DNA of 64,000 nt, taken from the NCBI GenBank assembly GCA_021772015.1, contig JAETNS010000002.1, positions 1 to 64,000 of the forward strand, given 5' to 3'. Positions 1 through 64,000 of the stretch are shown here, one piece after another. Positions within the stretch are counted from its first letter, which is position 1. Each line of letters starts with the position of its first letter. The notes beneath the pieces were generated by a model, which saw only the letters and a program-made list of their open reading frames with translations, did not search any database and was not told the DNA's origin. The translations under genes were made by a program, and so were the position numbers. The stretch is from Prevotellaceae bacterium. Its GTDB lineage: Bacteria; Bacteroidota; Bacteroidia; Bacteroidales; Muribaculaceae.

Positions 1-3000
1 CGTTGAAATGAATAATACCCTCGTAAACGCCCGGAGTGGAACTCTCGACAAGCATGCTTTGTTTAAGAGATTCCATGTTCTCCAGCGAGAATTTTTCCAA
101 GTCATTGATTATGAAATAGCCCTTATTGTGGGCGGAGGACTGGATCGTAAGTTTGCCTTTCTTGTTGTCAAGCTTCATGGCCAATTTGGAGTAGTCCATG
201 CCGTCAGGAAGAGTGATACGCCATTTCGGACCGTTTTCAGCCTGTGAACGGGCAACTTTGCGTGATCCGTTGCGATTGCCTGAAACTACAACATCTCCGG
301 TCCAGAAACCTGCGCCATCGAATGTGATCTCGGTGTCCTGTCCGGAAGCAGGCGTTACGGTTGTGCCGTCGGGAGCGGTGAAGTTGAATTCCACCTCTGA
401 TCCGTCACCATCGCCACTGCCGGCGATGCTACCCTCCAGGGTGACAGTATTCTCCTGTGACTGCGAGGGATAGGCAACAACTCCATCTATACCGCTATCC
501 TCATCGGCCACGACTTCATAGACAGAGGAGGTTTCCCCCGAGATGATTTCAATAGAGAGTTCACCTTTCTCCAGATCCACGGTCATCTCAAGATCACACG
601 CTCCGGTCAATGTCGGAAGATGATAGCTTGATCCATATTTACCAATAGGAACCTGTATGGATCCTGAATAATCGACAAGGTTCTCCAGTCCGCTATTGAA
701 GTTATAATTTCCTCTATGTTGCGGAATATTAATGTAAATTCCATTTTCTTCCCAGAATGAAGAAGAAGTATTGTCTGTAAGTTTAAGATCAAACGATTTA
801 TTCCCTGAACCATCCTCATAGGATATCCGACCTGAATATTTTCCGCTATTTGATTCAACGACATTTAGAGTGAAGTCTGAGTCTCCTCTATCGGAGTGAG
901 CATTAACCTTTACAAAAGGATACTTCTCCAGGTCAATCATGCTGATGAAGTCCATCCAGACTTTGCCTCCTTTCCAGCCTTTTATAAATACAGATCTGAA
1001 ATACCTGTTCAAATCATCGGTGAAAAATTGAGTATATCCTGACTCGTCGGGAGTTGTCTCGAACACAGTGTTAGAAGGAACTATAGCTCCGTCAGAAAGG
1101 GAAGCCGCAATGTCGTACCTCACATCTCCTGCAGGAAGATCAATCACGCTTCCTGCGAAGTAAACACGAAGGTCCTTGAATTCATTACGATTACGCAGAT
1201 TCGGCACCTTTCCGCCTGCCAGCTCTCCGCAAAGATAAGCATTGTCGCCGGCCCGCTCGATATATATCTTCCGGGCTTCCATGTCGACATTGACCGTGAA
1301 ATATGGCGTTCCTGAATCATCATTGTAAATCGTCAGCGGAGCGGTAGCCTTGTCAGTAGTCATTTCCTCCCTGACAGTGAAATCGGTCTCTCCTACTCCA
1401 AACTCATCCAACTCAAACGTATAGGGGGCATTTCCGGAAGCCTGCAACGCGTAGGATGTCTCCCATCCCGGTTCCACGGAAGTGATGGGGAGTTTGCGGG
1501 TGAAGATATGCAGGTCACATGACTTATGCGGAGCCACATATACCTGCTCCTGATACATACCTGTCTTGGTATTATAAGTCATGGACTCGATTCTTCCTCT
1601 TGGTTCATCATAAATGAATATGCCTGTTTCAGGTTCAGGCGCGAGTATCATGCCTTGACCCGGCTGCTGCAATTCCAAAGTATACTGGCTGCCGGAGCGG
1701 CGGAGTATAATGTCACCATCGAAGTCCGTATTCAGCAAGAGATTATAGCTTGTGACATAAAGTCCATATGGCTGATTGGGGGAGATTTCGTTAGCAAACA
1801 TATCTGGCGCGCCAAGATTTATATTTCCCCATACCGCGTCCGCAACCTTAAACTCCGTCCCGGCAGCGATCTGCTTGTTGAGAAGAATCCAGGTATCTGC
1901 CACGCCGGTAGTGACGAATTCCCACTCATCGGGAGTGGCCCAGTCATTCATACCTCCGCGCAGATAGATTCCTGTAACCTGATAAGGCTCGACGTTGGCA
2001 TCAATCTTTATCGACGGATTGGAACCCGTTGTGACTGTCAAGACCACTGTACTTGGTAAATTTTCCGGGAGTTTCCAATAACCGGCAACCGACCCCGATT
2101 TCAGTTCACCAGAAGAGAGTGCCAAGCCGTCAGCCATTACCAGCTCAAGATCTTTGGCTGTGGAGGGAGCAAGGACAGTTTTGGCCGGTTGATTCTTCCC
2201 GCCGGGTTCCAGACATATATTGAAACCCTTGGAGAGACTTTCGACATCAACGACACCACTGTAATTTCCTTCTCCATCCTTGAAAAGTGTAAGACAATGA
2301 TCAGAGACGACCCGGTCACAACCTGCCCATGGGCGCAATTTGTCTTCCGGTGTGAAAACATATACAATATCTTCCGGTTGAAGACCGCTTTCCGGAGTCA
2401 ATGTCAAATAGAAAACCGGATCAGGAAAAATACCATCTCTCAGACAAAGGTCGAAAAGTCCCCCTTTCCAGCCGGTAACATTGAAACTATCCCTACGATC
2501 CGCGTAAGCATTCTTCAAGGAAGTGATCGCATTGGCATAACCGTTCTCGCTTGATATGTCAGCGTTATCATTCATATAATTATTAAGCCAATGGTCATCC
2601 TGCAGCAGCGCATATAACTCGAATGAGAAATCACCCGACTCCTTATAGAATGTGGAGACTGCTCCACGGAAATCCTGATAGGTCTCAAGGGTAGGAATAC
2701 CTTCCCCCTCCATGATGATGAAACATTCAGTCTCATCAAACATGCTGACAGTCTGGCGGTTCAGATCGACCACAAGTGTACCGCCAATATTGTCGACACA
2801 CCATGATCCGGCTCCCATTCCAGACATCACACGGTATTCCTTGGCCTTGTCGGCTGTCAACACTCCTGTGTATGAATTCCTTGACAGTTCATAGGAATCG
2901 ACCATCGGACCTATGACATAGTAATTCCATGCATTGTATGCATCGGATTCATCCACAGGCTCATACAGATCCGTCTGGAATCTCAGCCACGCCTTTTGAC

Positions 3001-3239
3001 TGCCATATTGGCTGAGTGTGTCGAAATGACGGGCAAACACATTGCTGCCGGGTGAGGTCTCATACATCTTGTAGTCCTCGAACTGCCCGGAATTTTCCTT
3101 GATTGGCTGTAGCCAGCCGTTGATGTCACCTATGAGATAGATGAATTTGCCTTGGGAATCTGTAGCTCCCCACGACTGCATCACACCGGCTGCCCCCACC
3201 GCCAACGCGCAGAGGAATCGGGTAAAATTTTTTCTCATT
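1..3239 (-). CDS. Large secreted protein with SusE/SusF-like modules (3' end outside window)
   Basis: Reading from 3239 down to the window edge gives an uninterrupted frame of about 1079 residues with no stop, so the gene is partial at its C-terminus. The protein starts MRKNFTRFLCALAVGAAGVM, a signal peptide. Several beta-sandwich-like modules follow. The first begins near residue 30 (FIYLIGDINGW). One at about residues 426-515 (IYLRGGMNDW, then a TWILL segment and FKVADAVWGNINLG) closely resembles the C-terminal module of the SusE-like protein at 58610-59482. Further repeats contain YSGVV, YSGRI and YEGII, each following an FKDGEG- or DGSG-like segment. SusE/F modules bind starch or other glycans at the cell surface, so a surface glycan-binding role is an inference. 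A TAACTTTG-type -7 box lies at 3275-3282 on the minus strand. No enzyme domain is recognised. Confidence 0.8.
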
Positions 3240-3380
3240 GTCTTGGAATAGATTAGATTGGTTACTATCAGCCACAAAGTTAATAATTACCATCCTATCT
3301 ACCCCCCCCGATTGTTAAATCTTGTTAAATATATTATTCCTCTTCCAATTTGATTTCGCGGATAACTCTCACGATATGGA

Positions 3381-3476
3381 AAAACTCTCGCAGATTACGC
3401 GGATTACGCAGATTACCATCCGGGTTAAACCATAAATGGATAATCTGCGTAATCCGCGTAATCTGCGAGAGTTTTT
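3381..3476. repeat. Family A palindromic repeat, copy 1
   Basis: A long inverted repeat. The left arm (3381-3413) contains CTCTCGCAGATTACGCGG and the right arm (3441-3475) is its near-perfect reverse complement. The loop holds CCATCCGGGTTAAAC. Runs of A and T flank the stem, so transcripts in both directions end in a stem followed by U residues. It lies 23 bp beyond the leuS stop codon and probably serves as its terminator. Nothing else is seen between 3240 and 3498 except the probable promoter of the upstream-facing secreted-protein gene. Confidence 0.9.
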
Positions 3477-3498
3477 TATACTATCTGCGGAGAGAAAA

Positions 3499-6297
3499 TC
3501 AGCCGACCACGATGTTGATGATCTTGTTGGGAACGACTATGATCTTGCGGATTGTCTTTCCCTCGATCCACTTGGCGGCTTCAGGTGATGCCAAGGCCAG
3601 TTTCTCAATATCCTCCCTGGTGGTTTCAGGAGCCACTGAAAGGGTGAAACGTGTCTTGCCGTTGAACGACACAGGCATATTGACAGTATCCTCCTTGAGA
3701 TATTCCTCGTTCCATTTCGGCCAAGGAGCGTCACATACGGTCGAGACAGCAGTTTCGGAATCCTCCTTGCCGTCGGCAGCGAGGGCGTGCCACAGCTCTT
3801 CCGCCACATGCGGGGCGAACGGCGCGAGCAACACCACCAACGGGGTCAGCACCTCCTTGCTGTGACAATCAAGTTTCGACAACTCATTGACACATATCAT
3901 GAATGCCGACACGGATGTGTTGTAAGAGAAAGTCTCGATATCTCCCGTCACTTTCTTTATCAGCGTATGGATCGACTTGAGGGCCTCGCGCGAGGGCTTT
4001 TCATCGGTGACAAGCCATTTGTCACCCTTGTAGAAGAGATTCCACAGCTTCTTTATGAAACGGTTGACCCCGTCTATGCCATTGGTATCCCAGGGCTTGC
4101 TCTGCTCCACAGGACCGAGGAACATCTCGTAAAGGCGCAGAGTATCAGCACCGTAACGCTCTACGATGTCATCAGGATTGACAACATTGAACATTGATTT
4201 CGACATCTTCTCGACAGCCCATCCGCAGACATATTCCCCGTTTTCGAGAATAAACTCCGCGTCAGCGTATTCAGGCCTCCACTTGCGGAAAGCCTCCATG
4301 TCGAGCCGGTCGTTCGAGACGATGTTCACATCCACATGAATGGGTGTGGTGTCATATTCCTTGCGTAATCCGGCCGAAACGAAAGTGTTAGTGTCCTTGA
4401 TACGGTAAACGAAATTGCTTCGTCCCTGGATCATACCCTGGTTGACAAGCTTACGGTAAGGCTCATCCTTGCATACCTTTCCAAGATCGTAAAGGAACTT
4501 GTTCCAAAATCTTGAATAGATAAGATGGCCTGTGGCATGCTCCGTTCCGCCGACATACAGGTCAACCTGCTCCCAATAGTCGTTGGCCTCCTTGGAGACC
4601 AGCTCTTCATGGTTGCGCGGATCCATGTATCGGAGATAATAGGCCGACGAACCGGCGAAACCGGGCATTGTGTTGAGTTCCAGAGGGTATCCATCCTCCG
4701 TCTGCCAGTTATCGGCACGCCCCAGCGGTGGTTCTCCCGACTCCGTAGGGAGATATTTGTCGATTTCCGGCAACTGCAGCGGCAGTTTTTCGAGCGGAAG
4801 CATGGTGGGAACACCATCCTTGTAATACACCGGGAACGGCTCCCCCCAGTAACGCTGACGAGAGAAGATCGCATCGCGCAGACGATAGTTGACTTTTACA
4901 CGTCCGAGACCTTCCTTCTCGATGAATTCCTTGGTCTTGGCTATCGCCTCCTTGACTTCCAGACCGTTGAGATCGAGTTTGTCGGAAGCTGAGTTTATCA
5001 TCTTCCCTTCCTTCGCGTCAAAGCTTTCTTCCGACACATCGGCTCCCTCTATAAGGGGAATGACAGGAAGATCGAATTTGCGGGCGAAGGCATAGTCACG
5101 GCTGTCATGGGCAGGAACGGCCATGATGACCCCGGTACCGTATCCGGCCAGCACATAGTCGCTGACCCAGATAGGTATATGTTTGCCTGTCAAAGGATTG
5201 ATGGCATATGCGCCTGTGAACACACCGCTTACTTTCTTGTCGGCGATACGCTCACGCTCGGTCTTGTGTTTGATCTCTTCACGGTAATCGGCTACGGCCT
5301 GACGGCGGTCGGGAGTCGTCACCATGTCTACATACTTGCTTTCAGGAGCAAGCACCATGAATGTCACCCCGAAAACGGTATCGGCGCGGGTGGTGAAGAT
5401 CGTCATCTCCACATCCGAATCCGCCACCTTGAACTGCATCTCGGCTCCTTCCGAGCGGCCGATCCAGTTTCTCTGGGTCTCTTTGATAGAATCGCTCCAG
5501 TCAAGACTGTCAAGACCGTCGAGAAGACGGGGAGCATACGCGCTGACCCGCAGACACCACTGATACATCAGCTTCTGCTCGACGGGATAACCGCCACGGA
5601 TCGAGACCCCCTCGCTTACCTCATCATTGGCCAGAACCGTACCGAGTTTCGGACACCAGTTGACCATAGTGTTTCCGAGATATGCTATGCGGTAGTTCAT
5701 CAGCACGTCGCTGCGCTGCTTGTCATCCATCGCTTTCCACTCCTCGGCGGTGAATTTCAGAGGCTTGGATTCGGCGGCGGTGTGGCCTTCAGATCCGTTT
5801 TCGGCGAAGTAAGCCTCAAGCAACGCTATTGGTTTGGCTTTCTGCTCCTTGACATCGAAATAATGGTTGAACATCTCGATGAACGCCCATTGAGTCCAAT
5901 GGTAATATTCCGGATCGCAGGTGCGGATCTCACGGTCCCAGTCGTAACAGAATCCTATCCTGTCGAGCTGGCTGCGGTAACGGGCTATATTCTCGTTGGT
6001 GGTCTTTTCGGGATGCTGCCCCGTCTGGATGGCATATTGCTCCGCCGGAAGTCCGTAAGCGTCATATCCCATCGGATGAAGCACATTGAATCCGTTCAGG
6101 CGTTTGTAACGGGCGAATATGTCGCTGGCTATGTATCCGAGCGGATGACCCACATGCAGTCCGGCTCCCGAAGGATAGGGAAACATGTCAAGCACATAGA
6201 ATTTCGGCTTGTCGTGGTTGATCTCGGTATGGTAGACTTTGTTATCTTTCCAATACTGTTGCCAGCGTTGTTCTATTTTCTTATGATTGTAGTCCAT
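3499..6297 (-). CDS. leuS: Leucyl-tRNA synthetase
   Basis: Class I aminoacyl-tRNA synthetase that charges tRNA-Leu with leucine in the cytoplasm. It has 932 residues, the usual size for Bacteroidetes LeuRS. The HIGH-type signature is HVGH at residues 48-51. The CP1 editing domain has TTRADTVFG at 302-310 followed by a [12 protein letters not shown] segment near 387-398, and KMSKS is at 697-701. The anticodon-binding and C-terminal domains follow. It lies 9 bp downstream of nadA on the same strand, so the two are probably co-transcribed. The family A hairpin beyond the stop is the likely terminator. Several long antisense frames overlap it but are shadows. Confidence 0.98.
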
Positions 6298-6306
6298 GAC
6301 GGTTTT

Positions 6307-7245
6307 TTATTTTGACATTTCCAGCATCCTGTCTATCGGACGGATGGCCTTGGCGGCTATTTCAGGATCAACCTCGATAGCCGGAGAAAGATCGCGGAGG
6401 CAGTCACGCAGCTTTTCGAGGGTGTTGAGTTTCATATAGCTGCAATTGTTGCAGGCGCATCCGGCTTCCTCGGGAGGGGCGGGGATGAAACTCTTGCCGG
6501 GACATAGCTGACGCATCTTGTGGAGTATGCCGCTCTCGGTGGCGACAATAAACTCCTTGGCGTCACTCTCGCGGGCGTAATCGAGAAGGGCCGCTGTCGA
6601 TCCTACCTTGTCGGCCAGCAATGTGACCGCTTTCTTGCATTCGGGATGGACAAGAAGCTTCGCTCCGGGATGTTGTTTCTTCAGGTCTATGATGGCCTTT
6701 AGGGAGAATTGCTCATGCACATGGCATGCGCCGTCCCAAAGCAACATGTCGCGACCTGTCTGGCTGTTGATATAGTTGCCGAGATTCCTGTCGGGTCCGA
6801 ATATTATCTTCTCATCCTTTGGAAGCGCGTCTACTATCTCCTTGGCGTTTGAGGAGGTCACCACAACATCGGTAAGTGCCTTTACAGCGGCAGAGGTGTT
6901 GACATAGCTCACCACGGTATGGCCGGGATGGGCTTTGACGAATGCCTCGAACTCATCGGCCGGACAGGAGTCGGCAAGCGAGCATCCGGCCTCCATGTCG
7001 GGTACCAGCACTGTCTTGTCGGGACAAAGTATCTTGGCGGTCTCACCCATGAAATGGACCCCGCACAGCACTATGAATTTGTTTGGCAACGTGGTCGCTT
7101 TCCGGGCCAGGGCAAGTGAATCGCCTACCACATCCGCAAGATCCTGTATCTCACCTTCGGTATAGTAATGGGCCATGATAGCCGCGTCACGCTCCTTTTT
7201 GAGCCTTCTGATCTCCTCGACAAGCGCCTCTTTCTCCTTTTCCAT
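6307..7245 (-). CDS. nadA: Quinolinate synthase A
   Basis: Condenses iminoaspartate with dihydroxyacetone phosphate to quinolinate in de novo NAD synthesis, using a [4Fe-4S] cluster. The family signatures GVHFMGETAKILCP, DMEAGCSLADSCPADEF, GACHVHE and the C-terminal GCACNNCSYM are all present, so the cluster-ligand cysteines are intact. The frame is open to an ATG at 7269. The start is placed at the ATG at 7245 (312 residues), because a promoter-like TTTG-N20-TAATTTTG (7309-7278, minus strand) would put the transcript start only about 4 nt before the upstream ATG. No nadB or nadC is adjacent. leuS follows after 9 bp. Confidence 0.95.
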   Translation of the reverse strand: MEKEKEALVEEIRRLKKERDAAIMAHYYTEGEIQDLADVVGDSLALARKATTLPNKFIVLCGVHFMGETAKILCPDKTVLVPDMEAGCSLADSCPADEFEAFVKAHPGHTVVSYVNTSAAVKALTDVVVTSSNAKEIVDALPKDEKIIFGPDRNLGNYINSQTGRDMLLWDGACHVHEQFSLKAIIDLKKQHPGAKLLVHPECKKAVTLLADKVGSTAALLDYARESDAKEFIVATESGILHKMRQLCPGKSFIPAPPEEAGCACNNCSYMKLNTLEKLRDCLRDLSPAIEVDPEIAAKAIRPIDRMLEMSK

Positions 7246-7277
7246 CTTGTGATTTAATGGATTATACATTCAGCAGA

Positions 7278-7309
7278 CAAAATTACTCAAATTTTCCCCA
7301 ACCGCCAAA
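7278..7309 (-). promoter_or_regulatory. Promoter of nadA-leuS
   Basis: On the minus strand TTTG (7309-7306) is followed after 20 bp by TAATTTTG (7285-7278). This matches the Bacteroidetes sigma-ABfr consensus TTTG-N19/20-TAnnTTTG. Confidence 0.65.
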
Positions 7310-7339
7310 ATCTTTTCACAGAGAGCCTTTATTGCTTCA

Positions 7340-7553
7340 ACTGACAGGGAAATCTCTCGCAGATTATGATAATAAAATCTCTTTATGATAATAAAATCTC
7401 TCGCAGATTACACGGATTACACAGATTAGCCATCCGGATGGCTTCTGTGTAATCCGTGTAATCTGCGAGAGATTTTTATCCTTATATGCGTAATCTGTGT
7501 AATCCGTGTAATCTGTGAGAGATTTTTATCCTTATATGCGTAATCTGCGAGAA
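7340..7553. repeat. Family A palindromic repeat, copy 2 (expanded)
   Basis: The 323-bp gap 7270-7592 is mostly repeat. A full hairpin spans 7397-7475, with arms containing CTCTCGCAGATTACACGG and its complement. The loop is the palindrome GCCATCCGGATGGC. Partial tandem arm copies sit on its left (7351-7396) and on its right (7476-7553, with the sequence CTTATATGCGTAATCTG twice). It follows the 3' end of the DUF3078 gene and precedes the nadA promoter. Confidence 0.9.
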
Positions 7554-7592
7554 CTATTTATCCTATTTCAATCCGCGTGAACCCATTCAGGA

Positions 7593-8993
7593 TCAGAGGC
7601 GAGAGAATTTGTAGGCGAAGCCGATGGAAAGGATCTCCTTGAACTGCCAGTGTCGCCATGAGGTGTCGGCGACCACCGGGGCCTGGGAGTCATAACGCAG
7701 ATGTGCGAAAATCTTGGCCGACATGAAACGGTTGATGGAGAAATCTATGGTATTCTCCCAGTCACCTTGCAAATAATGGTAATCGGTGAAAGCAAACAGA
7801 CGCGAGTAGTAGGTGATGTTATATGTCATCTTCCATTTGAATGTTACCTCCACAGAGGAACCGTACTCGCTCTTCGACTTCTTGCCGGGATCTATGCCAA
7901 ACGCCTCCGGATTGAGGTTGGGATTGGTGCAGGTCTTCAGATTGTAGCTCAAAGGAGCTATCGAACTGGAAAACTGGACGGTTTTTCGGGGATTCTCGTA
8001 TGTATAGGTAAGACCGACACCGACATTCAGTTCCGACGGCGACAAGAAAGCGGCTATCATCTCGTCGGAGTTGACCTTGTAACTGTTGAGCAGCTGTGTC
8101 TTGAACTGGGCGGTGATAGAATAGTACCAGTTGCGGGCAGCTTTCAGACCGAATTTGGAATTGACCTGAAACAGGTCCTCCGATATGTTGTATTTATGGA
8201 TAGAGTCTTCAGGGGCGTTGTTAAGTCCCAATTTGTAGGATACAGTCGTATCAAATATGATATTGGGATTGAACTTCGGATTCAGCTTTATATTATACAA
8301 CGCGCCGATGATCATATTGAGGTTTGAGGTTCCTCCCTGATACCAGTTGGGAGAAATGTAAGCTTGTGAAAAATGTAGTGAGCCGTCAAATGTATGGAGC
8401 CAGTTGATCCTGTCAGGCACGATTTCCGGTACCACCTGTTTCATCGAGTCGACCGGTGCCTCCTTGAACTCCTCGACCGTTAGTTTGGCTGTCGACGGAT
8501 CAAGATGCATGACAAATTTCTTTGGAGGACGCGGCATCGTGGCCATGTTGTAGTGGACGATCTCCGGCATCTCCGACATCACCTGCTGCATGAAATAACG
8601 CTGACGGTAATTGCGCTTGACAAGCCTGTTGAAAAAAGAGTCGGGCTGTCCCTCCTCGGGTAACTCTTCGGTCAGAGGATTCCCGGCTTTCTCCGACAGG
8701 AACATGTCAAATTTGTCGAACACCATCGGCAGGTAGAAGATCTCGTTGTACATCATGTCGGAGACATTGAGGGTTGTGTCGACAGGCACAGTCATTCCCG
8801 GCAACACCACCATGCCTCCCTGCGAGTCGGAAGGAACCACTACCGTCTCTCCGTCGACAATCAGCTCGTCGAATAATGACTGGGCGTGCATTTCTTCAGT
8901 GAGAAAAAACACACATCCTGAAAACATTGATAAGAAAAACATCCCCTTCATAAGGACGGACAAAATGTATCTGGAAACCATGGAAGAATACAA
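7593..8993 (-). CDS. DUF3078 family outer-membrane protein
   Basis: A 466-residue protein. The N-terminus is a hydrophobic signal sequence (about residues 10-37, ending in MHAQS). A low-complexity region follows, then a C-terminal half from about residue 195 (DGSLHFSQAYISPNWYQGG) made of alternating beta strands that ends in aromatic FAYKFSRL, as expected for an outer-membrane beta barrel. The S-Q-A-x-x-S-x-N-W-x-x-G-G signature is typical of DUF3078, a Bacteroidetes family of unknown role. A TAACTTTG -7 box lies at 9010-9017 on the minus strand. An alternative start is the ATG at 8981. It borders the candidate replication origin. Confidence 0.85.
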   Translation of the reverse strand: MYSSMVSRYILSVLMKGMFFLSMFSGCVFFLTEEMHAQSLFDELIVDGETVVVPSDSQGGMVVLPGMTVPVDTTLNVSDMMYNEIFYLPMVFDKFDMFLSEKAGNPLTEELPEEGQPDSFFNRLVKRNYRQRYFMQQVMSEMPEIVHYNMATMPRPPKKFVMHLDPSTAKLTVEEFKEAPVDSMKQVVPEIVPDRINWLHTFDGSLHFSQAYISPNWYQGGTSNLNMIIGALYNIKLNPKFNPNIIFDTTVSYKLGLNNAPEDSIHKYNISEDLFQVNSKFGLKAARNWYYSITAQFKTQLLNSYKVNSDEMIAAFLSPSELNVGVGLTYTYENPRKTVQFSSSIAPLSYNLKTCTNPNLNPEAFGIDPGKKSKSEYGSSVEVTFKWKMTYNITYYSRLFAFTDYHYLQGDWENTIDFSINRFMSAKIFAHLRYDSQAPVVADTSWRHWQFKEILSIGFAYKFSRL

Positions 8994-9030
8994 TCGGTTT
9001 ATCGTACTGCAAAGTTACTCCATTTCCGGG

Positions 9031-9491
9031 TCATCCACAACCTCCCCGGTCAGGTTTTCAACATTCTTTTTTTAAAGAAGGAGGTAACGGAAAAGAAAAA
9101 CGAAGTTTTTTTGAAAACCCTCATCAAATCCTCCTGAATAATAAAGCATGTTGAAAACCTCCATAACTTTCAGTCTTATTTTTTGCATTTCCGGCTTATC
9201 AATATCAGGTTGATTTGTTTCAACATACTATCAATATAAACCATACTGCAAATCAATATATTACATGTTTATCAACATAGTGTTGACAACTTTATCAACT
9301 GATAACTTTATGGTTGTCAACTATTGATAAACCTCGAAAAACAGATTGAAACAACCGCTGAAAACTTTCCTACGGGATATTTGGATATGCCTTTTGATCT
9401 CTTTATACAAATCCTGTATCTGATTCTCCAACATATTCCCCGAAATCTTCCCATCCATTTTTCAACAGGGTTTTCAACACACTTTTCAACA
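9031..9491. other. Candidate chromosomal replication origin (DnaA-box cluster)
   Basis: The 674-bp gap 8994-9667 has no gene. It is strikingly AT-rich and carries five exact copies of the nonamer TTTTCAACA: 9055-9063, 9459-9467, 9471-9479 and 9483-9491 on plus, and 9149-9157 on minus. The last three plus copies are spaced exactly 12 bp apart. Related boxes are TTATCAACA (9269-9277), TTATCAACT (9292-9300), GTTTCAACA (9217-9225) and TCATCCACA (9031-9039). By a simple count at equal base frequency, about 0.003 exact copies would be expected in this length on both strands. The boxes differ from E. coli TTATCCACA at one to three positions, mostly two. This is the architecture of an oriC. The assignment is an inference from sequence only. 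Confidence 0.55.
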
Positions 9492-9533
9492 TAGATTTCT
9501 CACACCGATTCCGAAATATATATTTTGGAAATA

Positions 9534-9606
9534 ACTCTCGCAGATTACGCGGATTACGCAGAAAGCCATCCGGATGGAATCTGCGTAATCCGCGTAATCT
9601 GCGAGA
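9534..9606. repeat. Family A palindromic repeat, copy 3
   Basis: Arms TCTCGCAGATTACGCGG (left) and the exact complement (right), separated by AAAGCCATCCGGATGGAA. It lies between the DnaA-box cluster and the 3' end of lpdA and may terminate the glycine cleavage operon transcript before it enters the putative origin. Confidence 0.9.
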
Positions 9607-9667
9607 CAAAAAACTTGTGAAATGCGTGGGAGACCCCCTATCAAACGTAATAAGGTTCTGTGGAATC

Positions 9668-10987
9668 TCAGTTGAGGTTGATGGCGGATGGGATCAGCTC
9701 GGAGAGGGTAGGATGAGGATGGATGGCCCGGAGCAGGGATGATGCGGGCAAGCCTGCCGATATGGCCAGTGAAGCCTCCATTATCAGGTCGGAGGCGTGA
9801 GGACCGAGTATATGACATCCTATGATTTTTCCATCCGAAAGGATCATCTTGACAAGTCCGTCGGTTTCACCGAGGGTCAACGCCTTGCCGTTGGAGCGTA
9901 CAGGAAGCTTGATGACTGTCGGTGTGAAACCTTGCTCCTGTGCTTGTTCTTCGGTGAGTCCGGTGGAGGCTATCTCCGGCACTGTGAACACTGCGGCGGG
10001 GATGGGGGAGAGGTCTGTCTCCTCACCCATCACATGTCGTGACTGGGCTGTGGCGGCATGGGCGAGCTGGCATATACCGTTGCAATCTCCGATGGCATAT
10101 ACTCCGGGAATTGTGGTCTGGAAATCCTTGTCGACTACAATCCCTTTTTTCCCTGTCTCAGCTCCCGCTTCCTGAAGACCTTCAGGAATAAGGGGTTTCC
10201 TTCCAACAGCCATGAGAACCTTTTCGGCATGGATTTCTCCCGGCTTGCTTTTGGCCTCATATCTGACAGTGAGATTCCCCTCCTTATTCTCGAGGATCTC
10301 TGTGGCGGCGGCGTTGAGTTGGAATTTTATTCCCCGCTTCGACAAAGATGACCGCAGCCGTTTGGCTATGTCGCGGTCAAAACCGGGCAGGATCTCCTTG
10401 CAGTACTCGATGACAGTGACTTCGCATCCGAAAGCGTTGTAAATCGAAGCGAATTCCATACCGATGACTCCTCCGCCTATGATGGCAATGGATGACGGCA
10501 GGGTAGTGGTGTCGAGGAGTTGGTCTGATGTAAGACAGAAATCCGCGCCCGGAATGGGGAGTATGGCGGGAACCGCACCTGTGGCCACAATGATTTTCGG
10601 TGCTGTGAATATTTCTCCTGCTACCTCAATTTCTACTGCGGATACAAACTTGGCGGTACCGAGCTTTATGTCAGCTCCTTTGACAACGATGGCGACAGCT
10701 TCACGGAGTTGCATGACTATGTCATTCTTGCGCTTGACTATCTTTGTAAGATCTATGGTTGTCTTTCCGTCGGGGAGTTCGATGCCGAAATCATCCGCAT
10801 GGGTAATTTCCAATGAGGTCTCCGCCGACCGGCAGAATGTCTTGGTAGGTATGCATCCCCGGTTGAGGCACGTACCTCCGATTTCTCCTGCTTCTACAAG
10901 CAAGGTTTTCAGTCCTTGTCTGACTCCGGCGGCGGCTGCCGGATAACCGGCCGGACCGCCGCCGATGACTATAAGGTCATACTTCAT
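9668..10987 (-). CDS. lpdA: Dihydrolipoyl dehydrogenase (glycine cleavage L-protein)
   Basis: FAD-dependent disulfide oxidoreductase (439 residues) that reoxidises the dihydrolipoyl arm of GcvH with NAD+. The FAD-binding GGGPAG is at residues 9-14. The redox-active pair C40 and C45 sits in GGTCLNRGCIPTKT. The NAD-binding motif is GGGVIGMEFAS, then AIGDCNG, and the C-terminal HPHPTLSE carries the His-Glu active-site dyad. It is the last gene of the glycine cleavage operon. Its ATG overlaps the gcvPB stop (4-bp ATGA), indicating translational coupling. It could also serve 2-oxoacid dehydrogenases. Confidence 0.96.
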   Translation of the reverse strand: MKYDLIVIGGGPAGYPAAAAGVRQGLKTLLVEAGEIGGTCLNRGCIPTKTFCRSAETSLEITHADDFGIELPDGKTTIDLTKIVKRKNDIVMQLREAVAIVVKGADIKLGTAKFVSAVEIEVAGEIFTAPKIIVATGAVPAILPIPGADFCLTSDQLLDTTTLPSSIAIIGGGVIGMEFASIYNAFGCEVTVIEYCKEILPGFDRDIAKRLRSSLSKRGIKFQLNAAATEILENKEGNLTVRYEAKSKPGEIHAEKVLMAVGRKPLIPEGLQEAGAETGKKGIVVDKDFQTTIPGVYAIGDCNGICQLAHAATAQSRHVMGEETDLSPIPAAVFTVPEIASTGLTEEQAQEQGFTPTVIKLPVRSNGKALTLGETDGLVKMILSDGKIIGCHILGPHASDLIMEASLAISAGLPASSLLRAIHPHPTLSELIPSAINLN

Positions 10988-12495
10988 GGTTCAAGATTGT
11001 CGAAAGTGAGTACAGGGTTGAGGGCAGCCGTAGTGTCGTCAGGCCGTGTGACAGGTGTCAGATGGGGAGCTGTCTTTACAGTCTCAGGATCCTCAATGGC
11101 TTCGCGGGCGATTTCGCGCATCGCGGCTATGAATTCGTCAAGTGTCTCGCGTGACTCAGTCTCCGTCGGTTCTATCATCAGTGACTCATGGAAGAGCAGC
11201 GGGAAGTAGATTGTCGGGGCGTGATAGCCATGATCGAGAAGACGTTTGGCTATGTTGAGGGTTGTCACTCCTGTAGACTTGTCTCTCAGGCCGTCAAACA
11301 CGAACTCATGTTTCGACAGTCCTTCGATTGGAAGCAGGTAAAGATCCTTGAGAGATTCCTTTATGTAGGTAGCGTTGAGGGTGGCGAGCTTTCCGGCTTC
11401 CATCAGTCCGTCGCTTCCCAATGTGAGAATATAAGCCAAGGCACGGGCCTGCACGGCGAAATTGCCGAGGGTGGCTGACACTGATCCGAGGGCAACGGGT
11501 GAGTATTCTACAGCGTAACGGTTGGTCTCATTGACAGGGAAGCCGTCGGGGGTGACCGTACGGCGCACCACTTTGGGATTGGGCAGGAATTTCTCCAGAC
11601 CTTTGCGTACTCCGACCGGTCCTGATCCCGGACCTCCTCCTCCGTGAGGGGTGGAGAATGTCTTGTGGAGGTTGACATGCATTACATCAAATCCCATGTC
11701 TCCCGGACGCGCAACACCCAGAAGCGGGTTGAGGTTGGCTCCATCGTAATACATCAGTCCTCCGGCCTCATGCACCAGAGCCGAGATCGCCGGTATCTCC
11801 TTCTCGAAAATGCCGAGGGTATTGGGATTGGTAAGCATCATTGCCGCCACTGTGTCGTCAAGCAGCGGTTTCAGGTCAGCGACATCCACTGTGCCGTCTG
11901 GACGGCTCTTGACTTCGACGACTTCCAGCCCGCAGACAGCAGCCGAGGCGGGATTTGTGCCGTGGGCTGAATCGGGTATGATCACCTTGCGGCGTTTTTC
12001 CCCTTCGCCACGCGAGGCGTGATAGGTGCGGATCACCATCAGTCCGGTCAGTTCTCCCTGTGCTCCGGCGAACGGGTTGAGGGTGAATTCCTCCATTCCT
12101 CCTATCTCACAAAGGGCTTTCTGGAGAGTCCAGTAAAGTTCAAGTGCTCCCTGTGCCGCGAATGCGGGTGTGGAGGGATGAAGCCCGGCGAAGAGCCTGT
12201 GGGAGGCCATCTCCTCGTTGATTTTCGGGTTGTATTTCATAGTACAGGATCCGAGGGGGTAGAATCCTGTGTCGACACCGAAATTGTTTGTCGACATGTT
12301 GTTGTAATGCCTCACAACGGTAGGCTCGTCTACTTCCGGGAGGGAGAGAGAGCTTTTCCGGGTCATGGAAGAGGGGATAGGTGTCTGTTTGATACTGACA
12401 TCCTCCGGTGAAATGCCGCTTTTAGGTGTGGCGTAACCCCGGCGACCCTCGCGAGACAGTTCAAATATCAGTTTTCCGTATACTTTTCTGTTCAT
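10984..12495 (-). CDS. gcvPB: Glycine dehydrogenase (decarboxylating) subunit 2
   Basis: The C-terminal, PLP-carrying half of P-protein (503 residues) in the split two-gene form. The PLP lysine is K278 in HVNLHKTFSTPHGGGGPG. Other conserved stretches are GFYPLGSCTMKYNPK and DSAHGTNPASA. Together with GcvPA it decarboxylates glycine and passes the aminomethyl group to lipoylated GcvH. It starts 20 bp after gcvPA and overlaps lpdA by 4 bp. Confidence 0.97.
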   Translation of the reverse strand: MNRKVYGKLIFELSREGRRGYATPKSGISPEDVSIKQTPIPSSMTRKSSLSLPEVDEPTVVRHYNNMSTNNFGVDTGFYPLGSCTMKYNPKINEEMASHRLFAGLHPSTPAFAAQGALELYWTLQKALCEIGGMEEFTLNPFAGAQGELTGLMVIRTYHASRGEGEKRRKVIIPDSAHGTNPASAAVCGLEVVEVKSRPDGTVDVADLKPLLDDTVAAMMLTNPNTLGIFEKEIPAISALVHEAGGLMYYDGANLNPLLGVARPGDMGFDVMHVNLHKTFSTPHGGGGPGSGPVGVRKGLEKFLPNPKVVRRTVTPDGFPVNETNRYAVEYSPVALGSVSATLGNFAVQARALAYILTLGSDGLMEAGKLATLNATYIKESLKDLYLLPIEGLSKHEFVFDGLRDKSTGVTTLNIAKRLLDHGYHAPTIYFPLLFHESLMIEPTETESRETLDEFIAAMREIAREAIEDPETVKTAPHLTPVTRPDDTTAALNPVLTFDNLEP

Positions 12496-12515
12496 CTTCT
12501 TGCTGTTTTAGAGGG

Positions 12516-13853
12516 TCATACACAAGTTTTGGCAATATCCGCCAGACGGTCTACATCCTCGCGGGTCTGCATTTCTGTGGCAGCCATCAGTATCGTGTGG
12601 TCATCGATTTTGATTCCGGGAAGTATATCCGCTTTTTTGACTGCTGCTGCGATCAGCGCGTCGACCGGATAGTCTGTCTCAAGCAGGAATTCATTGAGGA
12701 AAGGTTTCGACGGATAACGCAGCCGCGCCCTTCCGTCGGCAGTCATCTTTTCCAGCAGATACAGGGCAGTGAGCCGTGAGGTTTCGTTTATTTCCCTCAA
12801 TCCTTCTGCTCCGACCAGCGACATGTAGACAGAAACCCAGAGGGTCATCAGCCCCTGGTTTGAGCAGATGTTGGATGTAGCCTTCTCGCGGCGTATATGC
12901 TGTTCGCGGGCCTGCAGGGTGAGCACGAAACAACGTCTGCCCTCCGAGTCGGTGGTGGCTCCTACGATACGCCCCGGCATCTTGCGCATCAGTGACTTTG
13001 TCGAGCAGAGAAATCCCAGATACGGGCCGCCGAAACTCAATGGTATGCCGAGCGATTGCGCGTCGCCGCAGGCGATGTCCGCTCCGAGTTCTCCGGGAGT
13101 ACGGAGAACAGCCAGGTCGGAGGCAACGCAGTTGATGATAAGTAATGCCTTATAGGAATGACACAGGTCGGCAAGCCCTTCATGGTCCTCTATGATGCCG
13201 TAATAGTTGGGTGAGGGGACCACGACTCCCGCGACCTCTTTTCCCCTTGTCTCAAGCAGACGGGTCAGTTCGGCGCGGGATGTTTCCCCGTTTTCCGACG
13301 GTATTGTGATAATCTCCACTCCGTGGTAACGGGCATAAGTGTCGACAACCCGTCGGACATCCGGCGATAGAGTCTCGGAGACCAGCACAAGGTTGCGTTT
13401 GCGTTGGGAGGCCACGGCCATCAATACCGCCTCGGCTGTCGCGGTCGCTCCGTCATACATGGAGGCGTTGGAGATCTCCATTCCTGTAAGTCTGGCCATC
13501 ATCGTCTGGTACTCGAATATATACTGCAGTGTACCTTGCGAGATTTCAGGCTGATAAGGGGTATAGGCGGTGAGGAATTCCGACCGTGAGGCTATTGACT
13601 TGACCGCAGCGGGGCATCCGTGGTCATAGAAACCTCCGCCGGCGAAGCAGACTTCCACGGGAAGATTCTTGCCTGCGAGCCGGTCGAAGAAACGTCTGAC
13701 CGCTCTCTCGTCCATCCCTTCCGGGAGATTGTAAGGTTGTCTGAGGCGCAGCGAGGGATCGACATCTCCATAGAGATCATCGAGAGAGTCCGCGCCACAC
13801 CGGTCGAGCATCTCCTTGATGTCGGCCTGTGTATGGGGAAAATATCTGTGCAT
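12516..13853 (-). CDS. gcvPA: Glycine dehydrogenase (decarboxylating) subunit 1
   Basis: The N-terminal half of P-protein, 445 residues from the ATG at 13853 (MHRYFPHTQADIKEML). The frame extends upstream to 13913, but those 20 extra residues run through an intercistronic hairpin and do not match the family's start, so the internal ATG is preferred. FAGGGFYDHGCPAAVK, TAYTPYQPEISQGTLQ and ALSFGGPYLGFL-type segments are typical of GcvPA. It forms the heterotetrameric P-protein with GcvPB. Confidence 0.95.
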   Translation of the reverse strand: MHRYFPHTQADIKEMLDRCGADSLDDLYGDVDPSLRLRQPYNLPEGMDERAVRRFFDRLAGKNLPVEVCFAGGGFYDHGCPAAVKSIASRSEFLTAYTPYQPEISQGTLQYIFEYQTMMARLTGMEISNASMYDGATATAEAVLMAVASQRKRNLVLVSETLSPDVRRVVDTYARYHGVEIITIPSENGETSRAELTRLLETRGKEVAGVVVPSPNYYGIIEDHEGLADLCHSYKALLIINCVASDLAVLRTPGELGADIACGDAQSLGIPLSFGGPYLGFLCSTKSLMRKMPGRIVGATTDSEGRRCFVLTLQAREQHIRREKATSNICSNQGLMTLWVSVYMSLVGAEGLREINETSRLTALYLLEKMTADGRARLRYPSKPFLNEFLLETDYPVDALIAAAVKKADILPGIKIDDHTILMAATEMQTREDVDRLADIAKTCV

Positions 13854-13873
13854 TTTCGGTTTTTCTGGTATTC

Positions 13874-13917
13874 GGATGGTGTTCAATACCCTGATCCCGG
13901 TATTGAACGCCATCCGG
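13874..13917 (-). promoter_or_regulatory. Intercistronic hairpin gcvH/gcvPA (a)
   Basis: An inverted repeat just upstream of the gcvPA start: CGGATGGTGTTCAATACC, a short loop, then GGTATTGAACGCCATCCG. One base in each arm is mismatched. The arm ends again carry CCATCCGG, the core seen in repeat families A and B. It could stabilise or process the operon mRNA. Confidence 0.6.
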
Positions 13918-13945
13918 TAAGGTTTGTCAGAATGTCTGCCTGTTT

Positions 13946-13980
13946 AAGTAACTGGTCAAAATAATTTTGAACAGTTACTT
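13946..13980 (-). promoter_or_regulatory. Intercistronic hairpin at gcvH stop (b)
   Basis: The inverted repeat AAGTAACTG..CAGTTACTT, with an inner TCAAAAT/ATTTTGA, overlaps the gcvH stop codon (TAA at 13981-13979). No U-run follows in the operon direction, so it looks like an mRNA stability or processing element and not a strong terminator. Confidence 0.55.
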
Positions 13981-14341
13981 ATCCGGCGATGAAAGCGTCA
14001 TACGCCGCCTGGTCCATCAGGTCTTCAAGCTCGGAAGGATCATTGATTGTCACGGCGATGATCCAGTTGGCCATAGCGTCGGCGTTGATCAGACGGGGAT
14101 TTTCCGACAATGCGTCGTTTACCTCGACAACCTCGCCGCTGACGGGGGAAATCAGGTCGGAGGCTGCCTTGACGCTCTCTATCGCGCCGAAGTCCTCGCC
14201 CTTCTCCAGCTCGTCGCCAAGGTCGGGCATGTCGACATAAACGACATTGCCGAGTTGTTTCTGGGCGTAGTCGGAGATTCCGATGTAACCTTTCTCACCT
14301 TCAACGCGGATGTATTCGTGGGTCTTGCTGTAGAGTATCAT
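13979..14341 (-). CDS. gcvH: Glycine cleavage system H protein
   Basis: A small carrier protein (120 residues) whose lipoyl arm shuttles the aminomethyl intermediate between P-, T- and L-proteins. The lipoylation lysine is K58 in FGAIESVKAASDL. HEYIRVEG near the N-terminus and the closing SEL-type segment are typical, and the length is normal. It sits between gcvT and gcvPA. The hairpins downstream may set a different mRNA level for this stoichiometric carrier. Confidence 0.97.
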   Translation of the reverse strand: MILYSKTHEYIRVEGEKGYIGISDYAQKQLGNVVYVDMPDLGDELEKGEDFGAIESVKAASDLISPVSGEVVEVNDALSENPRLINADAMANWIIAVTINDPSELEDLMDQAAYDAFIAG

Positions 14342-14360
14342 GACGGTTTCTTTTTGATGT

Positions 14361-15470
14361 TTACGATTTATAGGATTTTTTGAAGAATTTCTTGGAGACT
14401 ACCACCGCCGGGAAGACTTTTTTGCGTACCTGCACTTTCAGTTCTGTTCCTGTCTTGGCGTAGCGGGAATCGATCAGGGCCATGCATATTGAGCGGTCGG
14501 TCGATATGCCCCGGTAGCCGGTGGTGACTTTCCCTATCACCTCTCCGTCCGGGGAGAGTACGTCGCAGCCGTGGCGAGCTATGGCGCGGTCTTGTATCTC
14601 AAGACCTACGATCTTTCGTTTCGGTCCCTCCTCTTTATGTCTGCGCAGGGTCTCCCCTCCGATCATGTCGGGCTTTTCAAGCTTGACGAACATTCCCAGT
14701 CCGGCTTCCAGAGGGGTGATGTCATCAGCCAGTTCGTTGCCGTAAAGGGGCAGTCCGACTTCGAAGCGCAAGGTGTCGCGACAGCCGAGACCGCAGGGGA
14801 CGGCGCGGCCCGACTCCATCAGTGCCTGCCATACTTCGCGGATGAAACCGTGAGGACCATACAGCTCGAAGCCGTCCTCACCGGTGTAGCCTGTCCTTGA
14901 CAGTATGACTGTCTCTCCGTCACGGTCTATCTCCTTGAAGGTGTAGAATCCGAGTTCGCGGCAGGGAATCCCGACCACTTCCTCCATGACACTTTCCGCC
15001 TGCGGACCCTGGACCGCCAATTCGGCGACCTCCTCGCTCATGAATTCCAGGCAAAGGCGGTATCCCTCGGCCTGACGGAGGATCCATTGCTCATCCTTGG
15101 CGATGTTGGAGGCGTTGACAACGAAAAGGAAATCATTGTGGCCTCGTTTGTAGACCAGCAGGTCATCGACCACGCCGCCGTCCGGGCGCAGCATCATGCC
15201 GTAGAAGCATTGTCCGTCGGGGGCGTTGGTGACATCGTTTGAGAACACGCGGTTGACAAAGAATTCCGCGTCGTCGCCGGTGATGCCGATCTCCCCCATA
15301 TGGGACACATCGAATACTCCGCAGTCATTGCGGACGGCGTTGTGTTCCCCGATGATGCCGAGGGAGTATTCGATAGGCATGTCATATCCCGCGAAGGGAC
15401 TCATCTTTGCTCCGAGGGCGAGATGGAGATCATGCAGGCAGGTGATTTTAAGGTTATCACAGTCATTCAT
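14361..15470 (-). CDS. gcvT: Aminomethyltransferase (glycine cleavage T protein)
   Basis: A tetrahydrofolate-dependent enzyme (369 residues) that releases ammonia from the aminomethyl group on GcvH and forms 5,10-methylene-THF. Recognised by PFAGYDMPIEYS, GVFDVSHMGEI, the catalytic-region NASN segment (FVVNASNIAKD), SRTGYTGEDGFEL and the C-terminal oligonucleotide-binding-like domain ending in KVFPAVVVSKKFFKK. It starts 53 bp after lplA and ends 19 bp before gcvH. Confidence 0.97.
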   Translation of the reverse strand: MNDCDNLKITCLHDLHLALGAKMSPFAGYDMPIEYSLGIIGEHNAVRNDCGVFDVSHMGEIGITGDDAEFFVNRVFSNDVTNAPDGQCFYGMMLRPDGGVVDDLLVYKRGHNDFLFVVNASNIAKDEQWILRQAEGYRLCLEFMSEEVAELAVQGPQAESVMEEVVGIPCRELGFYTFKEIDRDGETVILSRTGYTGEDGFELYGPHGFIREVWQALMESGRAVPCGLGCRDTLRFEVGLPLYGNELADDITPLEAGLGMFVKLEKPDMIGGETLRRHKEEGPKRKIVGLEIQDRAIARHGCDVLSPDGEVIGKVTTGYRGISTDRSICMALIDSRYAKTGTELKVQVRKKVFPAVVVSKKFFKKSYKS

Positions 15471-15523
15471 GGCTTGTCTGATTTATATCAGTTTTTGGTT
15501 TCGATTTTTCAGTTTAAAGGAGA

Positions 15524-16573
15524 TCATGGAACTATCAGTCCGGCGAGGGTATCGGCGGTCAGTCCGGCTATCACATCTCCGGGGGATGAGTCGGAAAGCG
15601 CTTTCAATACAGCCTCATGGGTGAATTTCACCCCTTTGAGCCTGTCGAGCAACCCTTCGTCGAGATCGCTGAGAAGGAAGAAATCTCCTTGCAGGTTTAC
15701 TTTGCGGATCGTGGCCGCCATTCCCGGTTCAGGTGCGGGGATCAGGTCGGTCGACACGGCGAATTCCCCGACTCCGTCGATCCGCCGGCGGTGACCGGTA
15801 TTTCCTCCGTTGCCGTACCGCCCCCATATCCATTCATCCGTGAAATATTCCCGGGCGATCCTTGATATTTCGGCGATGTCGTCGGAAGTCATAACCTGCG
15901 TCGAATCGCAAAGCCTCTCACGGCAGAAACGTTTGAAGTCCCCGATAGACAGGTTGGGAAGATGCTCGCGGATGGTGGTTATATGGCTGCGGACAGAGCT
16001 TACCCCTTTCGCGCGGAGTTTCGCCTGGGAGGGGGTGATGGCTTGTGACATTCTCGCCGGGTCCGCGTCATAGAGCATAGTGCCGTGGACGATTCCCCGT
16101 CCGTGCAGGTGGTAAAAGGCGTTTCCGCTTACCTTGCGGTCCCCGATGACGACATCGTTGCGCCCTGTGGCCGACGCGTCAAGACCAAGCTCGCGCAGGG
16201 TTTCGGCTACCATCCGGCAATATCGTGAGAAGGTGGTTGTCACTTTGTCGGAGGTGGTCACATGGCTGAACATTATGTTGTTCATGTCAGCATAGACACA
16301 GCCTCCTCCGCTCTTGCGCCTGTAGGTCTGTATCCCTTCTTTGCGGCAGAACTCAAGGTTGACCTCCGTGAACGGGTTCTGACAGCGTCCGAAGATCATT
16401 GTCGGCTCGACCTGCCACATGAAGAAATATTCCCCTGTGGGATAATTGCGCGCCAAATGTTCCTCCATAGCCAGATAGAAAGGCAATGGTCTCGGATTTT
16501 CCCTGTCATCTGTCATTTGTCCGTTATGGGATGGCAATTGACAGTTGTTTTCATTCAGCGCGGCGTAAATCAT
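15524..16573 (-). CDS. lplA: Lipoate-protein ligase A
   Basis: Activates lipoate with ATP and attaches it to lipoyl domains (349 residues). Family motifs: YRRKSGGGCVYAD (residues 84-96), GRNDVVIGDRKVSGNAFY with the catalytic lysine at about K147, and HGTMLYDAD. A C-terminal accessory domain follows from about residue 230. As first gene of the glycine cleavage operon it probably lipoylates GcvH directly from scavenged lipoate. No lipB or lipA is present here. The leader is about 50 nt from the predicted start of transcription. Confidence 0.94.
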   Translation of the reverse strand: MIYAALNENNCQLPSHNGQMTDDRENPRPLPFYLAMEEHLARNYPTGEYFFMWQVEPTMIFGRCQNPFTEVNLEFCRKEGIQTYRRKSGGGCVYADMNNIMFSHVTTSDKVTTTFSRYCRMVAETLRELGLDASATGRNDVVIGDRKVSGNAFYHLHGRGIVHGTMLYDADPARMSQAITPSQAKLRAKGVSSVRSHITTIREHLPNLSIGDFKRFCRERLCDSTQVMTSDDIAEISRIAREYFTDEWIWGRYGNGGNTGHRRRIDGVGEFAVSTDLIPAPEPGMAATIRKVNLQGDFFLLSDLDEGLLDRLKGVKFTHEAVLKALSDSSPGDVIAGLTADTLAGLIVP

Positions 16574-16629
16574 AAATGACGGCCATTAAACATCAACAGT
16601 CAGGTTTCAACTCTGTCAGGAGTCGCCCT

Positions 16630-16660
16630 CAAAGTTAAAAATCTTTTTTTTATCCCCAAA
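16630..16660 (-). promoter_or_regulatory. Promoter of the lplA-gcv operon
   Basis: On the minus strand TTTG (16660-16657), exactly 19 bp, then TAACTTTG (16637-16630). This is a perfect match to the Bacteroidetes consensus and lies about 57 bp before the lplA ATG. I see no glycine-riboswitch signature in the leader. Confidence 0.85.
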
Positions 16661-16780
16661 ATTTTAATCAAATTATATTTCCTGTTTTTCAACAGTTCAA
16701 GACCTCCGGGTTAGATCTCGCGGGCCAACCACCCTTTCTTCTCTCCTTCCCTTTTCTTCCTTCTTTTCCCTCGCCTTTCT

Positions 16781-16855
16781 CCCCCTCCCTGCGGTCGGGC
16801 ACCCGACAGTCCGGGGTGGAATCAGTATGTTCGGTGCCCGACCGAAGGGAGGGGG
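16781..16855. repeat. Family C GC-rich hairpin, copy 1
   Basis: The 371-bp gap 16574-16944 holds the divergent promoters and this imperfect palindrome. CCCTCCCTGCGGTCGGGCACC (16783-16803) pairs with GGTGCCCGACCGAAGGGAGG (16833-16852) with one mismatch across a loop of about 29 nt. It is preceded by a C/T-rich tract. Confidence 0.75.
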
Positions 16856-16944
16856 GAGATTTGCTTTCTGTTTATTTTCATCTCATGATTTACGGGAAAA
16901 CGGATTGAAAAGCGTATTTTTGCAGGCGAATAAAAAGATAGACT

Positions 16945-17685
16945 ATGGAAAAAGAGAAGATATACAGCGCGGTAGAGGAGTATTGCCGCAGGATGGGTGT
17001 CGACCGGGCGCAGTGGAGGCCGCGCGCGGCGTTGATTGACATGGACGGTACATTGATCGACTCGATGGCGGCCCATTCCCTCGCCTGGAAACGGCTGTCT
17101 GATGAATTGGGGCTTGATGCCCGACGTGATGAGTTTTACCTGTATGAGGGAATGACAGGGCGCGCCACGATACGCTTGTTATACAAAAGGGCTAAGGGAT
17201 ATGAGCCTGCCGACAGCGAATGTGATGAACTTTATTCCCGAAAGACAAGTTATTTTAATGAGATGCCAAAGGTCCCGGCCATTCCGGGTGCCGCCCGGAT
17301 GCTCGGCTTACTGATTGAAAGGAACATCACAAGGGTGCTTGTCACAGGCTCGAAGCAGCTGTCAAACCTTGACCGCCTCGATTCGGATTTTCCGTGGGCT
17401 TTTCCCCATGACAAGCGGATCACAGCCACAGATGTCTCCAACGGTAAACCCCATCCGGAGCCTTATCTTAAAGGAATGGCGCTGGCGCAGGTGACGCCTG
17501 TGGAATCGTTGGTCATAGAGAACGCTCCTCTTGGTGTGGAATCCGGCCGGGCTTCCGGCGCGTTCGTGATGGCTGTCACAACCGGCCCGATTCCGGGTGA
17601 GACTCTCGCCAACGCTGGAGCCGACCTGGTGTTCAGCTCTATGGAGGAGCTGGCCGACGCGCTTCCCCTGATCCTCCCGGATTGA
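16945..17685 (+). CDS. HAD-superfamily (IA) phosphatase, beta-phosphoglucomutase-like
   Basis: A soluble hydrolase of 246 residues. Motif I is DMDGTLID with D32 and D34. A helical cap follows (residues 45-120), then motif II VLVTGSK, motif III lysine in NGKPHPEPYLKG, and motif IV ENAPLGVESG. This pattern fits the beta-phosphoglucomutase/sugar-phosphatase branch. The substrate is unknown. A TATTTTTG -7 box lies at 16915-16922. aroB follows after 48 bp and may be co-transcribed. Confidence 0.88.
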   Translation: MEKEKIYSAVEEYCRRMGVDRAQWRPRAALIDMDGTLIDSMAAHSLAWKRLSDELGLDARRDEFYLYEGMTGRATIRLLYKRAKGYEPADSECDELYSRKTSYFNEMPKVPAIPGAARMLGLLIERNITRVLVTGSKQLSNLDRLDSDFPWAFPHDKRITATDVSNGKPHPEPYLKGMALAQVTPVESLVIENAPLGVESGRASGAFVMAVTTGPIPGETLANAGADLVFSSMEELADALPLILPD

Positions 17686-17733
17686 GGCTTATTTTTCAAC
17701 TATTTATCAAACTCTTTCCAAAACCGAACTGCT

Positions 17734-18819
17734 ATGAGTGCTAAAGAAAACCCCGAAGTCAACCTGATATTTACCAACCATGTCGCTCAGACTCTTGACG
17801 AAGTGGTCGAGAGGATGAATCCATCCTCCGTACATGTACTGGTGGATGTCAATACCGAAGCTTTTGTGTTGCCTTTGCTTCAGGCGGAATCTAAGGCTGT
17901 TGCCAATGCTAAGGTCATAAGGGTAAAAGCCGGCGAGATGTTCAAGAATCTCGACTCGCTGACATCCATCTGGAAACAGCTTGGCGAAACAGATGCCAAC
18001 CGCAAGTCGCTGCTGATAAATCTCGGTGGGGGAGTGGTGACTGACATGGGGGCTTTCGCGGCCGCCACTTTCAAGCGTGGCATCGCGTTCATCAATGTAC
18101 CGACCACATTGCTCTGTGCCGTCGACGCTTGCGTGGGTGGAAAGAACGGTATCAATTTCAATGGATTGAAAAATGAGGTGGGAATGTTTCGTGATGCCGA
18201 CCTTGCGATAGTATCCACCCTTTATTTCAACACCCTCACATCGCAGGAGCTTCTTTCCGGATACGCCGAGATGCTCAAGCATGCCCTTGTCTGCTCCCCG
18301 CAGCTGACAAAGAAAATGTTGTCTTACGATGTGACCAATTACAATCCCGACAGCCTGCTGAAACTTCTGGAGGAATCGGTGGGAGTGAAACAGAAATATG
18401 TCGCCGCTGACCGCGAGGACCGTGGCGCGCGCCGGGCTTTGAACCTCGGCCACACGATAGGTCATTCATTCGAGTCTCTTGCTTTGGAGCGGAAATCCCC
18501 TCTGCCTCATGGTTACGCCGTAGCCTTCGGCATGGTCGGTGCGCTGGTGCTTTCCCGCATGAAGTTTGAATTTCCCTCCGACATCCTCAACGCTTACGTA
18601 GAATATGTGCGCCGTCATTACGGGGCGTTCGAGATCTCATGCGACGACTACAAGCGGTTGCTCGCTTTCATGCACTGTGACAAGAAGAATGACCGCCCGG
18701 ACGCGATAAACTTCACTCTATTGCGTTCTCCCGGCGAGGTCGAGATCAACGTTCCCGTCACCGACGATGACATCACCGCCGCCCTTGACATCTACCGCGA
18801 CCTCCTCGGCCTCCCCTGA
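17734..18819 (+). CDS. aroB: 3-dehydroquinate synthase
   Basis: Converts DAHP to 3-dehydroquinate (shikimate pathway) with NAD+ and a divalent metal. It has 361 residues. The NAD-binding LGGGVVTDMGAFAAATFKRG, the VPTTLLCAVDACVGGKNGIN segment and metal-binding GHTIGHSFE are intact. It ends only 4 bp before the convergent stop of the SpmA/B-like gene, so the two transcripts must overlap or share a terminator. aroA lies about 5 kb downstream on the same strand. Confidence 0.96.
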   Translation: MSAKENPEVNLIFTNHVAQTLDEVVERMNPSSVHVLVDVNTEAFVLPLLQAESKAVANAKVIRVKAGEMFKNLDSLTSIWKQLGETDANRKSLLINLGGGVVTDMGAFAAATFKRGIAFINVPTTLLCAVDACVGGKNGINFNGLKNEVGMFRDADLAIVSTLYFNTLTSQELLSGYAEMLKHALVCSPQLTKKMLSYDVTNYNPDSLLKLLEESVGVKQKYVAADREDRGARRALNLGHTIGHSFESLALERKSPLPHGYAVAFGMVGALVLSRMKFEFPSDILNAYVEYVRRHYGAFEISCDDYKRLLAFMHCDKKNDRPDAINFTLLRSPGEVEINVPVTDDDITAALDIYRDLLGLP

Positions 18820-18823
18820 AAAT

Positions 18824-20056
18824 TCACCCAAAGAAGATATACGCCGCGAAAATACCCGCTACCGACCCCGTTATGTCTGCCAACAGCGCATAAGGGACGG
18901 CGTAGCGGGTTTTCTTTATCCCCACCGCTCCGAAATATACCGCCAGGACATAAAACATCGTGTCGGTAGAGCCTTGTATGGCTGCCGAGACCCGCGAAAC
19001 GAACGCGTCCGCGCCGTGGGTGGCCATCAGGTCGACCATAAGTCCGCGTGAGCCGCTGCCGCTCAGCGGTTTCATCATGGCCGTCGGCAGGGCCTCGACC
19101 CATTCCGTGTCGATTCCGCAGGCAGCCACAGCCATCCTCATCCATTCCGTGACAAGGTCCATCGCTCCTGAAGCGCGGAACATCCCGATCGCGACGAGGA
19201 TCGCCACAAGATATGGAATTATTGTGACGGCTGTCTTGAATCCCTCCTTGGCTCCTTCAATGAATGCCTCGTAGACATTCATCCTGCGCCAGAGGCCGGC
19301 CATCAGGAACACAACAATCACTCCGAACAGCAATGCGTTGGCGATCAGCGAACTGTAACGTTCGACCCGCTCACCGTCCATCCCGGAGAAAAACCATACC
19401 ATCAGCCCGATAACCACCATCATTCCGCCAAGCCACAGCAACAATACCGGGTCGAGCAACCTGATACGTTGTTTCAGGCAGAGGGCCACGATCCCGACCA
19501 GTGTTGACACGAAGGTCGCCATGAGTATCGGCAGGAAGACATCGGTCGGATTGGCCGCTCCGGCCTGGGCGCGGTACATCATTATGGATATGGGTATGAA
19601 ACAAAGCCCCGACGCGTTGAGGATCAGGAACATGATCATCGCGTCGGTAGCGGTGTCCTTTTTCTTGTTGAGGGTCTGCAGCTCCTGCATGGCTTTCAGC
19701 CCCAGTGGGGTGGCGGCGTTGTCGAGGCCGAGCATGTTGGCCGAGACATTCATGAATATCGAACCCATCGCCGGATGGCCTTTTGGGACACCGGGGAAAA
19801 GACGGCAGAACAACGGCGAGATCAGCCGTCCGAAAAAGCCGATGACTCCGGCCCGCTCACCGATTTTCATCAGTCCCAGCCATAACGACAGGATTCCGGT
19901 CAGACCGAGAGAAATCTCGAAAGCTGTCGCGGCGGAGGTGAAGGAGGATCCCATTATGTCGCTCCATATCCCGACCTCGCCGCAGAAGAGAGAACGGTAC
20001 AGGGCGACCACAAAGGCCAGCAGAAAAAACGCTATCCAGATATAATTCAGGGCCAC
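18824..20056 (-). CDS. Fused SpmA/SpmB-type nucleoside-recognition membrane protein
   Basis: About 410 residues and multi-spanning. The N-terminal half (LNYIWIAFFLLAFVVALYRS, then GLTGILSLWLGLMKIGE, SANMLGLDNAATPLGLKAM) matches SpmA. The C-terminal half (GAKEGFKTAVTIIPYLVAI, MKPLSGSGSRG, GSTDTMFYVLAVYFG) matches SpmB. The fusion is common in Bacteroidetes, which do not sporulate. Its role there is unknown, though Gate-domain transport is plausible. The frame opens at 20329. I place the start at GTG 20056 because family members begin at this L-N-Y-I-W segment and because the divergent PAP2 promoter and coding start lie beyond. ATG 20104 is the alternative. Confidence 0.85.
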   Translation of the reverse strand: MALNYIWIAFFLLAFVVALYRSLFCGEVGIWSDIMGSSFTSAATAFEISLGLTGILSLWLGLMKIGERAGVIGFFGRLISPLFCRLFPGVPKGHPAMGSIFMNVSANMLGLDNAATPLGLKAMQELQTLNKKKDTATDAMIMFLILNASGLCFIPISIMMYRAQAGAANPTDVFLPILMATFVSTLVGIVALCLKQRIRLLDPVLLLWLGGMMVVIGLMVWFFSGMDGERVERYSSLIANALLFGVIVVFLMAGLWRRMNVYEAFIEGAKEGFKTAVTIIPYLVAILVAIGMFRASGAMDLVTEWMRMAVAACGIDTEWVEALPTAMMKPLSGSGSRGLMVDLMATHGADAFVSRVSAAIQGSTDTMFYVLAVYFGAVGIKKTRYAVPYALLADITGSVAGIFAAYIFFG

Positions 20057-20138
20057 GAGAAAAAGATTGGTTAAAATTGCCGTAAAGTTAGCCAAAATCA
20101 CCATAGATTTTTGTAACTTTGCGCAGTTTTGACCAACA

Positions 20139-21113
20139 ATGCCGACTTTTAGAACATCACATATAAGAAATATGATGAGGATGGTGATATTCACCATTCT
20201 TATCGTATTCCCCACGGCTATTTTTGCAGCCATTCCTGACGGCATTGAGGCTGTTGCCGATACTGTCTCACTCATCGTTGATCCCTCCCTTACCCCCGAC
20301 GAAGTGTATGGCGACACTGTCGTGGTCATTTCCCCGCAAACAGAGACAACAACTTTTCCTCATGAGGATCATACACACGATTTCCATTGGGAACAATTCG
20401 CCATTCCCGCCGGAGTGACTACTTTGTCATCTCTCTTCGTGAGAACCCCCAAGCTGGTGCAGGCAAGACATTGGGTACAGCAGCAGCTCGCCAACAAGAC
20501 CGGGCAACCAAAGACTGCGGTGGACGATTATCTGCAATACGCTCCCATGCTCGCTTCCTACGCAATTTATTTCTGCGGAGTAAAAGGAGAACATAACCTG
20601 TTGGACCGTACTATCATCCTCGCGATGAGCTACGCCACTTTCGCCGTGGTCAACCATACTATGAAATTCGCATTTGACGAGCGGCGCCCGAACTCCGGCG
20701 CTCTGAACTCGTTCCCATCCGGCCATACGGGAACCGCTTTTGTCGGCGCGGAATTCCTTAGGCGCGAATACTGGCACACCAACAAATGGATCGGGGTCGC
20801 CGGTTACGCCTGTGCCGTGGCAGTCGCCTACATGCGTGTCTACAACAACCGTCACTGGATCAACGATGTGGTCGGAGGAGCCGCCATCGGCTACATCTCT
20901 ACCGCCTTCGCCTATTGGCTATACCCCAAAATCTTCCGCCGCCGCGCCGCTCTCCATCGCCAGGAACTCCTGCGCCGCATCGATCCCGAAGCCTCCCCCT
21001 CACATCTCCCCTCCGGCATTTCCACCTCCGTCCCCGACCGTTCCCTGAAATGTTTCGCCACCCCCTACGCCTCCACCACCTCCGTCGGCCTCTCCTGCCT
21101 CCTCACCTTCTGA
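20139..21113 (+). CDS. PAP2-family membrane phosphatase
   Basis: A 324-residue lipid phosphatase-like protein. The signal or membrane segment is at residues 13-31. The three PAP2 signatures are present: K176 to RP183 (KFAFDERRP), PSGH at 193-196, and R233...H239...D243 (RVYNNRHWIND). Such enzymes hydrolyse phosphatidate or undecaprenyl pyrophosphate at the outer face of the inner membrane, and the substrate here is unknown. The C-terminal 50 residues are low-complexity (Ser/Pro-rich) after a basic stretch. A TAACTTTG -7 box is at 20114-20121. Confidence 0.9.
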   Translation: MPTFRTSHIRNMMRMVIFTILIVFPTAIFAAIPDGIEAVADTVSLIVDPSLTPDEVYGDTVVVISPQTETTTFPHEDHTHDFHWEQFAIPAGVTTLSSLFVRTPKLVQARHWVQQQLANKTGQPKTAVDDYLQYAPMLASYAIYFCGVKGEHNLLDRTIILAMSYATFAVVNHTMKFAFDERRPNSGALNSFPSGHTGTAFVGAEFLRREYWHTNKWIGVAGYACAVAVAYMRVYNNRHWINDVVGGAAIGYISTAFAYWLYPKIFRRRAALHRQELLRRIDPEASPSHLPSGISTSVPDRSLKCFATPYASTTSVGLSCLLTF

Positions 21114-21209
21114 GGATAATCTAATGTGTAGGTCGTTTTCAATGCTTTCTCCGATGGATATCGGAAAAAAGTTGTAACTTTGTAAGCAAAGGAACAACAT
21201 GCGTGTCTT

Positions 21210-22916
21210 ATGAGCGACTGTCTGAAGATTTTTTGTGAGAACACCGGGGAATATGTCGATATCCGGGGGGGCGAGACTCTATTGGAGATCGCCGGCAGGA
21301 TCGGCCATGATCGGCTCGGACTGAAATACCGGGAGATCTGCGCGTTGGTCAACAATAAGAATGAGCCTCTGCGTTATCAGGTGTTCGCTCCCAAGATGGT
21401 CAGGTTTCTTGATCGCGGGGCCGCTTCGGGATTCCGGGTCTACACGCGTTCGCTCTGTATGATGCTCTATTGCGCTGTCAGGGAGGTGGTCCCGGAGGCG
21501 CGGTTGCGGATAGTCCACTCTATTTCGGGGGGATGGTACTGCCGTCTGTTCGTGCCCGACACGGAGCAGGAAAAGGAGGTGCCGTTGCCGGTTGACGCGT
21601 CGTTGCTTGACAGACTGTACGGGGCGATGAGGGATCTGCGCGACCGTGATCTTCCTTTCGATAGGGAGGAGCGGTTGACCGGTGACATCATCGGGAAGTT
21701 CCGCGAGGAGGCGCTTTTCGACAAGGTGACTCTTCTTGAGACAGTTCATGAGCTTTACACGACAGTCTACCGTCTGAATGCCACTCTTGACAGTTATTAC
21801 GGGGCCTTGGCTCCTTCTACGGGAGTGATAGACACCTTCTCGCTGGAACCTTATAAGAAAGGTTTCCTTCTTCTGGGCGTTGACCGTAAGAATCCGGATA
21901 TACCGGCTCAACCGGTGACGCAGGAGAAGATGTATGAAGCGTTCAACGAGAACCTGCGCTTCAACCGTATCATCGGTGTAAGCAATGTGGGGGAACTCAA
22001 CAAGGCGGTGTTGTCAAACCGTACGGCTCAGCTCATAAATGTGGCGGAAGCCCTGCATGACAAGAAGATCGCGGCGATCGCCGATGAGATAGCGCGCCGT
22101 TACCATGAGGGGGGAGCCAGGGTGATACTTGTCGCCGGGCCCTCATCTTCAGGCAAGACGACATTCACCAAACGTCTGGCGATATACCTGCTGACCAATC
22201 TCCTCCAGCCGGAGATGATATCCCTCGACAATTATTTCGTGAACCGCGACAAGACTCCGCGTGACGAGACCGGCGACTACGACTATGAGTCGCTTTACGC
22301 CCTCGATCTGCCGCAGTTCAACGCCGACCTGACAGCGTTGCTACGGGGAGAGACGGTAGACATGCCGACATATAATTTCGAGCTTGGCCAAAGACAGTAC
22401 AAGGGAGACCGCCTGCATATCGGCCCCAACACCATACTTCTGCTCGAGGGTATCCACGGACTCAACCCCGAACTGACCGCTTCTATCGACGAGAAGATGA
22501 AATACAGGGTCTATGTCTCGGCGCTGACAACATTGTCGATCGACGACCACAACTGGATCCCTACAACCGACAACCGTCTGTTGAGGCGTATCATCCGTGA
22601 CCACAAATACCGTGGTGCGTCGGCGATCGAGACTCTGCGTCGCTGGCCGAGTGTGCGCCGTGGGGAAGAGCGGTGGATTTTCCCTTATCAGGAGAATGCC
22701 GACTCAACCTTCAATTCCTCGCTGATATTCGAGTTGGGAGTGATGAAGGACTACGGGGAGGCGATACTCCGTGATGTCCCCAACGACTGCCCGGAATATG
22801 CCGAGGCTTACCGCCTGCGACGCTTCCTTAGATATTTCCAGCCGATAGGGGAGAAGTCGATACCTCCCACATCCCTGTTGAGGGAATTCCTCGGAGGATC
22901 CTCTTTCAGATATTGA
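21210..22916 (+). CDS. TGS/ThrRS-like domain fused to uridine-kinase-type nucleoside kinase
   Basis: 568 residues. The first 60 resemble a TGS domain, and residues 65-200 resemble the second additional domain of threonyl-tRNA synthetase. A P-loop kinase domain follows with Walker A GPSSSGKTT at 310-318 and the uridine-kinase signature SLDNYFVNRDKTPRDETGDYD. The architecture is common in Bacteroidetes, where it is annotated as a nucleoside or uridine kinase. Phosphorylation of pyrimidine nucleosides is the likely activity. A TAACTTTG box is at 21175-21182. It appears to head a co-directional series running to the pseudouridine synthase gene. Confidence 0.85.
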   Translation: MSDCLKIFCENTGEYVDIRGGETLLEIAGRIGHDRLGLKYREICALVNNKNEPLRYQVFAPKMVRFLDRGAASGFRVYTRSLCMMLYCAVREVVPEARLRIVHSISGGWYCRLFVPDTEQEKEVPLPVDASLLDRLYGAMRDLRDRDLPFDREERLTGDIIGKFREEALFDKVTLLETVHELYTTVYRLNATLDSYYGALAPSTGVIDTFSLEPYKKGFLLLGVDRKNPDIPAQPVTQEKMYEAFNENLRFNRIIGVSNVGELNKAVLSNRTAQLINVAEALHDKKIAAIADEIARRYHEGGARVILVAGPSSSGKTTFTKRLAIYLLTNLLQPEMISLDNYFVNRDKTPRDETGDYDYESLYALDLPQFNADLTALLRGETVDMPTYNFELGQRQYKGDRLHIGPNTILLLEGIHGLNPELTASIDEKMKYRVYVSALTTLSIDDHNWIPTTDNRLLRRIIRDHKYRGASAIETLRRWPSVRRGEERWIFPYQENADSTFNSSLIFELGVMKDYGEAILRDVPNDCPEYAEAYRLRRFLRYFQPIGEKSIPPTSLLREFLGGSSFRY

Positions 22917-22948
22917 ACAACTGACCTTAAATAAAAACACTGTGAGCT

Positions 22949-24124
22949 ATGTATGATTTCGACGTTGTGATTGACCGTCACGGAACCGGCTGCGCCAAAC
23001 TGGCAGAGCTGCAGCAATTGTTCGGGAGTTCCGACCTTACCCCACTGTGGATCGCCGACATGGACTTTGCCGTCTGCCCCGAGATCACCGGGGCGTTGCG
23101 CAGGCGTATCGACCATCCTATATATGGCTACGCCGTCGCTCCTGACAGCTATTGGGAATCCATATCCCAATGGCTTGATGAACGTCACAATTTCCATGTC
23201 ACCCGAGAGGAACTGGCTTTTGTCCCCGGTGTGGTGAAAGGGATCGGTTACGCCGTCAACCACTTCTCCCGCAAGGGTGACAAGATAATCATACAGCCCC
23301 CTGTCTATCATCCTTTCAAAAGGGTGATAGAGGGTAACGGCCGTGTTGTGCTCCCCAATCCCCTTGTGCTCAAGGAGGATGGCAACTATGAGATGAATCT
23401 TGAGGAGCTGGAGGCTCTTGTAAAAGAGCATCGGCCCGCCATGATGATACTCTGCAATCCCCATAATCCTGTGGGCATACAATGGTCGCGTGAGACCTTG
23501 GCGGAGGTTGGCCGCATATGTCGCGAAGGGGGAGTGGTCTGTGTCTCCGACGAGATCCACGGTGATCTTGTCCTCCACGGCAATCCCCATTATCCTTTCG
23601 CCGCCTGCGGTGAGGACTGCGAGGCTGTGGCCGTCACTTTCGGTGCGCCATCGAAGACCTTCAACATCCCCGGCCTGGTGTCTTCATGGTGTGTGATCAA
23701 GAATCCGGATCTGCGCAAGGATTTCTACGAATGGCTGGAGGTGAACGAGTTCTCCACTCCGACATTTGTCTCCACACTCGGCACTGAGGCTGCCTACCGC
23801 AACGGAGGCCGGTGGCTTTCGGAGGCTATGGCATATATAGAGGAGAACATACGCCTTGTGAGGGAGTTTCTCAAAGAGAGAGTGCCGCAGGTCGGTATGA
23901 TCGAGCCGCAGGCCTCCTTCCTGGTGTGGATGGACTTCCGCCGTCTCGGCCTGTCGCATGACGAGCTTGTCGACCTCGTGGTCAACCGCGCGCGACTTGC
24001 CCTCAACGACGGGGAGATGTTTGGCGCGGAGGGTCACGGATTCATGCGTGTCAATGTTGCCACACCCCGCGCCTGTCTCCTGAAAGCCCTTGGTCGACTG
24101 GAGACGGCCGTAAACAGTTTGTGA
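22949..24124 (+). CDS. patB: PatB/MalY-type PLP-dependent C-S lyase (aminotransferase class I/II)
   Basis: 391 residues, fold-type I PLP enzyme. The N-terminal signature is PLWIADMDFAVCPEI, with YGYA near 59. CNPHNPVG binds the cofactor phosphate region, SDEIHGDLV carries the Asp that contacts PLP, and the Schiff-base lysine is K236 in FGAPSKTFNIPGL. This is the cystathionine beta-lyase/PatB subgroup, which cleaves C-S bonds of cysteine conjugates. It lies 32 bp after the kinase gene and 22 bp before aroA. Confidence 0.9.
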   Translation: MYDFDVVIDRHGTGCAKLAELQQLFGSSDLTPLWIADMDFAVCPEITGALRRRIDHPIYGYAVAPDSYWESISQWLDERHNFHVTREELAFVPGVVKGIGYAVNHFSRKGDKIIIQPPVYHPFKRVIEGNGRVVLPNPLVLKEDGNYEMNLEELEALVKEHRPAMMILCNPHNPVGIQWSRETLAEVGRICREGGVVCVSDEIHGDLVLHGNPHYPFAACGEDCEAVAVTFGAPSKTFNIPGLVSSWCVIKNPDLRKDFYEWLEVNEFSTPTFVSTLGTEAAYRNGGRWLSEAMAYIEENIRLVREFLKERVPQVGMIEPQASFLVWMDFRRLGLSHDELVDLVVNRARLALNDGEMFGAEGHGFMRVNVATPRACLLKALGRLETAVNSL

Positions 24125-24146
24125 GAATATAATATTATTATCTGCC

Positions 24147-25484
24147 GTGGATTACAGGATATTTCCCCCGGAAGAACTTATAGAGGAGGGAGCAGCCAGC
24201 CTCCCCCTGTCTAAATCGATATTAAACCGCCGACTTGTGCTGACGGCATTGACTCCCGGCGCGGAGCTTCCCGCGCCGAAAGGGGAGGAATGCCTCGATA
24301 TTGCCGTGATGCGTTCTGCCATCACGGCGATTACCTCTTCCCGTGAGGGGGAGACGTTGGAGATCAACGCCGGTGAATCAGGGACAGCCCTGCGGTTTTT
24401 ATGCGCTCTATGTGCCTCCCGTCTGGGAGCGGAGACGGTCCTGACCGGCGAACCGGGACTGTTGCGCCGTCCTGTAGGGGAGCTTGTCGATGCCTTGCGG
24501 AAATGCGGAGCGACCATAGAGTATCTCGGTGAAGAGGGTTTCGCCCCGTTGCGGATAGTCGGCGGACAGCTCGAAGGGGGAGAGGTGGAGGTAGATGCCA
24601 CAGTCTCCTCCCAGTTTGTCTCGGCCCTGATGATGGTCGCCCCCCTGATGAATGACGGCCTGCGGATAAAACTCTCCGGCGAACCTGCCTCATTGCCTTA
24701 CATAAAGATGACCGCCGGGATGATGCGTCGCCGTGGTGTGGAGGTAGAGCTTTCCCCGTTGGCCGTGACCGTCTCCAAAGGAAATTATTGTGAAGCTGCT
24801 GATGATGACGAAGCAGACTGGTCGGCTGCAGCTTTCTGGTATGAGGTTGTGGCGTTGACCGCCGGATGGATCACGTTGCGTGGAGAATCAGCCCCGTTGC
24901 TTCTTCCGGCAGACTCTCTGCAGGGAGACGCTGTTGCCGCCCGCTTCTTTGAATGCCTCGGAGTCCTGACCGGCGAGCCTGACGAAGAAGACTCCAAGGA
25001 CAAACAAGATGAGAACGGTCTGGCTCTGTCCCCGTCGCCGGAAGTTTTCGGCCGTCTTGATCTCGACCTCAATGATTATCCCGATCTTGCCCCGGCGTTG
25101 ACCGTCACCTGCTGCATGTTGGGCGTGCCTTTCAAGTTTGTCGGGCTGAAAGCCCTTTCCATAAAGGAGACAGACCGCCTGCAGGCTCTTGTGGAAGAGA
25201 TGGACAAAGTCGGCTGCAATGTCGAGAAGATAAGGGATTCCGGCCTCGAATGGGAGGGCAAGCGCCATCCGATAGCCGCACTGCCGGAGTTTGATACCCG
25301 TGGTGACCACCGCTTGGCAATGGCTTTCGCCCCCGTGGCCGCCTATATCCCCGGAATCGTCGTCAAGGACGCGGATTGCGTGGCAAAGTCCTATCCGGGC
25401 TATTGGGATGCTCTGCGTTCCTTCGGTTTCCTGACGCTCGATCCCTCCGCTCCTCTGCCCGCAAACGATGAGGATAGCAAATAA
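24147..25484 (+). CDS. aroA: 3-phosphoshikimate 1-carboxyvinyltransferase (EPSP synthase)
   Basis: Transfers enolpyruvyl from PEP to shikimate-3-phosphate. 445 residues from a GTG start at 24147. Substrate-binding motifs: LPLSKSILNRRLVL, NAGESGTALRFL, SSQFVSALMM, KETDRLQALVEEM and DHRLAMAFAP. An acidic low-complexity insert (EPDEEDSKDKQDENG, about residues 277-291) interrupts the second lobe, and the short N-terminus is as seen in Bacteroidetes enzymes. With aroB upstream, this segment holds two shikimate-pathway genes. Confidence 0.93.
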   Translation: MDYRIFPPEELIEEGAASLPLSKSILNRRLVLTALTPGAELPAPKGEECLDIAVMRSAITAITSSREGETLEINAGESGTALRFLCALCASRLGAETVLTGEPGLLRRPVGELVDALRKCGATIEYLGEEGFAPLRIVGGQLEGGEVEVDATVSSQFVSALMMVAPLMNDGLRIKLSGEPASLPYIKMTAGMMRRRGVEVELSPLAVTVSKGNYCEAADDDEADWSAAAFWYEVVALTAGWITLRGESAPLLLPADSLQGDAVAARFFECLGVLTGEPDEEDSKDKQDENGLALSPSPEVFGRLDLDLNDYPDLAPALTVTCCMLGVPFKFVGLKALSIKETDRLQALVEEMDKVGCNVEKIRDSGLEWEGKRHPIAALPEFDTRGDHRLAMAFAPVAAYIPGIVVKDADCVAKSYPGYWDALRSFGFLTLDPSAPLPANDEDSK

Positions 25485-25499
25485 AAAGAAGACAGTTAG

Positions 25500-25556
25500 C
25501 CCTATGATAGATAACTTATGATAGAGCCCTATGATAGATAAAACTGATGATAGCCT
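25500..25556 (+). repeat. Short direct repeats between aroA and the next gene
   Basis: CCCTATGATAGATAA occurs twice (25500-25514 and 25528-25542), with TGATAG repeated between and after them. The stretch is rich in stop codons in several frames. The function is unknown. Confidence 0.6.
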
Positions 25557-25565
25557 TTTGAATAG

Positions 25566-26048
25566 ATGACAGTCTTTCTTATAATATTGGCCGCGCTTGT
25601 CGGGGTAGGGCTTCCGCTCTATATCCTCCATCGTGCCGACGAGCGTCGTTCTGTAAAAGAATCACCCCGACCGTCGGATGATGACTCGGCCGTTCAGTCC
25701 GGTGCCCGAGCGATGCGAGGGGATGAGGACCGGGAGGTCTGCTGCGGGCTTCATATGACCTGTGAGAAAGACTCGCTGTTGGCCGATGTTAGCGGTACAA
25801 TCGAATATTTCGATGACGAAGAGCTTGACCGCTTCGCCGGACGGGCGGCTGACAGCTACACTCCACAGGAAACAGATGAGTTTCGCGATGTGCTGCTGAC
25901 CCTGTTGCCGACCGATATAGCCCCTTGGGCGCGTTCCATACAGCTGCGAGGGATCACTCTCCCCCCCGAGATACGCGAAGAACTGCTCATGATAGTGGCC
26001 GAGGCCCGAGAAAGCCGTCAGAATAATGACATAGAACACTTAACTTAA
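25566..26048 (+). CDS. Small single-pass membrane protein of unknown function
   Basis: 160 residues. The N-terminal membrane segment is FLIILAALVGVGLPLYI at residues 3-20, followed by a basic-acidic linker to about residue 55. A compact domain follows with CCGLHMTCEKDSLL, an acidic YFDDEELDRFAGR stretch and the conserved-looking ALLPTDIAPWARSIQLRGI-type segment (residues 114-134). I do not recognise the family. It sits tightly between aroA and the metal permease gene. A small hairpin (GGCTGTC/GACAGCC, 26055-26078) follows the stop. Confidence 0.7.
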   Translation: MTVFLIILAALVGVGLPLYILHRADERRSVKESPRPSDDDSAVQSGARAMRGDEDREVCCGLHMTCEKDSLLADVSGTIEYFDDEELDRFAGRAADSYTPQETDEFRDVLLTLLPTDIAPWARSIQLRGITLPPEIREELLMIVAEARESRQNNDIEHLT

Positions 26049-26100
26049 ACGGTCGGCTGTCTGTTATTACTGACAGCCACTCCTTATAATTGCCTGCCAA

Positions 26101-26895
26101 TTGTTTGAATACCAGTTTTTCATAAATGCCTTGATAGGGGTATTGCTGATCTCCGCCGCTGCCGCGATGATCGGTACATACATCGTGACCCGTCGTCTGG
26201 TGGCTATTTCAGGCGGGATAACCCATGCTTGTTTCGGAGGTCTCGGCCTGGGTTGCTTCCTCGGAGTCAATCCTATGGTGCCTGCGGGAATCTTTGCCGT
26301 GGCCTCCGCCCTCGGTGTAGAATGGCTTTCGGCCCGTCATCGGGTCAGGGAAGACTCCGCGATCGCGGTGGTGTGGGCGGTCGGAATGGCCATCGGTGTG
26401 GTCTTCGTGTTCCTAACTCCCGGTTTTGTCCCCGAACTTAACACTTTCCTTTTCGGAAACATACTGACTATCTCTACAGAAGACTTGTGGGCATTCGCCC
26501 TCTATCTGCTGCTGCTCGCATGTTTTTTCAGATGGAAATACCGTCAGATACTGGCATGCGCTTTCGATCCCGATTTCGCGCGCGTGAGCCATCTCCCCGT
26601 ACGTTTCGTCAATACGGCAATGATTGTCATGGTTGCCCTGTGTATAGTTCTGACGATACGTCTAGTAGGAATAATGTTGCTTATGTCTATGATATCGTTG
26701 CCCCAGCTGACCGCCGAGGTCTTCGCGCGGCGATTCTCCGGGATGATGGGGCTGTCGGTGGTGATATCTGTCGCGAGCTGTGTTGCCGGGTTGTTTCTTG
26801 CGACGGTGATAGATGTCCCCTGTTCGGCATTGATCGTCATGGTCATGGCGGTAGTCTTCGCCGTCGCTAAGGTTGCCGGCAGCATAAGACGTTGA
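26101..26895 (+). CDS. Zinc/manganese ABC transporter permease (ZnuB/MntB family)
   Basis: 264 residues from a TTG start at 26101. It has seven or eight membrane segments of the ABC-3 type. GTYIVTRRLVAISGGITHACFGGLGLG is the family's most conserved stretch, and the loop SARHRVREDSAIAVVWAVGMAIGVVF also fits. This permease would form the channel for Zn2+ or Mn2+ uptake. No ATPase or binding protein gene is adjacent, so partners must be elsewhere. Confidence 0.9.
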   Translation: MFEYQFFINALIGVLLISAAAAMIGTYIVTRRLVAISGGITHACFGGLGLGCFLGVNPMVPAGIFAVASALGVEWLSARHRVREDSAIAVVWAVGMAIGVVFVFLTPGFVPELNTFLFGNILTISTEDLWAFALYLLLLACFFRWKYRQILACAFDPDFARVSHLPVRFVNTAMIVMVALCIVLTIRLVGIMLLMSMISLPQLTAEVFARRFSGMMGLSVVISVASCVAGLFLATVIDVPCSALIVMVMAVVFAVAKVAGSIRR

Positions 26896-26905
26896 TTGTT
26901 GTGGA

Positions 26906-27643
26906 ATGATACGCCTGGGAATAAAGATAGCGATTGTGACGATCTCGGCTCTGCTTGTCGTGGAACTGGGAATGATGGCCTACGACCGCTGGTTCGCCGA
27001 GGGGGCTGTTCCCGACCGGGGAAAATACCCCTTGCGCGGCATTGACATCTCCCATCACAACGGCGATATAGATTTCTCAAAAGTGGCCGGAAAGGAGGCT
27101 GATGTGGCCTTTGTGTATGTCAAGGCGACAGAAGGCACCGACTTCATCGATCCGGCTTTCGTCAGTAATGCCCGAAAATCCATGACTGCAGGCATTCCCA
27201 CCGGCGCATACCATTTCTTCCGCTACGACACTGACGGGGAGCTGCAGGCTCTCAACTTCATCAGCTCCATTAGAGGACGCGGTTTCAGCCTCCCTCCGGC
27301 CATAGATGTCGAGGACTGGGGGAATCCCGACGGTCATACCACTGCCTTGATTGTCGAGCGTCTGCGTACAATGACAGGCTGTCTTCTCAAAGAAGGCTAC
27401 ATGCCCGTCATCTACACCAACCTTGACGGCTATCATCGTCTGATAAAGGGGAATTTCGATGATCTTCCTCTATGGATCTCCTCATTCTCTGATCCTCCCA
27501 TCGACTCCGATCCCGACAATCTCCGATGGGACATATGGCAATACTCCCATCGCGGCGACATTCCCGGTGTCCCATCCTCTACCGATCTCAATGTCCTCAA
27601 CCCCTCCTCCGCTTTCACCCTCCCTCTTCCGTCTTCACCCTGA
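26906..27643 (+). CDS. GH25 lysozyme-type muramidase
   Basis: 245 residues. An N-terminal hydrophobic anchor (residues 6-22) precedes the GH25 barrel: GIDISHHNGDIDFSKV, FVYVKATEGTDFIDPAF, GAYHFFR, the catalytic-acid region AIDVEDWG, PVIYTN, and WDIWQYSHRG at the end. GH25 enzymes cleave the MurNAc-GlcNAc bond of peptidoglycan. An inner-membrane-anchored, periplasm-facing position is inferred. It starts 10 bp after the permease gene. The C-terminal dozen residues are Ser/Pro-rich. Confidence 0.93.
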   Translation: MIRLGIKIAIVTISALLVVELGMMAYDRWFAEGAVPDRGKYPLRGIDISHHNGDIDFSKVAGKEADVAFVYVKATEGTDFIDPAFVSNARKSMTAGIPTGAYHFFRYDTDGELQALNFISSIRGRGFSLPPAIDVEDWGNPDGHTTALIVERLRTMTGCLLKEGYMPVIYTNLDGYHRLIKGNFDDLPLWISSFSDPPIDSDPDNLRWDIWQYSHRGDIPGVPSSTDLNVLNPSSAFTLPLPSSP

Positions 27644-27717
27644 GTTCTCCCCTCCTTGGCTTTTCCTCTCTCCCCTGAAATAAGATTACCCGATGTTTAT
27701 GGAAATACGAGGCTTGG

Positions 27718-27747
27718 TTTTGGTGCGGTGAGAGGGCGTAAGCCCGA
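27718..27747 (+). repeat. Family D 30-nt leader element, copy 1
   Basis: TTTTGGTGCGGTGAGAGGGC, then GTAAGCCCGA. It contains the hairpin GGGC-GTAA-GCCC with a GNRA-type tetraloop and lies 49 nt before the RluA-type gene. The same 30-mer recurs at 50481-50510 with two mismatches. Confidence 0.7.
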
Positions 27748-27795
27748 TGATTAGCCGTCCTATTTCCCCTATTGCAAACGATAAAACAAGCTCAT

Positions 27796-28725
27796 ATGGC
27801 AAACAAGACATACAAAGGCGCCAAGCCCGGCGCAGAAAGAACCCGTTTCAGTCCTGATTTCATTCAGAATTTCATCGTCAACGACCCGGCCGGATTGCTC
27901 GACTTCCTGTACACGGCCATGCCCGACAGGAAGAAAACCGCTGTCAAGACCTTGCTCAAATATCGTCAGGTGATGGTCGACGGAGAGGTCACCACCCAGT
28001 TTGACCGGCCGCTGTCTCCCGGAATGAAAGTCAGCGTCAACCATACCCGGCCGTTTGTTGTCTTTTACAACCGCCGGATGAAGCTTGTATATGAGGATGA
28101 CGACATAATTGTGGTGAACAAAGGATACGGTCTCCTTTCGATGGGCAACGACAAGATAAAGGAGGGGACCGCCTACTCCATCCTCCGCGAATACCTCAAG
28201 ACGAAAGATCCCCGAAACAAGCTCTTCATAGTCCACCGCCTCGACCAGCATACCTCAGGCCTGATGGTCTTCGCCAAGTCGATAGATGCGAAGGAAAGAC
28301 TTCAACACAATTGGAACAACATGGTTCTCCGCCGCCAGTATGTCTGCGTCGTCGAGGGAAAAGTGACGACTCCACAAGGTGAGGTCCGGGGATTGCTTGC
28401 AGAGAACGCCCAACATATGGTCTATGTCACCGACGATCCCAAAATCGGCAAACCTGCCTTGACACGTTACACCACCATCCGTACCGCCAACGGCTACTCC
28501 CTTCTGGAGGTCGAGTTGGAGACCGGTCGCAAGAACCAGATCCGCGTCCACATGAAAGAACTCGGCCATCCTATAGCCGGAGACCGCAAGTATGGGGCGA
28601 AGTCATCTCCGATCAGCCGTCTTGCTCTCCACGCGATGACTTTGCGTTTCGTCCATCCGATGACGAAAAAACTGATGGACTTCTCGACCCCCGTCCCCGC
28701 CTCTTTCCAATCGATGGTAAAATGA
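27796..28725 (+). CDS. RluA-family 23S rRNA pseudouridine synthase
   Basis: 309 residues from the ATG at 27796 (MANKTYKGAKPG). An upstream TTG at 27772 is in frame but less likely. It has an S4-like RNA-binding region at residues 35-80 (LLDFLYTAMPDRKKTAVKTLL) and the catalytic core HRLDQHTSGLMVFAKS with the nucleophilic Asp. LELETGRKNQIRVH-type and HPIAGDRKYG segments close the fold. Which uridine it modifies is not deducible. The stop codon lies inside a perfect 22-bp-arm palindrome. Confidence 0.93.
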   Translation: MANKTYKGAKPGAERTRFSPDFIQNFIVNDPAGLLDFLYTAMPDRKKTAVKTLLKYRQVMVDGEVTTQFDRPLSPGMKVSVNHTRPFVVFYNRRMKLVYEDDDIIVVNKGYGLLSMGNDKIKEGTAYSILREYLKTKDPRNKLFIVHRLDQHTSGLMVFAKSIDAKERLQHNWNNMVLRRQYVCVVEGKVTTPQGEVRGLLAENAQHMVYVTDDPKIGKPALTRYTTIRTANGYSLLEVELETGRKNQIRVHMKELGHPIAGDRKYGAKSSPISRLALHAMTLRFVHPMTKKLMDFSTPVPASFQSMVK

Positions 28726-28766
28726 ACTACGAGGGGATGACATCTGTCATCCCCTCGTAGTTCATT
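28721..28766. terminator. Perfect palindrome between convergent genes
   Basis: Arms of 22 nt (AATGAACTACGAGGGGATGA..., 28721-28742 and 28745-28766) are exactly complementary with a 2-4 nt turn. The RluA-type gene stop codon (28723-28725) is inside the left arm. No clear U-run follows. It lies between convergent genes and probably acts on both transcripts. Confidence 0.75.
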
Positions 28767-28800
28767 GATATAAGTTTATTGATTAACGGCTGTCAGCGCG

Positions 28801-30153
28801 TCATCGTATGATTACTTTGGATACTTTTCCGCCCTGTTTCATGATGTATATTCCTTCTGACGGATTGTCAACTTTCATTCCCTGCAGGTTGTAATAGACA
28901 GCCTTGGCATTGTCGTTGTCTGTCTGAATCATTTCAAGGCCACTTGTGCCCCCTCCGTCGCGTAGGGTTACTTTTGTTACGGTGGCTGCCATTCCGCTTA
29001 CCGACAGTCCCTCCTGTTTGAGCAGGTTTGCGTCTTCGTCAGACAAAGTGTAGGTGACTTCCCGGGTCGACGCGTCAAGCGATGTGTCGCCGTTGTTTGC
29101 CGGCAGGGAAGTTCCAGTAGCAGTCTCTATGCGAAGGGTTCCTGAACCTTTTCCGGCGTTGCGGGTGACTTCGACGGCAAGAATGTCATTCTTTTTCACA
29201 TCTGCGAACTTTGATGCGTCCACCGTGACCTTGTTAGCCCATTTTCCGCAGTTTACATTACCTGTCCATAGAGTATGAACTCCTTCAGGATCAGGCTCAT
29301 CCTCGATCGGTTCTCCGACAGTCATGGTCAGTTTGGTGATGGTAATGTCGGCTCCTTTTACGCGGAGTCCGTTATCCTGTAGAAGAGCCATGTCGGCATT
29401 GGTCAGGACATATGTCAGTTTGGTCACGCCCGGCTGTATGCACCCGTAGCTGTCGAGCTGCGGGGCAGTCCCGTTGCAGGATAATTTTGCGTAGTTGATG
29501 TCGTTTAGTTCTATGTTGCCATAATCGGCTCCCTCGTTGACGGTAAGGTAGACAGACAGGATGTCTCCCCCTTTCATCCCCTCGAATTCCGAGGCTGCGA
29601 CTGTTATGTCGTTTTTCCATGTCCCGGTGTCAGTCGAACCTGTCCATATTATGGATTCATCCGAGGGGTCAGGATTTGGGTCGGGATCAGGGTCGGGGGT
29701 GGGATCAGGGTCGGGAGTTCCACCTTCGCCAAGAACGATGCGGGTGATCGTCACATTTTTCCCTTTGACTTGAAGGCCTGATTTCTTCAGGCCGGCGATG
29801 TCGGTCTCTTCGGTGACTGTCGCTGTTGTCTCTGTTGCCGTAGTGGCGAAGTTGCCATCTTTCTTGGCATTGGTCTTGGTCGCGTCACAGGCCATTTTTG
29901 TTGTGCCGTAACATAGTTGCACTGTGCCGTAGTTCTCATTTGAGCCCACAGAGAAAGTCACCGTGATTTTCTCTCCTGCCGCAATGTCGGCAAACTGGCC
30001 TGCCTTCACTTTCAGCGGGGTGGTCCTGAAGTTTGCCAATTCATACGATCCCTCATAGATGACCTTGGCGTTGTCTGCCTGTGATTCCTGGGCATGTGCT
30101 GATGGTATTAGAAACGTTGCGACAGCTAGGATCGCTGAAAAGATTTTTTTCAT
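28801..30153 (-). CDS. Secreted three-repeat protein with C-terminal sorting tail
   Basis: 450 residues. Signal peptide at 1-21 (ends SAHAQ). Three homologous beta-rich repeats follow at about 30-142, 168-285 and 290-398. Each opens with W-T-G or Y-E-G and closes with a G-L-x-V-x-G-x-x-x-T-I-T-K segment. Repeats 1 and 2 are joined by an Asp-Pro linker (PDPDPTPDPDPDPNPDP). The C-terminal about 45 residues (VYYNLQGMKVDNPSEGIYIM...KVIIR) look like a type IX-secretion-type sorting domain as found across Bacteroidales. A TAATTTTG -7 box lies at 30194-30201 (minus). The divergent AraC gene is a candidate regulator. The function is unknown, and carbohydrate or surface binding is a guess. Confidence 0.85.
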   Translation of the reverse strand: MKKIFSAILAVATFLIPSAHAQESQADNAKVIYEGSYELANFRTTPLKVKAGQFADIAAGEKITVTFSVGSNENYGTVQLCYGTTKMACDATKTNAKKDGNFATTATETTATVTEETDIAGLKKSGLQVKGKNVTITRIVLGEGGTPDPDPTPDPDPDPNPDPSDESIIWTGSTDTGTWKNDITVAASEFEGMKGGDILSVYLTVNEGADYGNIELNDINYAKLSCNGTAPQLDSYGCIQPGVTKLTYVLTNADMALLQDNGLRVKGADITITKLTMTVGEPIEDEPDPEGVHTLWTGNVNCGKWANKVTVDASKFADVKKNDILAVEVTRNAGKGSGTLRIETATGTSLPANNGDTSLDASTREVTYTLSDEDANLLKQEGLSVSGMAATVTKVTLRDGGGTSGLEMIQTDNDNAKAVYYNLQGMKVDNPSEGIYIMKQGGKVSKVIIR

Positions 30154-30503
30154 AAGTGGATAATGTTTAAGTAAGGAAACTGGTTTACGGTGGCAAAATT
30201 AGATATAAAAACGAATCTTCATTGTTCTGATTTTTGCTAAACTTGTTTCATCTGTTTATCATATCCAATTATGCAAAAAACAGAACATCAATCCCTGTGA
30301 CATAAATCAAACTTGTTGAATTGTAGATGGTTGGTATACTGCGGCGATTTGATTTTATTGTTCTTAAATTGATTGTCCGGGATTTTTCAGAGTCGATATG
30401 TAGCCGAAAAAGCCTCGCATAGATCGTGTAAGGGAAAAAATCATTACATTTGCGATGTCAAAATAACCCACCTCAGCTATGTCTTGAAAAATGTTATCTG
30501 CAC
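30154..30503. promoter_or_regulatory. Divergent intergenic region, secreted protein / AraC regulator
   Basis: 350 bp, AT-rich. It holds a minus-strand -7 box TAATTTTG (30201-30194) for the secreted protein and a plus-strand TACATTTG (30445-30452) for the AraC gene. No clear -33 elements and no other structure were seen. Confidence 0.5.
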
Positions 30504-31409
30504 ATGTATGATATTATAACCGAGATACCTCCTCTTCCGGAGGAAGATTGTTTTTATATTGTCAGCCGGGTAAAGGATCGGTTTGATTATCCCGTCCATA
30601 CCCATGACATGTTTGAGATGAACTTCCTCTCCGGATGTCGCGGTGCGTTGAGAATAGTCGGCGATTCGGTTGAGGAATTAGGGAACTATGACCTTGTGTT
30701 TATTGGCCACGGGATTCCACATGGTTGGCAACAACACAATTGCCGCTCCGAGGTGATACGTGAGATTACGATGCAGTTTCCCATGGAGCTGTTTGGCGAA
30801 TACATGCGTCATCGGTCGCCGTTTGTCCCTATCGACGAGTTACTGGCTCATTCCGCCTATGGAGTGGCGTTCGGTACGGAGACAACGATGAGGGTTTATC
30901 AGACGCTCCATTCCTTGACTGCGACGGAAGATTATTTTGACCGTTTTGTTAGATTCCTCACTGTGCTTAGGATCCTCGCCGAGGGGAGGGATTACAGGCT
31001 TTTGTCATTATCCTTTCCTGCCAAGGGAGAGATCGCATCTCAGGAGGAACGTCGGATAACCAAGGTGGAGGCATATATAAAGGAAAACTACAGTCGCCCG
31101 ATCAGACTGGAGGATTTGTCGTCGTTGGTGGGAATGACCACTTCCTCTTTTGCCCGGTTTTTCAAGTTGCGTACCGGGAAGTCGACCGGTGAATTCATCA
31201 CAGAGACAAGAGTCGCGGTCGCCTGCCATCAGCTGTTTTTCACGGACAAGTCCGTTTCGGAAATCGGATTCTCCTGCGGCTTCAACAATCTTAGTCATTT
31301 TTGCCGCCGCTTCCGTGAATATCGGGGAATGTCTCCGACTGAATTCCGCGAGATGTTCAAGCATCGGAAGTTCACCCGGGAGCATGTTGATGAGTTGCCG
31401 CATCTGTAG
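30504..31409 (+). CDS. AraC-family transcriptional regulator
   Basis: 301 residues from the ATG at 30504. An in-frame ATG at 30450 lies on top of the predicted -7 box (30445-30452) and is therefore rejected. The N-terminal cupin-like sensor domain (YPVHTHDMFEMNFL, GHGIPHGWQ) is typical of sugar-sensing AraC proteins. The C-terminal double helix-turn-helix begins at RLEDLSSLVGMTTSSFARFFK and includes VSEIGFSCGFNNLSHFCRRFREYRGMSPTEFR. The ligand is unknown, and the divergent secreted-protein gene is a likely target. Confidence 0.92.
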   Translation: MYDIITEIPPLPEEDCFYIVSRVKDRFDYPVHTHDMFEMNFLSGCRGALRIVGDSVEELGNYDLVFIGHGIPHGWQQHNCRSEVIREITMQFPMELFGEYMRHRSPFVPIDELLAHSAYGVAFGTETTMRVYQTLHSLTATEDYFDRFVRFLTVLRILAEGRDYRLLSLSFPAKGEIASQEERRITKVEAYIKENYSRPIRLEDLSSLVGMTTSSFARFFKLRTGKSTGEFITETRVAVACHQLFFTDKSVSEIGFSCGFNNLSHFCRRFREYRGMSPTEFREMFKHRKFTREHVDELPHL

Positions 31410-31625
31410 TTTGGCGCGAATTCCTTGTGAAATCCATGGATTGCTCACCGTAAGGTTCGAAATATGGAAACCTTGGAGCTTCAAAAACAGGTGTTTTGAT
31501 AGATAACACATTGATAAGCAATGTGTTGAGGTTGTTTAGACAGATCGCTGTAGACCTTGCGGAAAAATCGCTGTGGCGTAGTATGGGCGCGGATCGGGAA
31601 TTTTGACCGCATGATTGAGGCTCCG

Positions 31626-31656
31626 TTGACTTTGTTGTAAAAAATTATTATATTTG
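31626..31656 (+). promoter_or_regulatory. Promoter of ybeY-mnmG
   Basis: TTGA (31626-31629), 19 bp, then TATATTTG (31649-31656). The -7 element matches the Bacteroidetes consensus and the -33 differs at one base. It lies 66 bp before the ybeY ATG. The rest of the 312-bp gap from 31410 shows no other structure. Confidence 0.55.
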
Positions 31657-31721
31657 CAGGTATTTTTTGTTTTTTCGGCGCGGTGGTGAAATTCATCCTA
31701 TGCCGAAACTTTCATTGGTAT

Positions 31722-32204
31722 ATGACAAATAAAATTCAGTGGCTTGTCGATGGTGATGTTTCGCTTCCCGCATTTGATTCCATCCCTGATCTCGATTTGG
31801 ATTTTGTCGGGAGATGGCTCGATAGGGTAGGGGAGAACCATGGCCGGATGATCGGCGAGCTTAGCTACATGTTTTGCGATGACGAGAAGATCCTTCATGT
31901 CAACCGGGAGTTTCTTCAGCATGACTATTATACCGACATCATCACTTTCGATTATTGCCGTGGTAAGTTGCTGCGGGGAGACATGGTGATATCTGTCGAT
32001 ACTGTGGCGACCAACGCCGAAGCTGTCGGTGCGACTTTCGACCGTGAGCTTCTCAGGGTTATTGTCCACGGGCTGTTGCATCTTTGCGGTATAAACGACA
32101 AAGGTCCCGGTGAACGTGAGATCATGGAGTCGCACGAGGATTCCGCCTTGGCGTTGCTTGATGACATGATGACGCAGGAGAAAGGAAAGGAGGCGGAGTC
32201 ATGA
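31722..32204 (+). CDS. ybeY: Endoribonuclease YbeY
   Basis: 160 residues from the ATG at 31722 ([12 protein letters not shown]). In-frame sequence continues upstream to 31683 without a family match. The metal-binding motif is [20 protein letters not shown]. The first two histidines of H-x3-H are present, while the third canonical His (GYDH in other phyla) is replaced by a GIND stretch, as appears usual in Bacteroidetes. YbeY acts in 16S rRNA 3'-end maturation and ribosome quality control. It overlaps mnmG by 4 bp. Confidence 0.92.
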
Positions 32205-34162
32205 TTTTCGATTTTGATGTGATCGTGGTCGGCGCGGGGCATGCCGGCTGCGAGGCCGCTTCCGCTTCCGCACGGCTTGGTGCTGAGACCTTGCTGATCA
32301 CGATTGATCTTAACAAGATTGCGCAGATGAGCTGCAATCCCGCCGTGGGCGGTATTGCCAAGGGACAGATTGTGCGTGAAATAGACGCTTTGGGCGGTCA
32401 GATGGGTATTGTGACAGACAAGTCCTCGATACAGTTTCGTATACTCAACCGCTCGAAGGGGCCGGCGATGTGGAGTCCCCGCGCACAATGTGACCGCATG
32501 AGATTCTCTGCCGAATGGCGGCATATCCTTGAGAATACAGACCACTTGTCTTTGTGGCAGGATGATGTCAAGGAGTTGATTGTCGACACCGGCGAGGATG
32601 GGAAAAGCTTTGTAAAGGGGGTTGTCACCAATCTTGGCGTGACTTTCCGGGCTAAGGCTGTAGTGCTTGCGAACGGCACATTCCTGAACGGCCTGATGCA
32701 TATCGGGCGCACACAAATACCTGGCGGCCGCACAGCCGAGCCTGCGAGTACAGGGCTTTCCGGCCAGTTGCGCAACCTTGGATTCAAGGTCGACCGGATG
32801 AAGACCGGCACCCCCGTCCGTATCGATGGACGCTCCGTCAAATGGGAGCATACCGTCGCGCAGCCTCTTGAAGATGACTTTCATCGGTTCTCTTATCTCA
32901 CTGATGTCAGACGCGATCTTGGACGGCGCGAGTGCATGATGGTATACACCAATGAAAAGACCCATGAGGTGCTTCGCCGAGGGCTGCCTGATTCCCCTCT
33001 TTACAATGGCCAGATACAAAGTATCGGTCCGCGTTATTGCCCCTCCATAGAGACGAAGATCGTGACCTTCCCTGACAAGACAGAGCATCAGTTGTTTCTT
33101 GAGCCGGAAGGAGAGACCACGACAGAATTCTATCTCAACGGTTTTTCCTCCTCTCTCCCGATCGACATCCAGCTTGAGGCATTGCAGACCATCCCGGCTT
33201 TTGAGGAGGTGAGGATCCTCCGTCCCGGATATGCGATCGAATATGACTTCTTCGACCCGACCCAGCTGCGTCATACCCTGGAGACAAAGATTGTCGCCGG
33301 ATTGTTCTTCGCAGGGCAGATCAATGGCACCACCGGCTATGAGGAGGCTGCGGGCCAGGGACTGCTTGCGGGGATAAATGCGGCGAAAAAAGCACTCGGT
33401 GGGGAGGAGTTCACTCTTGCCCGTGATGAGGCTTATATCGGTGTTCTTGTCGATGACCTGGTGACAAAAGGGGTCGATGAGCCTTACCGAATGTTTACCT
33501 CCAGAGCAGAATACCGTATTCTTCTGCGTCAGGATGACGCTGATATGCGCCTTACCGGGCGGTCTCATTCGATAGGACTCGCTGATGACCGCAGGATGGC
33601 TCTTGCTGATGAGAAACGTCGTCTACGTGATTCCCTGATTGAGTTCATCGAGAATTTTTCTGTGAAGCCATCGATCATGAATGAAGCGATCGCGTCACTT
33701 TCACCCGAACGTCTGTCAGAACTTGGCTGTCCGATGGAGAATGTGGAGTTTCCCCATCCCAATGGTTTCCCTCTGGCTCCTCTGAAAGAGGGGTGCAAGC
33801 TCGTCTCTCTTTTGTTGCGCCCGGCATTGAGTCTTGAATTGCTTGCCGCCGTTATCGCGCCTCTTTCCCGCGAGCTTGACGCTCTTCCGGCTGACCGCCG
33901 TGAGGAGATCATGGAGGCGGTGGAGGTGCTGGTAAAATATGGCGGTTACATCCGGCGCGAGGCACAGCTGGCCGAGAAACTGAAGCGTCTTGAGGCGGTT
34001 CCGCTGGGCGACCGTTTTGACTATGGTTCTTTGGCCTCCTTGTCGATTGAAGCCCGTCAGAAACTTTCCCGCATCCGCCCGGAGAATGTCGGACAGGCAT
34101 CCCGCATTCCGGGTGTCTCCCCGGCGGATATAAACATCCTCTTGCTGCTTTCAGGCAGATGA
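32201..34162 (+). CDS. mnmG: tRNA uridine-5-carboxymethylaminomethyl modification enzyme MnmG (GidA)
   Basis: 653 residues. The FAD-binding N-terminus [15 protein letters not shown] is followed by [24 protein letters not shown], the [15 protein letters not shown] segment, and the C-terminal helical MnmE-binding domain ending with [16 protein letters not shown]. With MnmE it installs the cmnm5 group at U34 of several tRNAs. Its ATG overlaps the ybeY stop. A parS-type palindrome follows 9 bp after the stop. gidA is a classic origin-proximal gene. Confidence 0.98.
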
Positions 34163-34170
34163 GAAAAAGA

Positions 34171-34190
34171 GTTGTTCCACGTGGAACAAC
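34171..34190. other. parS-type centromere site (ParB-binding palindrome)
   Basis: The perfect 20-bp palindrome GTTGTTCCACGTGGAACAAC. Its central 16 bp (34173-34188) are TGTTCCACGTGGAACA, which fits the widely conserved ParB/Spo0J parS consensus TGTTNCACGTGNAACA without mismatch. It lies in the mnmG-apt gap, directly after mnmG. Chromosomal parS sites generally cluster near oriC. A simple mRNA hairpin is the alternative, but a match to the full consensus by chance is very unlikely. Confidence 0.85.
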
Positions 34191-34253
34191 CGCAATCTCC
34201 CTCCCGTCAATAAATTACCCCGAATTACATAAACTTCCAATAATTTTCAAACG

Positions 34254-34772
34254 ATGGAATACATCAAATCAAGAATCCGTGATGTCTATGATTTCCCGAC
34301 CAAGGGGATCGTCTTCAAAGACCTCACCACAGTGTTCAAGGATCCCCGCGCTCTCCACATAATCGGGTGGGATCTCTCTCAGCTCTACCGCGACAAGGGT
34401 GTGACCAAGGTTGTCGGAATAGAGTCGCGCGGCTTTATCGGAGGTTCGATCCTCGCCTTTGAACTCGGTGCCGGGTTTGTGCCGGTCCGCAAGCCGGGCA
34501 AGCTCCCCGCCGATACCCTCCAGATGTCATACAAAAAGGAATATGGCACTGACATCATCGAGATCCATCGCGACGCTATCACCGAGGATGACGTTGTCGT
34601 CCTCCATGATGATGTCCTCGCGACCGGAGGCACAATGGCCGCCGCATATGAACTCGTGAAGTCTATGAATCCGAAAAAGATCTATATCAATTTCATCATT
34701 GAGCTTTCTGCGCTCAACGGACGCGCCAATCTCCCCGCAGACGCGGATGTCACCTCCCTGATCACCTACTGA
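34254..34772 (+). CDS. apt: Adenine phosphoribosyltransferase
   Basis: 172 residues. Salvages adenine to AMP with PRPP. N-terminal IRDVYDFPTKGIVFKDLTTV, GIESRGFIGG, and the PRPP-binding VVVLHDDVLATGGTMAAAYEL are diagnostic. A short hairpin (ATGACTCC/GGAGTCAT, 34772-34789) starts at the stop codon and may end the transcript. Confidence 0.97.
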   Translation: MEYIKSRIRDVYDFPTKGIVFKDLTTVFKDPRALHIIGWDLSQLYRDKGVTKVVGIESRGFIGGSILAFELGAGFVPVRKPGKLPADTLQMSYKKEYGTDIIEIHRDAITEDDVVVLHDDVLATGGTMAAAYELVKSMNPKKIYINFIIELSALNGRANLPADADVTSLITY

Positions 34773-34834
34773 TGACTCCACGGAGTCATTTCGATTCCAC
34801 GGAAAGCGGTTCGCTCCGCTCTCCGATGGGTGTC

Positions 34835-35095
34835 CCTCGCAGATTTTTCTGATGGGATAAAATCTCTCACGGATTACACGGATTACGCAGATTTTGCGGA
34901 TAGGATAAAATCTCTCGCAGATTACGCGGATTACGCAGATTTTTCTGATGGGATAAAAACTCTCGCAGATTACACGGATTACACAGATGCCATCCGGATG
35001 GCTAATCTGTGTAATCCGTGTAATCTGCGAGAGCTTTTTGATCATAGTCTGCGAAAGCTTTTATGATCATAATCTGTGAGAGGGTTTTTCCTGTC
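34835..35095. repeat. Family A palindromic repeat, copy 4, with 48-bp tandem array
   Basis: The 462-bp gap 34773-35234 is dominated by this element. Three left-arm units start at 34855, 34903 and 34951, exactly 48 bp apart (GGATAAAA + CTCTC..GATTAC.. arm). The third runs into a complete hairpin at about 34958-35036 with central GCCATCCGGATGGC. Decayed right-arm copies follow to about 35090. No gene was found. A 48-bp period lacks stops in one frame, which produces a spurious 16-residue protein repeat. Confidence 0.9.
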
Positions 35096-35234
35096 AGGAG
35101 AGAAATTCGGAGGAGTTTTTCATTGTATGCTTGGCCTTCATCAATCACGCGTGAGAATGAGAAGATGATCCTCGGAGACCAACTTTACGGCATGGTTTTT
35201 GTTATAAGTTGTAGGAAAAAAGTCAAAAGAACAT

Positions 35235-36611
35235 ATGGACAAAATTCTAAAGAAGATGGCCCTTGAGTACCATCGCAATCCCCGTCCCGGGAAGCTCGAG
35301 GTGGTGCCTACCAAGCCTTACAATTCTCCCGGCGATCTGTCGCTGGCATATTCACCGGGGGTGGCATATCCGTGCCTTGAAATCAAGGATGATTCCTCGA
35401 AAGCATATGAATACACCAACCGTGGCAACCTCGTAGCCGTGATATCAAACGGTACGGCTGTCCTCGGGCTTGGTGACATAGGAGCCGAGGCAGGAAAACC
35501 GGTAATGGAAGGAAAGGCTCTTCTGTTCAAGATTTTCGCCGGACTCGACTGCTTCGACCTGGAGGTTGATGAGAAAGATCCCGCCAAATTCATCGAGATC
35601 GTGAAGGCGCTCGCCCCGACATTCGGCGGGATAAACCTCGAGGACATAAAAGCCCCGGAGTGCTTTGAGATCGAAACTCGCCTGAAGGAGGAGCTCGACA
35701 TACCTGTCATGCACGACGACCAGCACGGCACCGCCATCATTTCTGCTGCCGCCCTGCTCAACGCATTGGAGATCCAGGGCAAGGATATCCGCGATATCAA
35801 GATGGTTGTCAATGGAGCCGGTGCGGCCGCTATCTCCTGTACCCGTCTTTACAACGCGCTTGGTGTACGTCGCGACAACATCATCATGGTCGATTCCAAG
35901 GGTGTCATCCGCAAGGAGCGCCCCGGACTCAATTCCCAGAAGAAAGAGTTCGCCACAGACAGTCCCGATGTGTTCACCCTCGAGGACGCGATGGCCGGAG
36001 CCGATCTGTTCCTCGGTTTGTCGGTCAAGGATGTCGTGACCCCGGAAATGATAAAGTCGATGAACGAGCGGCCCATCGTATTCGCACTCGCCAATCCCGA
36101 CCCTGAGATTGACCGCGACCTCGCGATGGCTTCGCGCGATGACCTGATCTTCGCCACAGGCCGTTCAGACTATCCCAACCAGATCAACAACGTGCTTGGT
36201 TTCCCCTACATATTCCGTGGGGCGCTTGACTGCGGCGCGACATCCATCAACGAGGCCATGAAACTCGCCGCTGCCAAAGCTATCGCCTCCCTGGCCCACC
36301 AGCCTGTCCCGGATTCGATCAAAGAGGCTTACTCCGACGAAGACTTGACGTTTGGACGCAATTACATCCTTCCTAAGTCGATGGATCCGCGACTGCTGAT
36401 GGTCGTGCCTCCCGCCGTTGCCAAGGCCGCTATGGACTCCAAAATAGCCCGTAAGCCTATCCTCGATTTTGACGCCTATGTCGAAAGCCTGCGTCATCTT
36501 GGAGAAAACTGCGCCGACGGCGTATGTTACCCCGTGCTGCTCAACACTCCCGAGATCTTCTCCAAACTCGCCGCGCGGCTGGGTTATCCCCTCGACCATT
36601 TCACAAACTGA
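35235..36611 (+). CDS. maeB: NAD(P)-dependent malic enzyme
   Basis: 458 residues. Oxidatively decarboxylates malate to pyruvate. N-terminal [44 protein letters not shown], metal-binding [16 protein letters not shown] and [11 protein letters not shown], and the dinucleotide fold [12 protein letters not shown] are all typical. It ends after the malic domain plus a short tail and lacks the C-terminal phosphotransacetylase-like domain that makes many MaeB proteins about 760 residues long. A terminator follows. Confidence 0.92.
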
Positions 36612-36637
36612 TCCTTTGGTAAACAAGATCATTGAGA

Positions 36638-36692
36638 CCCCTGTCTTTTGGAAAGGAGCGGTTACGCTTCTCCAAAAAACAGGGTCTTTTGT
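36638..36692 (+). terminator. Rho-independent terminator after the malic enzyme gene
   Basis: A long stem: GACCCCTGT...TTTTGGA..GGAGCG, loop GTTA, then CGCTTCTCC..AAACAGGGTC, followed by TTTTGTAATT. Confidence 0.85.
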
Positions 36693-36757
36693 AATTATTT
36701 GATAGTTAGTGATTTATGTAATATAAATCAGAGATTGCCGAAGTAGGAGGGCGATAA

Positions 36758-36813
36758 CCCCTCGCTTTGCTCGGGTACACAACAGGCTGTCCTGTGTCCG
36801 AGCGAAGCGAGGG
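36758..36813. repeat. Family C GC-rich hairpin, copy 2
   Basis: CCCTCGCTTTGCTCGGGTAC... pairs imperfectly with CCTGTGTCCGAGCGAAGCGA. It lies between the convergent malic enzyme gene and efflux operon. The motif GAGCGAAGCGA also appears at about 52633. Confidence 0.7.
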
Positions 36814-36856
36814 TCAAGAAGGTAAAAATAAGGGGAAGAGGATAAGAGCCGGCTTG

Positions 36857-38044
36857 TCAGTTGCGGCGGGTCTGCCAGCGGGTTACCAGATAGGCGGTGG
36901 CGGTGTAGACGAGGGTCAGGCCCCAGAGCCAGAACCAGGGGCGCGACACAAGGCCGAGGGTGGCGTTGTTGGAGTTGATGCGGACAAAGCCTTCCAGCCC
37001 CCATGTCGCCGGGACGATGTCGCCGAGCCATGAGAGGAACGGGGTCATAGCGTAGCGTGGCCAGGTAAGGCCCGACAGGAACAGGAACGCCACGGAGGTG
37101 AAGACGACGATGATGAACGCCGACTCGCGTTCGGTGGCCATGATGTTTAGGGTTTGTCCGAGCATCGCGCTTGCAAGCAACATCGGCAGTATGAAGAGGA
37201 TGTAGTCGATCACAGCTCCCTCGTGGGGATAATGGAAGAAATGCAGGACGTAGTGGAGGATGTAGATCGACAGCGGTATGTAGATTATCGTGTAGCAGAG
37301 GGTGCGCCCGAAAATCTGGGCAGACGGTGACATGCTGTCGCCTGTCACGGGGAGCGAGCCTTTAAGCCGACGGCGTTGCTCGGCACGGGTTCCTCCCAGC
37401 AGAACGATTCCGAGGATCATGCTCTGTTGCAGGATCAGCACGACGATGCCGGGGATGATGAAAGAGGCGAATCCCTGCTGGGTGTCTCCCATCGGGAAGC
37501 CGAAGCTGGATATGCCGGATGGCTCACCTGTCGACGGCATGCCGAGGTCATCGAGTGTCATCTGGCGCAACTGCGCGCCTGTGGCGATCTGCAGATCGGC
37601 GATGGCACTGGTGAATGTCCTGTAACGCAACAACAGGGTCATGTCGCTGTAAAACTGGATCTGCGGTTGCTCGGCGCGGCCGAGGTCCTCGGTGTAGTCG
37701 GAGGGGATCTCAATGACAGCGAAGCATTTTTTATCGGCCATCCACTCCTTTGCCTCCTGGAGATTGGCCGCATAGCCGCAGATTTTAATCGCTTCTGTCG
37801 CGTCTGCGTGGCGGATAAATTCACGACTCATGGCCGTACGGGAATTGTCGACGACAGCCACAGGCATGTCGCGTGTAACCTCCGGATTGTATATCAGGGA
37901 GTATATGATAGGATAGACGATCGGCAGGAAGAAAAAGAACAGGATCACGCCGACATCGGAGAACACCAGCGACATCTCGTGCCTGAAAATCCTCGCGGTC
38001 TCAAGCAGCCATTCTTTCGTGTCTATGACAAAACCTTTCAGCAT
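36857..38044 (-). CDS. ABC-2 type permease, efflux operon gene 4
   Basis: 395 residues of the YbhS/YbhR-type ABC-2 permease family. One N-terminal membrane segment (VGVILFFFFLPIVYPIIYSLIY) is followed by a large extracytoplasmic domain (residues 55-170) and five C-terminal segments. The conserved block is QGFASFIIPGIVVLILQQSMILGIVLLGG, with a charged GTRAEQRRR. It is last of four genes, 36 bp after the preceding permease gene. No ATPase gene is linked. Confidence 0.88.
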   Translation of the reverse strand: MLKGFVIDTKEWLLETARIFRHEMSLVFSDVGVILFFFFLPIVYPIIYSLIYNPEVTRDMPVAVVDNSRTAMSREFIRHADATEAIKICGYAANLQEAKEWMADKKCFAVIEIPSDYTEDLGRAEQPQIQFYSDMTLLLRYRTFTSAIADLQIATGAQLRQMTLDDLGMPSTGEPSGISSFGFPMGDTQQGFASFIIPGIVVLILQQSMILGIVLLGGTRAEQRRRLKGSLPVTGDSMSPSAQIFGRTLCYTIIYIPLSIYILHYVLHFFHYPHEGAVIDYILFILPMLLASAMLGQTLNIMATERESAFIIVVFTSVAFLFLSGLTWPRYAMTPFLSWLGDIVPATWGLEGFVRINSNNATLGLVSRPWFWLWGLTLVYTATAYLVTRWQTRRN

Positions 38045-38080
38045 CGCTAATCAATTAATGGGGTCACCGTTTATGAATCA

Positions 38081-39244
38081 TCACGGCACATACACGGGCT
38101 TGCGCAGGGCGCGTTTCATCATCGGAGCCGCGAGAGTCGCCACCATCGGGAACACCAGCAGCGCGACGAAGTAGTACCGGGAATAATACACCGCCCAGCC
38201 GTCAAGGGCAATGTCGCCGTAAATCAGGAAATACCATCTTACGGGCAGTATGTATGAGAAGATGGCCATCCCGCCATACATCGCCTCAACAGGGAAAGAG
38301 AAGGCCGCCAGAGAGAACGCCAGGATTCCCGTCAGCGAACATATCGACAGGGCCAGGCGTGGATTGGGGAATATAGAGCAGATAAGTACCGCGAACCCCT
38401 GGCTGGCTATGACGAAAAGCAGCATCCCGACGGTCATCCACAGTTCGCTGCCATTCATCGGGAAATGGTTCCAGTGGTAAAGCAACGAATTGATGCCCAA
38501 TCCTATCACCGTGAATATCACAGTCTGCGGCAGCAGCTTGCCTATCAAGGCTGTCCCGATCCTGCCGTTGGCGGCTGACAGCCATAGGGGAGAGGTGCCG
38601 GTTTTGATCTCCTGGGTTATGGCGAATGCCGCCATCAGGAAGACCATCAGCTCGAGCACCCCGTATAGGAATGAGGGGGATAGATAATATGAATAGTTGA
38701 GCCAGGGGTTGTGGAGAGGATGGGAGTTGACGGTTATGGGTTGCAGGACAACTCCGGCAAGTGCTTCCGGCGCGCCTTTTTCAAGCAGCTCGGTCTGGAC
38801 CAGTCCGCCGGCGGCCGTGACCCCCATTGTCTTGAAGCCTTTGAACATCAACGATCCCGGCACATAGATCGAGAGGTTGAAATAATAGGTCAGTTGGGGA
38901 TCGCGGCCCGACACGGCATCGCGCTCGAAATCTTCCGGAATCATGAAGAATCCCATTATCTCCCCTTTCTGTACAGCCTCTATCGCCTCATGATAGTCGA
39001 TGGGAGAGGAAACGACATCGATCAGTTCCATAGCATCGAGCGAACGGGTCAGCCGCCGCGACATCTGGGAATGGTCGAGGTCTACCACTCCGGCAGGCAC
39101 TTTCAGCGGAAGCCCCTTGTCGAGCATTCCGATGAAAAAGAGGGCCATCATCACCGGCACGACCACGATTCCCACCAGGTAGATCGGGCGGGAAGTGAGC
39201 CGTCGGAGTTCGCGACGTATGACATTTAACAGACCGGGTGTCAT
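38081..39244 (-). CDS. ABC-2 type permease, efflux operon gene 3
   Basis: 387 residues, same layout as the following gene: N-terminal membrane segment PIYLVGIVVVPVMMALFFIGML, an extracytoplasmic domain to about residue 180, then a bundle of membrane helices (VLELMVFLMAAFAITQEIKTGT, TVIFTVIGLGINSLLY and others). It is a paralogue of the gene at 36857-38044 and presumably pairs with it as a heterodimer. It starts 16 bp after the HlyD gene. The substrate is unknown. Confidence 0.88.
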   Translation of the reverse strand: MTPGLLNVIRRELRRLTSRPIYLVGIVVVPVMMALFFIGMLDKGLPLKVPAGVVDLDHSQMSRRLTRSLDAMELIDVVSSPIDYHEAIEAVQKGEIMGFFMIPEDFERDAVSGRDPQLTYYFNLSIYVPGSLMFKGFKTMGVTAAGGLVQTELLEKGAPEALAGVVLQPITVNSHPLHNPWLNYSYYLSPSFLYGVLELMVFLMAAFAITQEIKTGTSPLWLSAANGRIGTALIGKLLPQTVIFTVIGLGINSLLYHWNHFPMNGSELWMTVGMLLFVIASQGFAVLICSIFPNPRLALSICSLTGILAFSLAAFSFPVEAMYGGMAIFSYILPVRWYFLIYGDIALDGWAVYYSRYYFVALLVFPMVATLAAPMMKRALRKPVYVP

Positions 39245-39260
39245 TGTAAAACGGAGTTTT

Positions 39261-40256
39261 TTAATCCTTGAGTATCACTGTCATTCCTGGACGGAGGTCA
39301 GGAATATCCTGTTCGGGACGTGCCTTGATCTCGAAAGTCTTGGAGTCCCAGTCGCCGGTGGTCTTTGTGGCGTGCCAGGTGGCATAGGATCCCAGATCGC
39401 GGATGTAATAGATCTTCACCTGAGCGTCTTTGTCGAGGGCCGGAATCCTGACTGTGATCTCCTTGCCCATCGTGAGGTCTTTGAGTTTGTCCTCCCTGAC
39501 ATTGAAGGTGACCCACTTGTCATCGACGCGCAATACATTCATGATAGGCGCGCCCAAAGCGACAAGTTCGCCGACATGAGGGAATATGACATCAACCTGT
39601 CCGTCACATGGGGCGGTCAGGTACTGGTCTTCCAGCACCGACTCTACCTCGGCCACACCACCCTTGGCCACATTGACCATGGCTGCTGCCTGGGTCTTGT
39701 CCTCGCTCTGTGGTCCCTGCTTGGCCAGCTCATACTGGCTTTTCGCGGCGGCGGCTCCGGCTACAGCAGCGTCATATGCGGCCTTTGCCTCGTCGCGCTT
39801 CTGCTCCGACATCACCCCTTCGGCAAACAGGTTCTGCATGCGGTCATAGGTCTTCTTGGTGATACCCACAGCCGCTTCCGCCTGCTGCCACACCTGGTAG
39901 GCGCTCTGGATGATCTGCGACCGGGTGCCGGAGTCTACCTTCTTGTCAACCGCCTGCGCGGCTGTCTCCATGGCGCGGGCCTGCTGGAGCTTCGCCTCGG
40001 CCAGAGAGGAATGGATATGTACCAGGGTGTCACCCTTGCGGACCATGTCTCCCTCCCGGACGAAAAACTCGACCACTCGGCCGGGAAGTTTCCCGGAAAC
40101 TCTTACGGAGGTCGCCTCCGCCTGCCCCTGAAGGATTTCAGGTGGCTTGTTGATAAACAGGAACCCTATTATGGCGAGGGCCGCGATTACAAAAACCACT
40201 CCTCCGAGGGCGACTATCAGTTTGCGGTTCTCTCTTTTCTCTTCGTTGGACTGCAT
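39261..40256 (-). CDS. HlyD-family membrane fusion protein, efflux operon gene 2
   Basis: 331 residues. An N-terminal membrane anchor (LIVALGGVVFVIAALAIIGFLF, residues 13-34) is followed by a biotinyl-lipoyl-like half motif (SVRVSGKLPGRVVEFFVREGDMVRKGDTLVHI). An alpha-helical hairpin runs from about 90 to 195 (Ala/Lys/Glu-rich). The second lipoyl half is APCDGQVDVIFPHVGELV, and a beta-barrel domain follows. It bridges the inner-membrane permeases and the TolC-like channel. Confidence 0.93.
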   Translation of the reverse strand: MQSNEEKRENRKLIVALGGVVFVIAALAIIGFLFINKPPEILQGQAEATSVRVSGKLPGRVVEFFVREGDMVRKGDTLVHIHSSLAEAKLQQARAMETAAQAVDKKVDSGTRSQIIQSAYQVWQQAEAAVGITKKTYDRMQNLFAEGVMSEQKRDEAKAAYDAAVAGAAAAKSQYELAKQGPQSEDKTQAAAMVNVAKGGVAEVESVLEDQYLTAPCDGQVDVIFPHVGELVALGAPIMNVLRVDDKWVTFNVREDKLKDLTMGKEITVRIPALDKDAQVKIYYIRDLGSYATWHATKTTGDWDSKTFEIKARPEQDIPDLRPGMTVILKD

Positions 40257-40323
40257 GGCAAATCAATATTGAGAGTTCAGTTATTCATGTTTCATTATCA
40301 TATGGCCGATATGCAAGAGTCGG

Positions 40324-41811
40324 TCAATAGTTCAGACGGCCAAGGGCCTTGGAGAGGTAAACGTCGCAGAGCTGCACGTCAACCTTCGCGTCTATCTTCT
40401 CGGAGTTGGCCTTCAGCCATGCCGTCTGGGCTGTCATGACATCGGTGGTGGTCATCACCCCCTCGCGGAATCCAAGTTCGGCGGTGCGCAGATTCTCCTC
40501 CGCTTTCTCGAGATTGGTGCATGTCATCGTGTAGGTTTTCAGCGACTCCTGCGCCTTGTAGGCGGCCTGGCTGACCTGCAGATCAACCATCTCGCGGGCG
40601 TTCTGGAGCTGCAGGGCCGATACCACGGCGTTGCTCTTCGATGCTTTGTAGGCGTAATAATTACCGCCCCAGTGCCAGATCGGGATCGTGACCATCACTC
40701 CGACGGAGAATGCCCCGTCAAAACGTTTCTTGAAGCCGTCAAACATGTTGGGATTCGAGAATGAATATGATCCTATCAAGGCCACGTTGGGGAGCATGGC
40801 CGCGCGGGCCACATTGGCCTCCTGCTCGGCGACTTTGCCGGCCAGCGACAGCGCCGACAGGTCGGGACGGGCGGCGTATACCGCCTCCATGTCATAGCTG
40901 TTGGCGATCTCGGCGTGTGGGTCTATCTCCAGGCTCCCCTCATCCTCGACATGCATCTCAGAGTTTACGGGGAGTCCGCAGACCTGTGCCAGGGCCATGC
41001 GGCTCAGACTTAGCCCGTTCTCGACCTTGGTCAGATCTACGTTCGCCTGATTGAGCTTGACCTCTACGCTTAGCAGGTCGCTCCGGGTAGCCACCCCCTG
41101 CTCGACCATCTTCTGCACGTCAAAGCGGAGTGTGTCAAGGAGATTGACGTAGCTCTTTGCCAGCTCATGCTTTGCTTTCAGGGCAACGACTGTCCAATAG
41201 GCTCCGTCGACCGCGTACACGACATTCTGCGCCTCGTTGGCGTAAAGCTTGTCGGCGATCTCCGAGGCAAGCCCGGCGATCTTGTTCATCGCCACGATCT
41301 TCCCCCCCATGAACACCGGCTGGGTGAGCGTCACCGCCCCGAAGAAGACATTGTGGATGTCAAACTCCATAGCCTCCTTGGGTATCAGCGCTACCTGTTC
41401 AGGGATATATTGCCCGTCGGGGCCCTTTATCGGCTCGCCGGTATATGGATTCTTGACAATGTTGAACTGGTATCCCTGGCTCTGGAGATCGAACGACTTG
41501 ACCGGCAGCAGCTGGTCGGAGTCGAAGATCGAGATATCCTTTTGATTGTAGAGGTAGCCTCCCGCGAAGTCTATGGCGGGTAGATAGGCCGCGAAAGCCT
41601 GCTTCTTCTGGTAGCCGGCCTTGCGTTGCTGCTCACGCTTGACCATCAGCTCCTTGTTGTTTCGCAAAGCAAGGCTGCGGCAACTGTCAAGCGAATAAGT
41701 GTCGGCTGAAGCCGTCTGGGCGGCAGTGCCGAAGATCGTGGCCGTAAGAGCCAGTGGCAGCAGACGGCTCGTCAGCCAAGAATATTTTCCGGGTGAAACT
41801 CTCATAACCAT
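40324..41811 (-). CDS. TolC-family outer-membrane efflux channel, efflux operon gene 1
   Basis: 495 residues. Signal peptide (LLPLALTATIFGTAAQTASA), then YSLDSCRSLALRNNKELMVKR and the internally duplicated coiled-coil/beta structure of the OEP family; FREGVMTTTDVMTAQTAWLKA is a signature near the C-terminus. It is the first gene of the operon. TAATTTTG (41823-41816, minus) abuts the start codon, so translation may begin at the ATG at 41805 or the message may be nearly leaderless. Confidence 0.93.
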   Translation of the reverse strand: MVMRVSPGKYSWLTSRLLPLALTATIFGTAAQTASADTYSLDSCRSLALRNNKELMVKREQQRKAGYQKKQAFAAYLPAIDFAGGYLYNQKDISIFDSDQLLPVKSFDLQSQGYQFNIVKNPYTGEPIKGPDGQYIPEQVALIPKEAMEFDIHNVFFGAVTLTQPVFMGGKIVAMNKIAGLASEIADKLYANEAQNVVYAVDGAYWTVVALKAKHELAKSYVNLLDTLRFDVQKMVEQGVATRSDLLSVEVKLNQANVDLTKVENGLSLSRMALAQVCGLPVNSEMHVEDEGSLEIDPHAEIANSYDMEAVYAARPDLSALSLAGKVAEQEANVARAAMLPNVALIGSYSFSNPNMFDGFKKRFDGAFSVGVMVTIPIWHWGGNYYAYKASKSNAVVSALQLQNAREMVDLQVSQAAYKAQESLKTYTMTCTNLEKAEENLRTAELGFREGVMTTTDVMTAQTAWLKANSEKIDAKVDVQLCDVYLSKALGRLNY

Positions 41812-41996
41812 GCTACAAAATTACGTATTTCAAGAAGCCGAACCAACGTCCCGTTTCCGACAGTTGCCTTATCGGCCAATATTCTGTCAAAAAGGGTAGA
41901 AATGTTAAAACATGTCGTGGAGGCATCCCTCGATGTATTAACAACTCTTATATCCAAAGGGTTGCCTTGCGATCTGATAAATTTGAGCGTAAAATG

Positions 41997-42027
41997 TTTG
42001 GCGGGAAGAAAAAAAGTCGTACCTTTG
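41997..42027 (+). promoter_or_regulatory. Promoter of the SRP RNA gene
   Basis: TTTG (41997-42000), exactly 19 bp, then TACCTTTG (42020-42027). A perfect Bacteroidetes-type promoter, 5 bp before the first paired base of the RNA. Confidence 0.92.
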
Positions 42028-42031
42028 CAGC

Positions 42032-42137
42032 CGGGTAAGTCCTACACGACCAGCTCCCCCCGAACTCCGTCAGGTCTTGATCGAAGCAGCGGTAGGGGGT
42101 TGTAGCGGTGCGATGTAGTCAGCTTACCCTTTTTTTG
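42032..42137 (+). ncRNA. ffs: Signal recognition particle RNA (4.5S-like)
   Basis: About 100 nt. The ends pair (GGGTAAG at 42033-42039 with CTTACCC at 42123-42129), and the apical domain carries the SRP signature GTCAGG...GATCGAAGCAGC (42069-42090), the Ffh-binding loop. A U-run (42129-42137) follows the closing stem and serves as terminator. It forms the RNA core of the particle that targets membrane proteins co-translationally, with Ffh encoded elsewhere. A perfect promoter precedes it. Confidence 0.95.
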
Positions 42138-42189
42138 TGACCTTATGGGAGGGGAAGCCTGGGAGAATCGGCGATTTGGGGAGTCTATG

Positions 42190-42445
42190 GGGATGGGAGT
42201 TATGGGAGTTGTGGGTATGGGAGGTATGGGAATGATGGGAAGACCGGGAGTGATGCAAGGCCAGTACGTTTTGGCGTACTGGCGTAATTTCGGCGTATTT
42301 ATTTGGTGTGGGGTTGGTGTGGCTTGTGGCGTACTAAAGATGCAGGTCTCCCGGTCCTCCCATAATTCCCATACCTCCCATACTCATAATTCCCAGTCTT
42401 CCCATACCCATAACTCTCATTGATTCCCATAACTCCCATTGACTC
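42190..42445. repeat. Large imperfect inverted repeat of TATGGGA-type units
   Basis: The 323-bp gap 42131-42453 contains a left arm (42190-42250) of degenerate GGTATGGGA/GTTATGGGA units ending in AGACCGGGAG. The right arm (42347-42445) is the complement, CTCCCGGTCCTCCCATAATT and onward. Inside the loop is a perfect hairpin, CCAGTACG-TTTTGG-CGTACTGG (42261-42282). No gene is credible here. Confidence 0.75.
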
Positions 42446-42453
42446 CGGTCGCC

Positions 42454-43173
42454 TCAGGTTCCTGACGAGAGGGTCAGCGAGCGGGTCTCGCCCAGCAGGC
42501 GGAGGTCCTGAAACATTGGGAGGTAGTTGCGATGGGAGGGGGCAAGCACGACGAAATTCAGTTCCGTCAGCCCTTGCTCGTAATCATAGTTTATATAGAA
42601 TGTCGACAGGTGGACCGAATGGCGGGCGAAGACCTCACGATAGGGGGTGATGTCGCTGACGATTCCGTGGATGACCATCTTGACGACGCGGTTTTCCTGA
42701 CCCAGCCGCGCCCGGTTCTCGTAGACCTGGAACGCGATAAGGGTGAGGAGAATCATCGCCGTGGCTATTATAGAGCAGAGATACATCCCGACTCCGACAG
42801 CCATCCCTATGGTGGCGGTCATCCAGATCCCGGCGGCTGTGGTCAGTCCCCTGACAGATCCCTTCATATGTATCATCGCCCCTGCGCCGAGAAAACCTAT
42901 GCCGGTTATGACCTGGGCGGCGATACGCCCGGGATCGCCGTTTTTCAGCCCCAGATAGACCTGCGGGACATATATCGACAGGAGCATCGCCATGCATGCG
43001 CCCATCGAGATCAAGGCGAATGTCCTGACCCCGGCGATCTGTCCTTTGCGCTTGCGCTCAAGTCCGACAAGCACCCCCAGCACCATCGCCAGCAACAGCT
43101 TGAAGACTGCTCCGGTAAGGTTGACCTCCGGTGAGTTGATCTCGGCTACCATGTATGACAAGAGATTTTCCAT
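42454..43173 (-). CDS. MgtC/SapB-family membrane protein
   Basis: 239 residues from the ATG at 43173. Family core: LLAMVLGVLVGLERKRKGQIAGVRTFALISMGACMAML, then QVITGIGFLGAGAMIH and GLTTAAGIWMTATIGMAVG. There are five membrane segments, then a cytosolic ACT-like C-terminal domain (residues 155-239). The family is linked to Mg2+ homeostasis or ATP synthase modulation in other bacteria, and the role here is unknown. In-frame sequence extends upstream to 43212, but a TAAATTTG box (43187-43180) lies just before the chosen ATG. Confidence 0.88.
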   Translation of the reverse strand: MENLLSYMVAEINSPEVNLTGAVFKLLLAMVLGVLVGLERKRKGQIAGVRTFALISMGACMAMLLSIYVPQVYLGLKNGDPGRIAAQVITGIGFLGAGAMIHMKGSVRGLTTAAGIWMTATIGMAVGVGMYLCSIIATAMILLTLIAFQVYENRARLGQENRVVKMVIHGIVSDITPYREVFARHSVHLSTFYINYDYEQGLTELNFVVLAPSHRNYLPMFQDLRLLGETRSLTLSSGT

Positions 43174-43284
43174 AGGGAGCAAATTTAATGATTTTTTTAC
43201 TCTGCCGAACACCTTGAAAGGGAAATTTGTTGGGTCTTAAGAGATTTTTTCATCTCCGCCGAGGAATATTTACCATTGTTTTTG

Positions 43285-43325
43285 TAATTTTGCCCCCGCG
43301 TTTTGTGCCGTCGCGACGCGACGGC
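43285..43325 (+). promoter_or_regulatory. topA leader: -7 box and GC-rich hairpin
   Basis: TAATTTTG (43285-43292) without a clear -33, followed by the 19-nt near-perfect palindrome GCCGTCGCGACGCGACGGC (43307-43325) in what would be the topA 5' leader, about 90 nt before the ATG. Confidence 0.5.
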
Positions 43326-43414
43326 TACATTGTCATATAAAAATCAAAACCGCCGATAATCCGCGCCGCCGGTTTCTAAGCGGCTGCCATACAATACAAT
43401 ATAATCCCTGCCAT

Positions 43415-45739
43415 ATGCCGAAAAATCTGGTGATCGTCGAGTCTCCCGCAAAAGCGAAGACAATAGGAAAATTCCTTGGACCCGACTTCAAGGTCATGTC
43501 GAGTTACGGTCATATCCGAGACTTGAAGAAGAAGAATTTCAGCATCGATGTGGAGAAGGGCTTCGAGCCGGTCTATGAGATACCGGATGACAAGAAAGCA
43601 CTTGTGGCTGAGCTGAAGAAAGCGGCCAAGGAGGCCAAGACCGTATGGCTGGCTTCCGATGAGGACCGCGAGGGGGAGGCAATCGCATGGCATCTCTTTG
43701 AGGTGCTGAAGCTCAATCCCGCCGACACCCGCCGTATCGTCTTCCATGAGATCACTAAGAACGCCATACTCCACGCCATCGAAAATCCTCGTGACATCGA
43801 CATAAATCTTGTCGACGCGCAACAGGCGCGCCGCGTCCTCGACCGCATCGTGGGCTTCGAGCTTTCCCCCGTCTTATGGAAAAAGATCAAGCCCGCTCTC
43901 TCGGCAGGTCGCGTCCAGTCGGTGGCCGTCAGGCTGATAATGGAGAGGGAGAATGAGATCAAGAACTTCACCCCTGAGGAATATTTCCGTGTGACAGGCC
44001 GTTTCCTGTTGCCTGACGGAGAGGGAGTCACCGGCGTGCTGACCACCCGTGTCGGCTCCGCCGCCGAGGCCGAGAAACTGCTTTCGGGCGCGGCCGGCGA
44101 GAAATTCGAGGTGACGGCTGTCAATGTCCATCCCGTCAAGAAAGCCCCGGCTCCCCCGTTCACCACCTCCACCCTGCAGCAGGAGGCCGCCCGCAAGCTC
44201 GGATTCACCGTCTCCCAGACGATGATGATCGCCCAGAAACTCTATGAGGCCGGACACATCACCTATATGCGTACCGACTCGCTGAACCTCAGTGAGCTTG
44301 CCCTCGGTGCCATCAAAGAGGAGATCACCTCAACTATGGGGGCCGAATACCTGAAACTCCGTCATTATCATACCTCCTCGCGAGGCGCGCAGGAGGCCCA
44401 TGAGGCCATCCGCCCTACATATGTCGATCAGAAGACGATAGATGGGACTCCTCAGGAGAAACGCCTCTACGCGTTGATCTGGAAGCGCGCCGTGGCCTCA
44501 CAGATGGCCGACGCGGAGATGGAGAAGACAACTGTAGAAATCTCCGCAGCCGGAAGCGGGGCGAAGTTTAATGTAACCGGCGAGGTCGTCCGTTTCGACG
44601 GTTTCCTCAAAGTATACATGGAGGGACGCGACGACGACAATGCCGACGAGGCTTCCGACCAAGGGTTGCTCCCCCATTTCCACAAGGGTATGACCCTGAC
44701 TTTGGAGGAGATGACCGCCACGGAGCGTTTCACCCAGCAGCCGCCGCGCTACACGGAGGCTTCCCTTGTCAAGAAGATGGAGGAACTGGGGATCGGCCGT
44801 CCCTCGACATACGCCCCGACCATATCCACCATCCAGCAGCGCGGATATGTGGAGAAAGGGGAGAAGGAGGGTACAGACCGCCCCTATCTTGTTATGACCC
44901 TTGCTGATGGCAAGGTCAGCCGTGAGACCCGCAGCGAGACAGTCGGCTCGGAGAAAGGAAAGCTCGTCCCGACAGATGTCGGGGAGGTTGTCAATGAGTT
45001 CCTTACCGAATATTTCCCTGATATCCTCGATTACAACTTCACTGCCCAGGTGGAGGAGAAATTCGACAAGATAGCCGAGGGGAAGCTCCCTTGGCACAAT
45101 GAGATAAAGAGCTTCTACACAGGTTTCCATCCCGGAGTGGACGCGGCGATGAACATGCGCCTCGAACACAAAGTAGGGGAGAGGGTGCTCGGTGTCGACC
45201 CCAAGACAGGCAAGCCGGTCTCGGTGAAGATCGGGCGTTATGGGCCGATGATCCAGCTCGGTGACGGCGACGGGGAGGAGAAACCCCAGTTCGCATCCCT
45301 GCTTAAGGGGCAGAGCGTCAGCACCATCACTCTCGACGAGGCCCTGAAACTCTTTGAGTTCCCCCGCCATATCGGTGAATATGAGGGGGCCGAACTGACT
45401 GTCGCCATAGGGCGTTACGGCCCTTATGTCAAGTATGACGGCAAGTTCATATCTATCCCCAAGGAATATTCCCCGGCTCATCTCACCCTCGACGAGGCTA
45501 TATCCCTCATAGAGGAGAAACGCCGCGAGGAGGCCAACCGCGTGGTCAAGACCTTCCCGGAGGATGACTCCGTGCAGATCCTCAATGGCCGTTACGGGGT
45601 ATATATCGCCTGCGGGAAGAACAACTACAAGATACCCAAGACTGTCGCCGATCCTTCGGCTCTTACGTTGGAGGAATGCCGCGAGATAATCGCCGACCAG
45701 GACGCGAAACCCAAGCGCCCCTCCCGTCGCAAGAAATGA
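43415..45739 (+). CDS. topA: DNA topoisomerase I
   Basis: Type IA topoisomerase of 774 residues that relaxes negative supercoils. The Toprim domain has VIVESPAKAKTI (E9) and the acidic SDEDREGEA at 81-89. The active-site Tyr is Y284 in HITYMRTDSLNLS, and SAGRVQSVAVRLI and GIGRPSTYAPTI are conserved. The C-terminus has TopoI repeats (IGRYGPMIQ, AIGRYGPYVKYDG, GRYGVYIACG) and a basic KPKRPSRRKK end, with no zinc-finger cysteines. A family B repeat begins 4 bp after the stop. Confidence 0.98.
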   Translation: MPKNLVIVESPAKAKTIGKFLGPDFKVMSSYGHIRDLKKKNFSIDVEKGFEPVYEIPDDKKALVAELKKAAKEAKTVWLASDEDREGEAIAWHLFEVLKLNPADTRRIVFHEITKNAILHAIENPRDIDINLVDAQQARRVLDRIVGFELSPVLWKKIKPALSAGRVQSVAVRLIMERENEIKNFTPEEYFRVTGRFLLPDGEGVTGVLTTRVGSAAEAEKLLSGAAGEKFEVTAVNVHPVKKAPAPPFTTSTLQQEAARKLGFTVSQTMMIAQKLYEAGHITYMRTDSLNLSELALGAIKEEITSTMGAEYLKLRHYHTSSRGAQEAHEAIRPTYVDQKTIDGTPQEKRLYALIWKRAVASQMADAEMEKTTVEISAAGSGAKFNVTGEVVRFDGFLKVYMEGRDDDNADEASDQGLLPHFHKGMTLTLEEMTATERFTQQPPRYTEASLVKKMEELGIGRPSTYAPTISTIQQRGYVEKGEKEGTDRPYLVMTLADGKVSRETRSETVGSEKGKLVPTDVGEVVNEFLTEYFPDILDYNFTAQVEEKFDKIAEGKLPWHNEIKSFYTGFHPGVDAAMNMRLEHKVGERVLGVDPKTGKPVSVKIGRYGPMIQLGDGDGEEKPQFASLLKGQSVSTITLDEALKLFEFPRHIGEYEGAELTVAIGRYGPYVKYDGKFISIPKEYSPAHLTLDEAISLIEEKRREEANRVVKTFPEDDSVQILNGRYGVYIACGKNNYKIPKTVADPSALTLEECREIIADQDAKPKRPSRRKK

Positions 45740-45743
45740 CTTA

Positions 45744-45831
45744 CAATTCATAATTCTTAATTCATAATTCATAATTGGCCATCCGGCAGGAAATTATGAA
45801 TTATGAATTAAGAATTATGAATTAAGAATTG
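45744..45831. repeat. Family B palindromic repeat, copy 1
   Basis: The left arm is made of CAATTCATAATT/TTAATTCATAATT units (45744-45776), the core is GGCCATCCGGCAGGA, and the right arm is complementary (AATTATGAATTATGAATTAA and onward, 45791-45831). It fills the topA-GH3 gap and ends 4 bp before the next start codon. Confidence 0.9.
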
Positions 45832-45835
45832 AGAG

Positions 45836-47350
45836 ATGATAAATTTCACCCCCCTTGGCAAACCGTTTTTCTCCTTGGTCTGGCAGGCTGAGCAGAAAGC
45901 GAGAGAAGATGTGGAGCGCAGCCAGAAGGCCACGCTCCGCAGGCTGGTCCGTGCGGGGCTGAAAACCGAGTACGGTCAGGAATGCATGTTTTCCCCCACG
46001 GAGCGTTATTCAACTTTCTGCCTGAAAGCGGATGTTTCCTCCTATGAGGATTTCCGCCCGTATGTGGAGAGGATGATAAGAGGGGAGCGCGACATACTTT
46101 GGCCGGGGATCTGCCGCCGTTTCGCCCAGTCTTCCGGGACATCCGGCGGAAAAAGCAAATACATCCCTCTGACTGATGCCTCTCTCAATGGTTGCCATTA
46201 CGCGGGAGCGGCTTATTCCCTTGCCTCGTATCTCCGTCATTACCCCGACAGCAAGGTTTTCGGGGGAAAAAACTTCATCCTCGGAGGCAGTTTCGCCAAT
46301 GAGATTACCGGGCTTCCGGCGGGGGTGAAGGTAGGGGATCTGTCAGCCTCGCTGATCGACCGCATAAACCCTCTGGTCAATCTCTTCCGTGTCCCTGACA
46401 AGAAGACGGCTCTTCTGGAGGATTGGCAGGAGAAGTTGCCTCGACTGGCCGAAGCGGCTGTCAAGTCTGATGTCAGGTCGATATCGGGAGTCCCCTCCTG
46501 GTTCCTGACGGTCCTGAAAAAGATACTTGAGATGACCGGCGCGGCCAATATCCATGAGGTTTGGCCTGACCTGGAGGTCTTTTTTCATGGCGGGATTGCT
46601 TTCGGCCCTTACCGCGAGCAGTACAGCCGTATAACCGCTCCCGGCAGGATGCGTTATTGGGAGAATTACAATGCCTCTGAGGGCTTTTTCGCCGTGCAGG
46701 AGAAACCCGGATCCCCGGAGATGGGGTTGCTGATGAATGCCGGCGTGTTCTACGAGTTCCTTGAGGTTGACGGGTATCCCTATCCGAAACCTGCCTGGGA
46801 GGTCGAGGCCGGAAAGGTCTACGAGCTGATCATAACCTCCTACAACGGACTGTGGCGTTACAGGATCGGAGACACGGTCAAAGTCCATTCCGTCAATCCG
46901 CTGCTGGTCACTATCGCCGGGCGCACGAAATCTTTCATCAATGCCTTCGGCGAGGAACTGATGGTCTATAACGCGGAGGCGGCTATGACCCGCGCCTTGG
47001 CGATGACCGGCGCGGAGGTAGCCGACTATACAGCGGCCCCGGTCTATGCCGGAGACCATACACGTGGCCGTCACCAATGGCTCGTTGAATTCACGAAGAT
47101 GCCGTCATGCGGCCTTGACCGGTTTGCTGACATTCTTGACCGGGAGTTGCAGAAAGAGAACTCCGACTACCAGGCCAAACGCGCCGGAGGTATTTTCCTC
47201 GACCGTCTTGAGATCATTCCGGCCCGGCAGGGGGTCTTCAACCGCTGGTTGTCTGAAACCGGGAAGCTCGGAGGCCAGCGCAAGGTGCCACGCCTTTCCA
47301 ACGACCGCCAACTGATCGACAGGCTCCTGTCGATGAATCAATCTGTCTGA
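45836..47350 (+). CDS. GH3-family (auxin-responsive-like) acyl-acid amido synthetase
   Basis: 504 residues. The nucleotide-binding motif is QSSGTSGGKSKYIPLT (about residues 99-114). Other GH3-family blocks are FFHGGIAFGPYREQY, YNASEGFFAVQEKP, LIITSYNGLWRYRIGDTVKV and INAFGEELMVYNAE. GH3 enzymes adenylate a carboxylic acid and join it to an amino acid. Bacterial members are frequent in Bacteroidetes, but their substrate is not known. The alkaline phosphatase gene follows after 5 bp. Confidence 0.9.
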   Translation: MINFTPLGKPFFSLVWQAEQKAREDVERSQKATLRRLVRAGLKTEYGQECMFSPTERYSTFCLKADVSSYEDFRPYVERMIRGERDILWPGICRRFAQSSGTSGGKSKYIPLTDASLNGCHYAGAAYSLASYLRHYPDSKVFGGKNFILGGSFANEITGLPAGVKVGDLSASLIDRINPLVNLFRVPDKKTALLEDWQEKLPRLAEAAVKSDVRSISGVPSWFLTVLKKILEMTGAANIHEVWPDLEVFFHGGIAFGPYREQYSRITAPGRMRYWENYNASEGFFAVQEKPGSPEMGLLMNAGVFYEFLEVDGYPYPKPAWEVEAGKVYELIITSYNGLWRYRIGDTVKVHSVNPLLVTIAGRTKSFINAFGEELMVYNAEAAMTRALAMTGAEVADYTAAPVYAGDHTRGRHQWLVEFTKMPSCGLDRFADILDRELQKENSDYQAKRAGGIFLDRLEIIPARQGVFNRWLSETGKLGGQRKVPRLSNDRQLIDRLLSMNQSV

Positions 47351-47355
47351 AACCA

Positions 47356-48756
47356 ATGAATATCATGAATAATATAAAGAAATTTTCTCTCTTCCTGTCG
47401 TTGATGACTGCGATATCTGTAGTCATGTCGGCGGCTCCACGCTATGTTTTTTATTTCATAGGTGACGGCATGGGGTTCAACCATGTGCTCAACGCCCAGA
47501 TATACAGTGCGGAGGTGCTCGGCAACGACTCCACCCTGACAATGCTGACCTTTCCGGTCGCGTCGCTGGCCCGCACTCACTCCGCTTCTTCCGACGTGAC
47601 AGACTCGGCGGCAGCCGGGACAGCCCTCGCTACCGGCTCCAAGACTCTGAATAACATGTTGGGGATGAGCGCCGACACTGTTGCGGTGACTTCCATAGCC
47701 AAGACTCTGTTTGACAAGGGATGGGGTGTGGGACTCGTCACCTCCGTGGCCATCGACGACGCTACTCCCGGTGCGTTCTACGCCCATGCTGCTTCCCGGT
47801 CGGAGTATATGACGATAGGTCGGCAGCTGGCCGAATCAGGCTACCAGTTCGCCGCCGGGGCCGGACTCCGCGCCGCCCGCGACAATTCGGGCAAACTGAC
47901 TCCTCTGCTTGATTATTTAGCTGAAAACAAGGTGACTGTCACCCAAGGTCGCGCCGGCCTTGACATGATGGCCGACAGGCTTCTGATCCTTAGCGATGAT
48001 ACGGTGAAGACCTGGAACATAGGCTACACTATCGACTCCATACCGGGGGCTTTGACCCTCCCCGAGATGACTGCCGCCGGAATCCGGCAGCTGGAGCGTG
48101 TCTCTCCCGACCGTTTCTTCATGATGGTGGAGGGGGGCAACATCGACCATGCCGGACATGCCAACGACGGAGGAACGATACTGCGCGAAGTTATCAATTT
48201 CGACCAGTCCCTCGCGCTGGCCTACAAGTTTTATCTCGCCCATCCCGACGAGACCCTGATTGTCGTCACCGCCGACCATGAGACAGGCGGAATGTCGATC
48301 GGAACGACCACCACCGAATATTCCGTGCGTCCGCAGGTCGCCGCCGCCCAGAAAATCTCGAAAGAGGAATTCAGCAGCTATGTGAAAAGCCTTGCCCATG
48401 ACCGCCGGATATATCATTGGCCCGACATGGAGGAATATCTCGCCGAAAACCTCGGTTTCGGATCAGCTGTCAAGTTGACGGAGGAGGAAACCGCCGAGCT
48501 TTCGAAAATGTTTGAGGAGATGATGGCCGGGCGCAACTCCGCTCCTGATCAGGAGACCTTATACGCCACCTTCGACGGCTTTTCAGCCCGCGTCTTCGAG
48601 CTGCTCAATGACAAGGCCGGTTTCGGGTTCCCGACGATCAAACATACCGGTGCGGCTGTGCCGGTCTTTGCCATCGGTGAAGGAGCCTCGATCTTCTCCG
48701 GCGTGAACGACAACACTGACATTCCCCGCAAAATCCTCTCCCTGATAGAAAAATGA
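47356..48756 (+). CDS. Alkaline phosphatase (secreted)
   Basis: 466 residues. Signal peptide (SLFLSLMTAISVVMSAA). Metal site FIGDGMG (residues 34-40), nucleophile Ser84 in VTDSAAAGTALATG, metal ligands in EGGNIDHAGHAND and TADHETGG. A periplasmic phosphomonoesterase of the PhoA superfamily. A crown-like insertion is present near residues 310-380. The stop overlaps the next start (ATGATGA), so the DUF4919 gene is translationally coupled. Confidence 0.94.
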   Translation: MNIMNNIKKFSLFLSLMTAISVVMSAAPRYVFYFIGDGMGFNHVLNAQIYSAEVLGNDSTLTMLTFPVASLARTHSASSDVTDSAAAGTALATGSKTLNNMLGMSADTVAVTSIAKTLFDKGWGVGLVTSVAIDDATPGAFYAHAASRSEYMTIGRQLAESGYQFAAGAGLRAARDNSGKLTPLLDYLAENKVTVTQGRAGLDMMADRLLILSDDTVKTWNIGYTIDSIPGALTLPEMTAAGIRQLERVSPDRFFMMVEGGNIDHAGHANDGGTILREVINFDQSLALAYKFYLAHPDETLIVVTADHETGGMSIGTTTTEYSVRPQVAAAQKISKEEFSSYVKSLAHDRRIYHWPDMEEYLAENLGFGSAVKLTEEETAELSKMFEEMMAGRNSAPDQETLYATFDGFSARVFELLNDKAGFGFPTIKHTGAAVPVFAIGEGASIFSGVNDNTDIPRKILSLIEK

Positions 48757-49403
48757 TGAGAAAAAACCTTTTTATAGCCTTTCTGCTGGTCTCTCTGCCT
48801 CTGCTTCTCCGCGCCATCGACTATCGTGCCATAGAGGTGGACGTGACCATGCACCCCGCCGAGTACAAGGCCCTGCTCGACCGCTTTATTGCCGCCGACA
48901 CGACCCTCACCACCGACGAGATGTCAACCGTTTATTACGGATTCGCATTCACTCCCTCTTATGAGCCGCGTGACTCTTTTCCGGAAATCCACGCCGCTTA
49001 CGACCGTCAGGATTTCCAGGAGGTGGCGCGTCTGATCGGTCCGGCTCTTGAGCTCAACCCCCTCTCGCTCGACCTGTCGGTCATCGCTCTGGCTGTCTAT
49101 GAGCGCGGTATCGGCCCCACTCCGGGAGCGAAAGCCCTCAATATGGCCATCCGTTCAGACATGATCGCCAACACAATCCTCCAGAGCGGGCGCGGCACAT
49201 TCGCCCAGTCCCCATTCTATGTCATCTCCGATTCTGACCGCCGCCGCATCCTCAACAACGTCATCGGTATCGGTCCGGTCATCGGCACCGACCGCGTGGG
49301 CGATGTTGAGGCCATCAAATTCACCTTCCCCGGCCATTCCCGCCAACATATCCTCTACTTCGACAACACCCTCGAAGAAAACTTCCTCAAAAACCGTAAA
49401 TAA
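48753..49403 (+). CDS. DUF4919-family secreted protein
   Basis: 216 residues. Signal peptide at 1-20 (NLFIAFLLVSLPLLLRA), then a helical TPR-like domain (IDYRAIEVDVTMHPAEYKALLDRF, MSTVYYGFAFTPSY) followed by a small beta domain ending GHSRQHILYFDNT. DUF4919 is a Bacteroidetes family of unknown role. It is coupled to the phosphatase gene. Its stop codon TAA (49401-49403) forms the first bases of a family B repeat. Confidence 0.85.
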   Translation: MMRKNLFIAFLLVSLPLLLRAIDYRAIEVDVTMHPAEYKALLDRFIAADTTLTTDEMSTVYYGFAFTPSYEPRDSFPEIHAAYDRQDFQEVARLIGPALELNPLSLDLSVIALAVYERGIGPTPGAKALNMAIRSDMIANTILQSGRGTFAQSPFYVISDSDRRRILNNVIGIGPVIGTDRVGDVEAIKFTFPGHSRQHILYFDNTLEENFLKNRK

Positions 49404-49500
49404 TTCATAATTAAGAATTCATAATTCATAATTTCCTGCCGGATGGCCAATTATGAATTATGAATTATGAATTATGAATTGCCGAATTGTGAATTATGAA
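49401..49500. repeat. Family B palindromic repeat, copy 2 (inverted relative to copy 1)
   Basis: TAATTCATAATTAAGAATTC... left arm, core TTCCTGCCGGATGGCCAA, and right arm of AATTATGAATT units to 49500. The core is the exact reverse complement of that in copy 1. The repeat supplies the stop codon of the DUF4919 gene and the ATG of the pseudokinase gene. Confidence 0.9.
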
Positions 49501-50272
49501 TCTTCCCCTGAAATGGACCGAGATCGAACACCTTCCCGAATGGGACGAGGAGTTCTATGATGTCTACACCGCCCGCAAGCATGGCAAATGGGTAATGCTC
49601 AAGACCCTCAAACCCGAGCTGCGCGATGATCAGCGTTATCGCGCGATGATCGAGAAGGAGTTTGATGTCCGCTACAACCTCTGCCATCCCAACATAGTGA
49701 TGATCAATGACTTCGAGGATATCCCCGGAGTAGGCATGTCGATAATCACCGACGATGTCTACGGCGACTCCCTCCGCAAGCTCATAGACCGCAAGGAAGT
49801 AAACGCCGCCATTCTCGACAAGATAGTCCGTCAGCTTCCCGAGGCCATCGCGTACATCCAGGAGAACCATATCCTCCATCATCCGATCCGTCCCGAGACC
49901 ATCATCTTCACTGAGAATATCCGCAATCTCAAGCTGATAGATGTCGGTTTCGACCAGCGCGAGCATCTGACCCCCACCGATGCCTCCGAAGACATCCGTA
50001 ACTATGGTCTTGTCCTACGGGCCGCCCTCGATGCTTACAAAGCTTCTTCCTCCGATGTCGCCCAACCTTCCGCGTCAGCCCTGGCGCGTTACGCCAAAGT
50101 CGCCGACCGCTGCCTCTCCGATGATCCCCGCCGCCGTTTCCGCGACATCCCCGACCTGAAGATGGCTCTTGCAGGCGACTCCAACCGCCGCCTCTACCTG
50201 ACGATCATCTGCTTCCTGGCGGCAATGGCCCTGATCCTCGGCTGGCTCTCCTGGAAAGCCCCGGCCCTCTAA
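49496..50272 (+). CDS. Membrane-anchored Ser/Thr pseudokinase
   Basis: 258 residues. The fold follows eukaryotic-like kinases: a beta-3 lysine (WVMLKTL), an alpha-C glutamate (MIEKEFDVRYNLCHPNIV), a hinge, then HHPIRPETIIF where HRDxKPxN is expected, and LIDVGF for DFG. The catalytic Asp of HRD is replaced by Pro, the Asn by Thr, and the glycine-rich loop is missing, so it is probably inactive. One C-terminal membrane helix (LYLTIICFLAAMALILGWLSW). A scaffold or sensor role is inferred. The start ATG lies in the family B repeat. Confidence 0.85.
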   Translation: MNLPLKWTEIEHLPEWDEEFYDVYTARKHGKWVMLKTLKPELRDDQRYRAMIEKEFDVRYNLCHPNIVMINDFEDIPGVGMSIITDDVYGDSLRKLIDRKEVNAAILDKIVRQLPEAIAYIQENHILHHPIRPETIIFTENIRNLKLIDVGFDQREHLTPTDASEDIRNYGLVLRAALDAYKASSSDVAQPSASALARYAKVADRCLSDDPRRRFRDIPDLKMALAGDSNRRLYLTIICFLAAMALILGWLSWKAPAL

Positions 50273-50574
50273 AAATTCAAATTCATAATTATGAATTCAT
50301 AATTGGCTGACGCGCGCTTTATTCCTCTTTCTCTTTCTCTTTTTTCTCTTTCCCCTCTATACGCTCTCCCTCTCTTTTGCGCCCTATAGGGTTTTTCCTC
50401 TCTCCTTTCTCTCTGTCCTCTTATTAACCCCTTTGGGTTCTCCCTTCTCTTTCCTGTCGAGATATATCCATAGGCGGCGTTTTGGTGTGGTGTGAGGGCG
50501 TAAGCCCGAAATATCCCCTTTTCCCGCCTCAAATCTTAGAAGCGATCCGCGCTTCCCCTTATTTCCCTTATACA
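50273..50574. repeat. Half family B element plus pyrimidine tract (intergenic)
   Basis: 302 bp without a gene. It starts with AATTCATAATTATGAATTCA (50282-50301) and TTGGCTGACGCGCGC, the same junction found at 51731 and 52494. A C/T-rich tract follows (50320-50450), then the family D element at 50481-50510. No right arm was found before the next gene. Confidence 0.75.
50481..50510 (+). repeat. Family D 30-nt leader element, copy 2
   Basis: TTTTGGTGTGGTGTGAGGGC, then GTAAGCCCGA: 28 of 30 bases identical to 27718-27747, including the GGGC-GTAA-GCCC hairpin. It lies 65 nt before the GNAT-like gene. Confidence 0.7.
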
Positions 50575-51705
50575 ATGAGCGTTGAAATCCGCGCAATAGA
50601 TCCCACAAGAAGCCAGCTCCGCGAATTCGCCAAGTTCGGCATAGACCTGTATGAAGGCAACCCCTGCTTCGTCCCCCCGTTGATCCACGACGATGTCAAC
50701 ACATTGTCCCCCAAGGTCAACCCCGCCTTCGACTTCTGCGAGGCCCAATGCTTCATGGCCTACCGCGACGGCAAGCCCGTAGGCCGCATCGCCGGCATAA
50801 TAAACCGCGCCGTCAACGACCGCACCGGTGAGAAAACCCTCCGCTTCGGATTCGTCGACTTCATCGACGACCCTGAAGTCTCCGATGCCCTTTTCGACGC
50901 ATGCGCCGACTGGGGGAGAGAGAGGGGCATGACCTCAATGCTCGGCCCGATGGGATTCACCGACATGGACCACGAGGGGATGCTCGTCGAAGGCTTTGAC
51001 GAACTGGGGACTATGGCTACCATCTACAATTACCCCTACTATCCCCTCCACATGGAGCGGATGGGCTTCAAGCCTGAAGCCGAATGGGTCGAGATGGCCA
51101 TCAAAGTCCCTGATGCCATCCCGGAGAAATATGCCCGTGTGGCGGAGATCGTCAAGACCCGCAACAATCTCCGCGTAAAGAAATACACTTCCCGCAAGAA
51201 AATCAAGGAGGAGTATGGTGTGGCCCTCTTCGAACTGATCAACGAGGCATACGACCAACTCTACGGTTACTCTCCGCTGACTCCCCGCCAGATAGAGTAT
51301 TATATCGACATGTACCTCGGTATCCTCAACCTCGACTTCGTGACAGTCGTGGTCGACAGCGACGACCGCCTTGTGGCCGTCGGTATCTCCATCCAGTCAT
51401 TCTCACGCGCTCTCCAGAAATCACGCGGACGACTTTTCCCTACCGGCTGGTACCATCTGCTTCGCGTTTTGCGCGGCAAGTCAGACATAGTCGACCTATT
51501 GCTGATAGCCGTAAAACCTGAATACCAGAACAAAGGGGTAAACGCCCTCCTCTTCGCCGACCTAATCCCCCATTACATAAAGGCCGGATTCAAGCATGCC
51601 GAGACAAACCCCGAACTTGTCGGCAACGACAAAGTCCGCGGCCAGTGGGATTACTTCGACACCCGCCTCCACAAACGCCGCCGTGCCTTCCGCCGCGCTA
51701 TATGA
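50575..51705 (+). CDS. GNAT-like acyltransferase-fold protein
   Basis: 376 residues from the ATG at 50575 (MSVEIRAIDPTRSQLREF). In-frame sequence upstream covers the family D element and is not coding. The N-terminal half (FVPPLIHDDVNTLSPKVNPAF, FMAYRDGKPVGRIAGIINRA, GFVDFIDD) resembles one GNAT lobe. The C-terminal part (LLLIAVKPEYQNKGVNALLFADLIPHY) carries the acetyl-CoA-binding-type turn. The family is common in Bacteroidetes and has no assigned substrate. Its stop codon abuts a family B repeat. Confidence 0.8.
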   Translation: MSVEIRAIDPTRSQLREFAKFGIDLYEGNPCFVPPLIHDDVNTLSPKVNPAFDFCEAQCFMAYRDGKPVGRIAGIINRAVNDRTGEKTLRFGFVDFIDDPEVSDALFDACADWGRERGMTSMLGPMGFTDMDHEGMLVEGFDELGTMATIYNYPYYPLHMERMGFKPEAEWVEMAIKVPDAIPEKYARVAEIVKTRNNLRVKKYTSRKKIKEEYGVALFELINEAYDQLYGYSPLTPRQIEYYIDMYLGILNLDFVTVVVDSDDRLVAVGISIQSFSRALQKSRGRLFPTGWYHLLRVLRGKSDIVDLLLIAVKPEYQNKGVNALLFADLIPHYIKAGFKHAETNPELVGNDKVRGQWDYFDTRLHKRRRAFRRAI

Positions 51706-51851
51706 CAATTCATAATTAAGAATTCATAATTGGCTGACGCGCGCTTTCTTTCTCTTTCTCCTCCATTAAAGAATAAGGAATATGATCTTTAAGGCCATCG
51801 GCTTGCCTTCCGGATGGCCAATTATGAATTGTGAATTATGAATTATGAATT
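51706..51851. repeat. Family B composite element, copy 3
   Basis: Left arm CAATTCATAATTAAGAATTC + ATAATTGGCTGACGCGCGC. A unique insert of about 75 bp follows, then TTCCGGATGGCCAATTATGA and right-arm units to 51851. The rnhB start codon (51838) lies within the right arm. Confidence 0.85.
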
Positions 51852-52464
51852 GAAATGTGAATTGAAAAACTGCTTGTTGCCAGGCTCCTGCGAGGCCGGT
51901 TGCGACGAAGCCGGCCGCGGGTGTCTCGCCGGCCCGGTCGTGGCCGCCGCCGTCATCCTGCCCGATGACTTCCATCACCCTTGGCTCAACGACTCCAAGC
52001 AAGTCTCCGAGGCGCGTCGCGAAGCCCTGCGCCCCATAATCGAGCGCGAGGCTGTCGCCTGGGCCGTGGCTCTCTGCTCCCCGGCGGAAATCGACAAGAT
52101 GAACATACTGCGCGCCTCCATAACGGCCATGCACCGCGCCCTCGACCAGCTCGCCATACGTCCCGGCAACATCATAGTCGACGGCAACAAATTCTATCCC
52201 TACAAGGATATCCCCTCCACAACCATTGTCAAAGGAGACAGCCTTTACGCAAACATAGCCGCCGCCTCGATCCTCGCCAAGACCCACCGCGACGAGCTTA
52301 TGCGCCGCCTCCATGAGCAATACCCCGTCTACAACTGGGCTGTCAACAAAGGCTATCCCACCGTCGACCATCGCGCCGCCATCGCCGCCAACGGCCCCTC
52401 CCCCCATCACCGCCTCTCCTTCCGCCTCCTTCCCCCGACCCAGCTGACGCTGTTCAATTCATAA
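51838..52464 (+). CDS. rnhB: Ribonuclease HII
   Basis: 208 residues. Cleaves RNA in RNA-DNA hybrids and at single ribonucleotides in DNA. The catalytic motif is [20 protein letters not shown] (DEAGRG), with VDGNKF and the [18 protein letters not shown] segment. The first 12 or so residues ([11 protein letters not shown]) are encoded by family B repeat sequence and the stop TAA is also in a family B arm. Conserved homology begins only near residue 14, so the real start could be further in, but no other ATG is available before the motif. Confidence 0.93.
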
Positions 52465-52812
52465 TTCACAATTCACAATTCATAATTCATAATTGGCTGA
52501 CGCGCGGGCATCTTCCCCTCGCAATATCCCCTACTCTTGGCCTCTCTCACCCCTCCCTTTGGCCCCTCTCGTCTTTCCCTTTGGTCTCTATCTCTCGTCC
52601 CGGCTATTTGCCGTCCTCCAAGTCCTGTGCCGGAGCGAAGCGATCGGTCCTATTCCTGTTCTCCCCGCCTGTTTTCCTCGCCTGTTTTCCCTCCCCACAA
52701 AAGCCTATAAAGAAAGAGCCAATAAAAAGCCCATAAAAAACTTGACCATCCGAGATCTTGCCCGGATGGCCAATTATGAATTATGAATTATGAATTGTGA
52801 ATTATGAATTGG
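52455..52812. repeat. Family B composite element, copy 4
   Basis: The 348-bp gap 52465-52812 is an element with left arm CAATTCATAATTCACAATTC... and GGCTGACGCGCG (to 52508), an insert of about 245 bp including a partial family C motif (GGAGCGAAGCGA near 52632), and right end GCCCGGATGGCCAATTATGA and further units to 52812. The rnhB stop codon lies in the left arm, and the mini-protein stop (52813) directly follows the right arm. Confidence 0.85.
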
Positions 52813-53139
52813 TCACAGCGTCACGCGCTTGGTCAGCGAGCCGGCACGGAGGATGAAGATACCCTTGGAGTTGAGGCGCAGGCGATGGATCCCCGCTGCC
52901 ACCGTCTCCTGGTGGATCTGCTGGCCGAGAATAGAGAACAGCTTGACCGTCACAGGCCGCTGCGACCAGATGTAGATATAGCCGTCGCGGACCACAACCT
53001 CCGTCTGCCCCTCCATCTCGAAAGACTGCACGACTGACGGCTGGGGGGAAGTGACCTCCTCCCAGGCCGGGGGCGCGGCCATCGCTGCCGCCGCGCCGAC
53101 AATCAAGGCTATCAAAAAGCCTGTCAGCCTGTTTCCCAT
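52813..53139 (-). CDS. Mini secreted protein: signal peptide plus sorting-type tail
   Basis: 108 residues. Signal peptide LTGFLIALIVGAAAAMAAPP, a spacer of about 20 residues (WEEVTSPQPSVVQSFEMEG), then a single beta domain VKLFSILGQQIHQETVAAG ... GIFILRAGSLTKRVTL. This resembles the C-terminal type IX-secretion sorting domains that usually follow long cargo. A good promoter (53271-53240, minus) supports that it is a real gene. The function is unknown. Confidence 0.7.
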   Translation of the reverse strand: MGNRLTGFLIALIVGAAAAMAAPPAWEEVTSPQPSVVQSFEMEGQTEVVVRDGYIYIWSQRPVTVKLFSILGQQIHQETVAAGIHRLRLNSKGIFILRAGSLTKRVTL

Positions 53140-53239
53140 CAGTCTGTCTATGTTTCGGTTCCGTTATATTCCCCGTCCGGCCGGATGGATTCGGTAAAAA
53201 CGGGAATCCGCCGGGAATGGCCGGGAAATTTTTGACAGG

Positions 53240-53271
53240 CAAAGTTACCAAAAGTTTAATTTTCTGGCAAA
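53240..53271 (-). promoter_or_regulatory. Promoter of the mini secreted protein
   Basis: Minus strand TTTG (53271-53268), 20 bp, TAACTTTG (53247-53240). The rest of the 493-bp gap 53140-53632 is AT-rich and holds the plus-strand -7 box TAATTTTG at 53409-53416 for the susC-like gene, implying a leader of about 210 nt. Confidence 0.65.
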
Positions 53272-53632
53272 TATTGCTCATGGCTTTATTGAGGGTATTA
53301 AAAAATATTAAACACGACAAATCGTTAGAAATCAAATAATTAACTTTTTTTAACATCCATAATGACAAGTTAGATGAAAAAAATAGATGATTTGTTAAAG
53401 CTTTTTAATAATTTTGCCGATGATTCTATTGAGTGATGTGTAGAAGCAAAGAGCCTTGAATACAGTGCCGGAAAAACAATGCCAGAATTACTCTCATACC
53501 TCCCCGGTCAGTAACGCTTATATCCAGAGACAGCTCCCAAGCCATCCCTGAGCAGCCTTGACGCGTCTATTTATGGAATCCTCTTCACGAACCGAAAGAC
53601 CTGAAAAATCATTAATTTCAAATTATCCTTAA

Positions 53633-56600
53633 ATGAAACATTCACAAACAGGAATCGCCAAGAAATTCCTATTTCTTATGGTGGGACTGCTGATGGCCAT
53701 CGGTGTCAACGCGCAGTCGATTACCGTAAGCGGTACGGTCACCGATCCCACGGGTGAACCGCTTATCGGTGCCAGCGTGCTCGCTGAAGGAACAACCACA
53801 GGTGCATCCACCGACATCGATGGTAACTACTCCATCAAGGTTGCTTCCAACGCAGTCCTCGTTGTGTCTTATGTCGGCTACGACACCCAGCGTGTCCCCG
53901 TCGACGGACGTACCACCGTGAACGTTGAGATGAAGGAGAACTCCGTCATGCTCAACGAAGTCGTAGCCATCGGTTACGGTACCGTGAGAAAACAAGACGC
54001 CACCGGTTCTGTGGCTATCGTGAAGCCCGACGAGATCGAGGCCGGTCTCGCCACCACCGTGCAGGACATGCTCGTCGGCCAGACCCCCGGCGTTGTCGTG
54101 ACTACCTCCGGAGGTCCGCAGGGTGCTGCCGACATCCGTATCCGTGGTGGAGCCTCCCTGTCAGCTTCCAACGACCCTCTGATCGTGCTTGACGGTGTGC
54201 CCCTGACTTCTGATACTCCTCTGGGTATGGGTTCTCCCCTGTCGATGATCAACCCTGAGTCCATCGAGTCGATGACCATCCTCAAGGACGCATCCGCTAC
54301 CGCCATCTACGGTTCGCGCGCATCAAACGGTGTGATCATCATCAACACCAAGAAAGGCCGCTCAGGAAGGCCCCAGGTAACCTTCACCGCCAACCTCTAC
54401 ATCGACCATGCCCGCCGCACAGCCGACGTGCTCAACGCCGGTGAGTTCCGCGAACTTGTTGTCAACAAGTTCGGCGTGGGCTCTGCCCCCGCCGGATATC
54501 TCGGCAACGCCTCCACAGACTGGCAGGATGAGATCTTCCGTACCTCTGTAAGCTCCGACTACTCGTTGGCAGTCTCCGGTGCCGCAGGCGTGCTTCCCTA
54601 CCGCGTTGATGTTTCTTACACCAACAACAACGGTATCCTCGAGAAGTCTTCTATGGACCGCGTCACCGTCGGAATCTCTCTTACCCCGAAGTTCTTCAAC
54701 GACCACCTGTCGATCAACGCCAAGGCAAAGGGATTCTATGTACGTAACAACTGGGGACAGGATGGGGCCATCGGCGCAGCCGTAAACTTCAACCCGACCC
54801 TTCCCGTCCGTGACATGATCCCCGTTTCCGGCGGTACAGCCGCAGGAGCTTTCGGCTATCTTTTCAACGGCTATACCGAGCCGTGGACCGTTGCCGGCGG
54901 AACTGTCAACCTGGAGAACAACGCCACTTACAACCCCGTGGCTACCATCAACCAGACCAAGAACTACTCAAACGTTTACCGTTCGAACGGTAACATCCAG
55001 TTCGACTACTCTTTCCACTTCCTCCCCGAGCTCCACGCCAACCTCAACCTCGGTTACGACGTGAGCAAGTCTGACGACTACTACAACATCGACGCAAACT
55101 CCCACATGGCTTTCAAGGACCTCCCCAACAACTACGGCGGTGGCTCCTCACGCCATAAATATGAGTTCCGCTCCAACACCCTCCTTGAGTTCTACCTCAA
55201 CTACAAGAAGGAATTCGAAGCCATCAAGTCAATGCTCGACGCAACCGCCGGTTACACCTGGTCGCGTGACGCAGCCAACGGCTGGAACGACGGTTCAAAC
55301 TCCGTACAGGGCAACGCTACCACTATGGGCCTCAACTTCCCGACAGTCAACGCCGACGGGACATACTCCCTCAACTGGAACCCCGCGACCGCCGACCAGG
55401 TAGGCAAGCCTTTCCAGGTTGACCAGATCGATGCCAACGGCAACTACCACTGGAAGAACCACCTGCAGCTTCTCTCGTTCTTCGGACGTGTGAACTACAC
55501 CTTCAAGGAACGCTACCTGTTGACCGCCACCGTCCGCGGTGACGCTACCTCACGCTTCTCCAAAGACAACCGCTGGGGTGTATTCCCCGCTGTAGCCCTC
55601 GGATGGCGTATCAACGACGAGGCTTTCATGGCCGACGCTGCCGGATGGCTCTCCGACCTGAAACTCCGCGCAGGCTGGGGTGAGACAGGTCAGCAGGCTG
55701 TAGGTAACTACTACAACTACATCCCGACCTACACCGTCTCCTCTCCCGGTTCATACTACACCGACGGTATGGGCGGCTGGCTGACCCCCTACTTCCCCGA
55801 CGGATACAACCCCGACCTGAAGTGGGAGACCACCGAGACCTGGAACGCCGGTATCGACTTCGGTTTCTTCAACAACCGCATCACCGGTGCCATCGAGTAC
55901 TACAAGCGCAACACCCGCGACCTGCTCTCGACCGTTCCCGTCGCCGCAGGTTCCTCGACAGTCGCTTACCTTCCCCAGAACATCGGTAAGATGGAGAACT
56001 ACGGTATCGAGTTCGCCATCAACGCCAAGCCCATCGTCACCGACGACTTCGTATGGAACATCTCCTACAACGTCGGCTGGAACCACAACGAGATCACCGA
56101 CCTCAACGGCCTGACCTTCGGTGTCGGCGGCGGTGCAGGTACCGGCGGTAACGTACAGATCCAGAAAGAAGGTTATCCCGCATTCTCCTTCAACCTCTAC
56201 CAGCAGGTTTACGGTGCTGACGGCAACCCCGTCCCCGGAGCTTACGTTGACCAGAACGGTGACGGAGCGATCGACTCCAACGACCTCGTTGTCCGCTACT
56301 CGAAAGATCCCAAGGTGACAATGACCTTCGGCTCCAACTTCCGTTACAAGAAATGGGACTTCGGCTTCACCCTGCGCGCCTCCATCGGCAACTATGTATA
56401 CGCCGGCGCTCTCCGTGAAGGTTCCGACCTCAGCGGTCTCTTCCGTAACAACCAGCTGAGCAACGTCTGGGATGTCGACTACTACTTCGACACCAACGAC
56501 ACCAACCTCGCTTATTCCGATTACTGGCTGCGCAACGCCTCATTCCTGCGCTGCGACAACATCAACCTCGGTTACACCTTCGACAACCTCCTGAACGACA

Positions 56601-56749
56601 ACCTGAAGCTCCGCGTCTTCGCAGCCGTCCAGAATCCCTTCGTCATCACCAAGTACAAGGGTCTCGATCCTGAGGTGTTCTCCGGCGTTGACGGCAACAT
56701 CTACCCCCGCGCCACCACATGGTCGCTCGGCGTGGTCGCCAACTTCTAA
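53633..56749 (+). CDS. SusC/RagA-family TonB-linked outer-membrane transporter
   Basis: 1038 residues. Signal peptide to NAQS (residue 29), a carboxypeptidase-D-like domain (VSGTVTDPTGEPLIGASVLA ... VVSYVGYDTQRVPV, about 30-104), a TonB-box region NEVVAIGYGTVRK, the plug (DMLVGQTPGVVV, IRIRGGASLSASNDPLIVLDG, ILKDASATAIYGSRASNGVI) and a beta barrel closing with ATTWSLGVVANF. It imports a bound glycan or peptide across the outer membrane with the SusD-like lid. It is first of four genes, and the codons are strongly C-ending, suggesting high expression. Confidence 0.97.
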   Translation: MKHSQTGIAKKFLFLMVGLLMAIGVNAQSITVSGTVTDPTGEPLIGASVLAEGTTTGASTDIDGNYSIKVASNAVLVVSYVGYDTQRVPVDGRTTVNVEMKENSVMLNEVVAIGYGTVRKQDATGSVAIVKPDEIEAGLATTVQDMLVGQTPGVVVTTSGGPQGAADIRIRGGASLSASNDPLIVLDGVPLTSDTPLGMGSPLSMINPESIESMTILKDASATAIYGSRASNGVIIINTKKGRSGRPQVTFTANLYIDHARRTADVLNAGEFRELVVNKFGVGSAPAGYLGNASTDWQDEIFRTSVSSDYSLAVSGAAGVLPYRVDVSYTNNNGILEKSSMDRVTVGISLTPKFFNDHLSINAKAKGFYVRNNWGQDGAIGAAVNFNPTLPVRDMIPVSGGTAAGAFGYLFNGYTEPWTVAGGTVNLENNATYNPVATINQTKNYSNVYRSNGNIQFDYSFHFLPELHANLNLGYDVSKSDDYYNIDANSHMAFKDLPNNYGGGSSRHKYEFRSNTLLEFYLNYKKEFEAIKSMLDATAGYTWSRDAANGWNDGSNSVQGNATTMGLNFPTVNADGTYSLNWNPATADQVGKPFQVDQIDANGNYHWKNHLQLLSFFGRVNYTFKERYLLTATVRGDATSRFSKDNRWGVFPAVALGWRINDEAFMADAAGWLSDLKLRAGWGETGQQAVGNYYNYIPTYTVSSPGSYYTDGMGGWLTPYFPDGYNPDLKWETTETWNAGIDFGFFNNRITGAIEYYKRNTRDLLSTVPVAAGSSTVAYLPQNIGKMENYGIEFAINAKPIVTDDFVWNISYNVGWNHNEITDLNGLTFGVGGGAGTGGNVQIQKEGYPAFSFNLYQQVYGADGNPVPGAYVDQNGDGAIDSNDLVVRYSKDPKVTMTFGSNFRYKKWDFGFTLRASIGNYVYAGALREGSDLSGLFRNNQLSNVWDVDYYFDTNDTNLAYSDYWLRNASFLRCDNINLGYTFDNLLNDNLKLRVFAAVQNPFVITKYKGLDPEVFSGVDGNIYPRATTWSLGVVANF

Positions 56750-56787
56750 TCCCGGTCAAGGTTGAACATTTAAACTGAATCTAAACA

Positions 56788-58524
56788 ATGAATCTCAAGA
56801 AATATCTGTTGCTTGGCGGCGTTGCTCTCGGCCTCGGCATGACCTCCTGCGTGGGAGACCTCGACCTGGAGCCCAACGACCCCAACCTGGTCAACACAAA
56901 CGACCCCAACTTCAAGGCGAATGCCCTCGGCATCTGCTACTCCGGTATCGCCGTCAGCGGTATCTCCGGTTCAGGCTCCTCATATGTGGGCGGTCTCGAC
57001 CCCGGTACCTCGGCCTACCTGCGTACACTCTTCACACTCGGTGAGTTCTGTACCGACGAGCTGGTATGGATCTGGCCCAACGACGAGGCCGGATCGATCG
57101 GCGACATCGTGGCCTGCAACTGGTCATCCAACAACTCGATCGTCTACGGCGCCTACTACCGTCTGTTAGGCCACATCGCCATCTGTAACCAGTTCCTGGC
57201 TAACACAGCCGATGACGCTGACGCAGAGACCCTCGAGATGCGCGCCGAGGCCCGCACTCTCCGTGCATACTCCTATTACAACATGATGGACCTCTACGGC
57301 CAGTCCTCTTTCATCACCGAGGAGGCTGAAGTAGGTGAGGAACCCTCCCAGATTTCCCGCGCCGAGCTTTTCGCATGGGTTGAGCAGGAACTCAAGGATA
57401 TCGTAGACAACCGCCTCATTGCCGAGACTCCGGTCTATGGCCGTGTAGGTCTTGACGGCGCAGAGGCTCTTCTTGCCCGTCTGTATCTCAATGCAGAGGT
57501 ATTCTCCGGAACTCCCCGCTGGGCTGACTGCCAGACCCGCTGCGAGAACATCATCCGTCGTCACCAGGGCGGTGGCTTCAAGGGATCCGGTCTTGCCAAC
57601 GAGTATCTCTACCTCTTCTGCAAGGACAACAAGCAGTACATGCCCGGCGGAGCAAACAAGGCCGAGAACGAGATCCTCTTCGGTATCTCCTTCGATGCCG
57701 ACATGACCCAGAGCTACGGAGGCCCGACATTCATCGTGGCCGGTACCGTGACCAACTCCCACTATGTTCCCCGTCAGAATTATGGCTGCTCCGGTGAATG
57801 GTCATGTATCAAGGGTATCCAGCAGATGGCCGAGCGCTTCTATGGGCTGCCCAATGACAAGCGTGACGACCTCTGGGTACGCGGCATGCTTCCCGCAGGC
57901 AGCGATGCCAACGGTTCCTGGGACGCTGAAGACTACACCGATGTGTTCCATGGTTTCACCGGCTCATGGGCTACCACCGGCGGTAACGTGATCCTCAAGT
58001 TCACCGGCAACACCATCACCAAGAATCCCTCCGCTGTGGATTACAACAAGCCTATGACTCTCTTTGACGGTGCTTATGATGCCAACGGTGTATGGCAGCC
58101 CAACTATCCGGCTACCACTTTCATGTCGACCGACCAGCCTATCATCCGTCTTGCCGACATCTACCTGATGTACACCGAGTGCTACATCAACGGCGGCGTG
58201 GGTGACCGTACAACCGCTCTCAACTATATCAACCTGGTTCGCGAGCGCGCCGGCAACGGTCCAGCCGACCTTTACGGCTACTCCGACCTGACCGTCAAGA
58301 ACCTCATGGACGAGCGTTCACGCGAGCTTTACCTTGAGTCAGTACGCCGCTCCGACCTTATCCGTAACAAGATGTTTGTCGGCCCGCAGCAGACCGTATG
58401 GCAGGTGAAGGGTAACATCAACAACATGGAGGGTACCCGCATCGATGACAAGTACGCCCTCTATCCCATCCCCGACGCGGTTCTCAACTCACAGCCCGAT
58501 TTCAAGCAGAATCCCGGCTACTAA
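56788..58524 (+). CDS. SusD/RagB-family surface lipoprotein
   Basis: 578 residues. Lipoprotein signal with lipobox Cys21 (LGMTSCVGD). TPR-like helices (MRAEARTLRAYSYYNMMDLYGQ) and the C-terminal RagB/SusD region (FMSTDQPIIRLADIYLMYTECYIN, MDERSRELYLESVRRSDLIRN, YPIPDAVLNSQPDFKQNPGY) are typical. It caps the SusC-like barrel and delivers ligand. It starts 38 bp after the susC-like gene. The ligand cannot be deduced. Confidence 0.97.
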   Translation: MNLKKYLLLGGVALGLGMTSCVGDLDLEPNDPNLVNTNDPNFKANALGICYSGIAVSGISGSGSSYVGGLDPGTSAYLRTLFTLGEFCTDELVWIWPNDEAGSIGDIVACNWSSNNSIVYGAYYRLLGHIAICNQFLANTADDADAETLEMRAEARTLRAYSYYNMMDLYGQSSFITEEAEVGEEPSQISRAELFAWVEQELKDIVDNRLIAETPVYGRVGLDGAEALLARLYLNAEVFSGTPRWADCQTRCENIIRRHQGGGFKGSGLANEYLYLFCKDNKQYMPGGANKAENEILFGISFDADMTQSYGGPTFIVAGTVTNSHYVPRQNYGCSGEWSCIKGIQQMAERFYGLPNDKRDDLWVRGMLPAGSDANGSWDAEDYTDVFHGFTGSWATTGGNVILKFTGNTITKNPSAVDYNKPMTLFDGAYDANGVWQPNYPATTFMSTDQPIIRLADIYLMYTECYINGGVGDRTTALNYINLVRERAGNGPADLYGYSDLTVKNLMDERSRELYLESVRRSDLIRNKMFVGPQQTVWQVKGNINNMEGTRIDDKYALYPIPDAVLNSQPDFKQNPGY

Positions 58525-58537
58525 TAAACTTTCCGGC

Positions 58538-58574
58538 CTCCGCCGCCCGGCCTGAACGGCCAAGGCGGCGGGAG
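58538..58574 (+). promoter_or_regulatory. GC-rich hairpin between susD- and susE-like genes
   Basis: CTCCGCCGCC-CGGCC-TGAA-CGGCC-AA-GGCGGCGGGAG forms a strong stem 14 bp after the susD-like stop. No U-run. Likely an mRNA stability or partial attenuation element that lowers expression of the downstream genes. Confidence 0.65.
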
Positions 58575-58609
58575 CTGAAAAAACAACAATTTCAGAATCT
58601 TTCCAAACA

Positions 58610-59482
58610 ATGAAAAAGATATCTTTGATGTTTGCCGTCGCCGTGGCCGCGCTTGGTTTCTCGAGCTGCTCGGAGACCTGGGACGACAACCCCGTGCTTA
58701 ACACCCACGAAGGTGAGGTGAAAGCCGACTTCCTCAACAACCCCCAGATGCAGGACCAGGTGATCATGCTGACCAACGACAACAAGGACGGCAATTTCCA
58801 CCTTACTTGCTCACAACCTGACTTCGGTTATGCCGCCGTCGGCACCTACCGTGTGCAGTGCTCCCTGACCGAGGACTTCGCCAAGTTCGAAGAGATCAGC
58901 CAGGACTTCTATGATTGCTCGCAGATCAACCCCCTCAACGGCGATGTGGCCGCTGTGCTGGAGAAACTTGCCGGTGTTCAGACTGACGCTGATCTTCCCC
59001 TCCCCGAATATAAGAGACTCTACATGCGTCTGCGCGCTTTCGTGGCGCAGGACGAGGCCAACACACAGTTCCTCTCGAATGTGGTTTCTTTCAAGGGTGT
59101 CAACGCCAACTATCTCGCCATCTGGGTTGCCGGTGTGCCTGTCAACCTCTACATGCGTGGCGGTATGAACGAATGGGGCGCTACTCCGGGCTCTGAGTGG
59201 CAGTTTGTCACCGGTCCCGAGGAGAACACTTGGGTGCTTCCCAATGTGACCATTCTCGCCAACACTTCTATCAAGGTTTCGACTGACTCATGGGGCTCGC
59301 CCAACCTCGGTGGTAACGCCGGTGAGAACGAGGCTTCCCAGATGATCAATCCCGGCGAGGAATACGCCATGACCCAGGGTGACAACCCCGGCCACATGCG
59401 TATGGATGTCGACTTCACAGGTAAGGTTGTTCTCCGTCTTGAGAACGGTATCTACTACATCACTTTCGACCCCGCCCGTTAA
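58610..59482 (+). CDS. SusE-like surface glycan-binding lipoprotein
   Basis: 290 residues. Lipoprotein signal (AVAVAALGFSSCSETWDDNP). An N-terminal SusE-type domain with FHLTCSQPDFGYAAVGTYRVQCSL and LPEYKRLYMRLRAF is followed by one C-terminal module from about residue 180 (VNLYMRGGMNEW ... FVTGPEENTWVLPNV ... VVLRLENGIYYITFDP). That module resembles one in the giant secreted protein at 1-3239. It probably helps hold glycan at the cell surface. Confidence 0.85.
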   Translation: MKKISLMFAVAVAALGFSSCSETWDDNPVLNTHEGEVKADFLNNPQMQDQVIMLTNDNKDGNFHLTCSQPDFGYAAVGTYRVQCSLTEDFAKFEEISQDFYDCSQINPLNGDVAAVLEKLAGVQTDADLPLPEYKRLYMRLRAFVAQDEANTQFLSNVVSFKGVNANYLAIWVAGVPVNLYMRGGMNEWGATPGSEWQFVTGPEENTWVLPNVTILANTSIKVSTDSWGSPNLGGNAGENEASQMINPGEEYAMTQGDNPGHMRMDVDFTGKVVLRLENGIYYITFDPAR

Positions 59483-59502
59483 TCCCGATTTCTCATCAAC
59501 CC

Positions 59503-59580
59503 CTTGAGGCTGCTGACCACTTTAAGGACTTTAAAGACCTTAAATACCTTAAGGCCCTTAAATTCTTCGACAGCCTCGGG
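59503..59580 (+). repeat. Stem-loop with TTTAAGG repeats between susE- and susF-like genes
   Basis: An outer stem GAGGCTG/CAGCCTC encloses repeated ACTTTAAGGACTTTAAAGAC and CCTTAAATACCTTAAGGCCC units that can pair in several registers. It lies in a 131-bp intercistronic gap. Confidence 0.6.
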
Positions 59581-59613
59581 GAGAAACTTAGAAAACTCCA
59601 TTTTTAAGAAACA

Positions 59614-61131
59614 ATGAAAAAACTTAGCATATTCCTGCTGGGCGCTCTCGGGATGTTGGCCGCAACCTCCTGCGAGGAGAAGATAGATCCCGCTATCCCC
59701 CAGACAAACCCCCAGGAGCCGATCATGACAACCGGCGACGTTGTCTCCGCCACCGATGGCGTGCTGGCTTCCGCCGCTGTCCTCAACCTGGAGGATTACC
59801 GCAACTCTGCCACGGGTATTCCCGTGATGAAGCTCGTCGAGACCAAGGATCTGCCCGCCGGATCCACCGTCAGCTACAAGGTGCAGATTTCCGACACAGA
59901 GGATTTCCTCCGCAACGTGACTCTTGATGCCACCGTGGGCAATGACGCTGTATATTACGTCAACGCTGACAAGTGGAACGAGGCCCATATCTACCTTTTC
60001 GGCAAAAGCCCCAAAGTGAAGCAGGCTTACTACCGCGTGCCTGTATATGTCAACCTCGACGGCAGCGACTACCGTCTCCAGTCGACCGACTACTACGCAG
60101 CGACAGGTTCCATCCAGGAAACCTGTATGGACATGGGCTTCACCATCTCCGACGCTTACTATTTCCTTAGTGACGCTACCGCCTGGGCTCTCGGCGACAT
60201 GACCGTGATGGAGGCCTTCAAGTTCGCCCATTCAGATGCTGATGTTTACGATGATCCCGTCTTCACATTCAAGTTCGAGGTCACCGAAGATATGTTCCTC
60301 AACGCTGACGGTACTAAGAAAGACGGCATCTATTGGAAGATCGCTTCCCAGGAAGGCATGACACTCGCTGACTGGGCTACCGGTATCTATGGTCCGGAGA
60401 CCAACGGCGACGATAACCTCGCCGGAATACTCGTTGACGTGAATGCACAGGCCGGCAAGCTCACCGAAGCAGGTAAATACAAACTGACCATCAACATGGA
60501 GGATATGACCTATGAGTTCGAGCTTCTCCTCCAGCCCGATGTGCTCTACACCCCCGGTGGCACAAATGGATGGAACCAGGCCAACTCCGCATGGATGCAG
60601 CTCCACAGCGAGAAGGGCTACTACGGTCTCTTCCCCGTAAACGAGCAGGGCTTCAAGATCTGCGAGGAACTTGACTGGAACAACGCTACCGACTGGGGCG
60701 CGGCTTCCGATGCTCCCGCTCTCGCAGGTGAGTTTGTCCTTGGTCAGGAAGGCAAGAACATCATGGCTCCCGCCAACGGCCTCTACTGGATCTTCGCCCA
60801 GTTTGATCCCACCAGCTATGACCTGACAACCTACACTCTGACCGAAGTCAGCACTGTAGGCATGATCGGTTCGTTCGCAGCTTCCGGCTGGGGCAGCGAT
60901 GTGGAGATGACCTCCGCTGACGGCGGTGCGACCTGGACCGCAGATGTGACCTTCGCCGCAGGCGACGAGTTCAAGTTCCGTTTCAATGGCAACTGGGACT
61001 ACAACTACGGCGGTGCTCTCAACAAGCTTGGTCTTGACGGCGATAACATCAAGGTTGCCGAGGCCGGTACTTACGCCGTGACCCTCAAGCTACAGCCCGG
61101 TCTTCCCACCGCTACCATGACCCGCAAGTAA
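59614..61131 (+). CDS. SusF-like surface glycan-binding lipoprotein
   Basis: 505 residues. Lipoprotein signal (ALGMLAATSCEEKIDP). An N-terminal domain (to about 190) resembles the start of SusE-like proteins, followed by three beta modules: about 205-305 (FKFEVTEDMFLNADGT), 308-405 (VLYTPGGTNGWNQANSAW) and 410-505 (VGMIGSFAASGWGSDVEM ... WTADVTFAAGDEFKFRFNGNW). The last two are recognisable SusE/F-type starch-binding-like modules. It is the last gene of the cluster and a terminator follows. Confidence 0.87.
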   Translation: MKKLSIFLLGALGMLAATSCEEKIDPAIPQTNPQEPIMTTGDVVSATDGVLASAAVLNLEDYRNSATGIPVMKLVETKDLPAGSTVSYKVQISDTEDFLRNVTLDATVGNDAVYYVNADKWNEAHIYLFGKSPKVKQAYYRVPVYVNLDGSDYRLQSTDYYAATGSIQETCMDMGFTISDAYYFLSDATAWALGDMTVMEAFKFAHSDADVYDDPVFTFKFEVTEDMFLNADGTKKDGIYWKIASQEGMTLADWATGIYGPETNGDDNLAGILVDVNAQAGKLTEAGKYKLTINMEDMTYEFELLLQPDVLYTPGGTNGWNQANSAWMQLHSEKGYYGLFPVNEQGFKICEELDWNNATDWGAASDAPALAGEFVLGQEGKNIMAPANGLYWIFAQFDPTSYDLTTYTLTEVSTVGMIGSFAASGWGSDVEMTSADGGATWTADVTFAAGDEFKFRFNGNWDYNYGGALNKLGLDGDNIKVAEAGTYAVTLKLQPGLPTATMTRK

Positions 61132-61190
61132 TCCAATTGAAACTCATCGCAGGGAGCGGTTTTTTCCCACCCTGTGATCCATCCATAAAG

Positions 61191-61222
61191 GACGGAGGCG
61201 CATCCCGCGCCCCCGTCTTTTT
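61191..61222 (+). terminator. Rho-independent terminator of the susCDEF-like operon
   Basis: GACGGAGGCGC, loop ATCCC, GCGCCCCCGTC, then TTTTT, 60 bp after the susF-like stop. Confidence 0.9.
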
Positions 61223-61331
61223 CGTTCATCCCGCGGATTCCACGAATTAGCTGCGGCGGTTCGCTTTGCTCTCCCAATGTTTTTCTATCACGCAGATTCG
61301 GCAAGGAATGAGTAAGTGATTTACAGTCAAA

Positions 61332-61417
61332 AGTCTCGCAGATTACGCGGATTACGCAGATGTCATCCGGGTTAAACATGATTGATAATCTGCGTAATCC
61401 GCGTAATCTGCGAGACT
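61332..61417. repeat. Family A palindromic repeat, copy 5
   Basis: Arms AGTCTCGCAGATTACGCGG and complement, loop with CATCCGGGTTAAAC as in copy 1. The 365-bp gap 61132-61496 between convergent genes holds the sus terminator, this repeat and short GAGCGCAGCGAACCG-like remnants (61432-61450). Confidence 0.9.
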
Positions 61418-61496
61418 AAAAAGATATTCGGTGAGCGCAGCGAACCGTTACTGTTAATTCGTGGAATTCAGAATAAAATAATCTGTGAAATCTTGA

Positions 61497-63053
61497 TCAG
61501 AGGCGCAGGAGATAGATGTCGAGGTTGGTGGCGGGGTCAAGGCCGAGCTTCTGGCGGAGGCGGAAACGGTTGGTGTAGACTGACGACGGGCTGATTCCCA
61601 TCAGGCGCGCTATGTGCTTGTTGTCGATGGAGGTGCGGACCAGGCATGCCAGACGGTATTCTCCCGGTGTCAGATCGGGATGTCTCTTCAGGAGGCGTTC
61701 TTTGAAACCGGGATTGCATTGGGCGAAAATCACCTTGAATTTCTCCCACTGCTCGGCCGGAGTAATGTCGGCGGTCAGAATTGCCGCCAACTGTGGGGAC
61801 ACCTCATCCCCGGATCTGTTTTGAGACATTCTGCCTGCTCGTTTCATTAAAAACAATACAATTCCTATCCCAGCGACAATAACCGCCAGAATCGCGCCGA
61901 AAACAGCGTAGAGAGAATCGCGCCGGGTTTCGTCGAGACGTTTCCCGGAATTTGCGATATGTTCTTCCAGGATAGCCTTCCGGATAGCTTCATGACCGTC
62001 TATCACCCTTTGGAGCGCGTTCCATTCGGTGGTGAACCGATGAAGGGAATCGTCATACATCCTGGATGAGTCGGAACCGAAGGACAAGTAAAAGTCGCGT
62101 AATGCTCCGGCGCGGATCAGGCGGTTGTATGTCTCCGATTCCGCAGGAGATGCCGCGAGGGTGATCTCTTTCCACCTCCCGACCGAATCGGATGGGCCGA
62201 AAGTCAGAAAATGAGTCAGGAACAGCGGAGCGAGATCCGATTCCCATCCCAGGACACGGGCGCTTTCGAGGGCGCGCCGGAGATGGGCGATGTCGTGGCG
62301 GTCATAATACAGGGTTCGCTCGGTGGAATAGACGATCTTGTCGGAAACGTCATACAGCTCCATTGCCGCCACTTTCCGGGCGATCTCGATGGCCCCGATA
62401 GTGTCGCCCATCTTGCGGTGCATGATAGCCCGGTGGTTCCAGGCGCGGAGATATTTGCCCGAATCAAGTGGTTGTGATTTTTCCAGCAGGTCTATCGACT
62501 TCTCATAGCAGATGTCGGCGGAGGCGTAATCGCCGAAATGCTGGTATATGTATGCCAGATTATGCATCGATCCCGCCGCCGAGTGATAATCACCTTTGTC
62601 GGCGAATGCCTCATAGCAACCCAGATAGGCTCTTATTGCCTTTTCGGGCGGTAGTGCGTTGGCTTGCAGGCTCATTATTCGCGCCATGTCGTATGGCGAG
62701 GATGCCGAGTCGATGTTCTCCCTTGCGGAATCGAGCAATGGGAGGAATCCCTCATGACCTACGGAATCAGGCCGCATGTATCTCTCGGTCATGTAGGCGC
62801 GCCAGTATTGCGATCTCGCCTTGGCGGTACGGCTGCCATCCGGACGCGAGGCGGCTGCCTCCAGGGTGGTGACCGCTGACGAGAATTCCTCTTCCGGGGC
62901 TTCGGTCTGTCTCAATGAATCAAGCAGGAGGGTCAGCGAGTCAACGTCGTCGCTGACGGGAGTCCATAACGATTTCCGGTCTTCCCTCCCGCAGGAGAGG
63001 ACCGGCAGAAACATCAGCAGGCAAAGAGGTATGCAGGCAAACAGACTTTTCAT
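61497..63053 (-). CDS. Membrane-bound TPR regulator with C-terminal LuxR-type HTH
   Basis: About 518 residues from the ATG at 63053 (ATG 63059 is an alternative). The N-terminus is a lipoprotein-like signal (SLFACIPLCLLMFLPVLSCGRED). An extracytoplasmic domain of TPR helices follows (YHSAAGSMHNLAYIYQHFGDYASADICYEKSI). One membrane helix (FGAILAVIVAGIGIVLFLM, about residues 390-410) leads to a cytosolic domain with a LuxR-type helix-turn-helix (LTPGEYRLACLVRTSIDNKHIARLMGISPSSVYTNRFRLRQKLG). It resembles Bacteroidetes one-component membrane regulators. It converges on the sus-like cluster and may sense related signals. TATTTTTG (63069-63062) immediately precedes the start. Confidence 0.87.
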   Translation of the reverse strand: MKSLFACIPLCLLMFLPVLSCGREDRKSLWTPVSDDVDSLTLLLDSLRQTEAPEEEFSSAVTTLEAAASRPDGSRTAKARSQYWRAYMTERYMRPDSVGHEGFLPLLDSARENIDSASSPYDMARIMSLQANALPPEKAIRAYLGCYEAFADKGDYHSAAGSMHNLAYIYQHFGDYASADICYEKSIDLLEKSQPLDSGKYLRAWNHRAIMHRKMGDTIGAIEIARKVAAMELYDVSDKIVYSTERTLYYDRHDIAHLRRALESARVLGWESDLAPLFLTHFLTFGPSDSVGRWKEITLAASPAESETYNRLIRAGALRDFYLSFGSDSSRMYDDSLHRFTTEWNALQRVIDGHEAIRKAILEEHIANSGKRLDETRRDSLYAVFGAILAVIVAGIGIVLFLMKRAGRMSQNRSGDEVSPQLAAILTADITPAEQWEKFKVIFAQCNPGFKERLLKRHPDLTPGEYRLACLVRTSIDNKHIARLMGISPSSVYTNRFRLRQKLGLDPATNLDIYLLRL

Positions 63054-63180
63054 ATTCATTGCAAAAATACTGAATTTTTCGGTTTGCCACACATGGCTTA
63101 TCCATTGAATAAAAGGCGCTCAGTAGTCTTGTCTATATATTGTATATATTGGATATTAGTATCTTACGATTGTTAACCGT

Positions 63181-63188
63181 TAATTTTG
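63181..63188 (+). promoter_or_regulatory. -7 box of the LRR-protein gene
   Basis: TAATTTTG, 43 bp before the ATG at 63231. No TTTG at the usual spacing. Confidence 0.4.
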
Positions 63189-63230
63189 CACCGATTTTCA
63201 AAATGGCGAAAAAACTGAATAAAAACAGAA

Positions 63231-64000
63231 ATGAGAAAAATCGAGACCTCCGGCCTTAAAAGGTCAATGATCCCCCTGGTTGCGGCTCTGTCAATACCGG
63301 CAACCGTGAGCGCATATACGGAGTTCAGATCAGACGGGGTGAGCTATGAGATCACAGACCCCGTAAACTGTATTGTACGCACCTCTCCCGGTATACTTTA
63401 TGAAAGTAAATACTTGCCCGGTTCGTATATCGCCAACGAGCTTCGTCTTTCAGGAATAGTGGGATATGAAGGGAAGTTCTACACTCTCACGGATATCGCC
63501 CACAACAGCTTCTGCAACAACCCGGCCATGACGGGCGTGGTTATCCGGGCCGAGCGGCTGAAAGAGATAGGCATCGGTGCCTTTGAGGATTGCCCGGTGC
63601 TGCGGAAGGTGGCGATAGAGACCTCCACCGATTACACCCTCGGAATACAGGCGTTCCGCAATTGCCCCAATCTGCGCAATGCCGATCTTGGACTGAATGT
63701 CACCTCCATAGGTACGAGTGCTTTCTGGAATTGCCAGAAACTTGAGGAGTTTCATGTGCCGTCAAAAGTCACCTTCATCGGGGATTACGCCTTCCAATAT
63801 TGCTATGGGCTGAAAAATCTGTTTTTTTCCACTACCGTACTTCCAGAGATAGGCGTTAAGTCATTCGCGTATTGCGAGAGCCTTGTCTCCCTGAAACTTC
63901 CGTCGACAGGGTTGACCAGGATCGGAGATTCCGCCTTCTGCGGGTGCAATAGTCTTGAAAGTCTGGAGATTCCCAATTCGGTCACAAAGATAGAAGGCCA
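63231..64000 (+). CDS. BspA-type leucine-rich-repeat secreted protein (3' end outside window)
   Basis: The first 256 residues of a longer protein starting MRKIETSGLKRSMIPLVAAL with a signal peptide (cleavage near VSAYT). After a short beta segment (VSYEITDPVNCIVRTSP) come LRR_5/BspA repeats of about 23 residues with the pattern I-G-x-x-A-F-x-x-C-x-x-L: IGIGAFEDCPVL, LGIQAFRNCPNL, IGTSAFWNCQKL, IGDYAFQYCYGL, IGVKSFAYCESL, IGDSAFCGCNSL. Such proteins are surface or secreted adhesins in many Bacteroidales. The coding frame is intact to the window edge. Confidence 0.92.
   Translation, partial: MRKIETSGLKRSMIPLVAALSIPATVSAYTEFRSDGVSYEITDPVNCIVRTSPGILYESKYLPGSYIANELRLSGIVGYEGKFYTLTDIAHNSFCNNPAMTGVVIRAERLKEIGIGAFEDCPVLRKVAIETSTDYTLGIQAFRNCPNLRNADLGLNVTSIGTSAFWNCQKLEEFHVPSKVTFIGDYAFQYCYGLKNLFFSTTVLPEIGVKSFAYCESLVSLKLPSTGLTRIGDSAFCGCNSLESLEIPNSVTKIEG

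Follow-up and report, generated by a model that had tools for sequence, protein, structure and literature searches.

Background

Chromosomal replication origins (oriC) of the kind described in E. coli and B. subtilis are built from clusters of nonameric DnaA boxes next to DNA that melts easily. Base-specific contacts of E. coli DnaA are made by residues 399, 423, 432-435 and 438-439, and the fifth position of the box is the one without importance for this protein (PMC5043019). In Bacteroidetes, oriC commonly lies far from the dnaA gene, according to PMC4755523, which also reports a predicted oriC for chromosome 1 of Prevotella intermedia OMA14. Among the papers listed by our searches of the open-licence literature, we saw none linking oriC to nadA, the quinolinate synthase gene, and none fixing the position of a Bacteroidales oriC by a conserved gene neighbour.

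Here we examine a 64-kb stretch of DNA (the window) from a draft Muribaculaceae genome of 2.86 Mb in 48 contigs. A first-pass annotation made from the letters of the window had pointed to a probable chromosomal origin near 9 kb. The present analysis supports that claim, and we hold with high confidence that positions 9001-9530 are the DnaA-dependent oriC of this chromosome. The assignment rests on same-strand box pairs that are unique in the genome, on a conserved place upstream of nadA (boxes in 13 of 13 same-genus genomes), and on a switch of GC skew at that place in six of six relatives; a perfect parS-type site 25 kb away and a low computed melting energy are also counted in its support.

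Cluster of putative DnaA boxes and its surroundings

The nonamer TTTTCAACA occurs exactly at 9055(+), 9149(-), 9459(+), 9471(+) and 9483(+), so the annotated count of five exact nonamers within about 440 bp, three of them phased at 12 bp, is borne out by the letters. Where 9001-9530 has five copies, dinucleotide shuffles of these 530 bp average 0.042, and not one of 5000 reaches five. The whole window holds seven copies against 0.46 expected from its shuffles, the two outside the cluster being at 8627(-) and 16686(+). The pattern TTTTCAACA-N0-10-TTTTCAACA, with both boxes on the same strand, has its only exact match genome-wide in 9001-9530, and the same is true of the broader same-strand pattern TTWTCMACA-N0-30-TTWTCMACA. 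In the 244 kb that were read of the window's contig (C13) there are 17 TTWTCMACA sites; the richest 600-bp stretch, with six, starts at 9055, no 600-bp stretch outside 8.6-9.5 kb has more than one, and a second cluster is absent.

The layout of the putative origin can be read as outer boxes, unwinding element, central boxes and triple. The outer box-like sites are at 9055..9063 on the plus strand (TTTTCAACA also in the related genomes G007 and G012, TTTTCAACG in G013) and at 9149..9157 on the minus strand (TTATCAACA in G007 and G012). The central cluster, 9269..9332, is the stretch best conserved when the window's genome (G000) is aligned with G007, G012 and G013, and consists of TTATCAACA at 9269(+), the one copy of this form within 9055-9491, TTGTCAACA at 9281(-), TTATCAACT at 9292(+), TTGTCAACT at 9314(+) and TTGATAA at 9324. 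The triple of TTTTCAACA occupies 9459..9491 on the plus strand; G007 and G012 have an identical triple with identical spacing, and G013 has none. With TCATCCACA at 9031, the further box variants that had been proposed (TTATCAACA, TTATCAACT and TCATCCACA) are all in place.

The description of the region as AT-rich, gene-free DNA also holds, AT content being 0.66 over 9001-9530 and 0.73 over 9200-9330. A candidate DNA unwinding element, 9201..9310, has the lowest computed melting energy of the region: the 100-bp stretch at 9211, which overlaps the central cluster, requires 112.2 kcal/mol (mean 143.3) and ranks seventh among 6390 overlapping stretches in the 64 kb, lower values being reached around 53.3 kb and 45.7 kb. 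The E. coli-type box TTATNCACA has no copy in 9001-9530; a departure from the E. coli consensus had been annotated. No run resembling the DnaA-trio was found there either, apart from a lone TAATAA at 9139; DnaA-trio repeats are not known to be a universal requirement of oriC.

To the left, the region is flanked by leuS, nadA (6307..7269, minus strand; PF02445, E 4.4e-124) and a gene for a DUF3078 protein (7593..8993, minus strand; PF11276); to the right, by lpdA and the genes for the glycine-cleavage P-protein and lipoate ligase, other glycine-cleavage genes being assigned by eye. The statement that all genes on the left point away from the region stands for leuS, nadA and the DUF3078 gene and would fail for two plus-strand open reading frames if these are genes. 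These frames, 1526-2059 and 2189-2554, were called mechanically (at least 120 aa), lie to the left of leuS and point at the putative origin. The proposed neighbours at a distance of 25 kb were both found: mnmG occupies 32201-34162, and a perfect parS-type site, TGTTCCACGTGGAACA, occupies 34173..34188 on the plus strand, starting 10 bases past the end of mnmG.

Just after the boxes, at 9536-9606, there is a perfect 27-bp inverted repeat of 9-bp units with the core GATTACGCGGATTACGCAGA. Repeats with this core are also seen at 3393-3463, 34920-34939 and 61341-61408 of the window. The 20-bp core of the repeat has 24 copies genome-wide, often as facing pairs and unevenly spread: nine on C13, all in its first 101 kb, nine on C35, four on C2, and one each on C37 and C39.

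Conservation within the genus

Comparison with related genomes, one of the checks suggested together with the annotation, was done for 13 of the 14 genomes of the genus, the window's own included and G011 left out. In each, TTWTYAACA and TTWTCCACA sites were counted as boxes over some 700 bp (658-701) upstream of nadA or, where the DUF3078 gene intervenes, upstream of the latter. Boxes are kept in all 13 genomes, with 2-12 per interval against 0.053 expected from the same-genus background (47 boxes in 620 kb). The DUF3078 gene stands between nadA and the boxes in four of the 13, namely the window's genome, G007, G012 and G013, and the complete box layout, including the triple with its 12-bp spacing, is common to the first three of these. 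The landmark of the locus is nadA rather than lpdA or the DUF3078 gene.

A search for the box-pair pattern in 61 genomes found pairs in 14, nine of them from the same genus (the window's own among these). In seven of the nine the pair adjoins nadA or the DUF3078 gene. It lies elsewhere in G003 and in G010, where it is inside leuS; both genomes have boxes upstream of nadA as well as their displaced TTTTCAACA pairs, G010 just two of them.

Two features of individual genomes were seen along the way. The displaced pair of G003 (locus L009, G003:C45:12767-15795) is directly upstream of a gene that, from its sequence, encodes a putative ParA-like ATPase. The nadA match of G004 (G004:C11:781859-782818) has two in-frame TAA codons, and the assembly or the gene may be faulty.

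GC skew in relatives

Because gene orientation strongly distorts raw GC skew, we used third-position GC skew averaged over both coding strands. Six genomes from five families were sampled in stretches: G109, a single contig, and G087, represented by a 3.31-Mb contig out of three, both of the window's family (genus g14); and G290, G305, G318 and G365, single-contig genomes from four other families, with ten stretches each. The skew check that had been proposed gave the same answer in each of these single-contig or near-complete genomes: at the orthologous nadA locus, negative skew gives way to positive in six of six.

In G109, 11 of the 12 computable stretches before nadA are negative (one further stretch was uncomputable, and the nadA-centred one is left out), and 11 of 12 past it, from 1.39 to 2.66 Mb, are positive; two near-zero stretches (-0.031 and +0.008) are near the expected terminus. 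In G087, again leaving out the nadA-centred stretch, all 15 stretches of the left half are negative and 14 of the 16 of the right half positive. On the contiguous piece around nadA the cumulative G-C minimum can be placed more closely. It falls at 1,376,725 in G109, 3.5 kb from the start of nadA (1,380,241), and at 2,945,817 in G087, 1.6 kb from the start of nadA (2,944,214, minus strand). For the four other families together, all 18 computable stretches on the left are negative and all 14 on the right positive, one at just +0.001; this count leaves out the four nadA-centred stretches and four uncomputable ones. Raw skew in the same set has exceptions, two on the left and one on the right in G318 and one on the right in G365.

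The neighbourhood of nadA seems to have marked the origin in all six relatives sampled over long contigs; fragmentary same-genus stretches of G002, G007 and G004 have no clear skew switch at nadA.

These data bear on the possibility that the boxes form a DnaA titration or reactivation site near the origin, not at it. Sites of both kinds are known, datA for titration and DARS for reactivation, and box clusters by themselves are no proof of origin firing; moreover, the skew minimum in the 244 kb read of the window's contig is 113 kb from the boxes. We nevertheless consider a datA- or DARS-like site very unlikely, given that same-strand box pairs are found nowhere else in the genome, that an easily melted segment is located inside 9001-9530, and that the orthologous place is where skew changes sign in four other families and, in G087 and G109, is 1.6-3.5 kb from the skew minimum.

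The region upstream of nadA across the Bacteroidales

A nadA gene was found in 141 of 147 genomes of the family and in 274 of 299 genomes of the order. The upstream region, taken as the 1.5 kb before nadA and a further 60 bp, was studied in named loci derived from the best 80 nadA matches; five of these, in which less than 1.2 kb separates nadA from the start of the locus, were dropped, leaving 75. In these 75 of the best 80 loci, TTWTCMACA occurs 175 times in 117 kb upstream of nadA and 119 times in 765 kb elsewhere, roughly a tenfold enrichment. The reversed motif, used as a control in the same 75 loci, occurs 17 times in 117 kb and 34 times in 765 kb; this threefold enrichment indicates that base composition accounts for part of the tenfold one. 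At least one TTWTCMACA is present upstream of nadA in 67 of the 75 named loci, and at least two in 52. There is no box upstream of nadA in the remaining eight of these best-match loci, Prevotella denticola among them; one of the eight, L153, is the G013 locus, whose boxes sit beyond the DUF3078 gene. When the search is widened to TTNTNMACA, the commonest forms upstream of nadA in the best-80 loci are TTATCAACA (103), TTATTAACA (60) and TTTTCAACA (52), with TTATCCACA found five times. The most frequent box, TTATCAACA, has A in place of the C of E. coli.

Besides the boxes, the named loci (L153-L232, from the best 80 matches) show strong enrichment of 9-mers around GCAAAGTTAATAACTTT in the region upstream of nadA: AAGTTAATA is present in 42 of 72 loci (35-fold) and GCAAAGTTA in 57 of 72 (13.5-fold). 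These 9-mers may unite an element of a promoter with one of the origin.

Occurrence upstream of nadA in 67 of 75 best-match loci is also what one would see if the sites were operators through which a regulator controls transcription of nadA and the DUF3078 gene, their proximity to the origin being incidental. In the same vein, directly upstream of the DUF3078 gene there is an element TAACTTTGC, which we take to be a promoter element. Operators would have to be reconciled with a spread of the sites over 0.4-0.5 kb, and with four genomes in which the DUF3078 gene, about 1.4 kb long, parts nadA from the boxes while the boxes stay with the intergenic region; the skew switch, too, would require a separate cause. 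An operator role of this kind is more improbable still than that of a titration site, and the boxes are best regarded as parts of an origin.

GC skew in the contig of the window

Within the window or C13, the skew is too weak to place an origin at the boxes and, taken by itself, leans against one there. Only 9 kb of C13 lie to the left of the boxes, so that one side of the locus is out of view. Over the 244 kb the cumulative G-C minimum is at 122,135; the strand-averaged third-position means of 20-kb segments range from -0.113 to +0.038 between 0 and 120 kb and from +0.083 to +0.161 beyond. Compared with G007, the segment at 87-129 kb is reshuffled in parts; the weak skew may reasonably be put down to rearrangement near the origin, though this is unproven.

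That the origin of this species has moved, for example to the vicinity of 122 kb, and that the boxes are a relic is the least credible of the alternatives, for although the skew is consistently positive only past its minimum at 122,135, no box cluster is present near 122 kb, the best 600-bp stretch among the 17 boxes of the contig is the one at 9055, the box layout is almost identical in G007 and G012, and the shuffling of 87-129 kb can explain the weak skew.

The DnaA initiator

The sole PF00308 match of the window's genome, its DnaA, is on another contig, C38. A search for DnaA boxes at the dnaA gene itself found no TTWTCMACA in its 3.5-kb locus. For G087, a distance of 1.05 Mb separates nadA from the DnaA match, assuming a circular contig.

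The recognition helix of this DnaA reads SRNYATVIHG, and its RNYATV motif aligns with RDHTTV of 8btg, presumably the B. subtilis protein. Other members of the family have R[NST][HY][AS]TV (all ten read, out of 58). In other families of the order, 30 DnaA loci divide into 27 with KDH[AS]TV and three with RDH[AST]TV, and outside the order RDH[AST]TV was found in all ten read, out of 59. Scores against PF08299 are 68.5-88.3 bits in the family (59 of 59 genomes); in a sample of the order's other families, scores exceed 88.3 in 55 of 58 genomes and are 87.8, 75.8 and 35.1 in the remaining three, the lowest coming from a 123-residue frame.

The changed helix residues are, by our assumption, 433-435 in E. 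coli numbering. A helix that has diverged at base-contact residues would fit a shifted box preference, although it does not prove one. We put forward, tentatively and with more doubt than assent, the idea that initiator and origin of the Muribaculaceae rewrote their recognition code together, the helix Asp of RDH/KDH giving way to Asn, Thr or Ser and the nadA-side origin moving towards TTTTCAACA boxes. Boxes with A at position 6 are commonest also in the named loci, among which are Bacteroides and other families with relatives that keep KDH in DnaA, so the change of Asp alone cannot explain this base. If the idea is true, the family possesses its own initiator-origin pair, partly orthogonal to those of other bacteria, within an oriC position shared by the order at the side of nadA.

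Proposed mechanism and significance

In the species of the window, DnaA binding, unwinding and firing can be pictured as follows from the arrangement of sites. DnaA would bind the TTTTCAACA and TTATCAACA boxes of the outer pair (9055 and 9149), the central cluster (9269-9332) and the triple (9459-9491), in which the 12-bp spacing would correspond to about one helical turn per step. A DnaA filament would then melt the adjoining AT-rich segment at about 9200-9310; helicase loading would follow, and two forks would depart.

The gut is rich in Bacteroidales. If their origin is tied to nadA and carries a lineage-specific box, the position of oriC could be predicted, and put to the test, in many draft genomes, and estimates of growth rate from read depth could improve. 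An altered initiator with altered boxes would, in addition, be a natural pair for studying the evolution of DnaA specificity.

Comparison with known replication origins

The locus is very probably an oriC of the ordinary DnaA type, distinguished by its lineage-specific box and its nadA neighbourhood. With origins of the E. coli and B. subtilis type it shares clustered 9-mer boxes in both orientations, an adjoining AT-rich and easily melted segment, a skew switch (here in relatives) and a nearby parS. It differs from them in that its commonest boxes, TTATCAACA and TTTTCAACA, have A at position 6 and are not TTATNCACA, in its location beside nadA, not dnaA, and in the absence of a clear DnaA-trio run. 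The predicted oriC of P. intermedia OMA14 chromosome 1 is similar in that boxes cluster at a skew transition of a Bacteroidetes chromosome, at a great distance from dnaA; unlike the origin proposed here, it was predicted with E. coli boxes, one mismatch being allowed, and no neighbour gene is named in the available portion of the report (PMC4755523).
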